This document shows, piece after piece, positions 1 to 64,000 of a DNA stretch of 64,000 nt; within the stretch, counting starts at the first letter, position 1, and every line of letters starts with the position of its first letter. This DNA comes from Prauserella alba (GTDB taxonomy: Bacteria > Actinomycetota > Actinomycetes > Mycobacteriales > Pseudonocardiaceae), in the NCBI RefSeq assembly GCF_024171735.1, contig NZ_JAMTCH010000007.1, positions 1 to 64,000 on the forward strand. Direction: 5' to 3'. Under the pieces are notes generated by a model that ran no database searches, was not told where the DNA came from, and saw only the letters and a list, made by a program, of their open reading frames with translations. Made by a program: the position numbers and the translations under genes.

Positions 1-296
1 GAGGCCGACCGGCCCAGCACCCGCGCAATACCCCGCAGCGACATTCCCTCCCGCCGCAGATCCGCGATCCGTTCCCGCTCGGGCAACGTCAAAAACCGGG
101 GATGCAACTCCGCCTGAACCGCCGCCAACGACCCATCACCAGACACCACCGGGTTATATCCACCAGCCCGGGCCGCCCGCACCCACCTCAACCCCGTCGA
201 ACGATGCACCCCCACCGCCCGCGACGCCGCCGCGACATTCCCACCCTCCCCATCCAACACCCGACAAAACACATCCCACACCACCGACAACCCCAC
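1..296 (-). CDS. IS30-family transposase, N-terminal part (runs off window)
   Basis: The frame reads leftward from a GTG at 296 and stays open to the window edge, giving about 98 residues. An HTH-like segment (VAAASRAVGVHRSTGLRWV) is followed by LTLPERERIADLRREGMS and LRGIARVLGRSAS, the signature of the IS30-type HTH that binds the element's ends; the DDE catalytic domain would lie outside the window. The GTG is chosen because a GAGGAG ribosome site sits 5 nt upstream and an in-frame TGA lies just before it. The element's end probably lies between 297 and about 335, where a GTTGCAAC motif occurs at 320-327, but the other end is not in view, so no terminal repeat can be proved. Whether the whole element is intact is unknown. 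Confidence 0.75.
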   Translation of the reverse strand, partial: MGLSVVWDVFCRVLDGEGGNVAAASRAVGVHRSTGLRWVRAARAGGYNPVVSGDGSLAAVQAELHPRFLTLPERERIADLRREGMSLRGIARVLGRSA

Positions 297-501
297 AACC
301 ACTCCTCAAAACCAGGAGCGTTGCAACCACCACTAGAACCCGCCTTGCGCCTCCCGGAGGCCGTGTTGCGTTTTCCGGGGACCGTGTTGCGCCCGTAGCT
401 CATGCACCCGCCCGCCACCCCCAACGTCGCGCTGACGCGCGGCTGCACCTTCGCGCGCGTGTCCTGCGCCGGCGGCGGATCCCGACCGTCTCGTGGGTAG
501 C
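297..501. other. Gap between IS30-type end and MerR gene
   Basis: No gene is supported here. It holds the presumed left end of the insertion sequence and, at about 352-396, two imperfect copies of a CCGGNGGCCGTGTTGCG-like unit. Base composition is as GC-rich as the flanks, and the overlapping open frames look like composition artefacts. Confidence 0.4.
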
Positions 502-1305
502 TCATCCCCGCTCCGTGTCCCCGAGCAGTGCGGCGACGTCGGCGCCTGCTGCGACCAGGGCGATCGTGCGACGGGCGATGTCGGTCAACCGCTCCTGCAG
601 GGCTTCGATGGGGGCGTCGACGTCGCCGAGTTCGCGGACGGCGTCGAGGGTGTCGCGTACGGCGGGGATTCCGTAGCCCGCGGTACGCAACGCGGCCGCG
701 ATGCGTGCTTCGCGAATGACCTGTTGGGGGTACCGCCGCGCCCCGTACGACGTGACCCGCTCCGGCAGCAGCAGTCCTTCGCGCTCCCAGAACCGCAATG
801 TCGAGGTGCGCACGCCGAGCGCCTCCGCAAGCACACCGATGGACATGGCGTCGGGGGATCTGGCGTCGGGGGATCTGGTGTCGGTGGACTCGGCGTCAAC
901 GGACTCGGTGTCGGGGGACGTCTCGTCCTCCTGCGGATCGGTCTCGGTGCGGATCGCCCGAAGCGCGGCGATCGCGTCGAGTGCCTGGTTGCGCAGCCGG
1001 GTGAGGTCGACGTGGAGCGCGCCGACGACGGCGGCCGCCCGGTCGAGCGGCAGGGTGCGGACCTCGCGCAGGGTGCGGCGCGCGGCCACGGGGCCGATCG
1101 CGTCGGCCAATCCGCGGTAGGCACGCAGCGCCACGACGTGCCGGTCGGCGAACCGCCGGTAGTTGTTCGGGGCGCGCGTCGCGGGCGGGATCACGCCGAG
1201 CCGCTCGAGGTCGCGGACCTGCTGTGGGCTGTACCCCGTCGCCGAGGCGAGTGCCGCCGTGGTCAGCGGGCGCCCGCCCGTCGTCGAACCCTCCACAAGC
1301 ACTTC
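502..1305 (-). CDS. Transcriptional regulator with two MerR-type HTH domains
   Basis: Cytoplasmic DNA-binding protein of about 267 residues. The N-terminal part (about 10-60) reads as a MerR winged helix (LTTAALASATGYSPQQVRDL, then NNYRRF). A second, more typical MerR helix-turn-helix lies near residues 150-220 (SIGVLAEALGVRTSTLRFWE, with YGARRY). Between them is an Asp/Ser/Pro linker built from a repeated DxRSPDA-like unit, coded by a slippage-prone tract near 840-920. MerR proteins normally carry one HTH and dimerise; a fused pair could bind as a pseudo-dimer, which is inference. The start is uncertain: GTG at 1305 or 1299, as no clear ribosome site is visible. The divergent DUF6194 gene starts only 17 bp away, so the two share a promoter region. 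Confidence 0.75.
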   Translation of the reverse strand, partial: EVLVEGSTTGGRPLTTAALASATGYSPQQVRDLERLGVIPPATRAPNNYRRFADRHVVALRAYRGLADAIGPVAARRTLREVRTLPLDRAAAVVGALHVDLTRLRNQALDAIAALRAIRTETDPQEDETSPDTESVDAESTDTRSPDARSPDAMSIGVLAEALGVRTSTLRFWEREGLLLPERVTSYGARRYPQQVIREARIAAALRTAGYGIPAVRDTLDAVRELGDVDAPIEALQERLTDIARRTIALVAAGADVAALLGDTERG

Positions 1306-1322
1306 AATAACAGACTTGAGCC

Positions 1323-1781
1323 ATGAGCATCGACGACATTCTCGGCCACGTCCGCACCTTTCCCGGCTCGCTGGTGCTCTCACCGGAGCCCGGCGGCGAC
1401 CACCCGGAGATCGCATGGGGCGATCACTTCATCTACTACGCGCCGGACCGGCGGGTTCCGCTGCGCATCCAGCCCTACGCCACGATCGTCACGAAGAACT
1501 ATCCCGCCGACGACGAGTCCCGGCTCGATGCCGACGACAGGTGGCGGATCAACGTCCACGTCACGCGTGAGCGGTTCGCGCTGCTGGTCGGGCAGCAGGC
1601 CGCCGCTGTGGACTTCGCAGGTGTCGACCTCGCGGCGACCGACACGGTGCTGCCGCATCCGGTGTATGCGCGCACCGGGCTGGTCGCCGTCGTGAACCCG
1701 GGTGAGCGCACGGGTGAGCTCGTCGTGGACCTGCTGCGTGAAGCCCACGACCGCGCCATGGCGCGTGCGAACCGGGCCTGA
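1323..1781 (+). CDS. DUF6194 family protein
   Basis: A 152-residue soluble protein without signal peptide or membrane segment. The pattern IAWGDHFIYYAPD, then QPYATIVTKNYPADDESRLD and FRVN-like WRINVHV, matches as I recall it the DUF6194 family of actinobacteria, whose function is not known. The fold resembles MmcQ/YjbR-like domains (inference). It starts at ATG 1323, 17 bp from the divergent double-MerR gene, so the regulator may control it. The C-terminal helix (LLREAHDRAMARANRA) ends at 1781, 85 bp before the next gene on the same strand. Confidence 0.7.
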   Translation: MSIDDILGHVRTFPGSLVLSPEPGGDHPEIAWGDHFIYYAPDRRVPLRIQPYATIVTKNYPADDESRLDADDRWRINVHVTRERFALLVGQQAAAVDFAGVDLAATDTVLPHPVYARTGLVAVVNPGERTGELVVDLLREAHDRAMARANRA

Positions 1782-1866
1782 CCCCGACGCTCGGCGGTGC
1801 TCGTCCCCGGCCGGGAGCGGTGCTCGATGCGCTGCATGGCGAGTGAAAACATCCTACGGTCGGGGG

Positions 1867-2334
1867 ATGCGCCGCCTGTTGCTGCTCGTGCTCGCCGCCC
1901 TGGTCGCCGCGTTCGGCGCGTTCGTCGTCGGGATGCGCCGCAAATCGCCGATCCTGCAGGACCGCCTCCGGCAGTTCAGCAAGCGCGTCATGACGCCCGC
2001 CGTCCTTCCGACGGCAGGTACCGCCGGACAGGGTAACGGCGTGGTGCACCACCGGGGACGCACGAGCGGTCGCGAGTACGCGACGCCGGTGACGCCGGTG
2101 CCGATCACCGGTGGCTTCCTGATCGCACTGCCCTACACCTCGCGCGTCGACTGGGCTCGCAACATTCTCGCCGCCGGCGAGGCCACGATCGTTCACGACG
2201 GGACGAGCCACCGGGTCGTCGATCCGGCCGTGGTGTCCTACCGCGAGGTGGCCGAGCTGCTGCCGCGGTCCGCCCGGATCGGGGCGAGGGTCTTCTCGAT
2301 GGACGAGTTCCTGCGGGTTCGCGCGGCTGGGTAG
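1867..2334 (+). CDS. Nitroreductase/deazaflavin (F420)-dependent oxidoreductase family protein
   Basis: A 155-residue protein opening with a hydrophobic anchor or uncleaved signal (RRLLLLVLAALVAAFGAFVV, residues 2-21). The body has the split-barrel pattern of the Ddn/F420H2-dependent quinone reductase-like family: VVHHRGRTSGREYATPV (the GRxSG nucleotide-binding stretch), then WARNILAAGEATIVHDG, matching the family's WxxNLxAxP motif. Such proteins use coenzyme F420 to reduce quinones or other acceptors at the membrane; the substrate here is unknown. ATG at 1867 is chosen because the anchor begins there and upstream codons are not family-like. Confidence 0.7.
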   Translation: MRRLLLLVLAALVAAFGAFVVGMRRKSPILQDRLRQFSKRVMTPAVLPTAGTAGQGNGVVHHRGRTSGREYATPVTPVPITGGFLIALPYTSRVDWARNILAAGEATIVHDGTSHRVVDPAVVSYREVAELLPRSARIGARVFSMDEFLRVRAAG

Positions 2335-2355
2335 GCGACTCCCGCCGGGACAATT

Positions 2356-2385
2356 CGTAACAGTGCTTATATAAGCCCTGTTACG
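2356..2385. promoter_or_regulatory. 30-bp palindromic operator/promoter of the marR gene
   Basis: An AT-rich near-perfect palindrome in otherwise GC-rich DNA. Arms CGTAACAG and CTGTTACG flank an inner GCTTAT/ATAAGC core, 14 of 15 base pairs matching (only 2364/2377 mismatch). It ends 9 bp before the GTG start of the MarR gene, so binding there would block transcription or initiation. MarR proteins typically bind such palindromes and repress their own operon; that this MarR binds here is inference from position. Confidence 0.75.
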
Positions 2386-2393
2386 ATTACCGG

Positions 2394-2888
2394 GTGACTG
2401 AAGAAACCACTGGTCAGGGCGATCCGACGGACGTCGGCTTCTGGCGGCCGCTGCGACGGTTGCAGGACGCGATGGACGCCGAGATCGCGCGCCTGTACGC
2501 CGAACACGGCGTGGACGTCAGGCCTCGACACACGATGCCGCTGATCCGCCTCGGCAGGCTCGGGCCGATGACGATCCGCAGGCTCGCCGAAACCACCGAG
2601 GTGACGCATTCGGCGATGAGCCAGACCGTCGCCTCCCTCCGCGGCGACGGTCTGGTCGCCACCCGTCCCGGGGACGACGCGCGCACCCGCGTCGTCGAAC
2701 TCACCGACGCGGGCCGTGAGCTGTTGCCGTTCCTCGAAGCGGAGTGGCGCGCGACCGAAGCGGCGGTCGCCGAGCTCGACGCCGAACTGCCGTACGCCTT
2801 CAGCCGCGTCGTCGCGGACATGGCCGCCGCCCTCGAACGGAAGCCGTTCCGCGATCGCATCGCGGAACGGCTTCCGGACGCGCCGTGA
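2394..2888 (+). CDS. MarR family transcriptional regulator
   Basis: A 164-residue winged-helix repressor. The HTH region is visible around residues 60-105: MTIRRLAETTEVTHSAMSQT, then VASLRGDGLVATRPGDDART with the typical wing D-x-R and VELTDAGRELL. MarR proteins bind palindromes as dimers and release on ligand or oxidant. A 30-bp palindrome lies directly upstream, and the next gene 31 bp downstream is an MFS exporter, the classic repressor-pump arrangement. From memory, a MarR gene also lies beside leuS in mycobacteria (Rv0042c), so this may be an old neighbour. GTG 2394 is the only sensible start. Confidence 0.88.
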   Translation: MTEETTGQGDPTDVGFWRPLRRLQDAMDAEIARLYAEHGVDVRPRHTMPLIRLGRLGPMTIRRLAETTEVTHSAMSQTVASLRGDGLVATRPGDDARTRVVELTDAGRELLPFLEAEWRATEAAVAELDAELPYAFSRVVADMAAALERKPFRDRIAERLPDAP

Positions 2889-2919
2889 CCCCTCCCGTAC
2901 CGCACCGGACGGCCGGGTC

Positions 2920-4143
2920 GTGAGCCCGCTCGGTGCGCTCGTCGACGTGCGGCCGCTGCGTGCCAGCGCGGACTTCCGCAGGCTGTGGATCAGCACGTCG
3001 GCGTCGACCCTCGGGCAGCAGGTCGCCGTGGTGGCGGTGCTCGCGCAGGCGTGGGCGTTGACGGGCAGTTCGTTCGCGGTCGGCGCCGTCGGGCTGGCAC
3101 AGGCGATCGGCATGGTGATGTGCGGCCTGGTGGGCGGCGCGCTCGCCGACGCCGTCGACCGGCGACGCCTCGTGTTGTGGACCACGGTCGGCCAGACGGT
3201 CGCGGCGACGCTGCTCGCGGTGCAAGCGATTGCGGAGCTGCGGTCGTTCGCGCTGATCCTGGCACTGGTCGGGATGCAGGGCGCGCTGGCCGGCCTCGGG
3301 GCGCCCGCGCGGCGGACGCTGGTGGTGAGCCTCCTGCCGCCCGCGCAGCTCAGCGCCGGGTTGGCGCTGTCGAGTCTGAGCTTCCAGGTGGCGCTGCTGG
3401 TGGGTCCCGCGCTCGGCGGAGTGGTCACGGCGACGTGGGGGCCGACAGGCGGGTACGCCCTCGACGCGGCGTTTCTGCTGGTCGCCGCCTACGGACTGGC
3501 TGGGCTGCCCGCGATCCGGCCAGAGGGCGGGGACCGTCCGGGGTTGCGATCCATCGCCGCGGGACTGCGGTTCGTGGTGGTCAGCCCGGTGCTCGGCGGG
3601 TCGTTCCTGACGGACGTGCTGGCGACCGTCGTCGCCATGCCGGTGGCGCTGTTCCCGGCGATCGCGGCGCAGCGGTTCGACGGCGATCCGCGGCTGATCG
3701 GCTGGTTCCTGTCGGCGATCGCGGTGGGCGGGCTGGCCGCGAGCCTGGCGTCGGGCGTGTTCACGCGGGCGCGGCGGCTCGGGGTGGTGCAGCTCGCAGG
3801 GGCGTTGGGCTGGGGTGTGGCCATGGCGGGGTTCGGTCTGGCCGAGCCGTTGTGGGCGGCGCTGGCCTGGTTGGCGTTCGCCGGCGCCTGCGACGTGGTG
3901 GCGGTGGTGTCACGCGGAGCGGCGACGCAGCTCGCGACGCCGGATTCGCACCGCGGTCGGGTGAGCAGTGTCGAGTTCGTCCTCGGCGCGGCGGGGCCGG
4001 ACGTCGGCAACTTCCGCGCGGGCGGGGTCGCCGGGCTGACGTCGGCGCCGTTCGCGGCGGTGTCGGGTGGTCTGCTCTGCGTGGTGGGTCTGTGCGTACT
4101 GACGCTCGTCAACCGCCCGCTGCGCACCTTCGAACGCCCGTGA
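2920..4143 (+). CDS. MFS transporter (EntS/MFS_3-like exporter)
   Basis: A 407-residue membrane protein with about 10-12 hydrophobic segments. The first loop carries the MFS-like GGALADAVDRRRLVLW, and the opening LRASADFRRLWISTSASTLG is typical of the enterobactin-exporter-like MFS_3 group. Proton-driven export of a small molecule or drug is the family role; substrate unknown. GTG 2920 is chosen because the conserved N-terminus follows directly, 31 bp after marR. It probably shares the marR promoter and palindromic operator. A 53-bp palindromic element begins 18 bp after the stop. Confidence 0.82.
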   Translation: MSPLGALVDVRPLRASADFRRLWISTSASTLGQQVAVVAVLAQAWALTGSSFAVGAVGLAQAIGMVMCGLVGGALADAVDRRRLVLWTTVGQTVAATLLAVQAIAELRSFALILALVGMQGALAGLGAPARRTLVVSLLPPAQLSAGLALSSLSFQVALLVGPALGGVVTATWGPTGGYALDAAFLLVAAYGLAGLPAIRPEGGDRPGLRSIAAGLRFVVVSPVLGGSFLTDVLATVVAMPVALFPAIAAQRFDGDPRLIGWFLSAIAVGGLAASLASGVFTRARRLGVVQLAGALGWGVAMAGFGLAEPLWAALAWLAFAGACDVVAVVSRGAATQLATPDSHRGRVSSVEFVLGAAGPDVGNFRAGGVAGLTSAPFAAVSGGLLCVVGLCVLTLVNRPLRTFERP

Positions 4144-4161
4144 CGTTGCAGTAGTGAAAGT

Positions 4162-4210
4162 CCCCAAGGGCACCTTGGTGGCGTTGAGTGCGACCAAAGT
4201 GCCCTTGGGG
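4162..4210. repeat. 53-bp palindromic element, copy 1 (arm mismatch)
   Basis: Inverted repeat of the CCCCAAGGGCACCTTGG / CCAAAGTGCCCTTGGGG type around a GAGTG-containing loop. It lies between convergent genes (MFS and SdpI-like) where a bidirectional terminator is expected. No T-tract follows. The same sequence recurs at 7896, 36427, 54375, 56757 and 60297, with a decayed copy at 9262. Confidence 0.85.
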
Positions 4211-4227
4211 GCGCCACAACCCGACTG

Positions 4228-4662
4228 CTACGTCTCGTCGGATTGCGCTGCCGCAAGGGCGCCGCAGCCGCCTCCGCCGCACGCGCAGCCACCGCAGCCG
4301 GCAGGTTCGGGCTCCGGTTCGGGCACCGCCTGTGCCGCCCGGTTTCCGAGCGCGCCGCCGCCCGCGACCAGTGCGAACATGCCGACGAGGCCGATCACGG
4401 CGGCGATCACCGTCCCCCAGACGGTCGGCATCACGAATCCGGCCACGCCCGCCAGTACGCCGACGACGCCCGCCACGGCGGTCGGCAGCCCGGCGACCCG
4501 GTTCGCGACCCGGAACGCCTCGTCGCTGCGCAGCGTCGCCCGCGTGCGCACACCCGCCCCGCGGTCACGAGGCAGCTTCTCGCGCAGGCCGAGGACACCG
4601 CCCCAGCCGACGAGGAGGCCGAGGACTGCGGGGATCAACGAGGCGACGATCACGACGATCAC
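4228..4662 (-). CDS. SdpI family membrane protein with Cys/Gly-rich tail
   Basis: A 144-residue protein with three to four hydrophobic segments (residues 2-22, 60-85, 88-105). Between the first and second lies LPRDRGAGVRTRATLRSDEA, the conserved SdpI-type loop. In Bacillus, SdpI confers immunity to the toxin SdpC; actinobacterial members are mostly uncharacterised, so immunity is only a family hint. Odd: the C-terminus after an EPEPEP stretch is CGGCACGGGGCGA, five cysteines in a glycine tract, which could bind metal. GTG 4662 is the assumed start. It is divergent from leuS. Confidence 0.6.
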   Translation of the reverse strand: MIVVIVASLIPAVLGLLVGWGGVLGLREKLPRDRGAGVRTRATLRSDEAFRVANRVAGLPTAVAGVVGVLAGVAGFVMPTVWGTVIAAVIGLVGMFALVAGGGALGNRAAQAVPEPEPEPAGCGGCACGGGGCGALAAAQSDET

Positions 4663-4866
4663 GACCCCGAGAATACGCAGCGGACCGGATCGTCATGTCG
4701 ACACCCGAACCCGCTGTGCGCAGCGTCATGCCGCGCGGGAACGGTTCCGCCGACGTTCGGTGCGCCGGGTCACGCGGGCGGCACCCGGTGTGATCGGGCC
4801 GCGGGGTACGGCCGCGGACCAGTACGCCTACGTAAACCGGGTGACATCGGGAGTTACCATGGGAGC

Positions 4867-4905
4867 GTGAATTCGGCGAGCCTGCTCCTTAGCCGGCCGC
4901 GCTGA
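4867..4905 (+). CDS. leuS leader peptide with three consecutive Leu codons
   Basis: GTG-started 12-codon frame reading [12 protein letters not shown], with CTG CTC CTT in a row at 4882-4890 and a stop at 4903-4905. GGGAG lies just upstream. A TANNNT-type box (TACCAT, 4855-4860) sits 6 nt before the GTG, so the transcript could also be leaderless. Three hairpins follow before leuS. Classical attenuation of leuS by a Leu-rich leader has been predicted in some Streptomyces (Seliverstov and co-workers); a run of Leu codons directly ahead of leucyl-tRNA synthetase fits that mechanism. Confidence 0.7.
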
Positions 4906-4958
4906 CCCGCGACCAGCGGTCGGCGCGGCGAACCCCTCATGCCTCCAGGCTGGGGGGT
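4896..4958 (+). promoter_or_regulatory. leuS attenuator: alternative hairpins and terminator-like stem
   Basis: Hairpin A pairs 4896-4907 with 4918-4929 (11 of 12 positions plus one G-U) and its 5' arm overlaps the leader peptide's last codons and stop. An alternative small stem CGACC/GGTCG lies at 4910-4922. Hairpin B at 4932-4958 (ACCCCTCA-T-GCCT / AGGC-TGGGGGGT) is followed by ATTGCTTTTC, as in an intrinsic terminator. A ribosome stalled on the Leu codons would cover the 5' arm of hairpin A. The exact antiterminator pairing is not obvious by eye. Confidence 0.55.
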
Positions 4959-5029
4959 CGATTGCTTTTCAGGGCGTTAAACCAGACGTCACAGGTGGCA
5001 GGCCACGAGTGCGGAAGGGTTCCGGCGAG

Positions 5030-7882
5030 ATGACAGACGGCAGCGACACGACCCCGGCGCAGCGGTACAACGCGGCGCTGGCCGGGCAGATCGAGCGGCG
5101 CTGGCAGGACTACTGGTCCGACCACGGCACCTACCACGCGCCCAACCCGGCGGGCCCGCTCTCCGACGAGGCCGCGCCGATGCCGTCCGACAAGCTGTTC
5201 GTGCAGGACATGTTCCCGTACCCGTCGGGATCGGGACTGCACGTCGGCCACCCGTTGGGTTTCATCAGCACCGACGTGTTCGCGCGGTACAACCGCATGA
5301 TCGGTCGCAACGTGCTGCACACGATGGGCTTCGACTCGTTCGGACTGCCAGCCGAGCAGTACGCGGTGCAGACCGGCACGCACCCGCGCACCACCACCGA
5401 GAACAACATCGAGCGGTACCTGGACCAGATCCGCCGCCTGGGCTTCGGCCACGACGAGCGCCGCCGCATCGCGACCACCGACATCGAGTTCTACAAGTGG
5501 ACGCAGTGGATCTTCCTGCAGATCTTCAACTCGTACTACGACGACCGTGAGAACAAGGCGCGGCCCATCGCCGAGCTGGAGAAGCAGTTCGCAGCCGGTG
5601 AGCGTGAGACGCCGGACGGCCGCGCCTGGTCGGAGCTGCCCGCCACCGAGCAGCGGAAGATCATCGACGAGTACCGCCTGGTGTACATCTCCGAGGCTCC
5701 CGTCAACTGGGCGCCCGGCCTGGGCACCGTCGTGGCGAACGAGGAGGTCACCGCCGAGGGACTGACCGAGCGCGGCAACTTCCCCGTGTTCCGCAAGCCG
5801 CTGCGGCAGTGGATGATGCGGATCACCGCGTACGCCGACCGGCTGGTCGACGACCTGGATCTGCTGGACTGGCCCGAGAAGGTCAAGTCCATGCAGCGCA
5901 ACTGGATCGGCCGCTCACGCGGTGCGAACGTCCGCTTCCCAGTGGGCGACGAGACCATCGAGGTGTTCACCACGCGCCCGGACACGCTGTTCGGGTCGAC
6001 CTACATGGTCCTGGCACCGGAACACCCGCTGGTCGACAAGCTGACCGCCGACGCGTGGCCGGACGGTGCGAAGGCGGCGTGGACCGGCGGCGCCGCGACA
6101 CCGGCCGAGGCCGTCGAGGCGTACCGCAAGGAGACCGCGCGCAAGTCCGACCTGGACCGCCAGGAGACCAGGGACAAGACCGGCGTCTTCACCGGCTCGT
6201 ACGCGACGAACCCGGCCAACGGCGAGTCCGTGCCGGTGTTCATCGCCGACTACGTGCTGATGGGCTACGGCACCGGTGCCGTCATGGCGGTGCCCGCCCA
6301 CGACGAGCGCGACTTCGAGTTCGCGACCGCGTTCGAGCTGCCGATCCTGCGCACCGTCGAGGCGCCGGAGGGGAATCCGGCCGACGAGGCCTACACCGGT
6401 GACGGCACCGCGATCAACTCCACCAACGAGGACATCAGCCTGAACGGCCTCGGCGTCGACGACGCCAAGAAGGCCATCATCGGCTGGCTCGAGGAGAAGG
6501 GCCACGGCGAGGGCACCGTGCAGTACAAGCTGCGCGACTGGCTGTTCGCGCGGCAGCGGTACTGGGGCGAGCCGTTCCCCATCGTCTACGACTCCGACGG
6601 CACGCCGATCGCGCTGCCCGAGGATCAGCTGCCCGTCGTGCTGCCGGACGTCGACGAGTACTCGCCGAAGACGTTCGACCCGGACGACGCCGAGTCCGAG
6701 CCCGAGCCGCCGCTGGCGAAGGCCACCGACTGGGTCGAGGTCACGCTGGACCTGGGCGACGGGCCGAAGACGTACCGCCGCGACACCAACGTGATGCCGC
6801 AGTGGGCCGGTTCGTGCTGGTACCAGTTGCGCTACATCGACCCGACGAACGAGGAGCAGTTCGTCGACCCGGAGAACGAGCGGTACTGGATGGGCCCGCG
6901 CGCCGCCGAACACGGCGTGAACGACCCGGGCGGACTGGACCTGTACGTCGGCGGTGTCGAGCACGCGGTGCTGCACCTGCTGTACTCGCGATTCTGGCAC
7001 AAGGTGTTGCACGACCTGGGCTTCCTGTCGTCGGCAGAGCCGTACCGGAAGCTGTTCAACCAGGGTTACATCCAGGCCTACGCCTACACCGACTCCCGCG
7101 GCGTGTACGTGCCAGCCGAGGAGGTGACCGAATCCGAAGGGAAGTTCTTCTACAACGGCGAAGAGGTCACCCAGGAATACGGGAAGATGGGCAAGAGCCT
7201 GAAGAACTCGGTCGCTCCCGACGAGATGGCCGACACCTTCGGGGCGGACACGTTCCGTTTCTACGAGATGTCGATGGGCCCGCTGGCCGATTCGAAGCCG
7301 TGGGCGACGAAGGACGTCGTCGGTGCGCACCGCTTCCTGCAGCGGCTGTGGCGCCTGGTCGTGGACGAGCAGACCGGTGAGCTGCGCGTTTCCGACGACG
7401 AGTTGTCGGCGACGGATCTGAAGCTGCTCAACAAGACCATCGCGAGCGTGCGCGAGGACTACGACGAGCTGCGGTTCAACACGGCGGGCGCGAAGCTGAT
7501 CGAGCTGAACAACCACGTCACGAAGACGTACGGTTCCGCCGGGGCCACGCCGCGTGCGCTGGCCGAGCCGATGGTGCTGATGCTGGCGCCGCTGTGCCCC
7601 CACATCGCCGAGGAGTTGTGGCACCGGCTGGGCCACCCGGACACGCTGGTGCACGGCCCGTTCCCGGTGGCCGACGAGAAGTACCTGGTCGACGAGACGG
7701 TCGAGTACCCGATTCAGGTCAACGGCAAGGTGCGTTCGCGGATCACGGTGGCCTCCGACGCCGGCTCCGGCGACGTGCAGGCGGCCGCGCTGGCCGACGA
7801 GAAGATCGCGGCGGCCCTGGACGGCGGCGAGCCGAAGAAGGTCATCGTCGTACCGGGCAAGCTGGTCAACGTCGTCGTCTGA
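5030..7882 (+). CDS. leuS: Leucine--tRNA ligase (LeuRS)
   Basis: Class I aminoacyl-tRNA synthetase charging tRNA-Leu in the cytoplasm; 950 residues, normal for actinobacterial LeuRS. The HIGH motif is HVGH at residues 71-74 within [13 protein letters not shown]. The CP1 editing domain shows [13 protein letters not shown] near 313. The KMSKS motif is KMGKS near 718-722. The C-terminal anticodon-binding region has [10 protein letters not shown] and the [12 protein letters not shown] end domain. ATG 5030 is preferred over GTG 5009 because the conserved N-terminus begins there and GGCGAG lies just before. Expression is likely controlled by the upstream Leu leader peptide and hairpins. A palindromic element follows the stop by 13 bp. 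Confidence 0.97.
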
Positions 7883-7895
7883 GCGAGTCCTGAAC

Positions 7896-7948
7896 GCCCC
7901 CAAGGGCACTTTGGTTGCACTCAATGCAACCAAAGTGCCCCTGGGGGC
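7896..7948. repeat. 53-bp palindromic element, copy 2 (3' of leuS)
   Basis: Nearly perfect inverted repeat: GCCCCCAAGGGCACTTTGG on the left, CCAAAGTGCCCCTGGGGGC on the right, with TTGCACTCAATGCAA in the centre, itself palindromic. It sits 13 bp after the leuS stop and is a likely terminator hairpin, though no T-tract follows. Confidence 0.9.
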
Positions 7949-7994
7949 AGGGCGGCCCCCGGGTTAATCGGTTGTGCCGAACCGCGCACGCAAG

Positions 7995-8021
7995 TTGTCC
8001 ACATCCCCTCGGTTGTCCACA
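7995..8021 (+). promoter_or_regulatory. Two directly repeated DnaA-box-like sites (TTGTCCACA)
   Basis: Exact TTGTCCACA occurs at 7995-8003 and 8013-8021, 18 bp start to start. This nonamer is the favoured DnaA box of Streptomyces and related high-GC genera. The pair lies 54 bp before the AbiEi-like gene. Two boxes alone do not make an origin; a regulatory role is possible. The same nonamer could also occur by chance. Confidence 0.5.
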
Positions 8022-8074
8022 GGGATGGCGATCAGTGGTTCCGTCGTCCCCTGGCGGTCCGCACGATCAGACGG

Positions 8075-9103
8075 ATGAGACGAGGGCGATGGGCTGACAA
8101 CCCCGAGACGTTAAGGCTGCACAGCAGACTGGGCGTGACGCGCGCGGCAACGCTGCAGGAACTGACGGTCGACAAGAGCACGGTTTATCGCCGCTGCCTT
8201 CCCGGTGGGCCGTGGCAACGTCTCCTGCCCGGCATCATTCTGCTCGAGAACTCCCCACCGACCCTCGATCAACAGTTGACAGCCGCGCTGCTGTACGGCG
8301 GCCCGGGCGCGCTGATCACGGGTGTTCACGCATGTCGACGGCAGGGGTTGCGCCTGAACAAGTTCGGCACAACCGCACGTGATCCCGAGAAGATCCACAT
8401 CCTGATCCCGCATACGCATCGTGTCGAAAGTTCCGGTTTCGTACTGGTCGAGCGGACCCGACGCATGCCGAGAAGTACGTACATCGACGGTGTTCCTGTG
8501 GCCCCTGTCCGGCGGGCGGCGCTGGACGCCGCACGCCGGCTTCGGGCCGATGAACCGGTCGCGAATCTGCTGTTCGAAGCGATGCAGCGCGGACATTGCA
8601 CGCCCGGCGACCTTCGGGCGGAGCTCGACATCGGTGGGCAACGCGGCACGGCGATTCCCCGGCGGATCCTCGGCGAGATCACACATCTCCGATCCGTCGC
8701 GGAACTGGATGCGAAGCGGCTCACCGCCGCGATGTCTCGTCCGCCGACCCACTGGAACGTCAAGCTGTTCTCCCCTGACGGGCGGTATATCGCCACTCCT
8801 GACGCCTGGTGGGACGACGTCGGACTGGCGTGGGAAATCGACTCGGCCGAGTTCCACTTCTCACGTGACGCGTATGACCGGACCGTGAAACGTAACTCCC
8901 GGTACGGCCAGGCGAGCGTTCCGGTCGTGCAGACGTTGCCTTCGGAGTTGCGAGGCAACCCGAGCACCGTGCGCAGTGAGCTTGAAGCCGCCTACCGTGC
9001 CGCTTCCGAACTCGGTCGCCCACGGGTGCGGATCGTCGGACTCGGCAGCGCGTCAGGTTCGCGGGGGTCGACGTCCAGTGGGCCGGAGTTCCCCGCTGCA
9101 TGA
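8075..9103 (+). CDS. AbiEi-antitoxin-like protein with DUF559/Vsr-like C-terminal domain
   Basis: A 342-residue soluble protein. The N-terminal third (LGVTRAATLQELTVDKSTVYRRCLPGG, then WQRLLPGIILL) resembles the AbiEi-type winged helix used by type IV antitoxins. The C-terminal third contains PDAWWDDVGLAWEIDSAEFH and QASVPVVQTLPSELR, which resembles the restriction-endonuclease-like fold of DUF559/Vsr proteins. Such orphan two-domain proteins are common in actinobacteria and their function is unsettled. No AbiEii-type nucleotidyltransferase toxin lies next to it: upstream is leuS and downstream a convergent TetR gene. ATG 8075 is chosen as the first start before the conserved region. Two DnaA-box nonamers lie just upstream. 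Confidence 0.6.
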   Translation: MRRGRWADNPETLRLHSRLGVTRAATLQELTVDKSTVYRRCLPGGPWQRLLPGIILLENSPPTLDQQLTAALLYGGPGALITGVHACRRQGLRLNKFGTTARDPEKIHILIPHTHRVESSGFVLVERTRRMPRSTYIDGVPVAPVRRAALDAARRLRADEPVANLLFEAMQRGHCTPGDLRAELDIGGQRGTAIPRRILGEITHLRSVAELDAKRLTAAMSRPPTHWNVKLFSPDGRYIATPDAWWDDVGLAWEIDSAEFHFSRDAYDRTVKRNSRYGQASVPVVQTLPSELRGNPSTVRSELEAAYRAASELGRPRVRIVGLGSASGSRGSTSSGPEFPAA

Positions 9104-9261
9104 CATGACGGGCTGCGCAGCGGTCGGCGCTTAGTGGCCGGCTGCACAGTGACGACGGCTCGACATGACGGGCCACCCAGTGCTGAGCGTTTCGGGCGCA
9201 CCGTGGGGATGGCGCCCCGTGGCCGCCCGCTTTGCCCGGCTTCGCGAGGGGAAGATTCGTC

Positions 9262-9293
9262 GCGTTCAATGCAACCAAGGTGCCCTTGGGGGC
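9262..9293. repeat. Decayed half copy of the 53-bp palindromic element
   Basis: The right half (GCGTTCAATGCAACCAAGG, then TGCCCTTGGGGGC) matches the family, but the expected left arm (about 9235-9261) is heavily altered. It lies between the convergent AbiEi-like and TetR genes. It shows that an arm can decay while the other stays recognisable. Confidence 0.65.
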
Positions 9294-9302
9294 ACGGAGT
9301 GC

Positions 9303-10184
9303 TCAGGTGGCGGTTGTGGGGAGGCCGATCTCCCTGGCCAGGTCTGCCAGCAGGGCATCGAACAGCGTGTCGGGCTTCGCCAGCGGGATCGGGTAGTTGC
9401 CGAACACCTCGAGGGTGACGTGGCCGTACAGCCGCGCCCAGAACTGCATCATCAGGTACGTCGTGCCGACCGTGAGCCGCTGCGGGGGCACGTCGACGCC
9501 CGCCTCCGCCAGCACGGCCAGCAGCGCGTCACGGTAGCCGGCCAGGTCGTCACGGAGTTCGGCGGGTACGACGTCGTCACTGGGCAGCGCCGCCTCGTCG
9601 GCGAGCAGCACATCGCCCGCGGCGAGCAGGAACAGCCTGCCGAACGGTTCGGTGAGCTGCTGCAGCTTGGCCGTACTGCTCGTCGCCGCGGTCGCACCCG
9701 ACGCGAACACGAGCGTGAACTCGTTGGTGTGCGCCAATGCCCAGCGCCGGAACCCGCGGCAGATCGCGAACAGTCGCCGCGGCCCGCCCGCCTCGTGCCC
9801 GGCGATCTCACCGGCCAGGGCTTCGCCCAGGTCGGAAACGACGTCGGCGCGGAGGTGCTCGAGCAGGTCGTCGCGCGATCCGTAGTACCGGTAGAGCGCG
9901 GGCGCGGTGATGCCGAGTTCGCGGGCGATCGCGCGCAGTGTCACCGCCTCGGGTCCGTGCTCGACGAGCAGCGTCCGCGCCGTCTGCCGGATGTCGCGAT
10001 CGGTGGCGGCGCGTTCGCGGGCCCTGCGCCTTCCCGCCTGGTCCCGTCCGCTGCGGTGGGGAGTCGAGCCGGACCGTGGTTCCGGGCCGGGCGACGTCGC
10101 CCGGCCCGGCGGCACCGGCTCGCTCGGCGGATCCGATGGAGACACCGGGCCTGACGGGGGCAGCGGGCTCGACGGCCTGTCCAT
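9303..10184 (-). CDS. TetR/AcrR family regulator with WHG-type C-terminal domain
   Basis: About 293 residues from ATG 10184. The HTH is near residues 62-108: RQTARTLLVEHGPEAVTLRA, IARELGITAPALYRYYGSRD. The C-terminal part (RRWALAHTNEFTLVFASG, then FWARLYGHVTLEVFGNY) matches the TetR_C WHG domain. The first 55 residues are Pro/Ser/Gly-rich and disordered, so the true start may be further in. It controls an unknown target. The divergent neighbour is a ribokinase-ptsI operon 355 bp away. An inverted repeat at 10245-10286 lies between them. Confidence 0.85.
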   Translation of the reverse strand: MDRPSSPLPPSGPVSPSDPPSEPVPPGRATSPGPEPRSGSTPHRSGRDQAGRRRARERAATDRDIRQTARTLLVEHGPEAVTLRAIARELGITAPALYRYYGSRDDLLEHLRADVVSDLGEALAGEIAGHEAGGPRRLFAICRGFRRWALAHTNEFTLVFASGATAATSSTAKLQQLTEPFGRLFLLAAGDVLLADEAALPSDDVVPAELRDDLAGYRDALLAVLAEAGVDVPPQRLTVGTTYLMMQFWARLYGHVTLEVFGNYPIPLAKPDTLFDALLADLAREIGLPTTAT

Positions 10185-10244
10185 CCGCAAAGTCTATGTG
10201 CGCCGCGCTCACCGCGTGCGGCAGTCGGCTGAAGTCGGGGCGCC

Positions 10245-10286
10245 GCCGGCACCGATCACTCGGGGGGCTACGTGACCGATGCCGGC
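10245..10286. repeat. Inverted repeat between tetR and rbsK
   Basis: Arms GCCGGCACCGATCAC and GTGACCGATGCCGGC (13 of 15 paired) flank a 12-nt loop. It lies 60 bp upstream of the TetR start and 254 bp before rbsK. It could be an operator or a transcript hairpin; nothing decides between these. Confidence 0.45.
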
Positions 10287-10539
10287 GACCCGACGTCCGA
10301 CCGGACCGGACGGCCCCGCCGGACAACACACCGCGCGAGCGCGGTATGCCTGTGAGAGCCCTTGCGGACTCGAACCATGACGCCGGCGTTCCCGTCTCAC
10401 TCGAAAGTAGGAACGCCTGTGCTGGGCGGCTCGCCTGATTGTCGCACTGATCGCCGCCACAGTTACAAAAACTTTCACATCTGGTTCCGCATATCTGCAT
10501 CTGCAAATGCCCCCGCAGGCGGCATGGCAGGGTGTAGGG

Positions 10540-11466
10540 GTGACCGCAGCTGTTCTCGTCGTCGGCTCCGCCAACGCCGACCTCGTCGTCGCCACGGATC
10601 GACGACCCGCAGGTGGAGAGACCGTTCTCGGTGGTGACACGCAGATCCTCCCCGGTGGCAAGGGGGCGAACACGGCCGTGGCCGCGGCCCGCCTCGGCGC
10701 CGACGTCGCACTGATCGGAGCCGTCGGTGACGACGCCCACGGCAGGCTGCTGCTCGACTCCCTCCGCGATTCCGGGGTCGCCACCGACCGCGTGCGTGTG
10801 GTCGACCGGCCGACCGGCGCCGCCTACATCACCGTGACCCCAGACGGCGAGAACTCGATCCTCGTCTCCCCCGGCGCCAACCACGCGCTGACACCCTCCG
10901 ACGCCGCCGACCCGGCGGGCGCGCGAGTCCTGGTCGCCTCCCTCGAAGTGCCCCTCGACGTCGTGGAGCACGCGATCGCCTGCGCCGCAGGAGCGGGCGT
11001 CCGCACGGTGCTGAACCTCTCGCCCACGGCGAAGCTGTCCCGCGAGACGTTGCAGAACCTCGACGTACTCGTGGTGAACGAACACGAGGCCGCCTGGCTG
11101 CTCGAAGCCGGCGACCACGACGGAGCCCACGGCGGCGACTACGGCAGCGGCGACCACGGCAGCGACGCCGGTCGCCTGCTCGACCTCGGCCCGCGGGCGG
11201 TCGTGATCACGCGCGGACCGGAAGGTGCGCTCGTCGCCACCCGCGACGAGCAGGCGGGTATCGACCAGGTGGAGGTGCCGTCGCCGCAGGTCACGGCCGT
11301 GGACACGACAGGAGCGGGCGACGCCTTCACGGGCGCGCTCGTGACGTGGCTGGCCTCGGGTGCCACAGTGGCCGACGCTGCGCGCCGGGCCGTCGACGTC
11401 GCCGCGGTGTCGGTGACGAAGCGCGGCGCCCAGCCCTCGTATCCGCTGCTCGACGAATTAAGCTGA
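10540..11466 (+). CDS. rbsK: Ribokinase (PfkB/ribokinase-family sugar kinase)
   Basis: Phosphorylates ribose, or a related sugar, with ATP; 308 residues. It has both PfkB signatures: GGKGANTAVAAARLG near residue 38 and DTTGAGDAFTGAL near 254, with D in GAGD the catalytic base. A His/Gly/Asp-rich insert (EAGDHDGAHGGDYGSGDHGSD, about 187-206) is unusual. GTG 10540 is chosen because GTAGGGG lies upstream and the conserved VLVVGSANADLVV starts at once. ptsI follows 31 bp downstream, so the pair is probably co-transcribed and linked to sugar use. The 5' region near 10456-10510 is locally AT-rich and likely holds the promoter. Confidence 0.85.
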   Translation: MTAAVLVVGSANADLVVATDRRPAGGETVLGGDTQILPGGKGANTAVAAARLGADVALIGAVGDDAHGRLLLDSLRDSGVATDRVRVVDRPTGAAYITVTPDGENSILVSPGANHALTPSDAADPAGARVLVASLEVPLDVVEHAIACAAGAGVRTVLNLSPTAKLSRETLQNLDVLVVNEHEAAWLLEAGDHDGAHGGDYGSGDHGSDAGRLLDLGPRAVVITRGPEGALVATRDEQAGIDQVEVPSPQVTAVDTTGAGDAFTGALVTWLASGATVADAARRAVDVAAVSVTKRGAQPSYPLLDELS

Positions 11467-11497
11467 GTTTCCGATCAGGTTTGGGAGGAACAGGCAC

Positions 11498-13126
11498 ATG
11501 GCCGAGGCGAAGTTGTCCGGCGTGGGCGTCAGCCCCGGCCGCGCGAGCGGCCCGGTCGTACGGGTCACCGACACCATCGAGGAGCCGGCGAGCACGCCGG
11601 GACCGGACGATCCGTACGCCGAGTCCGCGCTGATCGGCCCGGCGGCCGAGAAGGTGGCCGCCCGGCTCGAAACGATGGCTTCCGCCGCGACCGGCGACGC
11701 CGCCGCGATCCTCACCACCACGGCGGCGATGGCCGCCGACCCGTCGCTCGTCAGCCAGGCCGAGCAGCTCGTCACCGCACAGCGCATCCCCGCGGCCCGT
11801 GCCGTCTACGAGGCCGCCGGACACTTCGCGCAGGCACTGGCCAACGCGGGCGGCTACATGGCCGAACGGGTCCGCGACGTCCACGACGTGCGTGACCGCA
11901 TCATCGCCGAGGTCCTCGGCATCGCACCGCCCGGCGTTCCGGAGCTGACCACGCCGAGTGTGCTCGTCGCCCGCGACCTGGCCCCCGCGGACACGGCCGG
12001 GCTCGACCCGGCGAAGGTGCTCGCGCTCGTCACCGAGGAGGGCGGGCCGACGAGCCACACGGCGATCCTCGCGCGGTCGATCGGCATCCCGGCGATCGTG
12101 GCGGTGCGGGGCGCGTTGACGTTCGGCGCCGAAGCCGTCGTGGTCGACGGCGACGCGGGCACCGTCGAGGCGGCCGACCCGGCGGCACCGGTCGTCACGG
12201 CGACCGCGGGCGGAGCCGCCGAGTGGAACGGCAAGGGCGAGACCTCCGACGGTCACCCGGTCAAGGTGCTGGCCAACGTGGGCGCACCCACCGATGCGCG
12301 CGCCGCCGCCGACGCGGGCGCCGAAGGTGTCGGCCTGTTCCGCACCGAGTTCTGCTACCTCGACGCCGACGACGAACCCGGCGTCGACGAACAGCGCTCG
12401 GCTTACGCCGCTGTCCTCGAGCCGTTCCGCGGCAAGCCCGTCATCGTGCGCACCCTCGACGCGGGTGCCGACAAGCCGTTGGCGTTCCTCGCGCCGGAGG
12501 CGGAGCCGAATCCGGCGCTCGGCGTCCGCGGGGTGCGCGTGGCGTTCGACCGGCCCGGCGTGCTCGATCGGCAGCTCGAGGCCATTGCGGGCGCCACCGC
12601 CGACTCCGGCGCAGACGTCGCGGTGATGGCCCCGATGGTCGCGACCGCAGACGAGGCGGCGTGGTTCGCCGAGCGAGCGCGTGCGGCCGGGATCGCGCGG
12701 GCAGGCGTGATGATCGAGGTGCCCGCTGCCGCGCTGAGCGCCCGCGAGGTGCTGGAAGCCGTTGACTTCGTGTCCGTCGGCACCAACGACCTCGCCCAGT
12801 ACACGTTCGCCGCCGACCGGCAGCTCGGTGCGGTCGCCACGCTCAACGACCCGTGGCAGCCCGCGTTGCTGCGGCTCATCGGCATGGTCGGCGACGCGGC
12901 CAGGGTGACGGGCAAACCAGCGGGCGTGTGCGGCGAGGCGGCAGCCGACCCGGGACTCGCCAGGGTGCTGGCAGGCCTCGGCGTGACGAGCCTGTCGATG
13001 AACGCCGCGTCGGTCCGCGCCGTCGGCGCCGCGCTCGCCTGCGTGACGTTGGCCGAGTGCGAACGTGCCGCGGAGCAGGCGCTGGCCGCGCCGAATGCGC
13101 AGGCGGCCCGCACGGCGACGAAGTAG
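11498..13126 (+). CDS. ptsI: Phosphoenolpyruvate--protein phosphotransferase (PTS enzyme I)
   Basis: First enzyme of the PTS, moving phosphate from PEP to HPr; cytoplasmic, 542 residues. The phosphorylated histidine is in GGPTSHTAILAR near residue 187. PEP-binding residues appear in GLFRTEFCYL and the C-terminal GVCGEAAADP contains the catalytic cysteine near 477. Slightly shorter than the 575 residues of the enteric enzyme, as usual in actinobacteria. A GGGAGGA ribosome site lies 9 nt before ATG 11498. No HPr or EII gene is next to it, so its partners must be elsewhere. Co-transcribed with the ribokinase gene (inference from 31-bp spacing). Confidence 0.95.
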   Translation: MAEAKLSGVGVSPGRASGPVVRVTDTIEEPASTPGPDDPYAESALIGPAAEKVAARLETMASAATGDAAAILTTTAAMAADPSLVSQAEQLVTAQRIPAARAVYEAAGHFAQALANAGGYMAERVRDVHDVRDRIIAEVLGIAPPGVPELTTPSVLVARDLAPADTAGLDPAKVLALVTEEGGPTSHTAILARSIGIPAIVAVRGALTFGAEAVVVDGDAGTVEAADPAAPVVTATAGGAAEWNGKGETSDGHPVKVLANVGAPTDARAAADAGAEGVGLFRTEFCYLDADDEPGVDEQRSAYAAVLEPFRGKPVIVRTLDAGADKPLAFLAPEAEPNPALGVRGVRVAFDRPGVLDRQLEAIAGATADSGADVAVMAPMVATADEAAWFAERARAAGIARAGVMIEVPAAALSAREVLEAVDFVSVGTNDLAQYTFAADRQLGAVATLNDPWQPALLRLIGMVGDAARVTGKPAGVCGEAAADPGLARVLAGLGVTSLSMNAASVRAVGAALACVTLAECERAAEQALAAPNAQAARTATK

Positions 13127-13184
13127 GCACGCGGCTTCCGCCGCCGCGTCCGCCGGGGAGCCGTGGTCGTTCGGCGGGGTCCGA

Positions 13185-14009
13185 TCAGGCGAGCCAGCTG
13201 CGGCGCGGGTGCCGCACCGTCATCGAACCGCCGACGACCCGGCCCGTCACCACGATCCGCGGCGTGCCCGCGGTGCGGGTCGAGTCGGTCTTGTCGGTGA
13301 GCGTCGACCACTTCAGCTCGTCGATCCCGTTCAGGTCCACGGACGCCTGCTCGGGCACGATCAGATTCACCGAACCCCACTTCGTGTCGAGCTCGACGTG
13401 CACGGAACCGCTGGTGAACTCCGCCGACGAGAAGTCGAGCTTGGTCTCGCCGTACTTGTTGCGCACCAGAATCTCGGGTGGCACCCGCCAGCGTCCGCGC
13501 CGCACCAGCGTGCTGCCGACGCCCTTGATCTCCACGCGCCTGCCCGAGGTGGGCCGGTCGGCCCACGGGTCGTCCGGCTGTCCGGCGGTCCAGACCGGGC
13601 CCGCCGCTCCGGCAGCGGGCACGGCGTCCTCGTGCCGTAGCCCGGGCAGGTCGACCAGCACCGAGTTGAGTTCACCCCGGGTGCGCGCCCCGAGCGCGGT
13701 GTCGGCGCGCTCCGAGAACTCGTCCAGGTCCAGCATGCCGTGACCGATCGCGCGCTGGAGCAACTCGACGACGTGTTCCCGCTCGGCATCGGACACCCGC
13801 AGGTTCCGCAACCGCTCCCGTTCGGTCGCGCCGGGAACCGTCTCGGATGCCGTGCCCGCAGGCTCGGCCGACCCCGCCGTGCCTGCGGTGTCCGCTGTGC
13901 CTGCGGTGTCCTCCGGGCCGGGAGTCTCGGCGGGGCCCGGCGTCCCGGCCGGCTGCTCGCCGGTGTTCGCGTCGCCGGCGGACGTCGCGTCGCTGGAGTA
14001 CTCAGTCAC
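13185..14009 (-). CDS. DUF1707 domain protein with LiaF-like C-terminal domain
   Basis: About 274 residues from GTG 14009. The first 75 residues are low-complexity (repeats of TAGTADTAGTAG type). Residues about 80-135 (LRNLRVSDAEREHVVELLQR, GHGMLDLDEFSERADTALGA, TRGELNSVLVDLP) form the DUF1707/SHOCT-like helical module. The C-terminal part (KGVGSTLVRRGRWRVP, then WGSVNLIVPE) looks like the beta-solenoid of cell-wall-sensing LiaF proteins. Membrane segments are absent, so it is probably cytoplasmic. It lies upstream of nothing obvious on its strand, but follows the two-component system below it in the same direction, 88 bp away. Confidence 0.7.
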   Translation of the reverse strand: MTEYSSDATSAGDANTGEQPAGTPGPAETPGPEDTAGTADTAGTAGSAEPAGTASETVPGATERERLRNLRVSDAEREHVVELLQRAIGHGMLDLDEFSERADTALGARTRGELNSVLVDLPGLRHEDAVPAAGAAGPVWTAGQPDDPWADRPTSGRRVEIKGVGSTLVRRGRWRVPPEILVRNKYGETKLDFSSAEFTSGSVHVELDTKWGSVNLIVPEQASVDLNGIDELKWSTLTDKTDSTRTAGTPRIVVTGRVVGGSMTVRHPRRSWLA

Positions 14010-14097
14010 ACCGAGAACGGTACGACCGTGAGCCGCGCACCGGATCCGGGAAACCCCTGAGAACCGCCCCCGAACCACACCGGAATCTCCCGGAGGG

Positions 14098-14751
14098 TCA
14101 CTCCTGCTCCTGGTCGAGGCCGTGCTCGATGGCGTAGCGGGCGAGCTCGACCCGATTGTGCAACTGGAGCTTCCGCAACGTCGACTGCACGTGGTTCTCC
14201 ACGGTGCGGTGCGAGATGACCAGGCGGTCGGCGATCTGCCGCGCCGTCAGGCCCTTCGCGACGAACCGCAACACGTCCTGTTCGCGCTGCGTCAACTGCG
14301 GTGGCGGGTCGCCGCCGCTCGGGGTCTCGGCCATCCGCCGGTACTCGCCGAGCACCATCCCCGCCAGGCCGGCCGTGAACACCGGGTCGCCGTCGGCCGT
14401 CCGGCGCACGGCATCGACCAGCTCGGTTACGGACGCCGACTTGACGAGGTAGCCCGAAGCGCCCGCCTTCACCGCTTCCAGCACGTCGGCGTGTTCACCG
14501 CTGGCCGACAGCACGAGCACCCTCGTGTCGGCCAGTTGCCCGGTGATCGCCCTGATCGCGTCCACGCCGGACTGTTCGCCGAGGTTGAGGTCCATCAGCA
14601 CGACGTCGGGGGTGACCGTGGTCGCCACCCGCACGGCCGAGTCGACGTCAGCCGCCGTGGCGCGCACGTCGAAGCCGTGCTCGCCCAGGTCTCGCGCGAC
14701 CCCGTCCCGCCACATCGGATGGTCGTCGACGATCATCACCGACACCGTCAT
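14098..14751 (-). CDS. NarL/LuxR-type response regulator (MacR-like)
   Basis: A 217-residue two-domain regulator. The receiver domain has acidic pair DD at 9-10, phospho-acceptor D54 in VLMDLNLG and the conserved K in YLVKSA. The C-terminal LuxR HTH reads LTQREQDVLRFVAKGLTARQ, IADRLVISHRTVENHVQSTL. It is the partner of the kinase gene that overlaps it by 4 bp (stop of kinase in ATGA). By gene pair and kinase type it resembles the MacRS system, which in Streptomyces affects morphology and antibiotic production; this is family inference. The start ATG 14751 fits the conserved VSVMIVDDHPM. Confidence 0.88.
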   Translation of the reverse strand: MTVSVMIVDDHPMWRDGVARDLGEHGFDVRATAADVDSAVRVATTVTPDVVLMDLNLGEQSGVDAIRAITGQLADTRVLVLSASGEHADVLEAVKAGASGYLVKSASVTELVDAVRRTADGDPVFTAGLAGMVLGEYRRMAETPSGGDPPPQLTQREQDVLRFVAKGLTARQIADRLVISHRTVENHVQSTLRKLQLHNRVELARYAIEHGLDQEQE

Positions 14752-15902
14752 CGGGTGGTCCTCCTCAGGTCGACCGGTCGTGGCAGGTGCATTTCCCACT
14801 CGGTTCCCGCACCGGGTGCGGTGTCGAGCCGGGCCGTCCCGCCCAGTTCGGCGAGGCGACCCCTGATGGACTGGGCAACGCCGATGTGCCCCTCCTCGGC
14901 CGCCGCTTCGAGCCGGCCCTCGGGAATGCCGGGGCCGTCGTCGCGGACCGTCAGTACGATCTCGTCGGTCAGCTCTTCGAGCAACACCCACGCCTTCGCA
15001 CCTTCGCCCGCGTGCTTGTCGACGTTGGAGAGGGCCTCCTTCACGGCGGTCAGCAGTTCGTCGACGGTGTCGGCGGGCAGCCGTACCTCGGACGCGGGGC
15101 CGGAAACCTGCACCCGCGAGGTCGCCAGTACGCCGAGCGCGGCGCGCAGGTCGGCGTTGCCGTCGCTCGGGCCGAGGGGCTCGGAGGTCACGAGAGCCCG
15201 GAGTGCGATCTCCTGTTCACCCGCCTGCTTGGCGAGTTCCGCGGCTTCGCCGCCGAGTTCTGCCCCGCGCCTGCGCACCCGCGCGAGCACCTGCAGCACG
15301 CTGTCGTGGATGGAGCGCGCGAGGCGTTCGCGTTCGGCGGTGGCTGCCTCGGCCCGGAGCGCGCGGGAGACGACGGCCTGTGACCGTCGCGCGGTCGTCG
15401 CGGCCATGCCGACGATCGTGCCGCTGGCCAACAGCAGGAGTCCGTCGCGTGCGACGTCGAGGTCGAACTTCCAGCGGGCCACGCCGGTGGACACGGCGAC
15501 GATCAGCCCGCCGATCGCCCCGCCGACGGCACCGAACCGCGACCCGGCCGTCAGCGGCGCGACGGACGCCCACACCGTCGTCAGCAGCGGCGCGGTGATG
15601 GCGAACTGGTACTCCGACAGCGCCAGCGGCGAGAGAAGCATGATGCCGCACGTCACGACCACGTCCGCCACGACGAGGCCCGCGTAGCGGGTGCGCACGC
15701 GCACGAATGCCGCCGTCGTCACGATCGACCACACGACCATCGCAGCCCACGCGCCCCACGCCAGTGCGAGGTTGCGGTACTCGTCGAAGTGGACGATCAC
15801 CGCACCCAGTGCGAACGCCAGCGTCATCCATCGGAGCACGATGGTTCCCCACCACAGTGGGGTGATCGGATCGAGCAGGTTCGGTTTGGATGCGGTCGTC
15901 AT
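14748..15902 (-). CDS. MacS-family sensor histidine kinase
   Basis: A 384-residue membrane kinase. The N-terminus LLDPITPLWWGTIVLRW is typical of MacS-type kinases, followed by five or six membrane segments up to about residue 165. The dimerisation/phospho-acceptor helix has RLARSIHDSVLQVLARVRRR with the H of the HisKA_3 group. The ATPase part has TAVKEALSNVDKHA (N box), VRDDGPGIP (G1) and GHIGVAQSIRGRLAELGG (G2). It senses an unknown membrane signal with little or no extracellular domain. Transcribed first in an operon with the response regulator. Confidence 0.88.
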   Translation of the reverse strand: MTTASKPNLLDPITPLWWGTIVLRWMTLAFALGAVIVHFDEYRNLALAWGAWAAMVVWSIVTTAAFVRVRTRYAGLVVADVVVTCGIMLLSPLALSEYQFAITAPLLTTVWASVAPLTAGSRFGAVGGAIGGLIVAVSTGVARWKFDLDVARDGLLLLASGTIVGMAATTARRSQAVVSRALRAEAATAERERLARSIHDSVLQVLARVRRRGAELGGEAAELAKQAGEQEIALRALVTSEPLGPSDGNADLRAALGVLATSRVQVSGPASEVRLPADTVDELLTAVKEALSNVDKHAGEGAKAWVLLEELTDEIVLTVRDDGPGIPEGRLEAAAEEGHIGVAQSIRGRLAELGGTARLDTAPGAGTEWEMHLPRPVDLRRTTR

Positions 15903-15915
15903 CGGGGCCGCCAGG

Positions 15916-17205
15916 CTACTCCTCGGATCTGTCTGATTCGCCGGTCGTCACCGTAGTGTCGGAGTTCGTAGTGCCGGGATCCGCGTCCCGGGATGCGGCA
16001 TCCGTGTCGTCGTGGTCCGGACCGTCGGGGTCGGACTCGGATCCGGCCGCATCGGTTCCGGCTCCGGAATCACCGTCACGTTCGGCGTCCTCGCCGTGGA
16101 CCAGCGATTGGATGCCGGCGTTCAGCACGGCGAGCAGCGGCACCGCCAGCAGTGCCCCCGGGATGCCGGCCACGGTGAGGCCGACGGTGATCGCGAGGAC
16201 GACGGCCAGCGGGTGCAGCTGCACCGAACGGCCGAGCAGCAGCGGCTGCAGGACGTTGCCTTCGACCTGCATGACGCCGACCACGATGGCCAGCACGATG
16301 ACCGCGGCGAGGAAGCCGTTGGTCACCAGCGCCACGAGTACCGCGACGGCACCGGTGACGACGGCGCCGATGATGGGGACGAACGCGCCGAGGAAGATCA
16401 GGGTGGACAGCGGCACCACGAGGGGGACGCCGATGATCCACAGGCCGATGCCGATGAGGACGGCGTCCACGACGGCCACCGCGGCGGTGGCGCGCACGTA
16501 GTTGATCAGCGACGTGAACGACCTGCGACCCGCGAGGTCGACGCGGTCGCGCACGTTGCGGGGCACACCGCGGATGAGGAACGTCCAGATCTGGTTTCCG
16601 CTGGTCAAGAAGAAGATCAGGATGAAGAGCGTCAGCAGGAACCCGGTGAGGAACGTGCCGATGGTGCCCGCCGTGGTCAGTGCGCTGGAGGTGACCGCCG
16701 CCTGGTTCTCCTGGATGAACCCGATGCCGTTGTTGATGGCGTCCTGGATCTGGGTCTGTTGCAGGTGCAGTGGCCCGTTGATGAGCCAGTCCTCGATCTG
16801 TTCGAGGCTCTGCGAGACCTGTTGCTGCAGCGCGGGCAGTCCGTCGGTGAACTGGATGATGACGAACGTCAGCAGCCCGCCGACGACGCCGAGTCCCCCG
16901 ATCAGCACGATCACGGCCGACACCGGTTGCGGCAGGCCGATCCGCGTCAGCCGGTGCACCGCCGGGATCAGCAGTGCGGCGAGCAGCAGCGCCACCGACA
17001 ACGGGATCACGACGACGGGCAGGTAGCCGACGACCTCCCCGACGACGTACAGCGCGGCGACGATGACCAGGAATCGCCACGACAGCGCCGCGGCGATGCG
17101 GAAGCCCTTCGGTACCGATCGTGCGACGTCGGCGTCGAGGGAGCTGGCGTGGGGTGCGGGATCGGGGGTGGGGCTCCCGGTCGTCCGGGCCGTGTCGTCG
17201 TCCAC
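15916..17205 (-). CDS. AI-2E family transporter (PerM-type permease)
   Basis: About 429 residues from GTG 17205, with seven to eight membrane segments between residues 35 and 370. The middle amphipathic segment (DGLPALQQQVSQSLEQIEDW) and the C-terminal VEGNVLQPLLLGRSVQLHPL are hallmarks of the AI-2E/PerM family. Members export or transport quorum signal AI-2 or act in Na+/H+ exchange; the substrate here is unknown. The last 65 residues are Asp/Ser/Thr-rich and probably cytoplasmic and disordered. It lies 14 bp upstream of the kinase start on the same strand, so it may be co-transcribed with the two-component genes. Confidence 0.85.
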   Translation of the reverse strand: MDDDTARTTGSPTPDPAPHASSLDADVARSVPKGFRIAAALSWRFLVIVAALYVVGEVVGYLPVVVIPLSVALLLAALLIPAVHRLTRIGLPQPVSAVIVLIGGLGVVGGLLTFVIIQFTDGLPALQQQVSQSLEQIEDWLINGPLHLQQTQIQDAINNGIGFIQENQAAVTSSALTTAGTIGTFLTGFLLTLFILIFFLTSGNQIWTFLIRGVPRNVRDRVDLAGRRSFTSLINYVRATAAVAVVDAVLIGIGLWIIGVPLVVPLSTLIFLGAFVPIIGAVVTGAVAVLVALVTNGFLAAVIVLAIVVGVMQVEGNVLQPLLLGRSVQLHPLAVVLAITVGLTVAGIPGALLAVPLLAVLNAGIQSLVHGEDAERDGDSGAGTDAAGSESDPDGPDHDDTDAASRDADPGTTNSDTTVTTGESDRSEE

Positions 17206-17533
17206 GGGACAACCGTATCGAGATCGACGTCGCCGTGTGCGGTGAGTCGATCTACGGGCGGTGGCTACTACGCCGAGTGATGCGTTGCCACGGCGCGTAA
17301 TTTTCACACCTTCGTGCCATCAAGTCGCGCGGGACGTGATTTCCGGGTCTCGCGTTTGCCATTCTCGTCGGCACGTGGGTGAAACCCGCCCGGGAATTCA
17401 TTTTCCGATTCTTCTTCATGTTCTGCAGTGCCCGAGGGCGGGCGCCGGCAGGACCGAGGCTTGTACAGGGCCGTGCGCGCAGTGGTGTTTCGAACGCCGA
17501 GCCGTGCGGGTTCGAGATTCGCGAGGAGTGTGC
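17206..17533. other. Intergenic region upstream of secreted-protein gene
   Basis: No gene is supported in these 328 bp between two divergent genes. The middle (about 17295-17420) is noticeably AT-richer than the surroundings, with TTTTCACACC and CATTTTCCGATTCTTCTTC stretches, as expected of a promoter or 5' untranslated region for the gene at 17534. Confidence 0.4.
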
Positions 17534-18898
17534 GTGGCAGCGACGACCCCGACACCGGACGCCCGGCGCGTCCGTCGGTGGTTGGCGCGCGCGCTCGCCG
17601 TCTCCGGAGGTGCGGCGGCCGCTACCGCGATCGCGTGGGGCGTCGGCACGACGTCCGCCTCCGCGGTCGAGAACCCGCTCGACAACGTCGGCGACGCCAA
17701 GCCGGCGGCCGACGTCCCGTTCGCCTCCGGGTCCGGGGACACGCGGTCCCCCGACTCCCACTCCCCCGGCTCCCACTCCGCGGAGACCCGGGCTGCGGGC
17801 GAGCAGTCCGGCGCGCGGCATGCGCAGTCGTCGGACGGTGGTTCCGACCACGGCGACGCCTCGGGTAGGGGCGAGTCCACCGGAGCCGGTGCGGGGTCGC
17901 CCGACACCGCGTCGGGCCGGCACGTCACGGATCGTGCGAACGCCGAGGGGCTCGCCGCGTGCGACCACGCCCCCGGTCCCTCCGACGTACGCGGCCTGTT
18001 CGACGACGCGCACACCGACCGCTTCGACATCGCTCGCTTCGCCGACCGCGGCCGTGAGCTCTCCGGCCGCGAGCTGTCCGGTGCCGAACTGCCGGGTGAC
18101 GCCGCGGAGTCCGTGGCGGCTGCCGAGTCCGTGGACTCCGCGCACGGCACCGATTCCGAGAGCGCACCCTGCCCGGATTCCGGTGCCGATCGCCCGGACG
18201 GTGCCGACGCGCCGGACGCCGCAGAGCAGACCGAGCAGTCCGGCGCTGCCGACGGTTCCGATGCCGCGCGGCAGCACGTCGAGCAGACCTGGTCACACGT
18301 CACCGGCCGGACTCGCGACGCGGTCCACGGCTTCGGTGACGCGCTGCGCACCGTGGCCGACGACTGGTCCGGCGACCGTTCGCCGGACTGGAACGGCTGG
18401 CCCGACGTCGAGCTGCCGTGGTCCGGCTTCGCGCCCGATCCCGGCGACCTGCCGTCGCCGAACGACGTGCCGTGGGGTTCCGGTGGCCCGGATCTGCCCG
18501 AAGGCGCCGCCCAGACTTCGCCGCACGACGCCGACGCCCGCGCTCCGGGCGACGAGCGGCACGACGCCGTGACGTCCACTTCGGACCGCGGCAACCATGA
18601 GACGTCCGGTGTCCTCGACACCGGTCACGACGGCGCGAGCACCGAAAGTGCCGCCGTCGACACCGACTCCGGAGAGCCGACGACGCCGTCGTTCCCGGAG
18701 TTCGACCCGCAGTACGTGCCGGCCTCCGTGCCGTCGCACTCGTCGATCGCCGGCAGCGCGCACGCCGATGCGCCGTCCGGCGCCGTCATCACCACGGCCG
18801 CACCGTTCGCCGTGGCCGCCGCGGGTGCCGTCCGGCGCTCCGGCCTGCTGCACAAGTCGATGTCGCCGGGTTCGCAGCCCGGTGTGACGCCCGACTGA
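17534..18898 (+). CDS. Secreted Ser/Asp-rich protein, unknown function
   Basis: Not recognised. A 454-residue protein beginning with a twin-arginine-flanked signal peptide (RRVRRWLARALAVSGGAAAA, cleavage after SASA near residue 48). The mature part is acidic, low in hydrophobics and rich in Ser, Asp, Gly and Pro, with little repeat order except GRELSGRELSGAELPGDAAE-like units near 175-190. A short hydrophobic patch, AVITTAAPFAVAAAGAVRRS, lies near the C-terminus, possibly a weak anchor. GTG 17534 is chosen because GAGGAG lies 7 nt upstream. It is followed in the same direction by the chaplin-like repeat protein, so both may build or decorate the cell surface (inference). Confidence 0.6.
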   Translation: MAATTPTPDARRVRRWLARALAVSGGAAAATAIAWGVGTTSASAVENPLDNVGDAKPAADVPFASGSGDTRSPDSHSPGSHSAETRAAGEQSGARHAQSSDGGSDHGDASGRGESTGAGAGSPDTASGRHVTDRANAEGLAACDHAPGPSDVRGLFDDAHTDRFDIARFADRGRELSGRELSGAELPGDAAESVAAAESVDSAHGTDSESAPCPDSGADRPDGADAPDAAEQTEQSGAADGSDAARQHVEQTWSHVTGRTRDAVHGFGDALRTVADDWSGDRSPDWNGWPDVELPWSGFAPDPGDLPSPNDVPWGSGGPDLPEGAAQTSPHDADARAPGDERHDAVTSTSDRGNHETSGVLDTGHDGASTESAAVDTDSGEPTTPSFPEFDPQYVPASVPSHSSIAGSAHADAPSGAVITTAAPFAVAAAGAVRRSGLLHKSMSPGSQPGVTPD

Positions 18899-19099
18899 TC
18901 ACTTCCGCGGGGTAGCCGGCGCGCCCCTGCGGATTTCCGTTTTTCCGCTTTTATTTCTCCGCGCCGGCTTTTCCTTTCCCCGCATTTCCCGCGACGCGCC
19001 GTTCGGCGCGCTCGCCATCCGCCTCATGTCCCCGCGCGTCCGGCGGAGCGCAGATATGCCCTCTCAACAGGGAACCTAGGAAAAGGAGAACACCACATA

Positions 19100-22000
19100 A
19101 TGCAGACCTGGGCGAAGCGCGGATTGCAGACCGCGCTGGTGACCGGTGGCATGATGATGCTGGGCACCGGCATCGCTTCCGCAGACGAGAACGTCGACCC
19201 GGATTCCCCCGCCGGTCCGCTCGATGCTGGCGTCAGCGTTCCCGTTCAGATCGAGGACAACGCGGTCGGCACGCCGATGGGGCAGCACAACCTGCCCGGT
19301 GTCGACAGGGAGCTCAGCACCAAGCCCGTCACGGACAAGGTGAACGAGGCGGCCGCTCCGGCCATGGAGAAGGCCAAGCCCGTGTCCGACAAGGTGAACG
19401 AGGCCGCCGCGCCGGTGTCCGAGCGGCTGCAGTCCGCGGCCGACCGCGGCAGCGCGGCGATGACCCAGACGGGCCCGCACACCGAGAAGGCGGCTCCGAG
19501 CGTGGAATCGCCGGTCACCAAGGCGACCGAGGCCGGCTCCGACCGTCTCCCCGGGCCGGTTTCCGATTCCGTTCCGCAGACCGGGCAGGTCACGGACACG
19601 CTCACGCAGCAGGTCGGCAATGCCGACGCACGCCAGGTGCCCGAGCCGGGCAACGACCCGTTCATGGGCAACAAGGTCGACACCAACATCGCGCTGCCGA
19701 TCCAGATCACGGGCAACGCGGTGGGCATCCTCGGTGACGCCGAGGTGCACTCGGACTCCGAGCAGTCCTACGAGCACAACTCCGACGTCAGCACCGACGG
19801 CTCCTCCGGCGGGCTCGCGGGCAACGTCGTGGCCCTCGATTGGGCGGCGCCGGTGCAGATCTCCGGCAACGCCGGCAGCCTGGGCGGCTCGGGCAAGACC
19901 TCGGGCAGCGCCTCGCAGGACGCCACCACCACGGGCGACGTGGACACCGACGGCAGCAACGGCGCAGGCGCGGGCAACATCGTGTCGCCGCAGGGCGCCA
20001 CCCCGGTGCAGGTGTCGGGCAACGCCATCGCGTGGTTCCTCGGCCACTCCGAGACCGACTTCGACCCCAGCAGCTCCGCCGAGAGCGGCGGTTACCTCGC
20101 CACCAACGGTGAGGGCGGCTCCATCGCGGGCAACGTGGTGGGCGCGCCGGTCGCACTGCCCGTGCGGGTCGCGAACAACGCGGCCACGTGGGGCGGCGAC
20201 GCCGACGCCTCCGGTTCGTCGATGGTCGACGCCGCCGCCGGTGACGACACGTCGCCCGGCATGCACGACATCGACAGCTTCATCCAGACGGAGGGCGAGA
20301 ACGGCTTCGCATCCGGCACGATCGCCCAGCCGCAGGTCGCGTCGCTGGCCTCGGTGACGGGTGTCGCGGGTTCGTGGATCGGCAACGCGGCGACCGGTAC
20401 CGCGGGCGACCGCCAGACCGGCGGCACGGCGTCCGACGCCACGATGACCGCCGGCGGTCCCTCCAACACCAACGGCAACGAGGCAGCGGGCTCGGGCAAC
20501 ATCGCCGACGCTCCGGTGGCGCTGCCGGTGGAGATCTTCGGTGTCGGCGGCACGTGGATCGGTAACGCGCACGCCCAGGACCACGTCAACAGCACCGAGG
20601 CCACGGCGGGCGGTGACACGCTGACGCCGGGCGACGAGTCGGTCCTGTCCTCCAACACCGCGTCGCCGGCGATCGCGTCGGCCGCCGAGGTGTTCGGCGT
20701 GGGCGGTTCGTGGATCGGCAACGCCTCGGGCAGCGCCGAGTCCGACAAGCTCGTCGAGGCGGGTGGCTACAACGGCACGCTCGCCAACGAGTCCTCCGGT
20801 TCGGGCAACCTGGTGCAGGTGCCGCTGGCCACGCCGGTCGAGGTCTTCGGCGTCGGCGGCAGCTGGATCGGCCAGGGTGCCGGCGAGGCCGAGGAGACCA
20901 AGGAGGTCATCGCCGGCGGTGGCGGCAGCACCATCGACGACTACGGCTTCGCGAACGCCAACCTCGTGCAGGCGCCGGTGGCGCTGCCCGCGCAGGTCTT
21001 CGGTGTCGGCGGCAGCTGGATCGGCAACGGCTTCGGCGAGGGCGAGGGTGACACGATCACCGAGGCCGGCGGCGACGCGACGGCAGCGGGCGACAAGGGC
21101 ACGGCGGCCGGCAACATCGGCTTCGTGCCGGTGTCGCTGCCCGCGCAGGTGCACGGGATCGGCGGCAGCTGGATCGGCAACGGCCACGGCACCAGCAGCA
21201 ACCTGACCGACTCGATGGCGGGCGGCGACGCCACGACGTCGGGTGAGCAGGGCTCCATCGCTGGCAACCTGGTCGAGGTTCCGGCCGGTGGCGCGGCGTC
21301 GGTGTTCGGCAACGGCGCGAACTGGATCGGCACCGCGTCGGGCACCGGCGTGAACGACGTCGTGTCCGAGGCAGGCGGCGACTCGGAGACCGTCGGTGAC
21401 GGCGGTTCGATCGCGGGCAACATCGTCAGCGCCGACGCGATGCCGATCGTGTCGGCCTTCGGCAACGCGGCCAGCCTGACCGGTGTCGCGAACGGTGCGG
21501 GCGCGAACTTCGTGGACGTCACGTCCGGTGGCGACAAGGAGACGTCCGGCATGGGCGGCGCGATCTCCGGCTCGATCATCGACGTGCCGCTGACCGCAGT
21601 GGCGCAGCTGTTCGGCAACGCAGCCACGGCCGGCGGCGTCGCGAACGCCATCGGCGACAACACGACGGTCGGCGAGTCCAGCGGCACCACCACGACGGCC
21701 GGTGACCCGCAGTCGCTGTCCGGTGTGGACGTGCAGCGTCCGATCGGCGTCGTCGCGCAGGTGTACGACGTGCCGCTCGAGCTGCTCGGCCAGGCGACCA
21801 CCCTGGCCAACAACGACACGGACCTGACGGTCGCCGACGCGCCGATCGACCCGATCATCGGCAAGGAGATCAGCGGCTCGGAGCTGCCCGCGACGGGCAT
21901 GCCGAACACGCCGTACTTCGCCGCGCTGGCCAACCGGGCGCCGGAGCTGGCCTCGGCGTCCCCGATGCAGCGTTCGGCGACGCCGGCCGCGATGCCGTCG

Positions 22001-22459
22001 GCCCCGGGGGTGCCCGCCGTGCCGGGCCTGCCGGGCGCGGGTGACCTGCCCGCCGGCGACCTGCCGGTCGGTGAGCTGCCCGCCGGCGACCTGCCGGTCG
22101 GTGAGCTGCCCGCCGGCGACCTGCCCGCCGGTGAGCTTCCGGTCGACGGCCTGCTGCCGGAGCTGTCCGGTGCGGCGGCTCCGGAGCTGCCCGCGATGCC
22201 GGCCCAGCGTTCGGACGTGCCGCAGCTGCCCGCCGACCCGACGCAGGGTGAGTTCGCGGGTGCGCTGGACGGCGTCTCGCTGAACGGTGTCGAGCTGGGC
22301 GGCACGGACATGCGTGCCGCGGAGATGCCCGCCACGCCGGCCCTGCCGGGCGCGGGCGAGCTGCCGACGGCCGGTGACCTGCCGGTCGAGGCCGACATGA
22401 TGAAGGGTGCCGCCGAGCAGGTGTCCTTCAACGGCTACGGCCTGGGTGCGTTCGTCTGA
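19100..22459 (+). CDS. Giant secreted protein with chaplin-like repeats
   Basis: A 1,119-residue exported protein; signal peptide 1-28 ends at IASA. Residues 74-112 hold a duplicated 19-residue helix (KPVTDKVNEAAAPAM, then KPVSDKVNEAAAPVS). Residues about 190-900 are some fourteen repeats of about 51 residues following GNxVxxPxxxPVxVxGVGGSWIGxxxG and an Asp/Gly/Thr-rich tail ending AGGDxxxxG. The core resembles the chaplin domain (SGNxVxVPxxxPVxxxGN) that coats Streptomyces aerial hyphae, but the two chaplin cysteines are missing. Residues about 980-1015 are a (G[DE]LP[AV]) repeat. An AAAAGGAG ribosome site precedes ATG 19100. No C-terminal sorting signal or membrane anchor is seen, so it is probably released or self-assembling. 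Confidence 0.7.
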   Translation: MQTWAKRGLQTALVTGGMMMLGTGIASADENVDPDSPAGPLDAGVSVPVQIEDNAVGTPMGQHNLPGVDRELSTKPVTDKVNEAAAPAMEKAKPVSDKVNEAAAPVSERLQSAADRGSAAMTQTGPHTEKAAPSVESPVTKATEAGSDRLPGPVSDSVPQTGQVTDTLTQQVGNADARQVPEPGNDPFMGNKVDTNIALPIQITGNAVGILGDAEVHSDSEQSYEHNSDVSTDGSSGGLAGNVVALDWAAPVQISGNAGSLGGSGKTSGSASQDATTTGDVDTDGSNGAGAGNIVSPQGATPVQVSGNAIAWFLGHSETDFDPSSSAESGGYLATNGEGGSIAGNVVGAPVALPVRVANNAATWGGDADASGSSMVDAAAGDDTSPGMHDIDSFIQTEGENGFASGTIAQPQVASLASVTGVAGSWIGNAATGTAGDRQTGGTASDATMTAGGPSNTNGNEAAGSGNIADAPVALPVEIFGVGGTWIGNAHAQDHVNSTEATAGGDTLTPGDESVLSSNTASPAIASAAEVFGVGGSWIGNASGSAESDKLVEAGGYNGTLANESSGSGNLVQVPLATPVEVFGVGGSWIGQGAGEAEETKEVIAGGGGSTIDDYGFANANLVQAPVALPAQVFGVGGSWIGNGFGEGEGDTITEAGGDATAAGDKGTAAGNIGFVPVSLPAQVHGIGGSWIGNGHGTSSNLTDSMAGGDATTSGEQGSIAGNLVEVPAGGAASVFGNGANWIGTASGTGVNDVVSEAGGDSETVGDGGSIAGNIVSADAMPIVSAFGNAASLTGVANGAGANFVDVTSGGDKETSGMGGAISGSIIDVPLTAVAQLFGNAATAGGVANAIGDNTTVGESSGTTTTAGDPQSLSGVDVQRPIGVVAQVYDVPLELLGQATTLANNDTDLTVADAPIDPIIGKEISGSELPATGMPNTPYFAALANRAPELASASPMQRSATPAAMPSAPGVPAVPGLPGAGDLPAGDLPVGELPAGDLPVGELPAGDLPAGELPVDGLLPELSGAAAPELPAMPAQRSDVPQLPADPTQGEFAGALDGVSLNGVELGGTDMRAAEMPATPALPGAGELPTAGDLPVEADMMKGAAEQVSFNGYGLGAFV
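22041..22147 (+). repeat. 30-bp tandem repeat coding a (GDLPV/GELPA) tract
   Basis: About three and a half direct copies of a 30-bp unit containing GACCTGCCGGTCGGTGAGCT, inside the repeat-protein gene. It encodes alternating GDLPA/GDLPV/GELPA pentapeptides. Such arrays change copy number easily, so the length may vary between strains. Confidence 0.75.
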
Positions 22460-22508
22460 GCCGAACCCATCCGCTGCCGGTCCACGTGAGACCGGCCGAG
22501 TGAGATTC

Positions 22509-22544
22509 GCGGGCCCCGGAAGCGATGTCGCTTCCGGGGCCCGC
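22509..22544. terminator. Bidirectional terminator hairpin
   Basis: A perfect 17-bp stem (GCGGGCCCCGGAAGCGA and its complement) separated by 2 nt, between the convergent repeat-protein gene and the dioxygenase gene. No T-tract follows on either side, as is common for actinobacterial terminators. Confidence 0.75.
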
Positions 22545-22576
22545 TGCCGTGTGCGGGGTGGTCGCCGGTGCCGGGA

Positions 22577-23344
22577 TCAGCCGAGCTGGACGGAGCGTTT
22601 CGCGAGGCCGTGCCAGTAGCCGTCGATGACGGTGTCGGGCGTGCGGTCGTCGCCTGCGCCGAGGGAGACGAACAGGGGCGCGAAGTGTTCGGTCCTCGGG
22701 TGAGCGAGCTGGGCCGCGGGTGCCTTGTGCCGGAAGTCGAGGAGCGCGTCGATGTCGCCCGTGGCGAGCGCGCCTGCTCCCCAGTCGTCGAACTCGGCGG
22801 ACCATGCCGGAGGTGTTCCGCCGGAGCCGTCGGTCTGGCGCATCGCGACGAGGTTGTGGGTGAAGAAGCCGCTGCCGATGATCAGCACCCCGCGGTCCAG
22901 CAGCGGGGCGAGGCGGCGGCCGAAGTCGTGGAGTGTGCGCGGGTCGAGGGTCGGCAGGGACACCTGGAGGACGGGTATGTCGGCGCCGGGATACATCTCG
23001 ACGAGGGGCACGTAGGCGCCGTGGTCGAGGCCGCGTGCCGGGTCGTCGTGGACGTTCCCGCCGAGAAGTTTCCGCACGTCGGCGGCGAGATCGGGGGCGC
23101 CGGGCGCCGGGTAGGTGACGTCGTAGTAGCGATCGGGGAAGCCCCAGAAGTCGTACACGAGCGGGACCGTCGTGGTGGCTCCGAGAGTGGCGGGCGCCTC
23201 CTCCCAGTGGGCGGAGACGACGAGGATCGACGTCGGCGTCGGCAGGTCGGCGGCCCAGTCGGCGAGCTGACCGGTCCAGGTGGCGTCGTCGGCGAGCGGC
23301 GGCGCCCCGTGGCTCAGGTACAGCACGGGCATCCGGTCGGTCAT
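22577..23344 (-). CDS. Class III extradiol ring-cleavage dioxygenase (DODA/YgiD-like)
   Basis: Non-haem iron enzyme of the LigB superfamily, 255 residues, similar to 4,5-DOPA dioxygenase. Metal-ligand and active-site histidines are visible in YLSHGAPP (H near residue 13), VVSAHWE (H near 46), LDHGAYVPL (H near 107) and GSGFFTHNL. The C-terminal HFAPLFVSLGAG is also conserved. It opens catechol-type rings with oxygen; the substrate is unknown. GGGAGG lies 4 nt upstream of ATG 23344. A perfect GTTGAA-TT-TTCAAC palindrome at 23376-23389 in the promoter is a likely operator. Single gene, convergent with the repeat protein. Confidence 0.88.
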   Translation of the reverse strand: MTDRMPVLYLSHGAPPLADDATWTGQLADWAADLPTPTSILVVSAHWEEAPATLGATTTVPLVYDFWGFPDRYYDVTYPAPGAPDLAADVRKLLGGNVHDDPARGLDHGAYVPLVEMYPGADIPVLQVSLPTLDPRTLHDFGRRLAPLLDRGVLIIGSGFFTHNLVAMRQTDGSGGTPPAWSAEFDDWGAGALATGDIDALLDFRHKAPAAQLAHPRTEHFAPLFVSLGAGDDRTPDTVIDGYWHGLAKRSVQLG

Positions 23345-23375
23345 GACGCCTCCCTGGGTGGACCACAACAAGAAC

Positions 23376-23389
23376 GTTGAATTTTCAAC
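23376..23389. promoter_or_regulatory. GTTGAA-TT-TTCAAC palindrome upstream of dioxygenase
   Basis: A perfect 6-bp inverted repeat with 2-nt spacer, AT-rich against its surroundings, 32 bp before the dioxygenase start. Position and symmetry suggest an operator for a dimeric repressor; the regulator is not identified. Confidence 0.5.
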
Positions 23390-23489
23390 CACAACCATAC
23401 GCCGCTACCGGGGTTCACGCACAGAGGTGTCCGTCACCGCAGGTCGGATGCGTCCCACGGAGTCGCCGCGCCTGTCATGCTGCGCTGTC

Positions 23490-24434
23490 ATGACAGGCGA
23501 CGCGGATGAGTTCGAACGGCATCGGCCGCTGGTGTTCCGGGTGGCGTACGGGATGCTCGGCTCGGCCGCCGACGCCGAGGACGTACTGCAGGACACGTTC
23601 GTCAGGTGGCACGGCGCGCGGCCGGATACGATCAGGACGCCGTCGGCCTGGCTGGTCAAGGTCGCGACGAACCTCTGCCTGAACCGGCTCACCTCCGCTC
23701 GGGCCCGACATGAGCACTACCCGGGTCCGTGGCTTCCGGAACCGGTGTTGACCGGCGACGGCACCCTCGGCCCGCTGGAATCGGCCGAACAGCGCGAGTT
23801 CGTCTCGCTGGCCTTCCTCGTCCTGCTGGAACGCCTGACCCCCGCCGAACGGGCGGTGTTCGTGCTGCGTGAGGCGTTCGGATACCGCCACGACGAGGTG
23901 GCGGAGGCGCTGGCGGTGTCGGCGGCGAACTCTCGCCAGCTGTATCGCCGCGCCCGGCGACAGGTGGCCGCGGCGCGCGAGGCTTAGGACGGCGAGCGGG
24001 CCGGCGCCGGGGACCGAACGCGGCAGCGCGACCTGGTGGGACGTTTCCTCTTGGCCGCGCGCGAGGGCGATCTCGCCGGATTGGAACGACTGCTGGCGGA
24101 GGACGTCGTCACCTGGGCCGACGGCGGTGGACGTGTCGGCGCAGCGCGTCGTCCCGTGGTGGGCGGCGCGAAGGTGGCGCGGTATCTGCTCGGCGCGCTG
24201 GCGAAGGCGGGCGACGTTCCGGATCTGCTGGTGTCCGAGGTCAACGGTGAGGCGGCGGTGCTGGCCGTACAGGGGCCGAGCGGGCGCGGGCCGGGTCTCG
24301 TCGGTGTGATGGTGCCCGAGGTGGGCGACGGCGTCATCATCGGAATCCGGATCGCCGCGAACCCGGACAAGCTCGGGTTCGCCTCCTTTCAGTTGCTGCG
24401 GCTGTCACATTCCGCGTGGTCGTCCGGTTCGTAA
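23490..24434 (+). pseudogene. ECF41-type RNA polymerase sigma factor (SigJ-like) split by in-frame TAG
   Basis: Codons 1-165 (23490-23987) carry sigma region 2 (FRVAYGMLGSAADAEDVLQD) and region 4 (LTPAERAVFVLREAFGYRHD, then YRRARRQVAAAREA), with the WLPE linker motif. A TAG at 23985-23987 follows. The same frame then continues without another stop to 24434, giving the SnoaL-like extension of ECF41 proteins with the DGGGR motif (TWADGGGRVG) and NPDKL near the end. The piece after TAG could start at GTG 24036 (132 residues). In studied ECF41 factors this extension tunes activity and its removal can raise it. So the split may be a disabling mutation, a natural two-part factor, or a sequencing error. 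Next to it lies an epimerase, the usual ECF41 partner. Confidence 0.7.
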
Positions 24435-24508
24435 GGGGAATACCAGTTGCGCGGGATGCCGTCCGCAGGCGAAGGGCGGTGACGTGCTCCGATCCGAAAG
24501 TGGGGCCG

Positions 24509-25276
24509 ATGAGAACTTCGATCCTGGTCACGGGCGGTACGGGAACTCTGGGCCGAGTCGTCGTGGACAGGCTGATGGCTTGGCACGACGTGCGGGTGCT
24601 GAGTCGCGGGCATGCGGGTGATCGGCCCCCGGAGTGGGTACAGGGCGACCTGCGGACGGGTGCCGGGCTCGCCGCCGCCGTCTCCGGTGTGGACGTCGTC
24701 GTCCACTGTGCGACGACCAACGGGAGCGGCGACGTGGCCGCCACGCGGAATCTGCTCGCCGCGGCTCACCGTGCCGGACGCCCCCACGTGGTCTACGTGT
24801 CCATCGCGGGCAGCGACCGGATACCGCTCGCCTACTACCGGGCGAAACAGCACTGCGAACGGCTCGTCGAACACTCCGGACTGCCGTGGACGATCCTGCG
24901 CACCACACAGTTCCACGACCTGGTCGCGAGGTTCTTCTCGGCGCAGCGGTGGCTTCCGGGCGTCGTGGTGCCCGCGGACGTCAGCTTCCAGCCGATCGAC
25001 GTGCGCGACGTGGCCGACCGGCTTGCCGTGCTGGCCGCCGAACCCGCGGCGGGGCGGGTGGCCGACCTGGGTGGTCCGCAGATCCGCACCACCCGTGAGC
25101 TCGCGCGGACGTATCTGCAGGTCACGGGTCGTCATCGAGCCGTACTGCAGCTGCCACTGCCGGGCAGGACGTTCCGCGGTTATCGCGAAGGGTGGCACCT
25201 CGTCCCCAGCAACGTCGCCGCCGGGAGGACGTTCGACGAGTTCCTGGCCGAGTCGACGACGGGGGCGAGGTCGTGA
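24509..25276 (+). CDS. NAD(P)-binding SDR/epimerase-like oxidoreductase (ECF41 partner)
   Basis: Atypical short-chain dehydrogenase of 255 residues. The Rossmann motif VTGGTGTLGRVVVDRL is at residues 7-22, then VHCATTN, and PHVVYVSIAGSDRIPLAYYR with the YxxxK-like YYRAKQHCE. It resembles NmrA/azoreductase-like NAD(P)H-binding proteins. ECF41 sigma genes are usually linked to COE genes (carboxymuconolactone decarboxylase, oxidoreductase, epimerase), so this is probably the sigma factor's target and may respond to oxidative or redox stress (inference). Start ATG 24509 fits the Rossmann strand. The next gene overlaps it by 4 bp (GTGA). Confidence 0.82.
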   Translation: MRTSILVTGGTGTLGRVVVDRLMAWHDVRVLSRGHAGDRPPEWVQGDLRTGAGLAAAVSGVDVVVHCATTNGSGDVAATRNLLAAAHRAGRPHVVYVSIAGSDRIPLAYYRAKQHCERLVEHSGLPWTILRTTQFHDLVARFFSAQRWLPGVVVPADVSFQPIDVRDVADRLAVLAAEPAAGRVADLGGPQIRTTRELARTYLQVTGRHRAVLQLPLPGRTFRGYREGWHLVPSNVAAGRTFDEFLAESTTGARS

Positions 25277-25698
25277 GCACGGCCGTAAGGGTGGTGCTGC
25301 GCGGCGGGCTGGGCTTTCTGCTGGCCACCCAACTCGTCATCGGCTGTTGGGCACTGTTGTTCCCGCGGGCGTTCTTCGCGATCCCGTGGGTCGGCATGCG
25401 CATGGACTACAACGAGCACCTGATGCTCGACTACGGCGCGTTGAGCCTGGCTCTGTCGGTGGTACTGATCGCGGCCGTCGTCGTGACCACGCGCAGCCTG
25501 GTCCAAATCGCGCTGACCAGCTACCTGGTGTTCGCGGTGGCGCACGTCGTCATCCACGCCCGGCTGCTGCATCACCTCACGCAGGCAGAAGCGACCAGCC
25601 TGATGATCGCGTTGGGCGCGGCGGTCGCCATCCCCGCCGGCCTGCTGGTCCTGACCACCAGGCCGGGCGCGAAGTCAAGGTCTCAGAGCGGACCGTAG
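25273..25698 (+). CDS. Four-helix membrane protein downstream of SDR gene
   Basis: A 141-residue protein with four predicted membrane helices (about 10-30, 50-75, 78-98, 110-130). Its first loop holds PWVGMRMDYNEHLMLDYGAL. I do not recognise a characterised family; the layout resembles small DUF4267/DoxX-like membrane proteins. It starts at GTG 25273 within the SDR stop (4-bp overlap), so the two are translationally coupled. It may belong to the ECF41-controlled unit. Confidence 0.7.
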   Translation: MSTAVRVVLRGGLGFLLATQLVIGCWALLFPRAFFAIPWVGMRMDYNEHLMLDYGALSLALSVVLIAAVVVTTRSLVQIALTSYLVFAVAHVVIHARLLHHLTQAEATSLMIALGAAVAIPAGLLVLTTRPGAKSRSQSGP

Positions 25699-25944
25699 GA
25701 AGCTGCCGACGCGCCGGCTTCTCGCTCCTGCTGCGCTCGTGTGGATGGCCGAGGCCCTCGGCGAGGACCCTGCAGTCGTGCAGGTAGCAGCGGACGCAGC
25801 CAGAAGCGAGGCGAATCCACGAAAGCGAGCCGGGGTAATTCGGCGTCACCTGCCGTGGGGGCGGATCGCCGAGCTTGCGCGAGGACATTCCTAGCGCGGC
25901 TGCCAGCGGTTGCCCTGCTCCGGCCGACATGTTCCCCGTCGCGG

Positions 25945-26559
25945 TCAGCGCCGTCGGCGGGCGCGGAGTACGACGTCGTGGGTGTGGTGCGTTCCTTCCG
26001 GTGGGGCCGTCGTGCGGGCGCGGGTCTCGTGGTTCTCGACGGTCCAGTCGTCGTCGAGTAGCTCGGCGACCTGGCCGGGCTGGTAGTAGGCATGCGGGTC
26101 GTGGCTCTCGTCGACGCCGCTGAGGTCGTGCCCGACGAACAGCAGGACCCCGCCGGGTGCGACGGCGTCGAGCAGGCCGCGGACGGCGGCCCGCCCCGCA
26201 TCGAGGCGCAGCGGGAAGTAGTGCACGGACACGAGATCGAACGCGCCCGCCGGCGGGGGCATGGCCGTGGGATCGCCGTGGACCCAGCTGATGCGCTCGC
26301 CGATGCCGTGTTCCTGGGCCGCCCGTGCCGCCCGCTCGAGCGCCACGCGCGAGATGTCGATCGCGGTGACGTGCCAGCCGTGCGTGGCGAGCCACACGGC
26401 GTCGCCGCCTTCGCCGCAGCCGACGTCGAGTGCCTGCCCTGCCGCCAGGTCCGCGGTGTCGGTGACGAGCACGCCGTTCGGGTTTCCGCTGAAGAGCTGC
26501 TGCTGTTCGCGATAGCGCTCGTCCCAGAAGGCGGCGCCACCGGTCTGCTGTTGAGTCAT
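25945..26559 (-). CDS. SAM-dependent methyltransferase (class I, TehB-like)
   Basis: A 204-residue cytoplasmic methyltransferase. Motif I is ALDVGCGEGGDAVWLA (residues about 42-57), with the acidic residue of motif II in TAIDISRVAL and motif post I in WVHGDPTAMP. FWDERYREQQQLFSGNPN at the N-terminus is typical of the thiopurine/TehB-like group. The substrate is unknown. It is divergent from an XRE-cupin regulator 109 bp away, and two copies of the same 15-bp operator-like sequence lie between them, so it is probably that regulator's target. Confidence 0.83.
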   Translation of the reverse strand: MTQQQTGGAAFWDERYREQQQLFSGNPNGVLVTDTADLAAGQALDVGCGEGGDAVWLATHGWHVTAIDISRVALERAARAAQEHGIGERISWVHGDPTAMPPPAGAFDLVSVHYFPLRLDAGRAAVRGLLDAVAPGGVLLFVGHDLSGVDESHDPHAYYQPGQVAELLDDDWTVENHETRARTTAPPEGTHHTHDVVLRARRRR

Positions 26560-26601
26560 ACCGCCACAGTGCGCTCGCAGCCCGCGAACCGGCCAACAAT
26601 C

Positions 26602-26661
26602 TTGCCGGATCTGCAACAAGGCCGCATGCGGTATTGACACGACGAGTTGCCGGAACTGCAA
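26602..26661. promoter_or_regulatory. Twin TTGC-N7-GCAA operators in divergent promoter
   Basis: TTGCCGGATCTGCAA at 26602-26616 and TTGCCGGAACTGCAA at 26647-26661, differing at one base and spaced 45 bp. Each is an imperfect palindrome. A TTGACA -35 box at 26634-26639 lies between them, reading toward the regulator gene. The two copies flank the start regions of both divergent genes, as expected for an autoregulated XRE repressor controlling the methyltransferase as well. Confidence 0.7.
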
Positions 26662-26668
26662 TCCCGGG

Positions 26669-27250
26669 GTGGATCATGATCTCGATGCCGTGCTGACGGC
26701 CGTGGGCCCGCGGTTGCGGAAGCTGCGCGCCGAGACGGACCTGACGTTGGGTGCACTGTCCGAGGTCACGGGCATCTCGGTGAGCACGCTCTCACGCCTC
26801 GAATCGGGACAGCGAAAACCGGGCCTCGACCTGCTGCTGCCGCTGGCGAAGGCGTACCGAGTGCCGTTGGACGACCTGGTCGGAGCACCGCAGGTCGGCG
26901 ATCCGCGCGTGTACCCGCGGCCGATGCGCCACGACGGGCTGACGGTCCTGCCGCTGACGCGCAGGCCGGGCGGGCTGCAGGCGTTCAAGCACATCCTGCC
27001 GGGCGAGCCGAACGACCGGACCCCGACACCGCGTTCGCACGAGGGCTACCACTGGCTGTACGTCCTCAGCGGACGCCTCCGCGTCATCCTCGGCGACCAG
27101 GACCTCGTGCTCACCGCAGGTGAGGTCGCCGAGTTCGACACCCATCTGCCCCACTGGTTCGGAAACGCCGACCACCGCCCGGCCGAGTTCCTCAGCATCC
27201 TCGGCCCGCAGGGGGAACGTTTCCACGTGCGCGCCAGCTACTGCCCCTGA
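26669..27250 (+). CDS. XRE-family regulator with C-terminal cupin domain
   Basis: A 193-residue HTH-cupin protein. The N-terminal XRE domain reads LRKLRAETDLTLGALSEVTG, ISVSTLSRLESGQRKPGLDL (residues about 12-60). The C-terminal cupin (about 100-185) has the conserved HEGYHWLYVLSGRLRVILGD and LPHWFGNADHRPAEFLSI, with H residues that could bind metal or ligand. Family members such as PuuR or SutR sense small molecules. GTG 26669 is chosen; little leader sequence is available. The paired 15-bp sites upstream are the likely operators. Confidence 0.87.
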   Translation: MDHDLDAVLTAVGPRLRKLRAETDLTLGALSEVTGISVSTLSRLESGQRKPGLDLLLPLAKAYRVPLDDLVGAPQVGDPRVYPRPMRHDGLTVLPLTRRPGGLQAFKHILPGEPNDRTPTPRSHEGYHWLYVLSGRLRVILGDQDLVLTAGEVAEFDTHLPHWFGNADHRPAEFLSILGPQGERFHVRASYCP

Positions 27251-27253
27251 CCG

Positions 27254-27745
27254 TCAGCTGCCCGCGGTGGTCAGGCTGCGACCGGTCTCCAGCAGCGTCT
27301 TCAGGCTGGACAGGACCCACGGCCAACCGCCGGCGCCCTCCTCCGGGGCGCCGCCGCCGGCCACGTCCTTGCCCGTCTCCGGTGCTTCGGTCACGTCGTG
27401 GGTCAGGGTCAACCGGGTGAGGCCGGACGGGCCCTGGACGAGCTCGTACGTGAGGCGCTGTGGCGGTTCGTCCGTGTGCCAGGCGGCCTGCCAGTCGAGA
27501 ACCAGCCGGTGCGGCGCGTCGACCTCGACGACCGTGGCGGTCAACGCGACGTCGCCCATGCCCATCTCCTTCATCGCAGGCGTCGTGTGGTGGACCATCC
27601 GCCCGCCCGGCTGGGATTCGAAGGTGACGTCACCGCCGTAGCCGAACCGGTTCGTGTACTCGGAACTGGTGAGCGCCTGCCACACCTTCTCCGCCTGCGC
27701 GTCGATGTAGATGCAATGGACCTGCGTACTGCGGGTGTCGGTCAT
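27254..27745 (-). CDS. SRPBCC (AHSA1-like) domain protein
   Basis: A 163-residue START/Bet v1-like protein. The N-terminus VHCIYIDAQAEKVWQALTSS and the middle EVDAPHRLVLDWQAAW match the AHSA1/YndB group, which bind hydrophobic ligands or activate Hsp90-like chaperones; actinobacterial members are often stress-induced or partnered with ArsR regulators. No ArsR gene lies here. AAGGGC is placed 8 nt before ATG 27745. It ends 4 bp from the XRE-cupin stop, convergent with it, and no clear terminator fits in that gap. Confidence 0.8.
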   Translation of the reverse strand: MTDTRSTQVHCIYIDAQAEKVWQALTSSEYTNRFGYGGDVTFESQPGGRMVHHTTPAMKEMGMGDVALTATVVEVDAPHRLVLDWQAAWHTDEPPQRLTYELVQGPSGLTRLTLTHDVTEAPETGKDVAGGGAPEEGAGGWPWVLSSLKTLLETGRSLTTAGS

Positions 27746-27914
27746 CGTCGTGCCCTTCGGGTTTCGGCCAGTGCCTTGTGGTCGGTGGCTTGTCGTCGAT
27801 GGCTTGCGGTCGGTGCGCGCGGACAGGGTGCCGCCACGGTAGAGCCTCCGAACGGATTCCGCCGGGGGTGAACGCGCAGGCCACGGAGTGCCCGAGTGGC
27901 CTACGTTCGACCCC

Positions 27915-28640
27915 ATGCCGCCTGTCACCACGCGCACGGTCGAATACCCCGCCGACGGCCTGACGATGCTCGGACATCTCGCGCTCCCCGCCGGATCCGG
28001 ACGCCGGCCCGCGGTCCTGCTCGGCCCGGAAGGCCCTGGAGTGTCCGACATCCAGCGCCGCAGGGCCGACGCCCTCGCCGAACTCGGCTACGTGTCGCTG
28101 GCCTTCGACCTCCACGGCGGGCACTGGTTCACCGACCCGCAGGAGATGCTGGCGCGGGTGACCCCGCTGCTCGCCGACCCCGACCGGTTGCGCGGCATCG
28201 GCCATGCCGCACTCGACGTGCTCCGCGCCGAACCACGGACCGACCCCGAGCGGATCGCCGCGGTCGGCTACGGCACCGGAGGCGCGGTCGCGCTGGAACT
28301 CGGCCGCGCGGGCGTCGAACTCAGCGCGATCGGCACGGTCAACGGCCTCGTCACCGGCAGGCCCGGCGACGCGCGCAACATCCGATGCCCGGTGTGGGCC
28401 GGGGTCGGCTCCGAAGACCCGATCATGCCGCCGCAGCAGCGGGACGCGTTCGCCGCCGAGATGCAGGACGCGGGCGTCGACTGGCGCCTCGTGGTCTACG
28501 GCGGAGCGCTGCACGCCTTCCACCATCCGACGGTCGACCACGCCGTGCTGCCCGGCGTCGGCCACCATCCGCTGCAGGCCGAGCGGGCGTGGCGCGACGT
28601 CGTCGCACTGCTCGCCGAATGTCTGCCCGTGACCGGCTGA
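27915..28640 (+). CDS. Dienelactone-hydrolase-like protein lacking the nucleophile
   Basis: About 241 residues of alpha/beta hydrolase fold, DLH group. The conserved steps VLLGPEGPGVSDIQRRRAD and LAFDLHGGHW are present, as are the catalytic Asp (GSEDPIMPP) and His (GALHAFHH). The nucleophile elbow, usually GxCxGG or GxSxGG, reads GYGTGG: the Cys/Ser position is glycine, coded GGC, one base from TGC. The protein may be inactive, use another residue, or have become a binding protein. ATG 27915 is preferred to GTG 27888, which would add nine residues. Convergent with dnaB, 18 bp apart. Confidence 0.78.
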   Translation: MPPVTTRTVEYPADGLTMLGHLALPAGSGRRPAVLLGPEGPGVSDIQRRRADALAELGYVSLAFDLHGGHWFTDPQEMLARVTPLLADPDRLRGIGHAALDVLRAEPRTDPERIAAVGYGTGGAVALELGRAGVELSAIGTVNGLVTGRPGDARNIRCPVWAGVGSEDPIMPPQQRDAFAAEMQDAGVDWRLVVYGGALHAFHHPTVDHAVLPGVGHHPLQAERAWRDVVALLAECLPVTG

Positions 28641-28658
28641 CCGGCCGCTCGCCTGTGC

Positions 28659-30047
28659 CTACTGCTGGGCGAGGTCGGCGAAGCGGCTGTAGTGCAGCTG
28701 GTGGGCGACGGCGATCGTGCTCGTCGGACCGGCACGGTGCTTGGCCAGGATCAGATCCGCCTCCCCCGCCCGCGGGTCGTCCTGTTCGAAGGCGTCGGGC
28801 CGGTGGATCAGCATGACGATGTCGGCGTCCTGCTCCAGCGAACCGGATTCCCGAAGGTCCGAGAGCATCGGGCGCTTGTCGGTCCGTTGTTCCGGACCAC
28901 GGTTCAGCTGGCTGATCGCCACGACCGGCACTTCGAGTTCCTTCGCCAGCAGCTTCAGCTGCCGCGAGAACTCCGAGACCTCCTGCTGCCGCGATTCGAC
29001 GCGTTTGCCCGACGTCATCAGCTGCATGTAGTCGACGACGACGAGCTGCAGGTCGTTGCGCTGTTTGAGGCGGCGGGCCTTCGCGCGGATCTCCATCATC
29101 GTCAGGTTCGGCGAGTCGTCCACGAACAGCGGCGCCTCGCTGATCTCGCTCATGCGCCGCGCAAGCCGCGTCCAGTCGTCGTCGGACATGCGGCCACCGC
29201 GCATGTCCGCCAGCCGAATACGTGCTTCTGCCGACAACATGCGCATGACGATCTCGGTGCGGCTCATCTCCAGCGAGAAGATCGCGCTCGTCATGCCGTG
29301 CTTGATGGAGCACGACCTGGCGAAGTCCAGCCCCAGGGTCGACTTGCCCACGCCGGGCCGGGCCGCGACGATGACCATCTGGCCGGGATGCAGGCCGTTG
29401 GTCACGTCGTCGAGGTCGGTGAAGCCCGTGGGAATGCCCTGCGCGTCCCCGCCACGGGAGGCGATGGCGTCGATCTCGTCCATCGTCGGCTGGAGCAGTT
29501 CCTCCAGCGCGACGTAGTCCTCACTGGTGCGGCGTTCGGTGACCTCGTAGATCGCGGCCTGGGCGCGGTCGACGACCTCGTTGATGTCGTTGCCGTCGCC
29601 GCCGCTGTTGTCGGCGCCATAGCCGTACTGCACGATCCGGGTGCCCGCCTCGACGAGTCGCCGCAGGACCGCCTTCTCCGCGACGATCTGTGCGTAGTAC
29701 CCGGCGTTCGCCGCCGTGGGCACGGTCGCGATGAGCGTGTGCAGGTACGGCGCGCCGCCGACCCGGCTCAGCTCACTGCGGCGTTCCAGCTCCGCCGACA
29801 CCGTGATCGGGTCGGCCGGTTCGCCGCGGCCGTACAGGTCGAGCACGCAGTCGTACACCGCCTGGTGCGCGGGCCGGTAGAAGTCGCCGGGCCGCAACAC
29901 CTCGACGACGTCGGCGATCGCGTCCTTCGACAGCAGCATGCCGCCGAGCACGGACTGCTCCGCGGCCACATCCTGCGGCGGCTGACGGTCGAACGTGCCG
30001 TGTTCGCCACCGCTCGTCGTGGGACCGCGGTCGTCGGTGATCGCCAC
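28659..30047 (-). CDS. dnaB: Replicative DNA helicase
   Basis: Hexameric 5'-3' helicase of the replisome, about 462 residues. The N-terminal domain (EQSVLGGMLLSKDAIADVVE) recruits primase; the RecA-like motor has Walker A ARPGVGKST near residue 228, the DnaB pattern LVVVDYMQLM (Walker B) and the C-terminal AKHRAGPT. No intein is present, unlike the mycobacterial gene. GTG 30047 is preferred because AAGGAGG lies 11 nt upstream; GTG 30095 would add 16 residues without a clear ribosome site. It is separated from rplI by a four-gene secretion operon, whereas in many actinobacteria it follows rplI directly. Confidence 0.96.
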   Translation of the reverse strand: MAITDDRGPTTSGGEHGTFDRQPPQDVAAEQSVLGGMLLSKDAIADVVEVLRPGDFYRPAHQAVYDCVLDLYGRGEPADPITVSAELERRSELSRVGGAPYLHTLIATVPTAANAGYYAQIVAEKAVLRRLVEAGTRIVQYGYGADNSGGDGNDINEVVDRAQAAIYEVTERRTSEDYVALEELLQPTMDEIDAIASRGGDAQGIPTGFTDLDDVTNGLHPGQMVIVAARPGVGKSTLGLDFARSCSIKHGMTSAIFSLEMSRTEIVMRMLSAEARIRLADMRGGRMSDDDWTRLARRMSEISEAPLFVDDSPNLTMMEIRAKARRLKQRNDLQLVVVDYMQLMTSGKRVESRQQEVSEFSRQLKLLAKELEVPVVAISQLNRGPEQRTDKRPMLSDLRESGSLEQDADIVMLIHRPDAFEQDDPRAGEADLILAKHRAGPTSTIAVAHQLHYSRFADLAQQ

Positions 30048-30150
30048 CGGTTCGCGCACCTCCTTCGTCGTTGTTCGAGCGGCCGACGGCGTCACAGCCG
30101 CAACAGCCGTCGGCCGTGTCCCCCGGGCGGACTCGGCCGTCCTGTGCGAA

Positions 30151-30194
30151 CCGTGCCGTGCCGTTCGACCGTGCCGTTCGGACCGTGCCGTTCG
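30151..30194. repeat. Short tandem repeat (about 13-14 bp unit)
   Basis: Three copies of CCGTGCCGTTCG at 30156-30167, 30169-30180 and 30183-30194, preceded by a partial one. It lies in untranslated DNA upstream of dnaB. Slippage-type microsatellite; no function seen. Confidence 0.6.
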
Positions 30195-30456
30195 GATTCC
30201 GCCGTGCAGGGCGTCCTCGTGTCGAACTCGTTCCCGGGCCGTGCGGCGGGCACCGCCGCCGTCCGGTCCGCCCGCCCGAAATCTCGAACGGAAGTTCGAA
30301 TCCTACCGCAGTCCGGTCGCGATGCGGCACCGTCGGAGCATTGTCGGGGTCGCTGTCTCGCACGCGCCGACGGGCGCGCGAGAAGCACGCTAGATCGCTC
30401 GGACGGCGCATTGCAATCGGGCCTGGGGACCGGTGCGCGTCTTGCTGTGCATTGCC

Positions 30457-30660
30457 TGTGGATGAGTGGGCTGAACCAGTCACAACCCGCCGCGGACCTG
30501 TGTACAAGGTGGGGAAGCCATCGCCCGGCCGAGGGAAAGCCCCTGGTCAGCCCTTGTGGGCAGGTTGTGGATAAGTTTGTCGTCACACTCGCGGCGTGTC
30601 GCCGGAAGTTGCCCCTTCGGCGTGTCGCGCAGGTTCGACCATCCGCCGGGCTGTGGATAT
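30457..30660 (-). promoter_or_regulatory. DnaA-box cluster upstream of dnaB
   Basis: On the minus strand: TTATCCACA (perfect consensus) at 30566-30574, TCATCCACA at 30457-30465 and ATATCCACA at 30652-30660, each of the last two one mismatch from consensus. All three have the same orientation as dnaB. Three boxes in 204 bp is denser than chance would suggest in this GC-rich DNA, but the region lacks the many boxes of an actinobacterial oriC. Confidence 0.5.
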
Positions 30661-30784
30661 CGCCGGTGCCGACGTGGTCACGGGGAGTGCCGCGCCCGGC
30701 TTGTCCAGCGGCCGAACGGGCGGGCACTCGCTGTCATCGCCCATCACGCACCGTCGAGGAGAGGGTCGTAGGCGGCATGCCCCG

Positions 30785-31573
30785 TCAGTCGGCCAGCGTG
30801 CCCTGCGCCTCACGCAGGCGAGACCGCAGCAGATCCGGCGTCGCGGGCGCGGCCGCGAGCAGCTGCTCGCCCGTGCCGGGGGTCTCCTCGACCAGCCAAC
30901 GGCCCTCGACCGTGTCGAGGTACGTGACCGGCTTCTCCGCGCGCTGCCGCTGGCCGGACCGGTTCCGCTCCGCCACGTACAGCTGCCCACCGCCGGTGCG
31001 TTCGAGTCCCATGATGCGCTTGAACTCGTTCAGGTCCTGCTGGGCCGCGTCCGGCACCTCGGACCGCATCACCGACACGTCCTCGTTCAGTGCCTCACCC
31101 TTCCGGCCCTCGACCCTGGCCTTCGACACCGAGAGGGCATGCGCGTTCGCGGGCGCCTGCTGCGGCAACTGCAACAGGAACGCGTCCAGCAGCTCCCGCG
31201 CAGGGACGCTCGCCAGCACCACCACTCCCGCGGCCTCGTTGTTGACCAGCGTGAACGCCTCGCCGCGACCACTGCCCGCCAGTACGGACAGGTCGACGGG
31301 TGCGCCGTCGTGCAGGCCGCTGATCCAGCCGTAGTACTCCAGCTCCGGGTGGGCGATGGCCTCGACGGTCGCCAGCAGATCGGGGTGCACACCGTCGTCA
31401 CCGGCCAGTCCGACACGGGCGAGCTCGGCGTGGATCTCGGAGTCGAGCTGCTGCAGCACCTCGCGGCTGTACCACGTCGCGCCCTTCTCCAGCGTCGCGT
31501 GGGGTTCGGTGCCCGTCCGCTGGAGCAGGCGGACGAGGGTGCGGGTACGGAGGATCTCCTGGTGCTCGAGCAC
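30785..31573 (-). CDS. ESX secretion-associated protein EspG
   Basis: About 262 residues from GTG 31573. The pattern LRTRTLVRLLQRTGTEPHAT, ATWYSREVLQQLDSEIHAEL, and later YGWISGLHDG and TYLDTVEGRWLVEE fits the EspG family. EspG is a cytosolic chaperone that binds PE/PPE substrates and delivers them to the type VII secretion machine. It is the last gene of a four-gene operon with a PPE-like protein, matching the chaperone-substrate role. No secretion ATPase or EccB/D gene is in the window. Confidence 0.82.
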   Translation of the reverse strand: MLEHQEILRTRTLVRLLQRTGTEPHATLEKGATWYSREVLQQLDSEIHAELARVGLAGDDGVHPDLLATVEAIAHPELEYYGWISGLHDGAPVDLSVLAGSGRGEAFTLVNNEAAGVVVLASVPARELLDAFLLQLPQQAPANAHALSVSKARVEGRKGEALNEDVSVMRSEVPDAAQQDLNEFKRIMGLERTGGGQLYVAERNRSGQRQRAEKPVTYLDTVEGRWLVEETPGTGEQLLAAAPATPDLLRSRLREAQGTLAD

Positions 31574-31761
31574 GGCGCTGCCTCTTCGGGGTGCACGGGC
31601 CGCGAGCCCGCGGACCGGAGATCCGGCCGCGGAATCGGGCAAGGGGTTGAGTCGAGTGGAACTGGGTGGCCCAGACATCGGGCCGCTACCGAGAAGCTAC
31701 GGGGCAGCGGCCCGACCGGGTGCGCCGTTACGGGGTTTCCGACCCGTGTGGGCGGTGTGTT

Positions 31762-33177
31762 CTATTCGCCGATGACGGGCGGTGCGGTCTTCTGATCGGT
31801 GCCGAACAGCTTGTTGCCGTCCTCGTCGATCATGAACTTGCGCTCGTGTTCCTCGTCGTCGTCGCCTTGCTGGCCACGTCCGCCTGCACCCATCGGCATC
31901 ATGCCGCCTCGGCCTCCCGAAGCTCCCGCCGTGCCCGCAGCGCCCGCGGTGCCGGCGCCGGAACCCATGGCTCCGCCGCCCATGCCCATCGCACCACCAC
32001 GAGCGGCCGCACCGCCCGCGCCGGCGCCGCCCGAACCGGCGGCACCACCGGAGCCCGAGCCGTAACCCGAGCCGGAACCGTAACCACTGCCGCCCGGGCC
32101 GAAGCCGGCGGCACCGGGGCCGAAGGCGCTCCCGCCAGGGCCGAAGTTGCTTCCGCCGGGGCCGAAGTTGCTCGTACCGGGGCCGGGAGTGCCGGGTGCG
32201 TACGGGCCGTTGCCGAATGGTCCGTTGGGCAGGCTCGGCGTGGTGCCGAGGCCCGACGAGCCGGTGCTGTCGTCCTCGGGCAACGGTCCCGGGATCGACG
32301 GATCCCAGGCGTCGCCGTCCCAGGGGTCACCGGGGCCAGGGGTGCCCGGCGGATAGTCGGGGCCGGGAGTGCCGGGCGGGTAGCCGGGACCGGGCGCACC
32401 AGGCCCCGGCGCACCAGGACCGGGTGTGCCGGGCCCGGGGTACTGGCCCCCGCCGCCACTGCCGTCGCCGGTACCCGTGCCGCCGGCTCCGGCGCCGCTG
32501 CCTGAGCCGCCCCCGTTGTGGATGAAGTCCTTGGCGATACCGCTCTCGGCGATGCCAGACTCGGCCAGCGACACGTCGCCGAACGAGCCCTCCATCTCAC
32601 TGAACTGCGGCATCAGGCTCGCGTTGTGTGTGCTCTCGCTGTTGTACGCCTCGAACGCCGCGACATTCAGCTTGGCGTTCTCGTTGTACTCCTGAATCTT
32701 GCGGTCCGTGTCGGTCTCCCACGGCGCGAGGTCGTTCAGGATGCCGCTCTCCGGGGGATTCTCCGGCAGCGGCTGCACCGTCGTGCGGACCTTCTCGAAC
32801 GCGCTCGACTGGTTGTTCAGGACCGTGCCGCTCTTGGCGAGGTTCGCGTTGGAATCCTCCATCCAGACCTTCAACGGCTCGGCGCCCATCCGTGCACTGG
32901 AACCGCCTTCGCCGGTCCAGGCGGCGTCCATCTTCTTGTCGAGCTCGTCGATCTGCGCGACGCGCTGCTGGTAGCGGTTCTGCAGTACGTTGGTCGCGGC
33001 CTGGCCGTCGTGCAGCGACGCCGTGCCGGGACCGCCCGTGATGGCCTGGTAGATCTGGCGTGCGTCGATGCAGCCGGACGGGCTGAACTGCTGTTGACCG
33101 TCCTGGCTGTTCGCCACCGAGTCGGCGACGTAGGTGCCCGCGCCGGCGGCGATCGGAACGAGAACTGGCAGGACCAT
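31762..33177 (-). CDS. PPE-like type VII secretion substrate with Gly/Pro-rich tail
   Basis: A 471-residue protein. The N-terminal 180 residues are helical with a WTGEGGSSARMGAEPLKVWM segment (WxG) near residue 87-106, like the helix-turn-helix of PPE/WXG100 proteins. After about residue 225 it is low complexity: a PGPGTPGPGAPGPG-type region, then SNFGPGGSNFGPGGSAFGPG repeats and a Gly/Ala/Met tract. The C-terminus (DEEHERKFMIDEDGNKLFGT) is charged and conserved-looking. No signal peptide; secretion through a type VII system is expected. Its neighbours are EspG, a lipoprotein and a small WXG-like protein in the same operon. Confidence 0.7.
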   Translation of the reverse strand: MVLPVLVPIAAGAGTYVADSVANSQDGQQQFSPSGCIDARQIYQAITGGPGTASLHDGQAATNVLQNRYQQRVAQIDELDKKMDAAWTGEGGSSARMGAEPLKVWMEDSNANLAKSGTVLNNQSSAFEKVRTTVQPLPENPPESGILNDLAPWETDTDRKIQEYNENAKLNVAAFEAYNSESTHNASLMPQFSEMEGSFGDVSLAESGIAESGIAKDFIHNGGGSGSGAGAGGTGTGDGSGGGGQYPGPGTPGPGAPGPGAPGPGYPPGTPGPDYPPGTPGPGDPWDGDAWDPSIPGPLPEDDSTGSSGLGTTPSLPNGPFGNGPYAPGTPGPGTSNFGPGGSNFGPGGSAFGPGAAGFGPGGSGYGSGSGYGSGSGGAAGSGGAGAGGAAARGGAMGMGGGAMGSGAGTAGAAGTAGASGGRGGMMPMGAGGRGQQGDDDEEHERKFMIDEDGNKLFGTDQKTAPPVIGE

Positions 33178-33238
33178 CTCAGGCTCCCTTGGTCGATGTG
33201 GTTCGGACGTGGCGCGTCGGAATGAGGTTCCGTCGGCG

Positions 33239-33883
33239 TCACGCGCCCCCTCGAAGGTTGTGGATCATGTCGCCGGCGAGCGCCTCGGCGACCGCGCATC
33301 CCTGCGGGTAGTCGTCGCTCGACTCGGTGACCTGGGCCATCAGCGACACCACGTACTCGTCGGTGAGCCCGACCTGCAGGTCGCAGAAACCGTCACCGCG
33401 GTTGTCCTGATGGGTCTGCGTGACCACAGCAGGGTGGCCTTCGACCTCGGTCGGCTCGAACACCGCGAGGCTGTCGGATCGGGCGTAGACGTCGTCCAGA
33501 CCGTTCGCGAACTCCTGCACCGCGACGAACCGGACTCGGCTGCCCGAGCCGTCGGAGTAGCGGTAGATGCAGGTCGGCGAACCGTCGGACATCGGTTCGG
33601 ACTCGCCCTGCTCCAGGTTGCGTTCCTGCGTCTGCGAGTTCGACAGCGCCGCGCACGGATCCCGGTCGAGCGCGGCGACATCGACCGGATCGCTCACCCG
33701 CGGTGCCTGTCCGCCCGGGCCGTCGGCGGCGGCCGATGAAGGGGCCTGCGCGCCGGCCGACGAGGCCTGCTCCGACGGGGCTCCCCCGCCCGTCGCCTCA
33801 CCCTCGGTGGCGGAACCGCAGGCCGACAGCACCAGACCCGCGACCGCGGCGACGAGCACCGCACCTGCCCGGCGGCTTCTCAT
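33239..33883 (-). CDS. DUF3558 family lipoprotein
   Basis: A 214-residue exported lipoprotein: signal peptide with lipobox LVLSAC (Cys22). A 35-residue Ser/Ala/Gly linker follows. The domain shows DPCAALSNSQT, SDGSPTCIYRYSDGS, FCDLQVGL and YPQGCAVAEALAGDM; cysteines are spaced as in DUF3558 proteins (LppN/LpqA-like in mycobacteria). The function is unknown, but these lipoproteins often sit in type VII accessory clusters. Its ATG at 33883 overlaps the stop of the upstream gene (ATGA). Confidence 0.82.
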   Translation of the reverse strand: MRSRRAGAVLVAAVAGLVLSACGSATEGEATGGGAPSEQASSAGAQAPSSAAADGPGGQAPRVSDPVDVAALDRDPCAALSNSQTQERNLEQGESEPMSDGSPTCIYRYSDGSGSRVRFVAVQEFANGLDDVYARSDSLAVFEPTEVEGHPAVVTQTHQDNRGDGFCDLQVGLTDEYVVSLMAQVTESSDDYPQGCAVAEALAGDMIHNLRGGA

Positions 33884-34323
33884 CCAAGCACTCCGTTGCC
33901 CGCCTTGCCCGCGTCCTCGGCGGCCTGTTCATCGGCGGCCTCGGTGACACCCTTGGCCTTCTTCAAGGCCTCGATGTACTGCTGGGTGTGCTTGAGCATG
34001 CTCATGGTCTGCTGCAGCAGCGCCTGTCCCGCGGGGTTGGCCGAGCCGACGAACGTGTTGCTCGCCGGTTCGTTGCCAGGGGCCTGCACGCCTGCGATCT
34101 TGTTCGCCTCGTCGACGTCGTTCTGCAGGTCGTCGCGCAGTTGCTCCCACTGCGACAGGACCGCGTCGATCTCCTCAGGGCTGAAGGAGTAGCCACCGCC
34201 GGCCGCCGAGCTCGCCGCCTGCTTGGCGAACTCGCCCAGGCTCGCCGAGTTCTTGGCAAGGTGGACCATCGGCGTCGGCATCTTCGACAACATGCCTCCG
34301 CCGCCGGCGATTTGCGCTTCCAC
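33880..34323 (-). CDS. Small WXG-like helical protein (ESX cluster)
   Basis: A 147-residue alpha-helical protein starting at GTG 34323 after GGAAGGGG. It has IDAVLSQWEQLRDDLQNDVD (residues about 45-64) with a W between helices, then HTQQYIEALKKAKGVTEAAD. Size and helical pattern are like Esx/WXG100-type proteins, but the WXG motif itself is absent, so the assignment rests on context. First gene of the operon with DUF3558 lipoprotein (4-bp overlap), PPE-like protein and EspG. Confidence 0.6.
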   Translation of the reverse strand: MEAQIAGGGGMLSKMPTPMVHLAKNSASLGEFAKQAASSAAGGGYSFSPEEIDAVLSQWEQLRDDLQNDVDEANKIAGVQAPGNEPASNTFVGSANPAGQALLQQTMSMLKHTQQYIEALKKAKGVTEAADEQAAEDAGKAGNGVLG

Positions 34324-34514
34324 GTGCTGCCCCTTCCTCTCGCCGGTCAGCGCGGTTCGACACCGCCTGTCCGCAAGCTTCACGCCCCCGGCCGAGGGCG
34401 TCAACCGTGTCGAAAGTAGGACGATCCAGGCGGCGGAAAGGTTTCCTTCGCGTCCGGAAATTTTCATCGGCGGGGTCGCTGCCGGCACACGCAGGGCGCC
34501 GCGTGACGATTCAC

Positions 34515-34577
34515 GCACCGCTCACCCGCGGCGCTCTCACCCAGGGCACCGCTCACCCAGGGCACCGCTCACCCGCG
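34515..34577. repeat. 16-bp tandem repeat (GCACCGCTCACCCAGG)
   Basis: Four consecutive units, at 34515, 34531 (degenerate), 34546 and 34562, of the GCACCGCTCACCCRSG type. It lies just beyond the rplI terminator. No function seen. Confidence 0.65.
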
Positions 34578-34604
34578 CCGGTCCGTCGGAGGGGCATCCA
34601 ACGA

Positions 34605-34643
34605 CGAGTGGCGGGCCCTCCACATCGGAGGACCCGCCACTCG
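34605..34643 (-). terminator. Terminator hairpin of rpsF-ssb-rpsR-rplI operon
   Basis: Stem GAGTGGCGGG-x-CCTCC with its complement GGAGG-x-CCCGCCACTC, one internal mismatch and a short loop. It lies 16 bp after the rplI stop on the minus strand. No T-tract. Confidence 0.75.
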
Positions 34644-34658
34644 GGGTGAGCTCAGGGC

Positions 34659-35114
34659 TTACTTGGGCTGCACGTCCAGCTTCACGTCCGCCTTCACATC
34701 GGGGTGGAGACGGGCCGTCACCGCGTGCTTGCCGACGGTCTTGATGTGACCGTCGACGTGGATGACCCGCTTGTCGAGCAGCGGGCCGCCCGCGGCCTTG
34801 ATCGCACCGACGATGTCGGCAGTGGTGACCGAGCCGAACAGCTTCTTCGAACCCTCGGACGCCTTCGCCGCGACCGCGATGTGGCCCAGACCCTCGAGCT
34901 GCGTCTTCAGCTCCTTGGCGTGGTCCAGGTCGCGGATCCGGCGGGCCTCCTGGGCGCGGCGGATGGTGCGGACGTTCTTCTCCGCGCCCTTCGAGGACGG
35001 GATGGCGTAACCGCGCGGCAGCAGGTAGTTGCGCGCGTAGCCGTCCTTGACCTCGACGATGTCGCCGGGGCCGCCCAGGTGGTCGACGTCGGTCGTCAGG
35101 ATGATCTTCGCCAT
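34659..35114 (-). CDS. rplI: 50S ribosomal protein L9
   Basis: Large-subunit protein binding 23S rRNA; 151 residues, normal length. The N-terminal domain begins MAKIILTTDVDHLGGPGDIV, followed by VKDGYARNYLLPRGYAIPSS, the L9 signature. The C-terminal domain ends in HPDVKADVKLDVQPK. Last gene of the rpsF-ssb-rpsR-rplI operon, 14 bp after rpsR. Confidence 0.97.
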   Translation of the reverse strand: MAKIILTTDVDHLGGPGDIVEVKDGYARNYLLPRGYAIPSSKGAEKNVRTIRRAQEARRIRDLDHAKELKTQLEGLGHIAVAAKASEGSKKLFGSVTTADIVGAIKAAGGPLLDKRVIHVDGHIKTVGKHAVTARLHPDVKADVKLDVQPK

Positions 35115-35128
35115 GACTGACTCCCTTC

Positions 35129-35377
35129 TCAGCGCGCGGTCGACGTGTAGGGCAGCAGCGCCATCTCGCGCGAGTTCTTCACCGCGATGGCGACGTCGCG
35201 CTGGTGCTGGCTGCAGTTACCGGTGACTCGGCGGGCACGGATCTTGCCGCGGTCGGAGATGTACTTCCGCAGCAGGTTGGTGTCCTTGTAGTCGATGGCC
35301 TCGGGCTGGCCCTGCTTGATGGCCTTGCAGAAGACGCAGACCTTCTTCTTCGGCTTACGAACCGGTGGCTTCGCCAC
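35129..35377 (-). CDS. rpsR: 30S ribosomal protein S18 (zinc-ribbon, C+ form)
   Basis: Small-subunit protein of 82 residues. The N-terminal [13 protein letters not shown] holds a CxxC pair, and a third Cys occurs in [11 protein letters not shown], so this is the Zn-binding C+ type; many actinobacteria also keep a zinc-independent paralogue expressed under zinc starvation. The core [15 protein letters not shown] matches S18. It sits between ssb and rplI. Confidence 0.96.
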
Positions 35378-35437
35378 TGTGTACTCCTGGGGAACTTAGT
35401 GCGTGGTTGCTGATGTCGGGACTGGCGAGAGTCGGCC

Positions 35438-35944
35438 TCAGAACGGCGGCTCGTCGGAGAAGCCGCCACCGCCGCCGGCGGGAGGCGCGCTGCCCCACGG
35501 GTCGTCGGCGGGAGCACCGGAACCGGCCGCGGGCGCCGCAGCGCCTCCGCCACCGAAACCGCCGCCGCCACCGCCGCCGCGGCTGACCTTGTTGACCTTG
35601 GCCGTCGCGTACCGCAGAGACGGGCCGATCTCGTCGACCTCGAGCTCGACGACGGTCCGCTTCTCGCCTTCCTTCGTCTCGAAGGACCGCTGCTTGAGCC
35701 GGCCCTGCACGATGACCCGGGCGCCTCGCGTGAGCGTCTCGGCGACGTTCTCCGCGGCCTGGCGCCAGATGTTGCAGCGCAGGAACAGCGCCTCGCCGTC
35801 CTTCCACTCACCGCTCTGCCGGTCGAACTGGCGCGGCGTGGAGGCGACGGTGAAGTTCGCAACGGCGGCGCCGGACGGCGTGAACCGGAGTTCCGGGTCC
35901 GCGGTCAGGTTGCCGACCACCGTGATGATGGTGTCTCCGGCCAT
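35438..35944 (-). CDS. ssb: Single-stranded DNA-binding protein
   Basis: Tetrameric SSB, 168 residues. The OB-fold ([40 protein letters not shown]) covers residues 5-110. A Gly-rich linker ([12 protein letters not shown]) precedes the acidic tip SDEPPF that recruits repair and replication partners. It starts at ATG 35944, 10 bp after rpsF, as in most actinobacteria. Confidence 0.97.
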
Positions 35945-35954
35945 GGCTACCGCC

Positions 35955-36287
35955 TCAGGCCTTCGCGGCGATCTTCGCGGCGCGCTTGGCTCCGCGCACT
36001 TCCTGGCGGCGGACCACCTTGGTGCGCAGCACGGTCTCCTGCAGCGACAGCTGCCGGTCGAGCTCCTTGACGTCGTCCGGCTCGGAGATCAGCTCGAGAA
36101 CCGCGTAGATGCCCTCGGCGTTCTTGTTGATCTCGTACGAGAGCCTGCGACGACCCCAGATGTCGACGTTCTCCACGCTGCCACCCGCGTTGCGGATGAC
36201 CTTGAGGAAGTTTTCCAGGGTGGGTGCGACCGTCCGCTCGTCGAGCGACGGGTCGAGGATGACCATTACCTCGTAATGGCGTGACAC
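35955..36287 (-). CDS. rpsF: 30S ribosomal protein S6
   Basis: Small-subunit protein of 110 residues that pairs with S18. The start [17 protein letters not shown] and [20 protein letters not shown] are standard S6. GTG 36287 is preferred over GTG 36293 because AGGAGG lies 9 nt before it and the protein then starts at the conserved MSRHYE. First gene of the operon rpsF-ssb-rpsR-rplI. Confidence 0.96.
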
Positions 36288-36426
36288 AACCACTCACCTC
36301 CTATGGGCTCGGGCGGCCACGGACGATCCGTGGCAGGAGGGCAATGTCGAACCGCCAGTTTAGCCGCCGGGACCGACAACCCCTGTTCCGGGGCCGGTCA
36401 CCGCCCCGCGGCGCCCACGCCGTGAT

Positions 36427-36479
36427 GCCCCCAGGGGCACTTTGGTTGCACTCAATGCGACCAAAGTGCCCTTGGGGGC
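36427..36479. repeat. 53-bp palindromic element, copy 4
   Basis: GCCCCCAGGGGCACTTTGG on the left and CCAAAGTGCCCTTGGGGGC on the right around TTGCACTCAATGCGA. It lies 22 bp beyond the stop of the membrane-anchored protein gene at 36502 and 140 bp upstream of rpsF, so it can end the former transcript. Confidence 0.88.
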
Positions 36480-36501
36480 TTTGGTAACGAGCAGGGTCGC
36501 G

Positions 36502-37461
36502 TCAGGCGGACTTGCGGAGGACCCAGGTGCGGACCAGGCCCGCGGTGACACCCGCGAGGGCGACCACGGCGAGCAGCATCGGCAGCTGCACCTGGTTCGG
36601 GGTCGCGTCGTCGGTGGCGAGCGCATCGGCGTTGCCCGCGTTGCGCACGTCGCCTCCGCCGGACTTGCCGCCCTCGCCGATGCCGCCGTCGCTCAGCACG
36701 CCGTACTCGGGCGAATCGGGTGCCCCGGGGACGCCGTCCTGCGGCGAGTACCGCATGTCCGGCGGCACGGCGCTGCCCTGCGTCGGCACGGATGCCTCGG
36801 GCAGGTCGCTGTAGTCACGCGGGGCGGCGTAGGCGTCGCCGCTGCCCTGCGGGGCGTCCGGAGTGGCAGGCACGCCGCGCTGCTGGCCGCCGGGCTGCGA
36901 CGGCTGCTGGTGCCCACCGGAGCCGCCGCCGTGCTGCTGCGGGTTCGAGCCCTCGTCCGGCGATTGCGGCCGCGAGCTCGTGGGCTTCGAGTAGTTGGTG
37001 GCCTCGACCGGCATCCCGCAGACGCCGCCGACCTTGTTCTTGATCGACTCGAGGACACGTTCCTTCGTGCTGGGCATGACGCCGAGCGCCCAGTGGCCGT
37101 CGAGCGCCTCGCCCACGGCCGCGGCGATGGGCTTGCCGCCGATGACGCCCGTGGCCTTGTTCTGCACGGTGCCGACCTCGAGTTTGTGCGTCGCGATCTC
37201 GTCGGCCAGCCTGTTCGGCCACGTCGCCTGCAGCAGCTGGGTCTTCGCTTCTTCCGCGCCGGTCCGGACCGGGCCCTTCAGCGCGGCGCCGTCGACGACC
37301 ACCTTCGCGCCGATCGGGGCTGCGGCCGTCGCGGTGCACGAGTCGACGATCGTCTGCGTCTCGGCGGCTGCGGCCGGAGCGGAGAGTGCGGTCAGGCCTG
37401 CGGCGACCACCGTGGCGGTGGCCGTACCCAGCGCGCGGGTCAGAGCGGTCTTGGTACGCAC
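36502..37461 (-). CDS. Secreted, C-terminally membrane-anchored protein A
   Basis: Not recognised. About 319 residues from GTG 37461 (AAAGGGA upstream). Signal peptide with A-rich core and cleavage after APAAAA near residue 33. The folded part (about 35-150) has two cysteines (VDSCTATA and GGVCGMPVEA), possibly a disulphide. Then a Pro/Gln/Gly-rich linker and a single C-terminal helix LPMLLAVVALAGVTAGLVRT with tail WVLRKSA. The two genes upstream on the same strand have the same layout and near-identical C-terminal helix. Topology: outside domain anchored by the C-terminus, which resembles sortase substrates but without an LPXTG motif. Confidence 0.6.
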   Translation of the reverse strand: MRTKTALTRALGTATATVVAAGLTALSAPAAAAETQTIVDSCTATAAAPIGAKVVVDGAALKGPVRTGAEEAKTQLLQATWPNRLADEIATHKLEVGTVQNKATGVIGGKPIAAAVGEALDGHWALGVMPSTKERVLESIKNKVGGVCGMPVEATNYSKPTSSRPQSPDEGSNPQQHGGGSGGHQQPSQPGGQQRGVPATPDAPQGSGDAYAAPRDYSDLPEASVPTQGSAVPPDMRYSPQDGVPGAPDSPEYGVLSDGGIGEGGKSGGGDVRNAGNADALATDDATPNQVQLPMLLAVVALAGVTAGLVRTWVLRKSA

Positions 37462-37676
37462 TTCGAGCGGTATCCCTTTCCGAACGGCGTTGCCCGGCCT
37501 GGACCTGAAGCTTGCGGCGTCGGTACAGCGAGGCGTTATCAAGGTAAACGACCGTGTGGGCGGACGGATACGGGCCGGTAACCACTCACCGTCGCTGAAC
37601 TGCCGTGGTGTCGGCCACGTTCCGGTGACAGACAACACCCGGAGAGGTCGTCACCGGACCGGGAGAGCGTTGCCCG

Positions 37677-38774
37677 TCAGGCGTTCGCGCGCTGGATGAC
37701 CCAGGTGCGGACCAGGCCGGCGCTGACGCCCGCGAGCGCGAGTACAGCCAGCAGCATCGGGATCGACGGTCCCCGTTCGTCCTCCGGTGCGGCCGAGGGC
37801 AGTGACGAGGCGTCGCCGGCCGTGCGCAGCTCCGCGTTCTCCGATGCGGGTCCCGTCGACCTGCCGTCGGGACCGGGGGCGGCGTCGCTGGCGGCCCGAT
37901 CCGCCGCGTCCGCCGGTGAGCCGGGCCCGCCGGCACTGCCCAGTACGCCGAACTCGGGGTTGTAGCCGGGAATCTGGCCGCCGTAACGCAGGCCGGGCGC
38001 CGCGTCGAACATCGCGCCGCTGGCCACCGGGATTCCGGCGTACCGGAGCTCGGGCGACATCGCAGCGGGCGAGGCCAGCGCCGAGGCTCCGCCGTGACCG
38101 CCGGAGCCGGCACCCGATCCCCGTCCTTCGACGACGGGGCTGTTCGACTTGCGGTTACCCGTGCCGCCGTCGTCGGCTCCGCCGCCCGCTCCCCGGCCGG
38201 AATCGGAGCCCGCGTCGGATCCGGAATCACCGCCGGCGTTCGAGTCGTCATCGCCGCCACCGGGTGCCGGTTCCGACGGTTCGCCGGAGTCGTCACCGGG
38301 ACCGGGCACGACGGCGCCGCGCCCGCCGAGCGTGTCGGCGGCCTTCCTGGCGCTGCGGGTGGCGCCGTCGACGGCGTCGTTCACCCCGTCGGCCACGGGT
38401 TCTCCGGCACCCGGGACGGGACGCACCGCGGTGTCGACCACGTTGACCGTCACCTTGCAGACGCCGCTGAGCAGCGAGCCGACCGTGTCCGTGACGACGC
38501 CGAGGTCGAGTGGCACGCCGAGCGCGGTGATGCCCTGGATCCGGTCGCCGGGTGCGGCCGTCACGGTCTCGCCGCAGCGCACCTGTTTGGTCTCGGCCAC
38601 TGCGGTCGCGGGAGCGGCGATTCCCGCAGCCGCCGCGAGCACCAGCCCGGCCGTGGCCACGGCCGCCGGCTTCGCCACCGCCGAGGTCACCTTCGCGGTG
38701 GCGGGTCCATCCGCGCGGGTGGACCCGGCGTCGTCGCGGGCGCGGCCGTCGGCGTCACTGCCGGGTGTGCGCAT
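37677..38774 (-). CDS. Secreted, C-terminally membrane-anchored protein B
   Basis: Not recognised. About 365 residues from ATG 38774, preceded by GGGGAGG. The signal region has a long hydrophilic N-terminus (residues 1-30) before AAVATAGLVLAAAAGIAAPA. The domain (about 55-130) has cysteines in VRCGETVTAAPG and SGVCKVTVNV, then a long acidic Gly/Ser linker and a second block PELRYAGIPVASGAMF/LRYGGQIPGYNPEFGVLGSA. The C-terminal helix is IPMLLAVLALAGVSAGLVRT, tail WVIQRANA, nearly identical to protein A. The PEFGVLGS block matches PEYGVLSDGG in protein A, supporting a common origin. Confidence 0.6.
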   Translation of the reverse strand: MRTPGSDADGRARDDAGSTRADGPATAKVTSAVAKPAAVATAGLVLAAAAGIAAPATAVAETKQVRCGETVTAAPGDRIQGITALGVPLDLGVVTDTVGSLLSGVCKVTVNVVDTAVRPVPGAGEPVADGVNDAVDGATRSARKAADTLGGRGAVVPGPGDDSGEPSEPAPGGGDDDSNAGGDSGSDAGSDSGRGAGGGADDGGTGNRKSNSPVVEGRGSGAGSGGHGGASALASPAAMSPELRYAGIPVASGAMFDAAPGLRYGGQIPGYNPEFGVLGSAGGPGSPADAADRAASDAAPGPDGRSTGPASENAELRTAGDASSLPSAAPEDERGPSIPMLLAVLALAGVSAGLVRTWVIQRANA

Positions 38775-38844
38775 CGGGGGCCTCCCCATGTCGGCTCATT
38801 GGGAACAACGAACCACACGGGCAGGCGTGACGGATGCCCTCCGA

Positions 38845-39801
38845 TCAGGCGTTCTTCCGGGCGATCCACGCCCTGCTCAGGCCCGCGACGACCACCAGCA
38901 GCGCACCCACCGACAACACGAGCGGCGTGCGGTCGGTCTCCGCGGCCTGTGGCAGTGCCCTGGCCGTGCCGGACTTGCGTGCGGTGTTCTCCTGCTCACC
39001 GGGCCTGCTGCCCCGGTCGGGTGCGTCCATGCCGGGACCGACGGGAGCCTTCGGCACGGTGACGTTCGGGGCGGTGATGTCCGCCGACGGCGGCAGCGCG
39101 ACGGGGCTGAGCGGCTCGGCGAACAGGCGCTGGTCGGCCGGGGGCGCCGGAGGGGTGTCCGGCGCAGGGGGCACGTCCGCATCGGGAACGTCGTCGCCGG
39201 CGCCAGGGTCCGGCCGGTCCGGGTCGGGTGCGGGTTCCGGTTCGGGCTGCGGATCGCCGGGCTGTTCCGGGTCGTCGCCGGGCTGTTCGGGTGACGGCTC
39301 GTCGGGAGTGAGGCCGTCGGTGACGTCACGGGTCGTCGCGCCGAGAGTGTTGACGGTGCCCTGCGCGGTGTCGCACACCTGGCCGAGCGAGTCGACCACG
39401 ACGCCGGTCTCGTTCAGGCCCGCGCCTCGGAGGGTCTCCTTGAGTGGCAGCGACACGAGCGTGCCCTCGGACTCGGAACCGGTGCCGATCCCGGCGAGGC
39501 CCTCGGCACCCGCCGCGGCCCCCACGTCCACGGTCAGCGGTTCGCCGTTGTCGCCCTTGAGCGTGGCGTCGCACTCGCCCTCGATGACCTTCGGTGCCGT
39601 GTCCTGGCGTTCGGCGTCCCGGGCGGTGCTGCCGTCGGTCGCCGTGTCGTCGACCGCCGTGCTCTCGATACCGCCGGTCTCGACGTTGCCGTCGGCTGCC
39701 TGCGCCACTCCGCCGAAGCCGAGCGCGGCGATGCCGGCCGCCGCCGTCACGACGCCCGTGCGCACGACGCTCCTCCGCGCCGTCTTCCGCACGTTCCTCA
39801 C
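38845..39801 (-). CDS. Secreted, C-terminally membrane-anchored protein C
   Basis: Not recognised. About 318 residues from GTG 39801, with GGTGGGG upstream. Signal peptide ends at VAQA near residue 36. The domain (about 65-150) has cysteines in IEGECDATLKGD and GQVCDTAQGTV. A Pro/Asp/Glu-rich linker (EQPGDDPEQPGDPQPEPEP) follows, then a helix PLVLSVGALLVVVAGLSRAW with tail IARKNA. Same architecture as proteins A and B. ALPQAAET lies about 4 residues before the helix but is not a true sortase motif. It is divergent from the endonuclease IV gene. Confidence 0.6.
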   Translation of the reverse strand: MRNVRKTARRSVVRTGVVTAAAGIAALGFGGVAQAADGNVETGGIESTAVDDTATDGSTARDAERQDTAPKVIEGECDATLKGDNGEPLTVDVGAAAGAEGLAGIGTGSESEGTLVSLPLKETLRGAGLNETGVVVDSLGQVCDTAQGTVNTLGATTRDVTDGLTPDEPSPEQPGDDPEQPGDPQPEPEPAPDPDRPDPGAGDDVPDADVPPAPDTPPAPPADQRLFAEPLSPVALPPSADITAPNVTVPKAPVGPGMDAPDRGSRPGEQENTARKSGTARALPQAAETDRTPLVLSVGALLVVVAGLSRAWIARKNA

Positions 39802-39959
39802 GAGCCCCACCCTCGTTCCACTGCCTTGCCCGCCGACCGCTGCCCGCCTGCCTGCCGACAGCGCCGGCCTCGTCACTCTGCGCGGTCGCGCCGACTGCTC
39901 GGTGTCGTCCCGGGTGAAGGTACTCGATGGGTGTCGTGGGTGGTCGATACCCTCGGGCG

Positions 39960-40724
39960 ATGGAGCTCGCTACGCGTGTCGGCGCGCACGTTCCCGACGA
40001 CGACCCGTTGACCACGGCGGGTGAGGTCGGGGCGGACGCCGTCCAGTTCTTCCTCGCCGATCCGCAGGGGTGGAAGAAGCCGCAGCCGCATCCGCACGCG
40101 GAGGAGCTGGTCGCGAGCGACGTCGAGGTGTTCATCCACTCGCCGTACGTGCTGAACGTGGCGTCGCTGAACAACCGCATCCGCATCCCCTCGCGCAAGG
40201 GCGTGACGCAGCACGCGGAGGCGGCGGCGACGGTCGGCGCGCGGGGACTCGTCGTGCACGGCGGGCACGTGCGCAAGGGCGAGGATCCGGCGGAGGGCAT
40301 CGCGAACTGGCGGAAGCTGTTCGAACGCACCACGTTCGACGTGCCGATCCTCATCGAGAACACGGCCGGAGGCGACGCCGCCATGGCGCGTGACCTGGAC
40401 ATGCTCGCTCGGTTGTGGGATGCGGTCGGTGAGTTCGGCGCGGGGTTCTGCCTCGACACGTGCCACGCCCACGCGGCGGGCTGGGACCTGACCACCGTCG
40501 TCGACGACGTCATGGCGATCACGGGGCGGATCGACCTGGTGCACCTGAACAACTCGCGCGACGAGGCCGGTTCGCAGCGTGACCGGCACGCGAACGTCGT
40601 CGGCGGGGCAGGAACGATCGACGCCGAGGTGTTGCGGGCCGTGGCGCTCGCCGCGCAGGCACCGGTGATCGTGGAGACTCCACCCGATGGCCAGCGAGAC
40701 GACATCGGATACCTCCGCGGCTGA
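39960..40724 (+). CDS. nfo: Deoxyribonuclease IV (AP endonuclease, Nfo family)
   Basis: Zn-dependent AP endonuclease of base-excision repair, about 254 residues. Metal ligands are in HSPYVLN, VVHGGHVRKG, ENTAGGD, LDTCHAHAAG and HLNNSRDEAGS-RDRHANVVGG, all as in endonuclease IV. TIM-barrel length is normal. ATG 39960 with GGGCG just upstream; GTG 39927 would add 11 residues. The 3' end overlaps the next gene by 38 bp. Confidence 0.92.
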   Translation: MELATRVGAHVPDDDPLTTAGEVGADAVQFFLADPQGWKKPQPHPHAEELVASDVEVFIHSPYVLNVASLNNRIRIPSRKGVTQHAEAAATVGARGLVVHGGHVRKGEDPAEGIANWRKLFERTTFDVPILIENTAGGDAAMARDLDMLARLWDAVGEFGAGFCLDTCHAHAAGWDLTTVVDDVMAITGRIDLVHLNNSRDEAGSQRDRHANVVGGAGTIDAEVLRAVALAAQAPVIVETPPDGQRDDIGYLRG

Positions 40725-42336
40725 CGGTCCGCGAGGCGGTTCCGGGCACGCAGCGTCCGCCGGCTCGGGGCTGTCGCCGTCGACCCGTGCCGCCGCGGCG
40801 GTGGCCATCCTGCTGTGCGGCATCACGTTGGTGTTCGGCCTGCTGAACAAGCACCGGTGCACCGGTCCGGCGTTCGACGAGAACGGCCGCAGCACGCCGA
40901 ACTACGCCGAGCGCAACTTCCAGGACGCGTGCTACTCGGACATTCAGTTCCTCTGGCTCGGCAGGGGCGTCGACGACCACGTCTTCCCGTACGTCCACGG
41001 CGACATCACGGCCGAAGGGCAGCTGGTCGGCGGCACGCTGGAGTACCCGGTGCTGACCGGCATGCTGATCTGGGCAGGCGCCGCTCCCGCCGACACCGAC
41101 GCCGGGTTCCTGCTCGGATCGGCCGCGGTGCTGGCGCCGTTCGGACTGCTCACGGCGTGGTTGCTGGGCAGGCTCGCCGGGTGGCGTGCGCTGCTGTGGG
41201 CGCTCGGTCCGCCGCTGGTGCTGTACGCGTTCCACAACTGGGATCTGCCCGTGGTCGCGGCGGCGGTGGCGGCGCTGTTCGTGGTGCGGGCTCTCCGCGG
41301 TTCGCTGCGCAGCCGCGCGGGGTGGGCGGCGGTTCTGCTCGGCGTGGGGGCGGCGTTGAAGCTGTACCCCGCCGTGTTCGTGGTGCCGCTGGCGCTGTAC
41401 GTCTATGTGGAGAGCAGGCGCAGCCCGGACATCGGGAGGCGCAGCGCCGTGCGGGAGGCGCTGCGGGTGCCGCTGCTGGCGGGCGGGGTCGTGGCGGCCG
41501 TGAATCTGCCGTTCGCGCTGGCCGGGTTCGACGGCTGGTGGGCGTCCATCGAGTTCCAGGGGCAGCGCCAGGCGGACGGCACATCCAACTCGATCTGGTA
41601 CTGGGGCGTGCGGCACCTGTTCTCCGGGGACGTGGCCTTCCAGCAGTTCACCGACGTCGTGTCGCCGGTTGCCGTGCTCGCCGCGCTGGCGCTCGCGTGC
41701 GGTGTCGGTTGGGAGCGGGCCCAGCGGGAGGGCAGCTTCCCGTTGCTGCAGGTGTGCGCTGCGGCGCTGTGCGGGTTCCTGCTGCTGCACAAGGTCCACT
41801 CGCCGCAGTACACGCTGTGGCTGTTGCCGATGTTTGTGCTGCTGCGCGTGCGGTGGGGGTGGATCGTCGCCTACCTGACGGCGGACGTGGCGATGGGCAT
41901 CGGCGTCTTCCGCTGGTACGGCGACTTCGAACAGCCCATCGCGGAGGGTTTCGCGCCGCAGGCGGTCGTCATCGGAGTGTGGGGCAGGGCAGCGCTGCTG
42001 GCCGGGCTGTTCGTGGCGTTCCTGGCCGCCCGCGCGGTCACCGACCGCAGACCTGCCGGGCCGTCGCCGCTCGGTCAGGGACCGTTCGACCAGGACTCCC
42101 CCTTCGACCCGGACTCCCCCGTCGATGCAGGCTCCCCGTTCGACGCTCCGCCCCGTGACGTTCCGGGCGCCGATGCCGACTCCGCCGATGATCGTGCGGG
42201 GCCACGCCGGAGCAGCGACGACACTCGCGGCAGTACGACGGCGTCCCGCGCCCCCGACAGCACACCGCCCATCGGATCGTCATCGCCGGAACCGGGTCCC
42301 GAAGGGCATCGCACCGGATCCGCCGACGGCCGGTAG
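40687..42336 (+). CDS. GT87-family mannosyltransferase-like membrane protein (1)
   Basis: A 549-residue polytopic protein with about ten membrane segments. The first outer loop has CYSDIQFLWLGRGVDDHVFP, with the acidic DI typical of GT-C enzymes; LEYPVLTGMLIW, ALKLYPAVFVVPL and KVHSPQYTLWLLPMFVLL are hallmarks of GT87 (DUF2029), the family of the polyprenol-phosphate-mannose-using enzymes PimE and MptB. It probably adds a mannose from a lipid carrier outside the membrane. The last 90 residues are hydrophilic, Pro/Ser/Asp-rich. It starts inside nfo (38-bp overlap), and its end overlaps the convergent GT87 gene by 262 bp. Confidence 0.83.
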   Translation: MASETTSDTSAADGPRGGSGHAASAGSGLSPSTRAAAAVAILLCGITLVFGLLNKHRCTGPAFDENGRSTPNYAERNFQDACYSDIQFLWLGRGVDDHVFPYVHGDITAEGQLVGGTLEYPVLTGMLIWAGAAPADTDAGFLLGSAAVLAPFGLLTAWLLGRLAGWRALLWALGPPLVLYAFHNWDLPVVAAAVAALFVVRALRGSLRSRAGWAAVLLGVGAALKLYPAVFVVPLALYVYVESRRSPDIGRRSAVREALRVPLLAGGVVAAVNLPFALAGFDGWWASIEFQGQRQADGTSNSIWYWGVRHLFSGDVAFQQFTDVVSPVAVLAALALACGVGWERAQREGSFPLLQVCAAALCGFLLLHKVHSPQYTLWLLPMFVLLRVRWGWIVAYLTADVAMGIGVFRWYGDFEQPIAEGFAPQAVVIGVWGRAALLAGLFVAFLAARAVTDRRPAGPSPLGQGPFDQDSPFDPDSPVDAGSPFDAPPRDVPGADADSADDRAGPRRSSDDTRGSTTASRAPDSTPPIGSSSPEPGPEGHRTGSADGR

Positions 42337-43874
42337 ATCTCCCGCACGATCAACACACAGAGCGCGACGACCAGCAGATCGCGCACCACGACCGTCGCCA
42401 GGAACCAGTCGTCGGGCAGGCCCTTGTCCTCGACGTCGACGTAGGACAGCATTCGTGGCGCCCACACGAGCGCGTCGACGAGCATCCAGCTCAGCAGCAG
42501 CCGCCAGCGCGGGATCGCGAGCACCGCCAGCGGCACCAGCCACAGCGAGTACTGCGGACTCCACACCTTGTTCGTCAGCAGGAACACGGCCACGACGAGG
42601 AAACACAGTTGCGCCAGCCGCGGGCGTCGCGGTGCGGTCAGGGCCACGTACGCGACGCCGAGGCAGCCCAGCAGGAACAACGCGCCGCTGACGGTGTTGA
42701 GCACACTCGGTGTCTCGCCGGCTTCGAGTGGTCCGTCGAACCCGGCCCACCCCGTGAAGTACGAGATCACGTTGTAGATCGAGTCCGGGTCCATGGGGCG
42801 TTCGGTGTTGAGGCGGAAGAACTCGCGCCAGCCCTCGGTGAAGGCGGCGAGGAACGGCAGGTTCACCACCAGCCAGGTGCCCGCGGAGACCAGGGTCGTC
42901 CTGAGCCAGTCGCCGGTTCTGCCCGCCCGGATGCACAACACGAGCAGTGGGCCCAGAAGCAGCAGCGGATACAGCTTCGCCGCCGCCCCGAGGCCCAGGA
43001 GCACGCCCGCGACGACGGGTCTGTGACGGCTCCAGGCGAGCAGCCCGCACATGGCCAGCGCAACGGCGAGCGTGTCGAAGTTGGTGAACGCGTGCACGAC
43101 GACCAGCGGCGAGATCGCCACCAGCGCCGCGTCCCACGGTCTGCGCCGGGCGATGCGCGCAGTGGCCCAGATCGTCGTCAGCCAGGCGGCGGCCAGCAGC
43201 AGCGCCGTGATGTTGAAGTACACCGCCACCGGCAGTGCCCCTGGCAACAGGCCCCTGTCGGCGACCCCCACCCAGCCGTGCGTGAGTTTCGCGTTGACCC
43301 ACTGGAACAGCCCGGTCAGCACCGGGTACTCCATGTAGCGGCGTTGGAACTCTCCCTCGCCGACCTCTTCGCTCCAGTGCGTGACGTACGGGAACGTGTC
43401 CGGCTGGTCGAGACGTTCGGCGGTGTACAGCGGGACGATGTCGGAATAGCACATCGCCACGTACTGGCGGTTCGACTGCCAGTCCAGCTGCAGGTTGCCC
43501 GCGGCGTCCTCGTACTGCTGGATGCAGGCGGCCTTGCCGAACCACGACAGCATCAGCGCGATCACGCCGAGCAGCAGCCCGACCCGCAGTGGCGACCAGA
43601 ACCAGTGCCTGCCGACGGCCGCGTGTTCGCCCAGCGGGCCGCCGAGCGGCGTGGTGGCTTTCGCGGCCAGCGGGTCGGTGTGGCTCGGGATCACCCGCTG
43701 TGACGGGTCCAGCGACGCCGTCTCGGGGGTCCCGGCCGGTTCAGCGCCGGCCGGTTCGGACGCGGCGGGGTCCGCATCGACCGTGCCCGGCGGATCCGGC
43801 TCGTCGCCGGAGCCGTTGTCCGTTCCGCCCGCCGAGCAGGCGTGCGACGAGGAAGAAGGCGTATCGCTGGGCAC
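42075..43874 (-). CDS. GT87-family mannosyltransferase-like membrane protein (2, Rv0051-like)
   Basis: A 599-residue polytopic protein with a 95-residue Pro/Ala/Asp-rich N-terminal tail, then about ten membrane segments. CYSDIVPLYTAERLDQPDTF, MEYPVLTGLFQW, GAAAKLYPLLLLGPLLVLC and KVWSPQYSLWLVPLAVLA match GT87. By position after ponA it corresponds to mycobacterial Rv0051, as I recall. The C-terminal 85 residues are low complexity and are coded on the strand opposite the C-terminus of the other GT87 gene (42075-42336). The two proteins share architecture and are probably distant paralogues. Confidence 0.83.
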   Translation of the reverse strand: MPSDTPSSSSHACSAGGTDNGSGDEPDPPGTVDADPAASEPAGAEPAGTPETASLDPSQRVIPSHTDPLAAKATTPLGGPLGEHAAVGRHWFWSPLRVGLLLGVIALMLSWFGKAACIQQYEDAAGNLQLDWQSNRQYVAMCYSDIVPLYTAERLDQPDTFPYVTHWSEEVGEGEFQRRYMEYPVLTGLFQWVNAKLTHGWVGVADRGLLPGALPVAVYFNITALLLAAAWLTTIWATARIARRRPWDAALVAISPLVVVHAFTNFDTLAVALAMCGLLAWSRHRPVVAGVLLGLGAAAKLYPLLLLGPLLVLCIRAGRTGDWLRTTLVSAGTWLVVNLPFLAAFTEGWREFFRLNTERPMDPDSIYNVISYFTGWAGFDGPLEAGETPSVLNTVSGALFLLGCLGVAYVALTAPRRPRLAQLCFLVVAVFLLTNKVWSPQYSLWLVPLAVLAIPRWRLLLSWMLVDALVWAPRMLSYVDVEDKGLPDDWFLATVVVRDLLVVALCVLIVREIYRPSADPVRCPSGPGSGDDDPMGGVLSGARDAVVLPRVSSLLRRGPARSSAESASAPGTSRGGASNGEPASTGESGSKGESWSNGP

Positions 43875-43938
43875 GCGTCGGATGTTACAAGCGGTAGCCG
43901 TGACGCTCCTGTAATGCGTCTCCCGCGATGCGGCCGTG

Positions 43939-43980
43939 CTTCCCGGGCCCTGGTCCGGACGAGGACCAGGGCCCGGGAAG
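43939..43980 (-). terminator. Terminator hairpin after the class A PBP gene
   Basis: A perfect 18-bp stem (CTTCCCGGGCCCTGGTCC and its complement) with a 6-nt loop, 24 bp after the PBP stop on the minus strand and 65 bp before the GT87 start. No T-tract. It would end ponA transcription before the GT87 gene or act as an mRNA stabiliser. Confidence 0.75.
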
Positions 43981-44003
43981 CGTGGCGATACGGCCGGGTC
44001 GGA

Positions 44004-47000
44004 TCAGCCGCCCGGCGGACCGCCGCCGTTGCCGTTGCCGTTGGCGGTGTCCGGGTCGTCCGCGCCGCCGCCCAGCCAGCCGCCGCCGTCGTCCTCACTC
44101 TCGGTGGGCTCGGCCGGGGAACTCGGCTCGGACGGCCGCCCGTGCGACGGTGGCGCCGACGACCGCGGAGGCGGGGACGGCGTGCTGCTCGGCTTCTGGC
44201 TGGTCGATTCCTGGGTGGAGGAGGGTTGCTCCGGTTCCTCCGGCGTGGCCGACGAGTCGTCCGTGACGGGTGCCTGAGCGGGCCCGAAGATCTCGTCGGC
44301 GGACAGGTCGCTGAACTCCTCGGGATCGAGCGGTTCGAGGTAGCGGTTCATGAACTCTTCCCAGATCGACCCCGGAAGACCGCTGCCGTAGATCGGGCTG
44401 CCGGCCGCGTCGCGGATCGGCTCGCCCCGGCCGGTGCCGACCCACGCGGACGCCGAGATCTGCGGCGAGTAGCCCACCATCCACGCCTGCGAGTTCTCGT
44501 CGGACTCGACGTCACCCTGGTCGTACTGGTGCGTACCGGTCTTGCCCGCGCACGAGTGATCGCCGGGGCACGACAGGTCCGAACCGGGCAGTACGTCGAT
44601 CATCGACTCGGTGACGTTGCGCGAGATCTGCCGGTTCTTCTCCGGATCGGAGTCGAAGGCCTGCTCGCCCTTCTTCGCCGCAGGCGTCGTCTCGTCGAAC
44701 AGCACCTCGCCGTCGGATGTTTCCAGCTTGGCCACGAAGTGGGTGTCGCGCTGGATGCCGTCGGCTGCGAACGTCGCGTACGCGCCTGCCATGTCCGTCG
44801 GCGTGACCTGGGTCTGGCCACCGCCGATGGAGATGTTGCCGTCGAGGCTGCCCATCGTCGGCTTCTCGCCGTGCTTCTCCGGGATGCCCGCGGCCTGCGC
44901 GGCCTCGGCCACCGCGCGGGGACCGACGTCGTTGGTCACCATGTCGTAGAACACGGTGTTGATGGAGCGTTCCATCGCTTCGCGGACCGTGCACGGGTTG
45001 CACTCCACGCCGCTCGAGTTGCCGACGGTGACGGTGCCGAACTGCCGCGGTGAGCTGCCGTCGTAGGTCGAGTACAGGCCCTTCTCGCCCTGCTGCAGCA
45101 ACGCCGTGAAGTCGAACGGTTTGAACGACGATCCGGGGTTGCGCTGGACGTTGCCCCAGTCCATCTCGTCGACACCGGGTTCGTTCGGACCGCCGTAGTA
45201 GGCACGTACCCCGCCGCTCTTCGGGTCGACGGCGACGAGCGCCTTGCGAAGCTCCTTCGGCTGATCCTTCATCACCTCGTTGACCGATTCCTTGGCCGCC
45301 TTCTGGGCCCGTTTGTCGATCGTGGTGTAGATCTTGTAGCCGCCGGTCTGGATCTTCTCCTGCGAGTAGCCCTTCGCGGCGAGTTCGGCCATCACCCGGT
45401 TCTTGATGAACGCGTCAGGGCCCGTCAGCGCCTCCGGCCTCGCCTTCTCGTCGGGGATCAGCTGCGGCGGTTTCGCGGCGTTGCGCTCCTGCTTGGACAG
45501 CCACTTGTTGGCCACCATCTGGTCCATCACGTAGGACCAGCGTTGCTCCCGGACCTGTTCGTCCTCGACCCGGCCCGGCTGCTGGATCATCCCCGCCAGC
45601 AGCGCCGCCTCCGAGGCGTTCAGGTCCTTCGCGCTCTTGCCGTAGTACGACTGTGCCGCCGTCTCGATGCCGTACGCACCGCGTCCGAAGTAGATGGTGT
45701 TCAGGTACGCGGTGATGATCTCGGCCTTGGACTGCTCGTTGTTCATCTTGAACGACTTGACGAGCTCGGTCCATTTCCGCGTGTACGAGTATTCGTCGTT
45801 GTCGGTCGCGACCTTGACGTACTGCTGGCTGATGGTCGAACCACCGCCGGTGCCACCCGTCGCCTGGTTCCACACGGCGCGCAGGATGCCCGTGACGTCG
45901 AAGCCCGAGTTGGTCTCGAACGTGGCGTCCTCCGCCGCGTACGCCGCGTGCTTGACGGTGTCCGGGATGTCCTCCGGTTGCAGGATGACGCGCCTGCCCT
46001 CGGGAGGCGCCTCCTCGGCCATCTTCTCGCCGCCCGCGTAGTAGTAGTTGACGACCTTGCCCTGCTGGGCGGCCACCTCTTCCGGCGTCGGCACGTCGAC
46101 CATGAAGTACGTCACGACGAACGCGATCGCGGGCAGTACGACGAACACGCCGACACCGGCGTAGATCGTGCGCCGGATCCGCCGCCAGCGGCGCTTCTTG
46201 CGCTGGGCGGGGGTGAGGAGCTTCTTGCCCTTGCGGCCGGTGGGTTCCTCGTCGTCGGGTCCGACGCCGCCCTCGGCGTGTGAGGCCGAGGCCGCCGGCG
46301 CCACGTCGTCCGAGAAGCCGTCCTCGTCGTAGGCGCCGGTGAGCGGGTCGGCCCGGTAGGCCTCATGGCCGTACGGGTCGGAGTAGTCACGCCTGCCGTA
46401 ACCCTGGTGTGTGATCAGTCCCGGGTCGGGCTGTTCGGACGCGTGCGCCGCGTATCCGCCCGCGGCCGCGCCCGCCGCGCCGGCACCGGCCGCTCCCGCC
46501 GCCGCGGCACCGGGGCGGCGGGAGCGCTCCCCGGGGTGTCCCTCGGGACGGCGGTCGTCGGGCCTGCGCTGTTGGTCGGGGCGGCGCGGGCCGGGCTCGC
46601 GCTGCTCGCCGGGACGCTGATCCGGATGGCGCTGGTCGTCCGGACCACGCTGCCCGCGGCGGGACTGGTCCGCACCACCGGGCGGTGGCGCCTGCCTGCG
46701 GCGCGGATCCTGCTGCGGGTCAACCGGGCGGCCCTGCCGTTCGGGTGGCCGCTGCGACTCGGGAGGGCGCTGCGACTCGGGGGGCCGCTGTCCTTCGGGT
46801 GGCCGCTGGGGCTGCCGGGGCGGCCTGCCTTCGGGTGAGGCGTGCCTGCCGCCGCGGTCGCTCTCGGCGTCCGGCCAAGCGGGCGGCGGCTGCTGTCCGG
46901 GGTTGCGGGGCTGCCCGGACTGCTGCGGTGGCCTGCCGGCCTGTGGGCCGCCCCGGGGCTGCCGCGGCTGGTCGGGTTGCCCGGGTTGCTGGGGCCCGCG

Positions 47001-47303
47001 GGGAGGCTGCTGACCGGAGTCCTGCGGCGGGCGCTGGCCGCGCGGTGGCTGTCCCTCCTGCGGCGGACGCTGGTGCTGCGGCGGCCGCGGGGGGCGCTGG
47101 GGATGCTGCTGCCCTGGCTGCTGAGGCGGCCCGGATCGCCGAGGCTGATCGCCCTGCGGTGCCTGTCGCGGCCCACGCGGAGGTCTCGGCGGTTCGTCCG
47201 CTCCGTCACCGGGCCATTGCGGAGCGTCACCGGCGTCGGGGCGCCGGGGGCGCTGGCGGCCCGGTTCCTGTTCCGGCCAGCCGTGATTTCCCTGGTCGTT
47301 CAC
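44004..47303 (-). CDS. Class A penicillin-binding protein (PonA1-like)
   Basis: Bifunctional peptidoglycan glycosyltransferase/transpeptidase, 1,099 residues. Residues 1-375 are an unusually long cytoplasmic tail rich in Pro, Gln, Gly and Arg. One membrane helix lies at about 380-402. The GT51 domain has EDATFETNSGFD near 458 and GGSTISQQYVKVA near 488. The transpeptidase has the active-site SSFK near 726 (SxxK), SINTVF (SxN) near 781 and KTGT near 923. A Ser/Pro/Thr/Glu-rich tail ends in a Gly/Asn tract. It builds the cell wall, probably with the elongation or division machinery via its tail (inference). The DUF5318 gene is upstream on the same strand. Confidence 0.93.
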   Translation of the reverse strand: MNDQGNHGWPEQEPGRQRPRRPDAGDAPQWPGDGADEPPRPPRGPRQAPQGDQPRRSGPPQQPGQQHPQRPPRPPQHQRPPQEGQPPRGQRPPQDSGQQPPRGPQQPGQPDQPRQPRGGPQAGRPPQQSGQPRNPGQQPPPAWPDAESDRGGRHASPEGRPPRQPQRPPEGQRPPESQRPPESQRPPERQGRPVDPQQDPRRRQAPPPGGADQSRRGQRGPDDQRHPDQRPGEQREPGPRRPDQQRRPDDRRPEGHPGERSRRPGAAAAGAAGAGAAGAAAGGYAAHASEQPDPGLITHQGYGRRDYSDPYGHEAYRADPLTGAYDEDGFSDDVAPAASASHAEGGVGPDDEEPTGRKGKKLLTPAQRKKRRWRRIRRTIYAGVGVFVVLPAIAFVVTYFMVDVPTPEEVAAQQGKVVNYYYAGGEKMAEEAPPEGRRVILQPEDIPDTVKHAAYAAEDATFETNSGFDVTGILRAVWNQATGGTGGGSTISQQYVKVATDNDEYSYTRKWTELVKSFKMNNEQSKAEIITAYLNTIYFGRGAYGIETAAQSYYGKSAKDLNASEAALLAGMIQQPGRVEDEQVREQRWSYVMDQMVANKWLSKQERNAAKPPQLIPDEKARPEALTGPDAFIKNRVMAELAAKGYSQEKIQTGGYKIYTTIDKRAQKAAKESVNEVMKDQPKELRKALVAVDPKSGGVRAYYGGPNEPGVDEMDWGNVQRNPGSSFKPFDFTALLQQGEKGLYSTYDGSSPRQFGTVTVGNSSGVECNPCTVREAMERSINTVFYDMVTNDVGPRAVAEAAQAAGIPEKHGEKPTMGSLDGNISIGGGQTQVTPTDMAGAYATFAADGIQRDTHFVAKLETSDGEVLFDETTPAAKKGEQAFDSDPEKNRQISRNVTESMIDVLPGSDLSCPGDHSCAGKTGTHQYDQGDVESDENSQAWMVGYSPQISASAWVGTGRGEPIRDAAGSPIYGSGLPGSIWEEFMNRYLEPLDPEEFSDLSADEIFGPAQAPVTDDSSATPEEPEQPSSTQESTSQKPSSTPSPPPRSSAPPSHGRPSEPSSPAEPTESEDDGGGWLGGGADDPDTANGNGNGGGPPGG

Positions 47304-47417
47304 TCAAGACCCTCCCAGATCGGCGCGTCGGGGAACGCCGTTCTGCGGACCCAACCCTCTCGTGTGAGCGGCCGGGGACACCTTGGCCCCGGCCGCGTGG
47401 TCGCGGTCGTCACGTCG

Positions 47418-47837
47418 TCACTGTCCCGCGGTCCTCCGTGTGTTCCGCGTAGGGCGGGGAACCCGCTCCGGTGTCTCGGCCGTCCCGAGGACGTATGAGA
47501 GCACCAAGTGGTTCCACGCGCACGCGCGGCAGACCTCTACGACGTAGACGGTGAACTCGGCGAAAAGCAAGGCCATGCGCTCGAGTTCGTCCGGCTTCCT
47601 CGCCGAACCCGCTGCGTGCTTGAGCTCGTCGCCGAACACCCAGCTGACCTGCGCCAGGGAGTGCTTGCCGCACACCGGGCAGGCGTCGTCGTCAGGCACG
47701 CCGTGGAATTTGGCTGCCTGCAGCAACTGCGGGGTGGCGTCGCAGACGTCCATGGCGCTGGCCCGTCCCGTCCGGAACTCGGCCAGCAACGCACGGCGCT
47801 GAAGCGCGTAGTCGACGACTTGCCGCTGGTTCTGCAC
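47418..47837 (-). CDS. DUF5318 family zinc-ribbon protein
   Basis: A 139-residue protein from GTG 47837 (MQNQRQVVDYALQRRALLAE). Two CxxC pairs, CPVCGKHS and CRACAWNHL, probably hold a zinc ion. From memory this is the Rv0049-like DUF5318 family found next to ponA1 in mycobacteria; the function is unknown. It lies 114 bp upstream of the PBP gene in the same direction and is divergent from padR. Confidence 0.82.
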   Translation of the reverse strand: MQNQRQVVDYALQRRALLAEFRTGRASAMDVCDATPQLLQAAKFHGVPDDDACPVCGKHSLAQVSWVFGDELKHAAGSARKPDELERMALLFAEFTVYVVEVCRACAWNHLVLSYVLGTAETPERVPRPTRNTRRTAGQ

Positions 47838-48001
47838 CTCAACAGAGTACGTGGTTCCCGACGATTGGCCACGGGCCGTTCGACGTGAGGCGCTGCCGCG
47901 GCGAGGCGACACGCCGCCGCAGCGGATAACGGTCGGATGACGGTTGATTGTTGTCAGAGTGACTCCGCGGTTAGTTACGCCACTGCGATGTATCAACGCG
48001 A

Positions 48002-48007
48002 TATAAT
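48002..48007 (+). promoter_or_regulatory. Candidate -10 box of padR-ino1
   Basis: An exact TATAAT hexamer in GC-rich DNA, 97 bp before the padR start. No good -35 box is seen at 17 bp. Flanking ATGTA (47988-47992) and TACAT could form a loose inverted repeat around it, but the 22-bp spacing is longer than usual PadR operators (ATGT-N8-ACAT). Confidence 0.4.
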
Positions 48008-48104
48008 GAGCCGGTACATTGGGTCGTAGTCATCCGGTGGTGCTGGTCACCAGCCAGGGCGCAACGCCGGGCGACGCCGATTCGTTCCCGAAGGGGGTGC
48101 CCGT

Positions 48105-48749
48105 GTGCTCGAGTTCGCAATTCTCGGTCTGTTGCACGAGGCCCCTATGCACGGCTATGTGCTGCGGAAACGCCTCCACGAATCGTTGGGGATGTTCCGC
48201 ACGTTCAGCTACGGATCGCTGTATCCGACACTGCGCCGGATGCAGCGGGCCGGCTGGATCGCCGAGGACACGGCCGAGGCGGACGCCGCGGCCGGCCCGG
48301 CGAGCGCCCCCGCGCAGGCTGCGCACGCCTCCGCCACGACGCCGTGGAACCGCAGGGCGAGCAAGTCCAAGCGCGTGTACAAGCTCACGGCGGAGGGCAA
48401 GGAGCGGTTCGGCGAACTGCTCGCCGACGCCGGTCCTCAGACATGGGACGACGAGGGTTTCGGCGTCCATCTGACGTTCTTCTCACGCACGCCCGCCGAT
48501 GTCCGTATGCGGATCCTGGAGGGCAGGCGCAGGCGGGTCGAGGAGCGCCGCGAAGGTCTTCGGGCAGCGTTGGCCAGGGCCGAGGAAAAGATCGATCGCT
48601 ACACCCGCGAGCTGCACGAGTTGGGACTCGAGACCAGCGAGCGGGAGGTGCGCTGGCTCAACGAGCTCATCGCGCATGAAAAAGCCGAGCAGGAGACGTC
48701 GACACAGGCGACCACTCGGCGTGACCCAGGTAGTACGGAACACGAGTAA
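48105..48749 (+). CDS. PadR family transcriptional regulator
   Basis: A 214-residue winged-helix regulator. The HTH is [23 protein letters not shown] and [27 protein letters not shown] forms the wing. An Ala/Pro-rich insert at about 55-80 is an addition. The C-terminal helical part ([22 protein letters not shown]) is the dimerisation segment. It is 13 bp upstream of ino1, an arrangement also found in mycobacteria (Rv0047c-ino1), so it probably regulates inositol synthesis. GTG 48105 follows AAGGGGGTG. Confidence 0.9.
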
Positions 48750-48762
48750 GGGAGATACCGGC

Positions 48763-49851
48763 ATGGGCGAGAATCGCCGCGTGAGGGTGGCCATCGCGGG
48801 TGTTGGCAACTGTGCGGCCTCGCTGGTTCAGGGTGTGCACTACTACCGCGACGCCGACAAGGGTTCGCGTGTTCCCGGCTTGATGCACGTCCAGTTCGGC
48901 GGCTATCACATCAGTGACATCGACTTCGTCGCCGCGTTCGACGTGGACGCCAAGAAGGTCGGCCAGGACCTGTCCGAGGCCGTTCTCGCCAGTGAGAACA
49001 ACACGATCAAGATCTGTGACGTGCCGCCGCTCGGTGTGCCCGTGCAGCGGGGCCACACGCTCGACGGGCTCGGCAAGTACTACCGCGAGACCATCGAGGA
49101 GTCCGACGAGGCGCCGGTCGACGTCGTCGCCGCGCTGAAGGCCGCCGAGGTCGACGTGCTGGTGTCGTACCTGCCGGTGGGTTCGACGGAGGCGACCGAG
49201 TTCTACGCGCAGGCCGCCATCGACGCGGGTGTCGCGTTCGTCAACGCCATCCCGGTCTTCATCGCCTCCGACCCGGTGTGGGCGGAGAAGTTCGAGAAGG
49301 CCGGCGTGCCGATCGTCGGTGACGACATCAAGTCGCAGGTCGGCGCGACGATCACGCACCGGGTGCTGGCGAAGCTGTTCGAGGACCGTGGGGTGCAGCT
49401 CGACCGCACCATGCAGCTGAACGTCGGCGGCAACATGGACTTCCTCAACATGAAGGAGAACGAGCGTCTCGAGTCGAAGAAGATCTCGAAGACGCAGGCC
49501 GTCACCTCGCAGGTCGAGCGCGACATGGGCAAGTCGAACGTGCACGTCGGCCCTTCGGACCACGTCGCGTGGCTGTCCGACCGCAAGTGGGCCTACGTGC
49601 GGCTCGAGGGCCGCGCCTTCGGCGACGCGCCGCTGAACATGGAGTACAAGCTCGAGGTGTGGGACTCCCCCAACTCGGCGGGCATCATCATCGACGCGCT
49701 GCGGGCGGCGAAGATCGCCAAGGACCGCGGCTTCGGTGGTCCGGTGCTGTCGGCGTCCTCGTACTTCATGAAGTCGCCGCCGGTGCAGTACGACGACTGG
49801 ACGGCCCGCGACGCGGTGGAGAAGTTCATCGACCCCGAGGGCGACAAGTAG
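48763..49851 (+). CDS. ino1: Inositol-3-phosphate synthase
   Basis: Converts glucose-6-phosphate to 1L-myo-inositol-3-phosphate using NAD, feeding phosphatidylinositol, PIMs and mycothiol; 362 residues as in actinobacteria. The NAD-binding [16 protein letters not shown] is at residues 9-24. Substrate-site blocks include [35 protein letters not shown] and [23 protein letters not shown] lies 7 nt before ATG 48763. A terminator hairpin with T-tract follows at 49912. Transcribed with padR. Confidence 0.95.
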
Positions 49852-49911
49852 GCACGACCGCGATTCTCCCGTGCGTGAGGTGGAGCCGCGGGAGACGAAC
49901 GTTTCGGTGAG

Positions 49912-49943
49912 CGGAGCGGGTGCGGTCGCGCCCGCTCCGTTTT
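49912..49943 (+). terminator. Intrinsic terminator of padR-ino1
   Basis: Stem CGGAGCGGG/CCCGCTCCG with an inner loop (tgcggtcgcg) followed by TTTTC. It lies 60 bp after the ino1 stop and is one of few hairpins here with a T-tract. Confidence 0.8.
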
Positions 49944-49944
49944 C

Positions 49945-50022
49945 GCGTGTCCTGCGCTCGGCCCCGCGTGTTCCGCATTCGGTACGCCGTGTCCTGCGCT
50001 CAGTCACGCGTGTTCTGCACTC
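49945..50022. repeat. 21-bp tandem repeat (GCGTGTCCTGCGCTC core)
   Basis: Four units with cores at 49945-49959, 49966-49980, 49986-50001 and 50008-50022 of the GCGTGTYCYGCRYTC type. It lies between the ino1 terminator and the convergent phosphatase gene. Untranslated; no function seen. Confidence 0.65.
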
Positions 50023-50119
50023 CCGTCTTCCGGCCACCGCCTCCGATGACGCGGCACTCGCGATTGCGTCGTCGCGAGCGCTGCGGTCCCGACCGGCGAG
50101 CGCCGCTCGGGCTGCCCAG

Positions 50120-50761
50120 CTACAACCCCAGCGCGGCGGGCAGTTCGGTGATGCCGTCGAGGGTGTGGTGCGTCCTGGCGACGACCGTCTCGTCCGGTGG
50201 GTAGTGCGGATTGGGCACCGTGAACACGGTCATGCCTGCGGCCAATGCCGCCTGTAGTCCACTGGTCGAGTCCTCGACGGCCGCGCAGTCCCGCGCGGCA
50301 ATCCCCAATTGCGACGCCGCTTCGAGGTAGACGTCGGGTGCCGGCTTGCCCTTGGCGACCTGTTCGCTCGACACCGCCACCGGCACCCGCTCGGCCAACC
50401 CGGTGGCGGCCAGGAATGACTCGATGAGCACCGGCGGTGACGAGCTGGCGATGGCCACCGGGTATCGCGAGGCGACCCGGTTCAGCGTCTCGGGCGCGCC
50501 CGGCAGCACGGGTGGTGCGCCCGCGTAGCGGTTGCGCATCTCGTCGATCACCGTGCGGGCCACCTCGTCGGGCGTGAGCTCGACGCCGACCTCGGTGACG
50601 AGGTATTCGGCCCATTCCGGGGTGCTCATGCCCTGCATCGCGCGGGTGGCCTCGCCGTTCCAGGTGCCGCCGTGTTCGGCGGCCACCGACCGCCGGACCT
50701 CGTCCCACAGCTGCTCGGAGTCGACGAGTACTCCGTCCATGTCGAACACGACCGCCTGCAT
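50120..50761 (-). CDS. HAD family phosphatase (beta-phosphoglucomutase-like)
   Basis: A 213-residue haloacid-dehalogenase-type enzyme. Motif I is VVFDMDGVLVDSE (nucleophile D7, acid D9), motif II the S in IASSSPP, motif III K in GKPAPDVYLEAA and motif IV AVEDSTSGLQAA. The helical cap (residues about 15-80) is type C1, as in phosphoglycolate phosphatases and beta-phosphoglucomutases. It dephosphorylates an unknown sugar phosphate or metabolite. Convergent with ino1. Confidence 0.88.
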   Translation of the reverse strand: MQAVVFDMDGVLVDSEQLWDEVRRSVAAEHGGTWNGEATRAMQGMSTPEWAEYLVTEVGVELTPDEVARTVIDEMRNRYAGAPPVLPGAPETLNRVASRYPVAIASSSPPVLIESFLAATGLAERVPVAVSSEQVAKGKPAPDVYLEAASQLGIAARDCAAVEDSTSGLQAALAAGMTVFTVPNPHYPPDETVVARTHHTLDGITELPAALGL

Positions 50762-50876
50762 GACTGAATCCTAGGCAGTCACGCGACACATGTCCCGTCG
50801 CACGGCGGTGGGCGACGGGCCGGCTGACCCGCGGCGGGCTTCGGAGCGTCCCCGAGTGCGTGAGCGAACTTACTTC

Positions 50877-50909
50877 GCATACCTAAGCTATTTTGATTAG
50901 CATAGCTAA
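50877..50909. promoter_or_regulatory. Candidate iron box (DtxR/IdeR-type) upstream of MFS gene
   Basis: An AT-rich segment with TTAGCATAGCTAA at 50897-50909 and a direct repeat GCATACCTAA/GCATAGCTAA at 50877 and 50900. The TTAG...CTAA symmetry resembles the IdeR/DmdR iron box (TTAGGTTAG-type), but only partly. It lies 56 bp before the MFS start. Confidence 0.45.
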
Positions 50910-50964
50910 CTGGAACGTTCGCTCCGGACACCACATCGACATCCGCATCAGGAGGTTCGCGCCG

Positions 50965-52176
50965 ATGAGTGAGCAGCATTCGCTGCTGTCGGCCGTCAAA
51001 GGTCAGCCGAAACAGGTCTGGATCACCGCGTTCGCCGCGGTCATCGCGTTCATGGGGATCGGCCTCGTCGACCCGATCCTGCTGTCGATCGCCGAGGGGC
51101 TCGACGCGACGCCGCAGCAGACGACGCTGCTGTTCTCGTCGTATCTGGCGATCCAGGTCGTCGCGATGCTGTTCACGAGCGCGGCGAGTGCGCGGTTCGG
51201 CGCTAAGCGCACCGTCGTCGTGGGCCTGACGCTGATCGTGCTGGCCACCGCGCTGTGCGCCGCGGCGGGTTCGATCGAGCAGCTGATCGGCCTGCGCGCC
51301 GTGTGGGGTCTCGGGAATGCGCTGTTCATCGCGACGGCGCTGTCGGTGATCGTGGGCGCGGCCGCGGGCGGTCAGTCGGGCGCGATCCTGCTGTACGAGG
51401 CGGCGCTCGGTCTCGGACTGTCCGTCGGCCCGCTGCTCGGGGCGCTGCTCGGTCATCTGTCGTGGCGGGGACCGTTCATGGGCACGGCGGTCCTCATGGG
51501 CGCGGCGCTCGTGCTGTGCGCGGTGTTCCTGAAGAGTGACACGGGGCAGGTGCGGCCCCGGGTGAGGCTGCTCGACCCGCTGCGGGCCCTCGGTCACGGC
51601 GCGCTGTTGCGGACCTCGATCGGGTCGGCCCTGTACACGGCCGGGTTCTTCGCGGTGCTGGCGTGGTCTCCGTTCGTGCTCGAGTGGGGCGCGATCGAGA
51701 TCGGGTTGATCTTCTTCGGCTGGGGATTGTGCGTGGCGATCGCGGGCGTGGTGCTCGCACCGCGGTTGGCCGCGCGGCTCGGCGAACGGCACGCGACGGC
51801 ACTGGCCGTCGCGGGCTATGCGGTGCTGCTGCTGGTGATGGTGGTTCCCAGCAAGACGGTGCTGGTGGTGGCGATCGTCGTCAGCGGTCTGATCTCCGGG
51901 CTGTTGAACACGTTGTTCACCGGGACGGCGATGTCGATCAGCGATGCGCCGCGCCCGGTCGCCAGCGCGGGGTACAACTTCTGCCGCTGGCTCGGCGGTG
52001 CCGCCGCGGCGACGCTCGTCGGGCACATCGCCGAGTGGTTCGGGTTCGACCGTGCGCCGTTCCTGGCCGCGGCGGTGCTGTCGGCGATCGCCGCCGGGTT
52101 GCTGCTGGTGCCCGCCGGCGGTAAGGACATCACCCAGGTGCCTGCGGAAGCCGCTCTGGTGGGTGAGGAGGTCTGA
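50965..52176 (+). CDS. MFS transporter (siderophore/drug exporter-like)
   Basis: A 403-residue MFS protein with twelve hydrophobic segments. GIGLVDPILLSIAEGLDATP in the first helix, ASARFGAKRTVVVG in the 2-3 loop and the motif C-like GLGLSVGPLLGALLG in helix 5 indicate a drug:H+ antiporter. AGGAGG lies 9 nt before ATG 50965. The iron-box-like sequence upstream suggests an iron-controlled siderophore exporter; this is inference. It is divergent from the HAD phosphatase. Confidence 0.85.
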   Translation: MSEQHSLLSAVKGQPKQVWITAFAAVIAFMGIGLVDPILLSIAEGLDATPQQTTLLFSSYLAIQVVAMLFTSAASARFGAKRTVVVGLTLIVLATALCAAAGSIEQLIGLRAVWGLGNALFIATALSVIVGAAAGGQSGAILLYEAALGLGLSVGPLLGALLGHLSWRGPFMGTAVLMGAALVLCAVFLKSDTGQVRPRVRLLDPLRALGHGALLRTSIGSALYTAGFFAVLAWSPFVLEWGAIEIGLIFFGWGLCVAIAGVVLAPRLAARLGERHATALAVAGYAVLLLVMVVPSKTVLVVAIVVSGLISGLLNTLFTGTAMSISDAPRPVASAGYNFCRWLGGAAAATLVGHIAEWFGFDRAPFLAAAVLSAIAAGLLLVPAGGKDITQVPAEAALVGEEV

Positions 52177-52283
52177 ACGTGTGCGGCCCCGGGTTCTCCC
52201 GTCGTTCACCTCGTGGACGAGAGGGACTCAAGTTCGGCACCTAACGTCACTGCTGTTCCCCTGACCGAGTGACTGGAGGCCGC

Positions 52284-54347
52284 GTGTCCGCCAAGCCTGG
52301 GCGACTGCTCCCACTGCTGACTACCCACCGAACCGGCCGTTCCCCGGTGACGTGCGAATACCGGTGCGGCAATCAGTGTTCCCACCCAGCCCCGAACACC
52401 TCCGACAACGAATACTTCGGCGACGTCGTCCGAGGCGTCATGTCCCGGCGCGGAGCGTTGCGCGCCGGTGGCGTCATGGCGGCAACGGCCGCCGGATTCG
52501 CCGCGCTGTCGGGCACCGCCGCGGCCGAGGTGCCCGCGCTGGCCGCGAACCCCGGCCGCGGCAACGGCCACGGCCGCCCCGGCGGGCGCCCCGTTCCCGG
52601 CACCGACTTCGACCCCGTCGCGCCGAACACCCGGGACGCCGTGACCGTCCCGGACGGCTACGAGCAGCAGGTCGTCATCCGCTGGGGCGACCCCGTGGTG
52701 CCGGGTGCGCCCGCGTTCGACGTGAACGACCAGACGGCGGCGGCGCAGGCGAAGCAGTTCGGCTACAACAACGACTTCGTCGGCCTCATCCCGCAGGACG
52801 GCTCCGGCAAGCGCAACTTCCTGGTGGTCAATCACGAGTACACCACCGAGACGGAGATGTTCCCCGAAGGGACCTACGACGAGGAGAACCCGACCGAGGA
52901 GCAGGTCCGCATCGCGTGGGCCGCCCACGGCCTCTCCGTGGTCCAGGCCGACCGCACCCGCGACGGCGGACTCGAGGTCAAGCCCAGCCGATACAACCGC
53001 CGCATCACGATCGACACCGAGTTCGAGGTGCGCGGGCCCGCGGCGGGTTCGGACCTGTTGAAGACGTCCGCGGACCCGACGGGCACGGTCGTGCGCGGTA
53101 CGCAGAACAACTGCGCGGGCGGCGTCACCCCGTGGGGCACGGTGCTTTCCGGTGAGGAGAACGTCCACCAGTACTTCGCGGGTGCGGAGAAGGTCGACGA
53201 CCCGGTGACCGCCGAGCGGCTGCAGCGCTACGGCTTCCCCGAGGGCGCGAGCACCCGCAAGTGGGAGCGGTTCGACAAGCGCTGGGACCTCGGTCAGGAG
53301 CCCAACGAGGCGAACCGTTTCGGCTGGGTCGTCGAGGTCGACCCGAACGACCCGAACGCGAAGCCGATCAAGCACACCGCGCTGGGCCGGTTCAAGCACG
53401 AGGCCGCCAACGTCAAGATCGCGCGGGACGGCCGGGTGGTCGTCTACTCCGGTGACGACGAGCGGTTCGACTACATCTACAAGTTCGTCTCCAAGGGCCG
53501 GTACAAGCCGGGTCGCAGTGCGCACGCCCGCAGGCACAACATGGCCCTGCTGGACGAGGGCACGCTGTACGTCGCCACGTTCACCGGCAACAGCCCGGAG
53601 GAGGAGATCGACGGCAGTGGCACGCTCCCCTCGGACGGCGAGTTCGACGGCACCGGCGAATGGATCGCGCTCGCCAGCGGAAACGAATCCCTTGTGGAGG
53701 GTTTCACCGCCGAGGAGGTGTACGTCTTCACGCGCCTGGCCGCCGACAAGGTGGGTGCCACGAAGATGGACCGGCCCGAGGACATCGAGCCGAACCCGGT
53801 CACCGGCCGCATCTACGCCGCGCTGACCAACAACAGCGACCGCGGTGCCGCGGGCAAGGCCGATGCCGACGAGCCGAACCCGCGGGACGGCAACAAGAAC
53901 GGCCACGTCCTCGAATGGGACGAGGACGGCACGGAAACGAAGTTCCGCTGGCGGCTGCTGCTCGTGTGCGGCGACCCCGAGGCCGCCGACACGTACTTCG
54001 GCGGGTTCGACAAGAGCCAGGTCAGCCCGATCTCGTGTCCCGACAACCTGGCCTTCGACGGCTACGGCAACCTGTGGGTCTCCACCGACGGCAATGAGCT
54101 CGGCTCCAACGACGGCCTGTTCTCCGTGCCGGTCACGGGCCCGAACCGGGGTCAGGTGAAGCAGTTCCTGACCGTGCCCGTGGGGGCGGAGACGTGCGGT
54201 CCGGTGGTGCGTGACGACATCGTGCTCGTGGCCGTGCAGCACCCCGGTGAGGGTGGCGAGCCCGGTTCGAACTGGCCCGACGGCGGCCACGCCCGGCCGG
54301 CGATCGTCGCGGTCCGTAAGTCCGACGGCGGCCGCATCGGCGTCTGA
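52284..54347 (+). CDS. PhoX family alkaline phosphatase (DUF839), Tat-exported
   Basis: About 687 residues from GTG 52284 (GGAGG 4-5 nt upstream). A conserved leader EYRCGNQCSHPAPNTSDNEY precedes the Tat signal SRRGALRAGGVMAATAAGFA (about residues 54-75), so the folded protein is exported. The body shows PhoX-type blocks RNFLVVNHEYTTE, GTQNNCAGGVTPWGTVLSGE, NRFGWVVEVDP, GDDERFDYIYKFVS, GRIYAALTNNS, ISCPDNLAFDGYGNLWVSTD. PhoX is a Ca/Fe-dependent phosphatase releasing phosphate from organic esters. A single PHO-box-like unit (GTTCACCTCGT, 52204-52214) lies upstream. Confidence 0.88.
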   Translation: MSAKPGRLLPLLTTHRTGRSPVTCEYRCGNQCSHPAPNTSDNEYFGDVVRGVMSRRGALRAGGVMAATAAGFAALSGTAAAEVPALAANPGRGNGHGRPGGRPVPGTDFDPVAPNTRDAVTVPDGYEQQVVIRWGDPVVPGAPAFDVNDQTAAAQAKQFGYNNDFVGLIPQDGSGKRNFLVVNHEYTTETEMFPEGTYDEENPTEEQVRIAWAAHGLSVVQADRTRDGGLEVKPSRYNRRITIDTEFEVRGPAAGSDLLKTSADPTGTVVRGTQNNCAGGVTPWGTVLSGEENVHQYFAGAEKVDDPVTAERLQRYGFPEGASTRKWERFDKRWDLGQEPNEANRFGWVVEVDPNDPNAKPIKHTALGRFKHEAANVKIARDGRVVVYSGDDERFDYIYKFVSKGRYKPGRSAHARRHNMALLDEGTLYVATFTGNSPEEEIDGSGTLPSDGEFDGTGEWIALASGNESLVEGFTAEEVYVFTRLAADKVGATKMDRPEDIEPNPVTGRIYAALTNNSDRGAAGKADADEPNPRDGNKNGHVLEWDEDGTETKFRWRLLLVCGDPEAADTYFGGFDKSQVSPISCPDNLAFDGYGNLWVSTDGNELGSNDGLFSVPVTGPNRGQVKQFLTVPVGAETCGPVVRDDIVLVAVQHPGEGGEPGSNWPDGGHARPAIVAVRKSDGGRIGV

Positions 54348-54374
54348 CCCACCCCGATCGGGCGATCCGGTTTT

Positions 54375-54427
54375 GCCCCCAAGGGCACTTTGGTTGCATT
54401 GAACGCAACCAAAGTGCCCTTGGGGGC
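54375..54427. repeat. 53-bp palindromic element, copy 5 (perfect arms)
   Basis: GCCCCCAAGGGCACTTTGG and CCAAAGTGCCCTTGGGGGC around TTGCATTGAACGCAA: the most symmetric copy. It separates the convergent PhoX and alpha/beta hydrolase genes (27 and 20 bp from their stops), where only a bidirectional terminator fits. Confidence 0.92.
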
Positions 54428-54447
54428 ACGTCGCTGCCTACGCCGCG

Positions 54448-55194
54448 TCATGCCTCGGCGAGGAACCGTTCCACGGACGTGGCGAGCGCGACCGGGGTCT
54501 CGTCGATGCCGTAGTGGCCCGCGTTCGCGAGCTCTTCCAGTTCCGCCTTCGGGTACCACTCGGCGAACGTCGCCTTCATCGTGTCCGGGCCGAGCGCCGG
54601 GTCGTGTTCCCCGGCGATCACCTTGATCGGAACGTCGCTTCCCGTGATGCGCTCGTGGAAATCGGTGCCGCTCCAGGCTTCGAAGTAGGCGGCGACGGCG
54701 TCGCGCTCGGCGGCCTCGAGCGAGTGCTGCACGACGGCGTCGAGCCAGGTGCCGGTGAGGCGGCTTCCGGTGGTGAAGTCCACGATCGCGCGCCGATTGT
54801 CCGGCGAGTCGGCGGCGCCGGCGAACAGCTGCCTGCTCTGTTCGTCCAGCGGCACGCCGCTCGCGGGAACCGGCGAGATGCCGACCATCGCGCGTACGCG
54901 CCCTGGAGCCTCGGCGTAGACGTACTGCATCACGCTGCCGCCCATCGAGTGGCCGATCAGGGAGAACCTGTTGGCGCCGAGCTCGTCGGCCAGCGCCAGC
55001 ACATCGGCCGCGGCTTCGGCGATGCTGTAGTCGCCGGACTCGCCGCGCCGGTCGCCGTAGCCGCGGTAGTCGTGGAAGACGTAGGTGAACCGCTCGCGGT
55101 CGAGGTGGGGCTCCAACGCCGTCCACGCTCCGCTGGAGCCGAACCATCCGTGCAGTGCGATGACGACGTGTTCGCCGCTGCCGACCTTACGCAT
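54448..55194 (-). CDS. Alpha/beta hydrolase
   Basis: A 248-residue hydrolase of unknown substrate. The oxyanion loop is ALHGWFGSSGAW, the nucleophile elbow LIGHSMGGSV (Ser near residue 82), the acid GEHDPALG and the His NAGHYGIDE, so the triad is complete. Resembles non-haem chloroperoxidase or ester hydrolase types. GAGGAGGAA precedes ATG 55194. Divergent from an SDR gene 71 bp away, which may act on a related substrate. Confidence 0.85.
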   Translation of the reverse strand: MRKVGSGEHVVIALHGWFGSSGAWTALEPHLDRERFTYVFHDYRGYGDRRGESGDYSIAEAAADVLALADELGANRFSLIGHSMGGSVMQYVYAEAPGRVRAMVGISPVPASGVPLDEQSRQLFAGAADSPDNRRAIVDFTTGSRLTGTWLDAVVQHSLEAAERDAVAAYFEAWSGTDFHERITGSDVPIKVIAGEHDPALGPDTMKATFAEWYPKAELEELANAGHYGIDETPVALATSVERFLAEA

Positions 55195-55265
55195 GCCGTG
55201 TTCCTCCTCGATCGTCGTTGATCTCGCTGCCCAAGCCTGGCACACGCGTGATTACCGTGGTGTCC

Positions 55266-55958
55266 ATGACCGATCGCCCACTCGCACTCGTCACCGGATC
55301 CTCCCGCGGTATCGGCGCCGCCGTCGCTCGCTCCCTCGCCGACACCCATCGGGTCCTGCTCGGTGGCAGGGACGAGGCGGCACTGGCGGCCCTCTCGGCC
55401 GACCTGCCCGATGCCCGGCCCTGGGCCGTCGACCTGTCCGACGAGGCCGCCGTCGCCGACGCCGCGGCGCGGATCGACCGGCTCGACGTACTCGTCCACT
55501 CCGCCGGTGTCGCCCGGCTCGGCGATGTGGTCGATTCGCCCGCCGAGTCGTGGCGCGCCAACTTCGAGGTCAACGTCGTCGCGGTGGCGGAGCTGACCCG
55601 GCTGCTGCTGCCCGCACTGCGCAGCGCCCACGGTCACGTCGTGGTGATCAATTCCGGGCAGGGACTGTCGGCGCGCGAGGGCTGGGGGCCGTACGCGGCG
55701 AGCAAGTTCGGTGCCCGCGCGTTCGCGGACGCACTGCGCGCCGAGGAGGAGCCGAACGGGCTGCGCGTGACGTCGGTGTACCCCGGCAGGACGGACACCG
55801 AGATGCAGCAGGCCGTCGTCGCGGGTGAGGGTGGCGAGTACCGGCCGGAGAAGTACCTGCGGCCGGAGTCCGTCGCGGGAGCGGTGTCCGCAGCGGTGCT
55901 GGCAGGCGCCGACGCCCACCTCACCGACATCACCGTCCGTCCGCGGCCCCACCGGTAG
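55266..55958 (+). CDS. Short-chain dehydrogenase/reductase (SDR)
   Basis: A 230-residue classical SDR. Cofactor motif TGSSRGIGAAV at residues 10-20, NSGQG and catalytic YAASKFGAR (Tyr and Lys), with HSAGVARLGD before. TSVYPGRTDTEM follows. NAD(P)-dependent oxidoreductase of unknown substrate. ATG 55266 fits the Rossmann start. Confidence 0.88.
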   Translation: MTDRPLALVTGSSRGIGAAVARSLADTHRVLLGGRDEAALAALSADLPDARPWAVDLSDEAAVADAAARIDRLDVLVHSAGVARLGDVVDSPAESWRANFEVNVVAVAELTRLLLPALRSAHGHVVVINSGQGLSAREGWGPYAASKFGARAFADALRAEEEPNGLRVTSVYPGRTDTEMQQAVVAGEGGEYRPEKYLRPESVAGAVSAAVLAGADAHLTDITVRPRPHR

Positions 55959-55993
55959 GTTCCCGTGGGTGGCCGGTCGGCCCCGGTCCCGCG

Positions 55994-56689
55994 TCAGGTG
56001 ACGTGGCCGCGATCGCGGAGCCGCACCCAGGGCCAGGTCATCAGCGCCCACACCACGAGCAGCACTGCGCCGACGGACACGAGATACCAGGGCCACGGGC
56101 CGAGCAGGTCCAGGGCGGACGCCGTGTCGGACTTGCCGTTGAGGAACCCGTAGTTGGTGCCGGCCGCGGTGTTGAAGGTCATCGTCACGGCCGCCCACGC
56201 CGCCGTGACGGCGACGGCGAGCCGGTAGCTGCGCCAGTCGACGCGTATCCCCAGGCCCCAGGTGAGGTAGATCGCGGCCAGCACGGCCAGCAGATGACTC
56301 CCCCAGAACAGCATGTAGTTGGCGTGGGGGAAGTCGGGACCGGTCAACGCCGGTGAGAACAGCGCCTGCGTGCTCAGCACCAGCCCCCAGTAGTAGGCGA
56401 GGGCGTGGGCCCACGTGCGCCGGAAGTACAGGGCGTAGGCGGCGACGAGCGGTACGAGGTCGGACAGGTGTAACGGCACCGAGCGTTCGAGGGTCGGGGG
56501 AACCAGCTCGTACCACAGGTCCGCCACGCTGACGAGCACGATCGTCACCGCGAACGCCCGGCTGAAGCGCCGTGCCCGCGCCGCTGTCCGCTGCCGGCGG
56601 CCGAGGTGGACGACCAGTGGTGCGCCGACCGCGAAGATCCCCACGGCCAGCCAGTGCGACAGCCCGTACGGGGCGAACTCCCCCGCCAT
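55994..56689 (-). CDS. TIGR02206 (YwaF-like) family membrane protein
   Basis: A 231-residue protein with about six to seven membrane helices. The opening FAPYGLSHWLAVGIF, the middle VPLHLSDLVPLVAAYALYFR and LFWGSHLLAVLAAIYLTWGL and the TFNTAAGTNYGFLNGKS block match TIGR02206/YwaF. Function unknown. ATG 56689. The 53-bp palindromic element copy 6 lies 68 bp upstream, in the divergent region with gntR. Confidence 0.82.
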   Translation of the reverse strand: MAGEFAPYGLSHWLAVGIFAVGAPLVVHLGRRQRTAARARRFSRAFAVTIVLVSVADLWYELVPPTLERSVPLHLSDLVPLVAAYALYFRRTWAHALAYYWGLVLSTQALFSPALTGPDFPHANYMLFWGSHLLAVLAAIYLTWGLGIRVDWRSYRLAVAVTAAWAAVTMTFNTAAGTNYGFLNGKSDTASALDLLGPWPWYLVSVGAVLLVVWALMTWPWVRLRDRGHVT

Positions 56690-56756
56690 TGTGACCGCTA
56701 CCACAATACGGACTTTAACGGCGGACGTCGCCTGCGGCCCTGCCCCCGTTCTGCAG

Positions 56757-56806
56757 CCCCCAGGGGCACTTTGGTTGCGCTCAATGCAACCAGGGTGCCC
56801 CTGGGG
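56757..56806. repeat. 53-bp palindromic element, copy 6 (in divergent region)
   Basis: CCCCCAGGGGCACTTTGG and CCAGGGTGCCCCTGGGG around TTGCGCTCAATGCAA. Unlike the others it lies upstream of two divergent genes (membrane protein and gntR), so a simple 3'-end terminator role does not explain it. Confidence 0.85.
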
Positions 56807-56827
56807 TGTCCTCGTCCCGCCGTCGCG

Positions 56828-56889
56828 TTGACACGCAGCCACCCTGGTGTCATGGTTACCTACATGACTAATGAACCGATGCGGTTCAT
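56828..56889 (+). promoter_or_regulatory. Promoter and palindromic operators of gntR-ABC operon
   Basis: TTGACA -35 box at 56828-56833. Downstream are two inverted repeats: GTCATG-N8-CATGAC at 56849-56868, over the expected -10 region, and perfect ATGAACCG-ATG-CGGTTCAT at 56871-56889, just before the gntR start. Both fit operators for a GntR dimer. Confidence 0.6.
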
Positions 56890-56892
56890 CGG

Positions 56893-57264
56893 GTGGCGAT
56901 GGTGATGGACGACGCGCGGCCGCTGTTCCAGCAGATCGCGGAACAGATCGAGGACTCGATCATCGACGGATCCCTGCCGGAGGAGAGCAGGGCGCCGTCG
57001 ACGAATGAGCTGGCCACCTTCCATCGGATCAATCCGGCCACCGCGGCGAACGGCATCAACCAGCTCGTGGCCGATGGCCTGCTCTACAAGAAACGGGGGG
57101 TCGGAATGTTCGTGCAGGAGGGAGCCAGGGACAAACTCGTCGAACGCAGACAGGACGCGTTCGGTCGTTCCTACATCGCTCCGCTGCTCGCCGAGGCGAA
57201 ACGACTCGAAATGGATGCCGAGGACGTGAAAAAGATGATCGACGCCTGGAGGGACGACCAATGA
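56893..57264 (+). CDS. GntR family regulator (YtrA subfamily)
   Basis: A 123-residue short GntR protein, the size of the YtrA group without a large effector domain. The HTH reads FQQIAEQIEDSIIDGSLPEE, then STNELATFHRINPATAANGI-NQL and GLLYKKRGVGMFV. YtrA regulators control adjacent ABC transporters, and here an ATPase and a permease follow with 4-bp overlaps. The start may be GTG 56893, ATG 56899 or ATG 56905. Confidence 0.88.
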   Translation: MAMVMDDARPLFQQIAEQIEDSIIDGSLPEESRAPSTNELATFHRINPATAANGINQLVADGLLYKKRGVGMFVQEGARDKLVERRQDAFGRSYIAPLLAEAKRLEMDAEDVKKMIDAWRDDQ

Positions 57265-58157
57265 GCGTGGTGAACCTGCGAGGGGTGACGAAACGCTACA
57301 GGGACACCCTTGCCGTCGACGACGTCTCGTTCGACTTGCACGAAAACCGGATCCACGGCCTGCTGGGCCGCAACGGCGCGGGCAAGAGCACGGTGATGCG
57401 GATGCTCACAGGCCAGGAGATTCCGACATCGGGGCAGGTCCGCGTGTTCGGCGAGAATCCGTACGAGAACGCCGCGGTGCTGCCGCGCGTGTGCTTCATC
57501 AAGGAATCGCAGCGTTATCCCGATATCTTCCTGGCTCGGCACGCCCTCGAGGCCGCTGCGATGGTTTTCCCTAACTGGGACCAGGATTTCGCCGACCGCC
57601 TCGTCGAGGAGTTCCGGCTGCCGGTCAAGCGACGGGTGCGGAAACTCTCGCGCGGGCAGCTGTCGTCGGTGGGCGTGATCATCGGCCTCGCGGCGCGCGC
57701 ACCGGTAACCCTGTTCGACGAGCCGTACCTCGGGCTGGACGCCGTCGCACGGCAGGCGTTCTACGATCATCTGATCGCCGACTACGGCCGGTATCCCCGC
57801 ACGATCGTGCTCTCGACACACCTCATCGACGAGGTCGCGGACATCATTGAGGACGTCACTGTGATCGACCGCGGCCGGATCGTCATGGACGACTCGTCCG
57901 AGAACCTGCGCAGCCAGGCCGTCACGGTCAGCGGTCCCACGAACGCGGTCGAGCAGTTCGCCGACGGCCACGACGTGTTGCATCGCGAGGATCTGGGCGG
58001 CTTCACGCGCGTGGTCGTCTCCGGCATTCCCGCCGACCGCGACACGGCGAGCCTGCAGGTCGAGCCTGTGTCGCTGCAACAGCTCGTCGTTCGAACCACA
58101 CAGTTCCACGACGCCGCGCTCGCGGGCGCAGGCAACGGCAAGGGGGACCGGTCATGA
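57261..58157 (+). CDS. ABC transporter ATP-binding protein (YtrB-like)
   Basis: A 298-residue ATPase. Walker A GRNGAGKST (residues about 36-44), signature LSRGQLSS near 128, Walker B VTLFDEPYLGLD near 150, and a switch H in LSTHLIDEV. The last 80 residues form a C-terminal extension seen in YtrB/BcrA-type proteins. Partner permease follows with 4-bp overlap; the GntR gene precedes with 4-bp overlap. The substrate may be a cell-wall-active compound (inference from family). Confidence 0.9.
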   Translation: MSVVNLRGVTKRYRDTLAVDDVSFDLHENRIHGLLGRNGAGKSTVMRMLTGQEIPTSGQVRVFGENPYENAAVLPRVCFIKESQRYPDIFLARHALEAAAMVFPNWDQDFADRLVEEFRLPVKRRVRKLSRGQLSSVGVIIGLAARAPVTLFDEPYLGLDAVARQAFYDHLIADYGRYPRTIVLSTHLIDEVADIIEDVTVIDRGRIVMDDSSENLRSQAVTVSGPTNAVEQFADGHDVLHREDLGGFTRVVVSGIPADRDTASLQVEPVSLQQLVVRTTQFHDAALAGAGNGKGDRS

Positions 58158-58855
58158 CACAGCTCGTGAAAGTCGCGCGCATTCAGCTGGTGAACGCGCG
58201 CATGGTGCTCGGCATGCCGCTGTTGGTGCTGGTCTGTGTCCTGGCGGCGAACATCGCCATCTTCGTGGCGATCGGGACGGCCTCGCCCCCGGAAGGGGCC
58301 ACCGTCACCGGGGCGCTGGTCTCGATCTACATCGTGACGCTGGTGACTCATGTCCAGACGATGACGCAGATGTTTCCGTTCGCACTCGGGCTCAGCGTCA
58401 CACGACGGGAGTTCGTTGCCGCGGCGGGCCTTGTCGTCTTCGGCCAGGCGTTGCTGTACGGCGTCATCATCTGGTTGATGTCGCTGCTCGAACGGGCCAC
58501 CGGTGGGTGGGGACTCGGCTTCGCGATGTTCGACCTGCCGTTCCTGGAGGGGAGCAACGTCGTGACCCGGATTCTCGTGTATGCGGGGCCGTTCCTTCTG
58601 CTGTCGTTCGCCGGCCTGTGGACTGGAATCGTCTACCAGCGCTGGGGACAGCCGGGTGTGTGGGCACTGGTGCTGGCCTTCGGCGCGCTGGTCGTCGGCC
58701 TTATGGCGCTGATCGGCTGGCAGGGTTGGTGGCAGCAGGTCTTCGACTTTTTCGCGGAGACACCGGCGCTGTTGTTGTTCGCGGTCTACCCGGCGTTGAT
58801 CGGAGTGGTGCTGGCGGCATTCACATACCTGACGAGCCGCCGCGCGGTGCCGTAG
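58154..58855 (+). CDS. ABC-2-type permease of the GntR-linked transporter
   Basis: A 233-residue protein with six membrane helices, the size of an ABC-2 permease. ASARVTRREF-like GLSVTRREFVAAAG between helices 2 and 3 is a feature of this group. Overlaps the ATPase gene by 4 bp (ATGA). No extracellular domain. Confidence 0.82.
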   Translation: MTQLVKVARIQLVNARMVLGMPLLVLVCVLAANIAIFVAIGTASPPEGATVTGALVSIYIVTLVTHVQTMTQMFPFALGLSVTRREFVAAAGLVVFGQALLYGVIIWLMSLLERATGGWGLGFAMFDLPFLEGSNVVTRILVYAGPFLLLSFAGLWTGIVYQRWGQPGVWALVLAFGALVVGLMALIGWQGWWQQVFDFFAETPALLLFAVYPALIGVVLAAFTYLTSRRAVP

Positions 58856-58889
58856 CTCGCTTTTCCGGTAACGGGGAGAAAAGGGGGAG

Positions 58890-58934
58890 CCTGCGCCGGT
58901 TCCGGTCATCGGGGGATGCCGGGACCGGCGCAGG
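58890..58934. terminator. Bidirectional terminator hairpin
   Basis: Stem CCTGCGCCGGTTCCGG / CCGGGACCGGCGCAGG (15 of 16, one G-U) with a 13-nt loop, between the convergent ABC permease and amidohydrolase genes. Confidence 0.75.
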
Positions 58935-58940
58935 TTGCTG

Positions 58941-60251
58941 TTACCCGGCGCGCAGGCGGGAGGCGGCAGCCGCGACGTCGGCCTGAGCCCGCCGACGGTC
59001 CACACGGGACGACTCACCGTCGGCGACCACCTGCTCGCCCGCCACCCACACGTCCCGCACCCTGCGCGAACCGGCCGCCCACACCAGATTGCCCAGCAGC
59101 TGGTCGTCGGGCACGTCGAGGCCCGTGGCGAAGGCCGGATCGTCGACGTCGATGTGCACGACGTCGGCCCAGCGGCCGGGTTCGAGTGCGCCGATGTCGT
59201 CGCGGCCCAGTGCGTCGGCGCCGCCGCGGGTGGCGAGCAGCAGGGCGGCAGGTGCCGTCAGCGCGGTGGCCTCGCCCGCTGCGAGACGTGCGAGCATCGC
59301 CGAGAGCTGAACCTCCTCCCACAGGTCGAGGTCGTCGTTACTGGAAGGACCGTCGGTTCCGAGTCCGATGCGGATGTCCGCCGCGCGGAGGTCGGACAGC
59401 CTGGCGACACCGGACGCGAGCTTGGCGTTCGACCCTGGGCAGTGCGCGACCCCGGTGCCGCGCGCGGCCAGCAGTTCGATGTCCTCATCGGACAGATGCA
59501 CGGCGTGGGCCGCGATGAGCCTGCCGCGCAACAGGCCGACCTCGTCGAGCAGCTTCGGCACCGAACCGTGCTCGGCGCGCTGGCGGCTGTCCTCGCCTGC
59601 GGCCTCGGCGACGTGGATCTGCACCAGCGCGTCCCGCGCGGCGGCGTCGTCGGCGATCGCGCCGAGCGCCTCGGCCGGAAGCATGTACGCCGAGTGGCCC
59701 GCGTACGACAGCTCGACGCGCTCGCCGGGGCCGAACCGCAGGCCGTCCGTGTCGATCCACTTGCTCGCGTCGGCCAGCATCGCGCGCCAGTCGTGGCCCG
59801 GCAGGTCGATGATCGGGCCGCCGAGGATGCCGCGCGCGCCCGTCGTGAGCACCGCGTCGGCCATCTGCTCGGGGTGGAAGTACATCTCCGCGCTGGTCGT
59901 GACCCCGCGGCGCAGCATTTCCACCGACCCGAGCAGCATGCCCGCGTGCACGTCGGACGGCCGGAGTTTCGCCTCGGTGGGCCAGATGACCTCCTGGAGC
60001 CAGCGCAACAGCGGCAGGTCACCGCCCATGCCGCGGAGCAGGACCATCGGGCTGTGCGCGTGCGCGTTGACCAATCCCGGTAGCAGGATCCCCTGCTTGG
60101 CGGTCGTCGTCGTGGCGGTGCCAGGGGCCTCGCTCGCCGGTCCGCAGTAAGCGATGCGGCCGTGGGCGTCGATGTCGACGGCGCCGTCACGGACGACGGA
60201 ACACCCCGGATCGGCGGGCAGTACCACGGGCGCTGTCATGCGGTGGATCAT
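58941..60251 (-). CDS. Amidohydrolase family protein (deaminase-like)
   Basis: A 436-residue metal-dependent hydrolase. The LVNAHAHSPMVLLRGMGGDL motif holds the HxH ligands; further metal and catalytic residues are in IHVAEA, AAHAVHLSDED and GTDGPSSNDDLDLWEE. This set matches the S-adenosylhomocysteine/methylthioadenosine deaminase and TrzN/AtzB group. It probably deaminates a purine-like compound; the exact substrate cannot be read. Start ATG 60251 or 60239. Copy 7 of the palindromic element lies 45 bp upstream, at the end of the response-regulator gene. Confidence 0.85.
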   Translation of the reverse strand: MIHRMTAPVVLPADPGCSVVRDGAVDIDAHGRIAYCGPASEAPGTATTTTAKQGILLPGLVNAHAHSPMVLLRGMGGDLPLLRWLQEVIWPTEAKLRPSDVHAGMLLGSVEMLRRGVTTSAEMYFHPEQMADAVLTTGARGILGGPIIDLPGHDWRAMLADASKWIDTDGLRFGPGERVELSYAGHSAYMLPAEALGAIADDAAARDALVQIHVAEAAGEDSRQRAEHGSVPKLLDEVGLLRGRLIAAHAVHLSDEDIELLAARGTGVAHCPGSNAKLASGVARLSDLRAADIRIGLGTDGPSSNDDLDLWEEVQLSAMLARLAAGEATALTAPAALLLATRGGADALGRDDIGALEPGRWADVVHIDVDDPAFATGLDVPDDQLLGNLVWAAGSRRVRDVWVAGEQVVADGESSRVDRRRAQADVAAAASRLRAG

Positions 60252-60296
60252 CGGCCCACCCTATCGAGCGACGTCCGAGCCACCAGGGACCTCGGA

Positions 60297-60349
60297 GCCC
60301 CCAGGGGCACCTTGGTTGCGCTCAATGCGACCAAGGTGCCCCTGGGGGC
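60297..60349. repeat. 53-bp palindromic element, copy 7
   Basis: GCCCCCAGGGGCACCTTGG and CCAAGGTGCCCCTGGGGGC around TTGCGCTCAATGCGA. Compared with copy 5, bases in both arms have changed together (AAGGG/CCCTT to AGGGG/CCCCT, CTTTGG/CCAAAG to CCTTGG/CCAAGG), keeping pairing. It lies 14 bp after the response-regulator stop. Confidence 0.9.
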
Positions 60350-60362
60350 GTGCGCCGGCTCG

Positions 60363-61022
60363 TCACTCGGTGACGACACCGCACCGCCACGCCCACGCGG
60401 CGATCTCGACCCGGTTGCGAGCGCCGATCTTGTTCTGCACCGCGGCGAGGTGCGTCTTCACCGTCGACAGCGACAGGAACAGCTCCTCGCCGATCTCCGT
60501 GTTCGTGCGCCCGCGCGCGGCCGCACGAACGACGTCGAGTTCCCGCGTCGTCAACGGTTCGGCCGGTTCCTCCACCGCCGGCGCGCCGTCGGCGGGGGCG
60601 TCGGCGAAGTGCTGCAGCAGCCGCACCGTGATCTGCGGCGACACCAGCGCGTCCCCGCGTGCGGCCGCGCGGATCGCCTCCAGCAGCAGTGCCGGTCCCG
60701 CGTCCTTGAGCAGGAATCCCGACGCCCCGCCGGTGAGCGCGCTGTGGACGTACTCGTCGAGGTCGAACGTGGTCACGACGACGACCTTCAGCGGATCGGT
60801 GACGTCCGGTCCTGCCAACTGCCGCGTGACCTCGAGGCCGTCCATTCCCGGCATGCGGATGTCGAGCAGGCACACGTCGGGGCGCAGCTCGCGCGCCTTG
60901 GACACGGCGTCGATCCCGTCGGCGACGTCGGCCACGACCTCCATGTCGTCCGAGGCATCCACGATCATGCGGAAACCGGTACGCACCATGTCCTGGTCGT
61001 CGGCGATCAGTACGCGGATCAC
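60363..61022 (-). CDS. NarL/LuxR-type response regulator
   Basis: A 219-residue regulator from GTG 61022. Receiver domain with DDQ at 8-10, D54 in CLLDIRMPGMDG and K in FLLKDAG. LuxR HTH: LTTRELDVVRAAARGRTNTE, IGEELFLSLSTVKTHLAAVQ. Overlaps the kinase gene by 4 bp. It probably controls the divergent MacB/FtsE-like ABC transporter. Confidence 0.92.
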   Translation of the reverse strand: MIRVLIADDQDMVRTGFRMIVDASDDMEVVADVADGIDAVSKARELRPDVCLLDIRMPGMDGLEVTRQLAGPDVTDPLKVVVVTTFDLDEYVHSALTGGASGFLLKDAGPALLLEAIRAAARGDALVSPQITVRLLQHFADAPADGAPAVEEPAEPLTTRELDVVRAAARGRTNTEIGEELFLSLSTVKTHLAAVQNKIGARNRVEIAAWAWRCGVVTE

Positions 61023-62854
61023 TGGGACTCCTCTTCTCCCTGCAACGGCAGCCACGCTTCGACGACCCAGCCGCCGGAGCCACCGGTGCCGTCGGGGCCA
61101 TCTCCGTCGCGGCCGTGGCCCTGCTGATCGCCGGGCCTGCCCGCCGCGAGCGTGCCACCCAGCAGCTCGACCCGCTCCCGCATGCCCACCAGACCGTAGC
61201 CGCCGATCGCGGCGAGCGGTCCCGGTTCTCCAGGGGTGCCGTCGTCGGCCACCCGAATGTGCAGCAGAGCGCGGTCACCGCCGCCCCTTGCCTCGCCGCG
61301 CACGGCCACCCATGCCGCGGAGGCGCCCGCGGCGTGTTTGCTGACGTTGGTGAGTGCCTCCTGCACGATGCGCAGCGCCGACCGTGCCACCTCCTGCGGC
61401 AGTTCCGGCGGCACGTCGACGTCGAGTCGCACCGGCATGCCGTGCACCGCTGAGGAGGCGAGTTTCCGCAGGTCGGCGTCGAGGTCGGTGGTCGCCTGCT
61501 CGCCTGGTCCGGACTGCTCCCCCGCGCCTGCGCCCGCGTCGCCCGACTCCCCGCGCATGCTGCGCACGAGCCGTCGCATCGCGGTGAGCGCCTCGGTGCC
61601 CGCGTTCTCGATCTGCCCGAGCGAATCGGCCACGACGTGCGGATTCTGCTGCGCGACGATCCGCACCGCCTGCGCCTGCACCACGATGCCCGTGACGTGG
61701 TGTGCGACGACGTCGTGCAGTTCGCGGGCCAGCGCCATCCGCTCGGCGGTCTGCGCCTCGGCGATGGCCGCTTCGACGGTCGTCTTGCGTTCGGAGTCGC
61801 GGGCCCGCAGGAACAGGCCGATGGCGACGCTGATGCCGAGCAGTAGCACCGCAGTGAGCGCGAGCCCCTGCAGGACCTCGACGTCGCGGTTGTAGGCGAT
61901 CTGGACCGGCTCCAACAACGCCATGACCTGCACGGTCGAACCCGCCGCGACCGTGACGGCGAGGATCGAGATCGCCGTGACGGCGCGGCGCGGCGATTCC
62001 AGGCGCACCAACAGTGCCGTGACGACCATGCCCGACACCGTCGCGGCGATGGGCAGACCGCCGAGGTGCAGGTATCGGTCGGCGTCGGTCGCCAGAGCCA
62101 GCGCCGTGGTGGCCGCGATCACGCCCGCGAGCAGCAAGGCAGGCCGCAGCGGCGAGCTCGTCCCGCGGATGACCAGCACGACGGCGGCGATGGCGGGCAG
62201 TGCCATCACGACATCCGAGCTCGGTGCCTCCAGCATGATCGATGCGTCGAGGAACAGTGCCAGCGCGAGCACACCGACGAGCAGCCACTGTTGCCGGAGC
62301 AGCGTGACGAGCGTGCCGTCGCCGATCCCTTGTCGGGCACGGGCACCGGGGATGACGGCCACGAGCAGCAGCACCAGCCCAATGCCGGCCAGTTGCAGGA
62401 TATGCATACCAGCGTCGCGGGCGACCGTGCTCGCCAGCTCGGACGCGACGAGCAGGCCGATCGTGACGGTCGCGGCCGCGGCGGGTGCCGATCGCGCGCA
62501 GTAGTACACGAGCAGCAGGCCCGCAATGCACTCGGCGAACGATGTCTCCGGCAGCAAGGTCGAGAAGGTGGGTGCGCCGGTGTAGGCGATCAGGAGCGAG
62601 TTCGCACCCAGCACGCAGGCACCCGCCCAGCCCGCGAACACCGGTCTGGACCTGCCGAGCACGGCGCAGCCTGCGAGCAGCAGGATCCCCGGCAACGGCA
62701 CCAGGTCGAGCAGCGGCGTGCCCCAGCCGTCGGTCGCCGCGGGTACCAGGACAGCGAGGTCGCCGAACACCGCGGCCAGCAGCACCATGCTCGCGGGGTC
62801 GGCCGAGCGCAGTCGCCGGGTGACACGTTCGCGGAGCGGGTACGTCTCGGACAC
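61019..62854 (-). CDS. Sensor histidine kinase (HisKA_3 type)
   Basis: About 611 residues from GTG 62854. About ten to twelve hydrophobic segments fill residues 20-340, an unusually large membrane part. The catalytic end has ALARELHDVVAHHVTGIVVQ (phospho-His), IVQEALTNVSKHA (N box) and GGYGLVGMRERVELLGG. Partner of the overlapping response-regulator gene. Divergent to the ABC transporter gene, 145 bp away, which is typical of envelope-stress or peptide-antibiotic sensing modules. Confidence 0.9.
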   Translation of the reverse strand: MSETYPLRERVTRRLRSADPASMVLLAAVFGDLAVLVPAATDGWGTPLLDLVPLPGILLLAGCAVLGRSRPVFAGWAGACVLGANSLLIAYTGAPTFSTLLPETSFAECIAGLLLVYYCARSAPAAAATVTIGLLVASELASTVARDAGMHILQLAGIGLVLLLVAVIPGARARQGIGDGTLVTLLRQQWLLVGVLALALFLDASIMLEAPSSDVVMALPAIAAVVLVIRGTSSPLRPALLLAGVIAATTALALATDADRYLHLGGLPIAATVSGMVVTALLVRLESPRRAVTAISILAVTVAAGSTVQVMALLEPVQIAYNRDVEVLQGLALTAVLLLGISVAIGLFLRARDSERKTTVEAAIAEAQTAERMALARELHDVVAHHVTGIVVQAQAVRIVAQQNPHVVADSLGQIENAGTEALTAMRRLVRSMRGESGDAGAGAGEQSGPGEQATTDLDADLRKLASSAVHGMPVRLDVDVPPELPQEVARSALRIVQEALTNVSKHAAGASAAWVAVRGEARGGGDRALLHIRVADDGTPGEPGPLAAIGGYGLVGMRERVELLGGTLAAGRPGDQQGHGRDGDGPDGTGGSGGWVVEAWLPLQGEEESQ

Positions 62855-62999
62855 GACACCGACGGTAGCCGAGCCGGCGACGGCCGCGGCCCGGCCGGAC
62901 GGTTCGCAGGGCATCGGCCGATCGGCCGATGCGCCGCCCCGAGGTTCCGGCCGTCCGTCCGAAGTGGGCGCCCCGCCGACTGGGCCAAGCTGCACAGCC

Positions 63000-63737
63000 A
63001 TGACGACACGGATCTCGGGGCAGCCGCCCTCACCGGCCATGCCGACCCGGCCGGCACTGAGCGGTCACGGCCTCAGCAAGCGGTACGGCACGCAATACGC
63101 GTTGTCCGGAGTGGACATCGACATCACGCCGGGTGAGGCGATGGCGATCGTCGGGCCCTCAGGGTCCGGCAAGTCGACGTTGCTGCACGTGCTGGCGGGA
63201 ATCCTGCCCGTCGACGACGGCGAGGTGACACTCGGCGGCACCCGCATCGACTCACTCGGTGAGACCAAACGCAGCGAGCTGCGGCGCACCGAGTTCGGGT
63301 TCGTCTTCCAGTCGGGCATGCTCGTCGGCGAGCTGTCGGCCGAGGAGAACGCGGCACTGCCCATGTTGCTGGCAGGCGCCGGCCGCAAGGAGGCGATGGC
63401 CGAGGCGCGGCGGTGGCTCGAGCACCTCGGCCTCACGGGGAAGGAACGCAACCGGCCCGGTGAGCTGTCCGGCGGGCAGGCACAGCGCGTGGCTATCGCG
63501 CGGGCGCTGGCGCATCGGCCGAGCGTGATCTTCGCCGACGAGCCGACCGGGGCGCTCGACACCCGGACCGGTGGCGAGACCATGACGGCACTGCTCGACG
63601 CGGCGGCCGGATCCGGCGCAGCGGTCGTGGTCGTGACGCACGACCGCGATCTGGCCGCGTCGGTGCCGCGCACGGTCAGCCTCCGCGACGGGCGGATCGA
63701 CGCCGACACGCGTGCGGGAGCGGTGGTGCCGGCGTGA
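63000..63737 (+). CDS. ABC transporter ATP-binding protein (MacB/LolD/FtsE-like)
   Basis: A 245-residue ATPase. Walker A GPSGSGKST near 46-54, Q-loop FQSGMLVGELSAEEN, signature LSGGQAQRVAIARAL and Walker B VIFADEPTGALD, with switch H in VVVVTHDRDLA. EPTGALD and FQSGMLVGELSAEENAALPM are typical of the MacB-type group that works with FtsX-like permeases. The permease gene follows by GTGA overlap. ATG 63000 or a later ATG near 63039. Confidence 0.92.
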   Translation: MTTRISGQPPSPAMPTRPALSGHGLSKRYGTQYALSGVDIDITPGEAMAIVGPSGSGKSTLLHVLAGILPVDDGEVTLGGTRIDSLGETKRSELRRTEFGFVFQSGMLVGELSAEENAALPMLLAGAGRKEAMAEARRWLEHLGLTGKERNRPGELSGGQAQRVAIARALAHRPSVIFADEPTGALDTRTGGETMTALLDAAAGSGAAVVVVTHDRDLAASVPRTVSLRDGRIDADTRAGAVVPA

Positions 63738-64000
63738 ACAGCTTCCAGCTCGCGCTGCGCGTGCTGCGCACCGACGGTCGCACCCGCGTCTCGGCGATCC
63801 TGATCGCCGTCGGCGTGGCCGTGGCGACGGCTCTCGTGTTGCTGCTCGTCTCGCTGCCGGGAGCCACCGAGACGCGCGCGGACCGGTCGGCGTGGCAGCA
63901 GTACGGCGAGCCGTCCGAGGACGGGGCTTCCCTGGAGCTGGTGGCCAGCGAGGACGTCGCGCCCGACGGCAGGGAGATCCAGCGGGTGGACGTCGCCGCG
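63734..64000 (+). CDS. FtsX/MacB-like ABC permease (partial, runs off window)
   Basis: GTG at 63734 lies in the stop of the ATPase gene (GTGA overlap). 89 residues are in view: SFQLALRVLRTDGRTRVSAI, then a membrane helix ILIAVGVAVATALVLLLVSL and the start of an extracellular domain. This is the usual N-terminus of an FtsX-like permease; the remaining helices are beyond the edge. Confidence 0.85.
   Translation, partial: MNSFQLALRVLRTDGRTRVSAILIAVGVAVATALVLLLVSLPGATETRADRSAWQQYGEPSEDGASLELVASEDVAPDGREIQRVDVAA

What the first reader, a model, noticed from the sequence alone, without database searches (positions are those of the whole stretch)
19100..22459. 1,119-aa chaplin-like repeat protein without cysteines or anchor
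About fourteen 51-residue repeats carry the GNxVxxPxxxPVxVxGN pattern typical of chaplins, but chaplins have one to three domains and usually cysteines. A single secreted chain with this many units, plus a helical duplicated N-terminus and a (GDLPV) tail, looks like a fibre- or sheath-forming surface protein of a new architecture. The GVGGSWIGN core may form stacked beta strands.
Basis: partly seen in the sequence, partly recalled or inferred. Interest (0 to 1): 0.72.

Follow-up and report, generated by a model that had tools for sequence, protein, structure and literature searches.

The report
Giant secreted multi-chaplin repeat protein
A soil actinomycete and many of its relatives encode one very long, apparently secreted protein built from thirteen linked copies of a domain related to the small water-repellent coat proteins of Streptomyces, next to an unknown secreted partner, and this may be how these bacteria coat their filaments without ordinary chaplins.

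Summary
The 1,119-aa ORF is coding, cysteine-free and anchorless, with 13 full repeats of about 51 aa plus a degenerate 14th. Profile tests tie the repeats to the chaplin family ChpA-C (PF03777): 36.6 bits against a cut-off of 21; 51 of 59 homologous arrays match. A home-made chaplin HMM finds 43 of 75 proteins against 0 of 825 shuffled or reversed ones, the window itself just missing at E 0.0014; hhalign gives 95%. It is not a one-off: 83 of 150 sampled Pseudonocardiaceae genomes match strongly, while one place in 150 scores above 40 bits as a short chaplin. Unit order and 51-aa register are largely kept across genera. A second secreted gene lies about 200 nt upstream; its C-terminal motif QPGxTPD occurs in 71 of 150 family genomes and in none of 196 other class genomes. 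A MacS morphogenesis kinase is near. Best reading: a single-chain chaplin-type surface coat with a dedicated partner.

The parts
19100..22459 (+). Giant chaplin-domain repeat protein, 1,119 aa
19100..19183 (+). Signal peptide MQTWAKRGLQTALVTGGMMMLGTGIASA (aa 1-28), strongly conserved and shared with otherwise different short proteins
   Evidence: cleavage site judged by eye (AxA), no predictor run. The loci were found through peptides of this very stretch, so they do not test its conservation
19184..19297 (+). Conserved N-terminal half-chaplin-like segment (aa 29-66, ...GVSVPVQIEDNAVGTP...)
   Evidence: likeness to a chaplin half-unit by eye
19298..19666 (+). Variable linker with a duplicated 18-residue K/A/E-rich stretch (aa 67-189)
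19667..21721 (+). Thirteen chaplin-like repeats (aa 190-874); in each an apolar core of about 27 aa, then an acidic Gly/Asp/Thr-rich stretch
21722..21814 (+). Degenerate 14th repeat (aa 875-905)
21815..22456 (+). Variable Pro/Leu-rich tail (aa 906-1119) without anchor; tandem GDLPV/GELPA at 22036-22154
17534..18898 (+). Predicted secreted partner protein, 454 aa (GTG start, signal peptide ...RRWLARALAVSGGAAAATAIAWGVGTTSASA), no Pfam or NCBIfam match
18866..18895 (+). C-terminal decapeptide PGSQPGVTPD of the partner, conserved in relatives
17280..17400 (+). Region corresponding to a block (TTCACACGAT, then CATCAAGTCGTG) conserved upstream of the partner in relatives; diverged in the window
15916..17307 (-). 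AI-2E family transporter, divergent neighbour; found in 76 of 80 loci
14748..15902 (-). MacS family sensor histidine kinase (NF047322, 450.8 bits, cut-off 300); found in 65 of 80 loci
14098..14751 (-). Response regulator of 217 aa beside MacS, so MacR-like by position; found in 60 of 80 loci
   Evidence: not run against a family library
22577..23398 (-). LigB-domain dioxygenase downstream; found in 54 of 80 loci

Best explanation
The gene encodes a Sec-secreted, non-anchored structural coat protein made of 13 chaplin-type (ChpA-C) units fused in one chain. Each unit alternates an apolar chaplin core (GNxVxxPxxxPxxVFGxGGSWIG) with an acidic, Gly/Asp/Thr-rich stretch, so the chain is a long amphipathic, probably beta-rich ribbon expected to self-associate laterally on the hyphal or spore surface: a pre-assembled chaplin layer in one polypeptide, held by interaction rather than by sortase or disulfides. 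A second secreted protein from the gene just upstream, with a conserved C-terminal PGxQPGVTPD tail, is the likely dedicated partner (docking, nucleation or wall tethering). Shown: coding, conservation, similarity to ChpA-C beyond composition, array register, absence of anchor and Cys, conserved two-gene neighbourhood near macS. Inferred: export (signal peptides by eye or by pattern), surface coat, beta structure, self-assembly, partnership, developmental control.
For: PF03777 at 4.1e-9 for the protein and 1.2e-12 for the array; 51 of 59 homologous arrays match at E<=1e-3. HMM from 31 chaplin domains fetched outside the family: 43 of 75 proteins at E<=1e-3 against 0 of 750 shuffles and 0 of 75 reversed. 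Repeat profile against chaplin profile: probability 94.8, E 5.5e-8 over 35 columns; reversed controls 1.3. Cys pairs in relatives at V-x-V-C-G-N-like places. Unit core GRAVY 0.51 against 0.60 in chaplin domains, remainder -0.56 with net charge -2 to -7. Best-matching unit has the same array position in 104 of 156 tests, 12 expected. Units 7-12 are 51 aa in 67 to 73 of 74 rows. Strong array match in 83 of 150 family genomes; one place above 40 bits as a short chaplin in the same 150. Partner candidate in 73 of 74 loci examined. MacS near it; a review says that MacR directly targets membrane and lipoproteins that seem to act in aerial mycelium development (PMC9739842, passages).
Against: No structure, expression or localisation data. 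The window itself misses the 1e-3 line with the home-made HMM (E 0.0014, 14.6 bits, bias correction 78.9 bits), and single units reach at most 13 bits. No unit has the third GN motif or a cysteine. The protein is strongly acidic (27 K+R against 129 D+E in the mature chain, pI at the calculator's floor of 4.05), unlike water-repellent short chaplins. A window unit scores higher with its positional partner than with its best paralogue in the window in only 60 of 156 tests. 39 of 150 family genomes have only a weak match and 28 none; one weak genome has a contig length that I recall as that of Saccharopolyspora erythraea, which makes aerial hyphae, so the array is not needed for aerial growth throughout the family. 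The macS/AI-2E linkage may be old synteny without functional meaning, and the review calls MacRS a negative regulator of differentiation. The recalled MacR site is absent from the window.
Confidence: 0.58

Rival explanations
1. It is a chaplin-derived adhesin or extracellular-matrix fibre used for attachment and pellet or biofilm cohesion in substrate mycelium, not a coat of aerial hyphae.
For: Strongly acidic overall; no anchor; not universal in the family; PMC4255298 (passages) notes that some chaplins serve attachment, a role that may predate aerial growth.
Against: Adhesin repeat arrays often vary in copy number and homogenise (recalled); here unit order and spacing are largely kept across genera. 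A MacS-type kinase near it hints at morphogenesis.
Confidence: 0.26
2. An acidic, possibly metal-binding S-layer-like or cell-wall matrix protein: the GGDxxTxGDxGS stretches bind cations and the chaplin-like core is only packing.
For: Strong negative charge in the second part of each unit; largely fixed register.
Against: No calcium-binding family was reported by Pfam; the profile match to chaplins lies in the core, not in the acidic stretch.
Confidence: 0.1
3. Convergence: a generic Gly/Ala/Val-rich beta-repeat protein that scores against ChpA-C by composition.
For: Low single-unit scores and a large bias correction for the window; L105 is below the Pfam cut-off (18.6 bits), and L103 also matches the low-complexity GLTT repeat model PF01744, with a better E-value than ChpA-C.
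Against: 0 of 825 shuffled or reversed controls reach what 43 of 75 real proteins reach; reversed-profile controls fail; Cys pairs fall on chaplin-like positions; ChpA-C is the only family listed for the arrays; an anchored relative, L022, carries 10 clear chaplin stretches behind a related signal peptide.
Confidence: 0.05

Closest known systems
Long chaplins ChpA-C of Streptomyces (PF03777)
   Same: Secreted; chaplin units; apolar core with GN motifs
   Different: Two domains, Cys pairs (with an exception in ChpB) and a C-terminal sortase signal (PMC13251363 and PMC5618241, passages) against 13 units, no Cys, no anchor
Short chaplins ChpD-H
   Same: Secreted, no sortase signal, chaplin domain
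   Different: One domain in about 55 aa (PMC5618241, passages); here about 1,090 mature aa with an acidic stretch after every core
   Same: 10 PF03777 stretches, spacing 52-64 aa, similar signal peptide, GGN-V-AP-V core
   Different: Cys pairs, Pro/Thr linker and LPVTG plus membrane segment
CwpA/CwpB of Actinoplanes missouriensis
   Same: Hydrophobic surface proteins outside Streptomyces that the authors liken to long chaplins (PMC13251363, passages)
   Different: The authors conclude that they have no chaplin domains; sortase-anchored
Rodlins and SapB
   Same: Partners or analogues of chaplins on aerial hyphae (PMC4255298, passages)
   Different: No direct comparison made here; the partner protein matches no Pfam or NCBIfam model

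Membership tests
ChpA-C sequence family (PF03777) | Whole-protein score above the Pfam gathering cut-off | tested here: met
   36.6 bits against 21; array alone 47.9 bits
ChpA-C sequence family (PF03777) | Single stretch significant in a whole-genome search | tested here: not met
   Own genome: no match at E<=0.001; single stretches of relatives do pass, up to 38 bits
Chaplin in the strict sense | Three GN motifs per domain | tested here: not met
   First GN in 9 of 13 units, second in 6 of 13, third in 0 of 13
Chaplin in the strict sense | Two cysteines per domain | tested here: not met
   0 Cys in the window; pairs in some units of many relatives
Chaplin in the strict sense | One or two domains, about 55-225 aa | tested here: not met
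   13 units, 1,119 aa
Long chaplin | C-terminal sortase signal with membrane segment | tested here: not met
   0 of 74 relatives have KD19 above 1.6 in the last 60 aa; window maximum 1.37, inside the array
Chaplin in the strict sense | Highly hydrophobic domain | tested here: inconclusive
   Core close to chaplins, whole unit not
Chaplin in the strict sense | Amyloid assembly, surface activity, presence on aerial hyphae | not testable with these tools
   Needs protein and microscopy
MacS (for the neighbour gene) | NCBIfam equivalog cut-off | tested here: met
   450.8 bits against 300

The most novel reading that the evidence does not exclude
Pseudonocardiaceae replaced the multi-protein chaplin layer of Streptomyces by a two-protein system: one ordered single-chain array of 13 non-equivalent chaplin units (a built-in rodlet of fixed length) and a secreted partner whose conserved C-terminal PGxQPGVTPD tail docks, nucleates or tethers it, the pair being under MacRS-type developmental control.
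Probability: 0.32. Interest if true: 0.8.

Novelty: new variant of a known kind. Interest (0 to 1): 0.62.

Why it matters
A 2013 survey of about 100 actinobacterial genomes names chaplin-like proteins in a few genera, none of them Pseudonocardiaceae, although a figure of it includes Saccharomonospora, Saccharopolyspora, Amycolatopsis and Actinosynnema (PMC4255298, passages). How the mycelial Pseudonocardiaceae, which include major antibiotic producers (recalled), coat their hyphae therefore looks open. This locus is a concrete candidate that can be tested by deletion, and a single chain with fixed unit order offers a tractable way to study how chaplin domains pack. The partner's family-specific tail is a separate, testable sorting or docking signal.

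Tried and rejected
Sortase anchoring by LPATG (929-933): rejected, mid-chain, no membrane segment. Three of 74 relatives with LPxTG in the last 60 aa likewise lack a membrane segment there.

Relatives in the PDB: none convincing for the protein (best E 0.59), none for the array profile, none convincing for a chaplin domain (best E 0.92). NCBIfam: none for this protein, the partner and three relatives. Rfam over 13000-24500: one hit, below the family's threshold.

MacR site: the consensus was recalled from memory and gave no match in the window with up to 3 mismatches; the source paper is not held. Inverted repeats with 7-bp arms shared by the promoter regions: none in more than 2 of 71. A possible MtrA-type direct repeat in the conserved block was seen by eye and is not claimed.

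The tblastn count for the partner (4 of 80) used a wrong reading frame and is discarded; the right frame finds it by similarity in 14 of 80 loci, and one search finds it by position and signal-peptide pattern.

Full report
WHAT IS THERE. ORF 19100-22459 (+) encodes 1,119 aa behind a good ribosome-binding site. Codon-position GC (0.685/0.558/0.931) and Ka/Ks of 0.20-0.51 against five relatives titled Prauserella show a real gene under purifying selection. The first 66 residues and the array are the most constrained; linker and tail the least. The antisense 703-aa ORF mirrors the GC pattern and is taken as spurious. The window lies in a 5.6-Mb genome whose nearest named relatives by this protein are Prauserella species; the genus is inferred from that.

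ARCHITECTURE. Signal peptide (aa 1-28, by eye), a conserved half-chaplin-like segment (29-66), a variable linker with the duplicated helical-looking stretch (67-189), 13 repeats (190-874), a degenerate 14th (875-905), and a Pro/Leu-rich tail with the GDLPV tandem. Autocorrelation passes the threshold at lags 51 and 102 only. Each unit has an apolar core of about 27 aa (mean GRAVY 0.51; chaplin domains 0.60 over the same length) and an acidic remainder (mean -0.56, net charge -2 to -7). There is no cysteine and no C-terminal membrane segment; 0 of 74 relatives have such a segment in their last 60 aa. In 46 of 74 relatives a 19-residue stretch beyond residue 40 does exceed KD 1.6, in 42 of them within the first 88% of the chain.

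IS IT CHAPLIN-RELATED? Yes, by four tests. (1) Pfam: PF03777 at 36.6 bits (cut-off 21) for the protein and 47.9 for the array; 51 of 59 arrays of alignment A2 match at E<=1e-3, best 6.6e-26. A2 holds 59 of the 75 sequences then in hand. (2) An HMM built from 31 chaplin domains, taken by motif from 20 loci outside the family, finds 43 of 75 proteins at E<=1e-3, against 0 of 750 shuffles and 0 of 75 reversed sequences. The window protein is not one of the 43: E 0.0014, 14.6 bits after a bias correction of 78.9. (3) Profile-profile comparison gives probability 94.8 and E 5.5e-8 over 35 columns; the two reversed controls give 1.3 and E 0.04. (4) Cysteines of relatives often form pairs 11-17 residues apart, mostly in units 6, 4, 1 and 7. 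In the ten relatives whose contexts I printed, most pairs start at V-x-V-C-G-N-like places, as in chaplins; a few cysteines lie elsewhere. Also against: single units in the window reach at most 13 bits, PF03777 finds nothing at E<=0.001 in the own genome when scored stretch by stretch, L105 stays below the Pfam cut-off, and L103 matches the low-complexity model GLTT better than ChpA-C.

A LARGELY FIXED ARRAY. The named-genome scan found 191 relatives and kept the best 80, each titled with a genus that I know as Pseudonocardiaceae or with the family name. The scan worked through two peptides of the signal sequence, so it sees only copies that have it and says nothing on its conservation; the whole-protein search is independent of that. 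My start-motif filter gave proteins for 74 of 80 (dropped: L044, L057, L058, L079, L097, L102); in L060 it took a neighbouring second copy. With the frame-broken L041 set aside, units 7-12 measure 51 aa in 67, 73, 73, 67, 72 and 73 of 74 rows; of the 19 departures 10 are whole extra units (102-103), 7 are one residue longer and 2 are ten longer. Units 1-5 and 13 vary more. For 12 divergent homologues that I chose out of 73, the best match of each window unit is the unit at the same position in 104 of 156 cases (12 expected by chance). But the positional partner outscores the best paralogous unit of the window protein in only 60 of 156. I read this as unit order predating these genera.

DISTRIBUTION. 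Alignment A1 matches 122 of 150 sampled family genomes: 83 with best E below 1e-50, 39 weaker (counted from the table). Eight of the 39 have E between 1e-23 and 1e-31 and may hold part of an array; I did not read them. The weak ones that I read (L019, L020, L021, L023, L024) are proteins of 418-484 aa sharing just the signal peptide and a few following residues. PF03777 alone matches 54 of the same 150 genomes. Only one place is above 40 bits (G266, 76.4 bits, 87-aa frame); most others lie in frames of about 1,000 aa, and eight weaker places (22-33 bits) lie in frames of 62-526 aa and were not examined as possible chaplins. In the class sample 39 of 197 genomes match, all 15 of the family f33 among them, with up to 106 bits. 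In the order sample 53 of 200 match; outside the own family these are partial matches in shorter frames. One, L022, has 10 PF03777 stretches at 223 bits, Cys pairs, an LPVTG anchor and a similar signal peptide: a plausible link between anchored chaplins and this protein.

THE PARTNER AND THE LOCUS. Just upstream, 17534-18898 (+) encodes a 454-aa protein with a signal peptide. A scan for an ORF with a signal-peptide-like pattern ending 20-450 nt before the array gene finds a candidate in 73 of 74 loci, window included (L109 could not be examined, L086 had none); 71 of 73 end 125-248 nt before it. Of the 73, 72 end in PD and 64 fit PG.[QR]PG.[TNAS]PD; the exception is L054. The DNA pattern for QPGxTPD-stop occurs once in the own genome, in 71 of 150 family genomes with 0 in the backward control, and in 1 of 197 class genomes, that one being the own genome, with 1 control match. 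Of 73 places I took the 64 in genomes with a strong array match: 58 lie within 700 nt of an array match. Of the six exceptions four are about 0.4 Mb away, one is on another contig and one 2.5 kb away. By tblastn the partner is recognisable in only 14 of 80 loci, so the tail and signal peptide are its conserved parts. Within the 6-kb flanks the AI-2E gene is found in 76 of 80 loci, the kinase in 65, LigB in 54 and the response regulator in 60. The kinase is MacS by the NCBIfam equivalog model. Two reviews (passages only) say that MacRS of S. [quoted passage not shown]

HOW IT MOST LIKELY WORKS. Shown: coding, repeat register, similarity to chaplins, no anchor, conserved neighbours. Inferred: Sec export; a beta-rich amphipathic ribbon; lateral association into a surface layer; help from the partner; developmental control. 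Anchored long chaplins plus many short ones would here be replaced by one chain whose 13 units differ and keep their order, as if each place in the layer were specified.

WHAT IS KNOWN. Chaplins: one or two domains, three GN motifs, two cysteines, long forms sortase-anchored (PMC13251363, PMC5618241, passages). The 2013 survey lists chaplin-like proteins in Stackebrandtia, Thermobifida, Streptosporangium, Nocardiopsis and Arthrobacter beyond streptomycetes, Kitasatospora and Catenulispora (PMC4255298, passages). Searches for chaplin with Pseudonocardiaceae (2 papers, 2 listed), with Amycolatopsis (18, 15 listed), with Saccharopolyspora and hydrophobic (13, 10 listed), for chaplin domain with repeats (2), and for PF03777, ChpA-C, DUF320 or chaplin-like (25) listed no paper whose title or abstract start points to such a protein. 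Only openly licensed PMC papers were searched. So: by sequence in the ChpA-C family, not a chaplin in the strict sense, and a new variant of a known kind.

Noticed in passing
L019, L020, L021, L023, L024: Proteins of 418-484 aa in other genera share the MxxWAKRG signal peptide but show no array match; in G018, G016 and G007 they lie 0.2-1.9 kb from a QPGxTPD-stop site. The signal peptide may be a targeting tag of its own.
   Followed up: partly
L022:505-2544 (-): A 680-aa protein with 10 chaplin stretches, Cys pairs, Pro/Thr linker and LPVTG anchor in another family of the order.
   Followed up: partly
window 17280-17400, and upstream of the partner in relatives: TCACACGAT lies within 2.6 kb before the array gene in 62 of 74 relatives, inside a longer conserved block of unknown regulator; diverged in the window. 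No chance expectation was computed.
   Followed up: partly
G012 contigs C2 and C19; L060; L075, L079 and L104 (one genome by accession): Several genomes carry two or three array genes, in G012 two on one contig a few kb apart.
   Followed up: no
L041 / L007 / L030 (Saccharomonospora sp. CUA-673): The array is broken into two reading frames; sequencing error or pseudogene, left as it is.
   Followed up: no
G266:C10:42589-42717 (L132): The only place above 40 bits for PF03777 in 150 sampled family genomes, an 87-aa frame, in a genome that also has the giant array.
   Followed up: no
L128 (ORF on minus strand, 399 aa) and L136 (514-aa frame): L128 is a chaplin-domain protein with four to five units, Cys and an LPVTG anchor in another family of the class; L136, in the own family, has a Cys-bearing chaplin stretch of 33 bits.
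   Followed up: no
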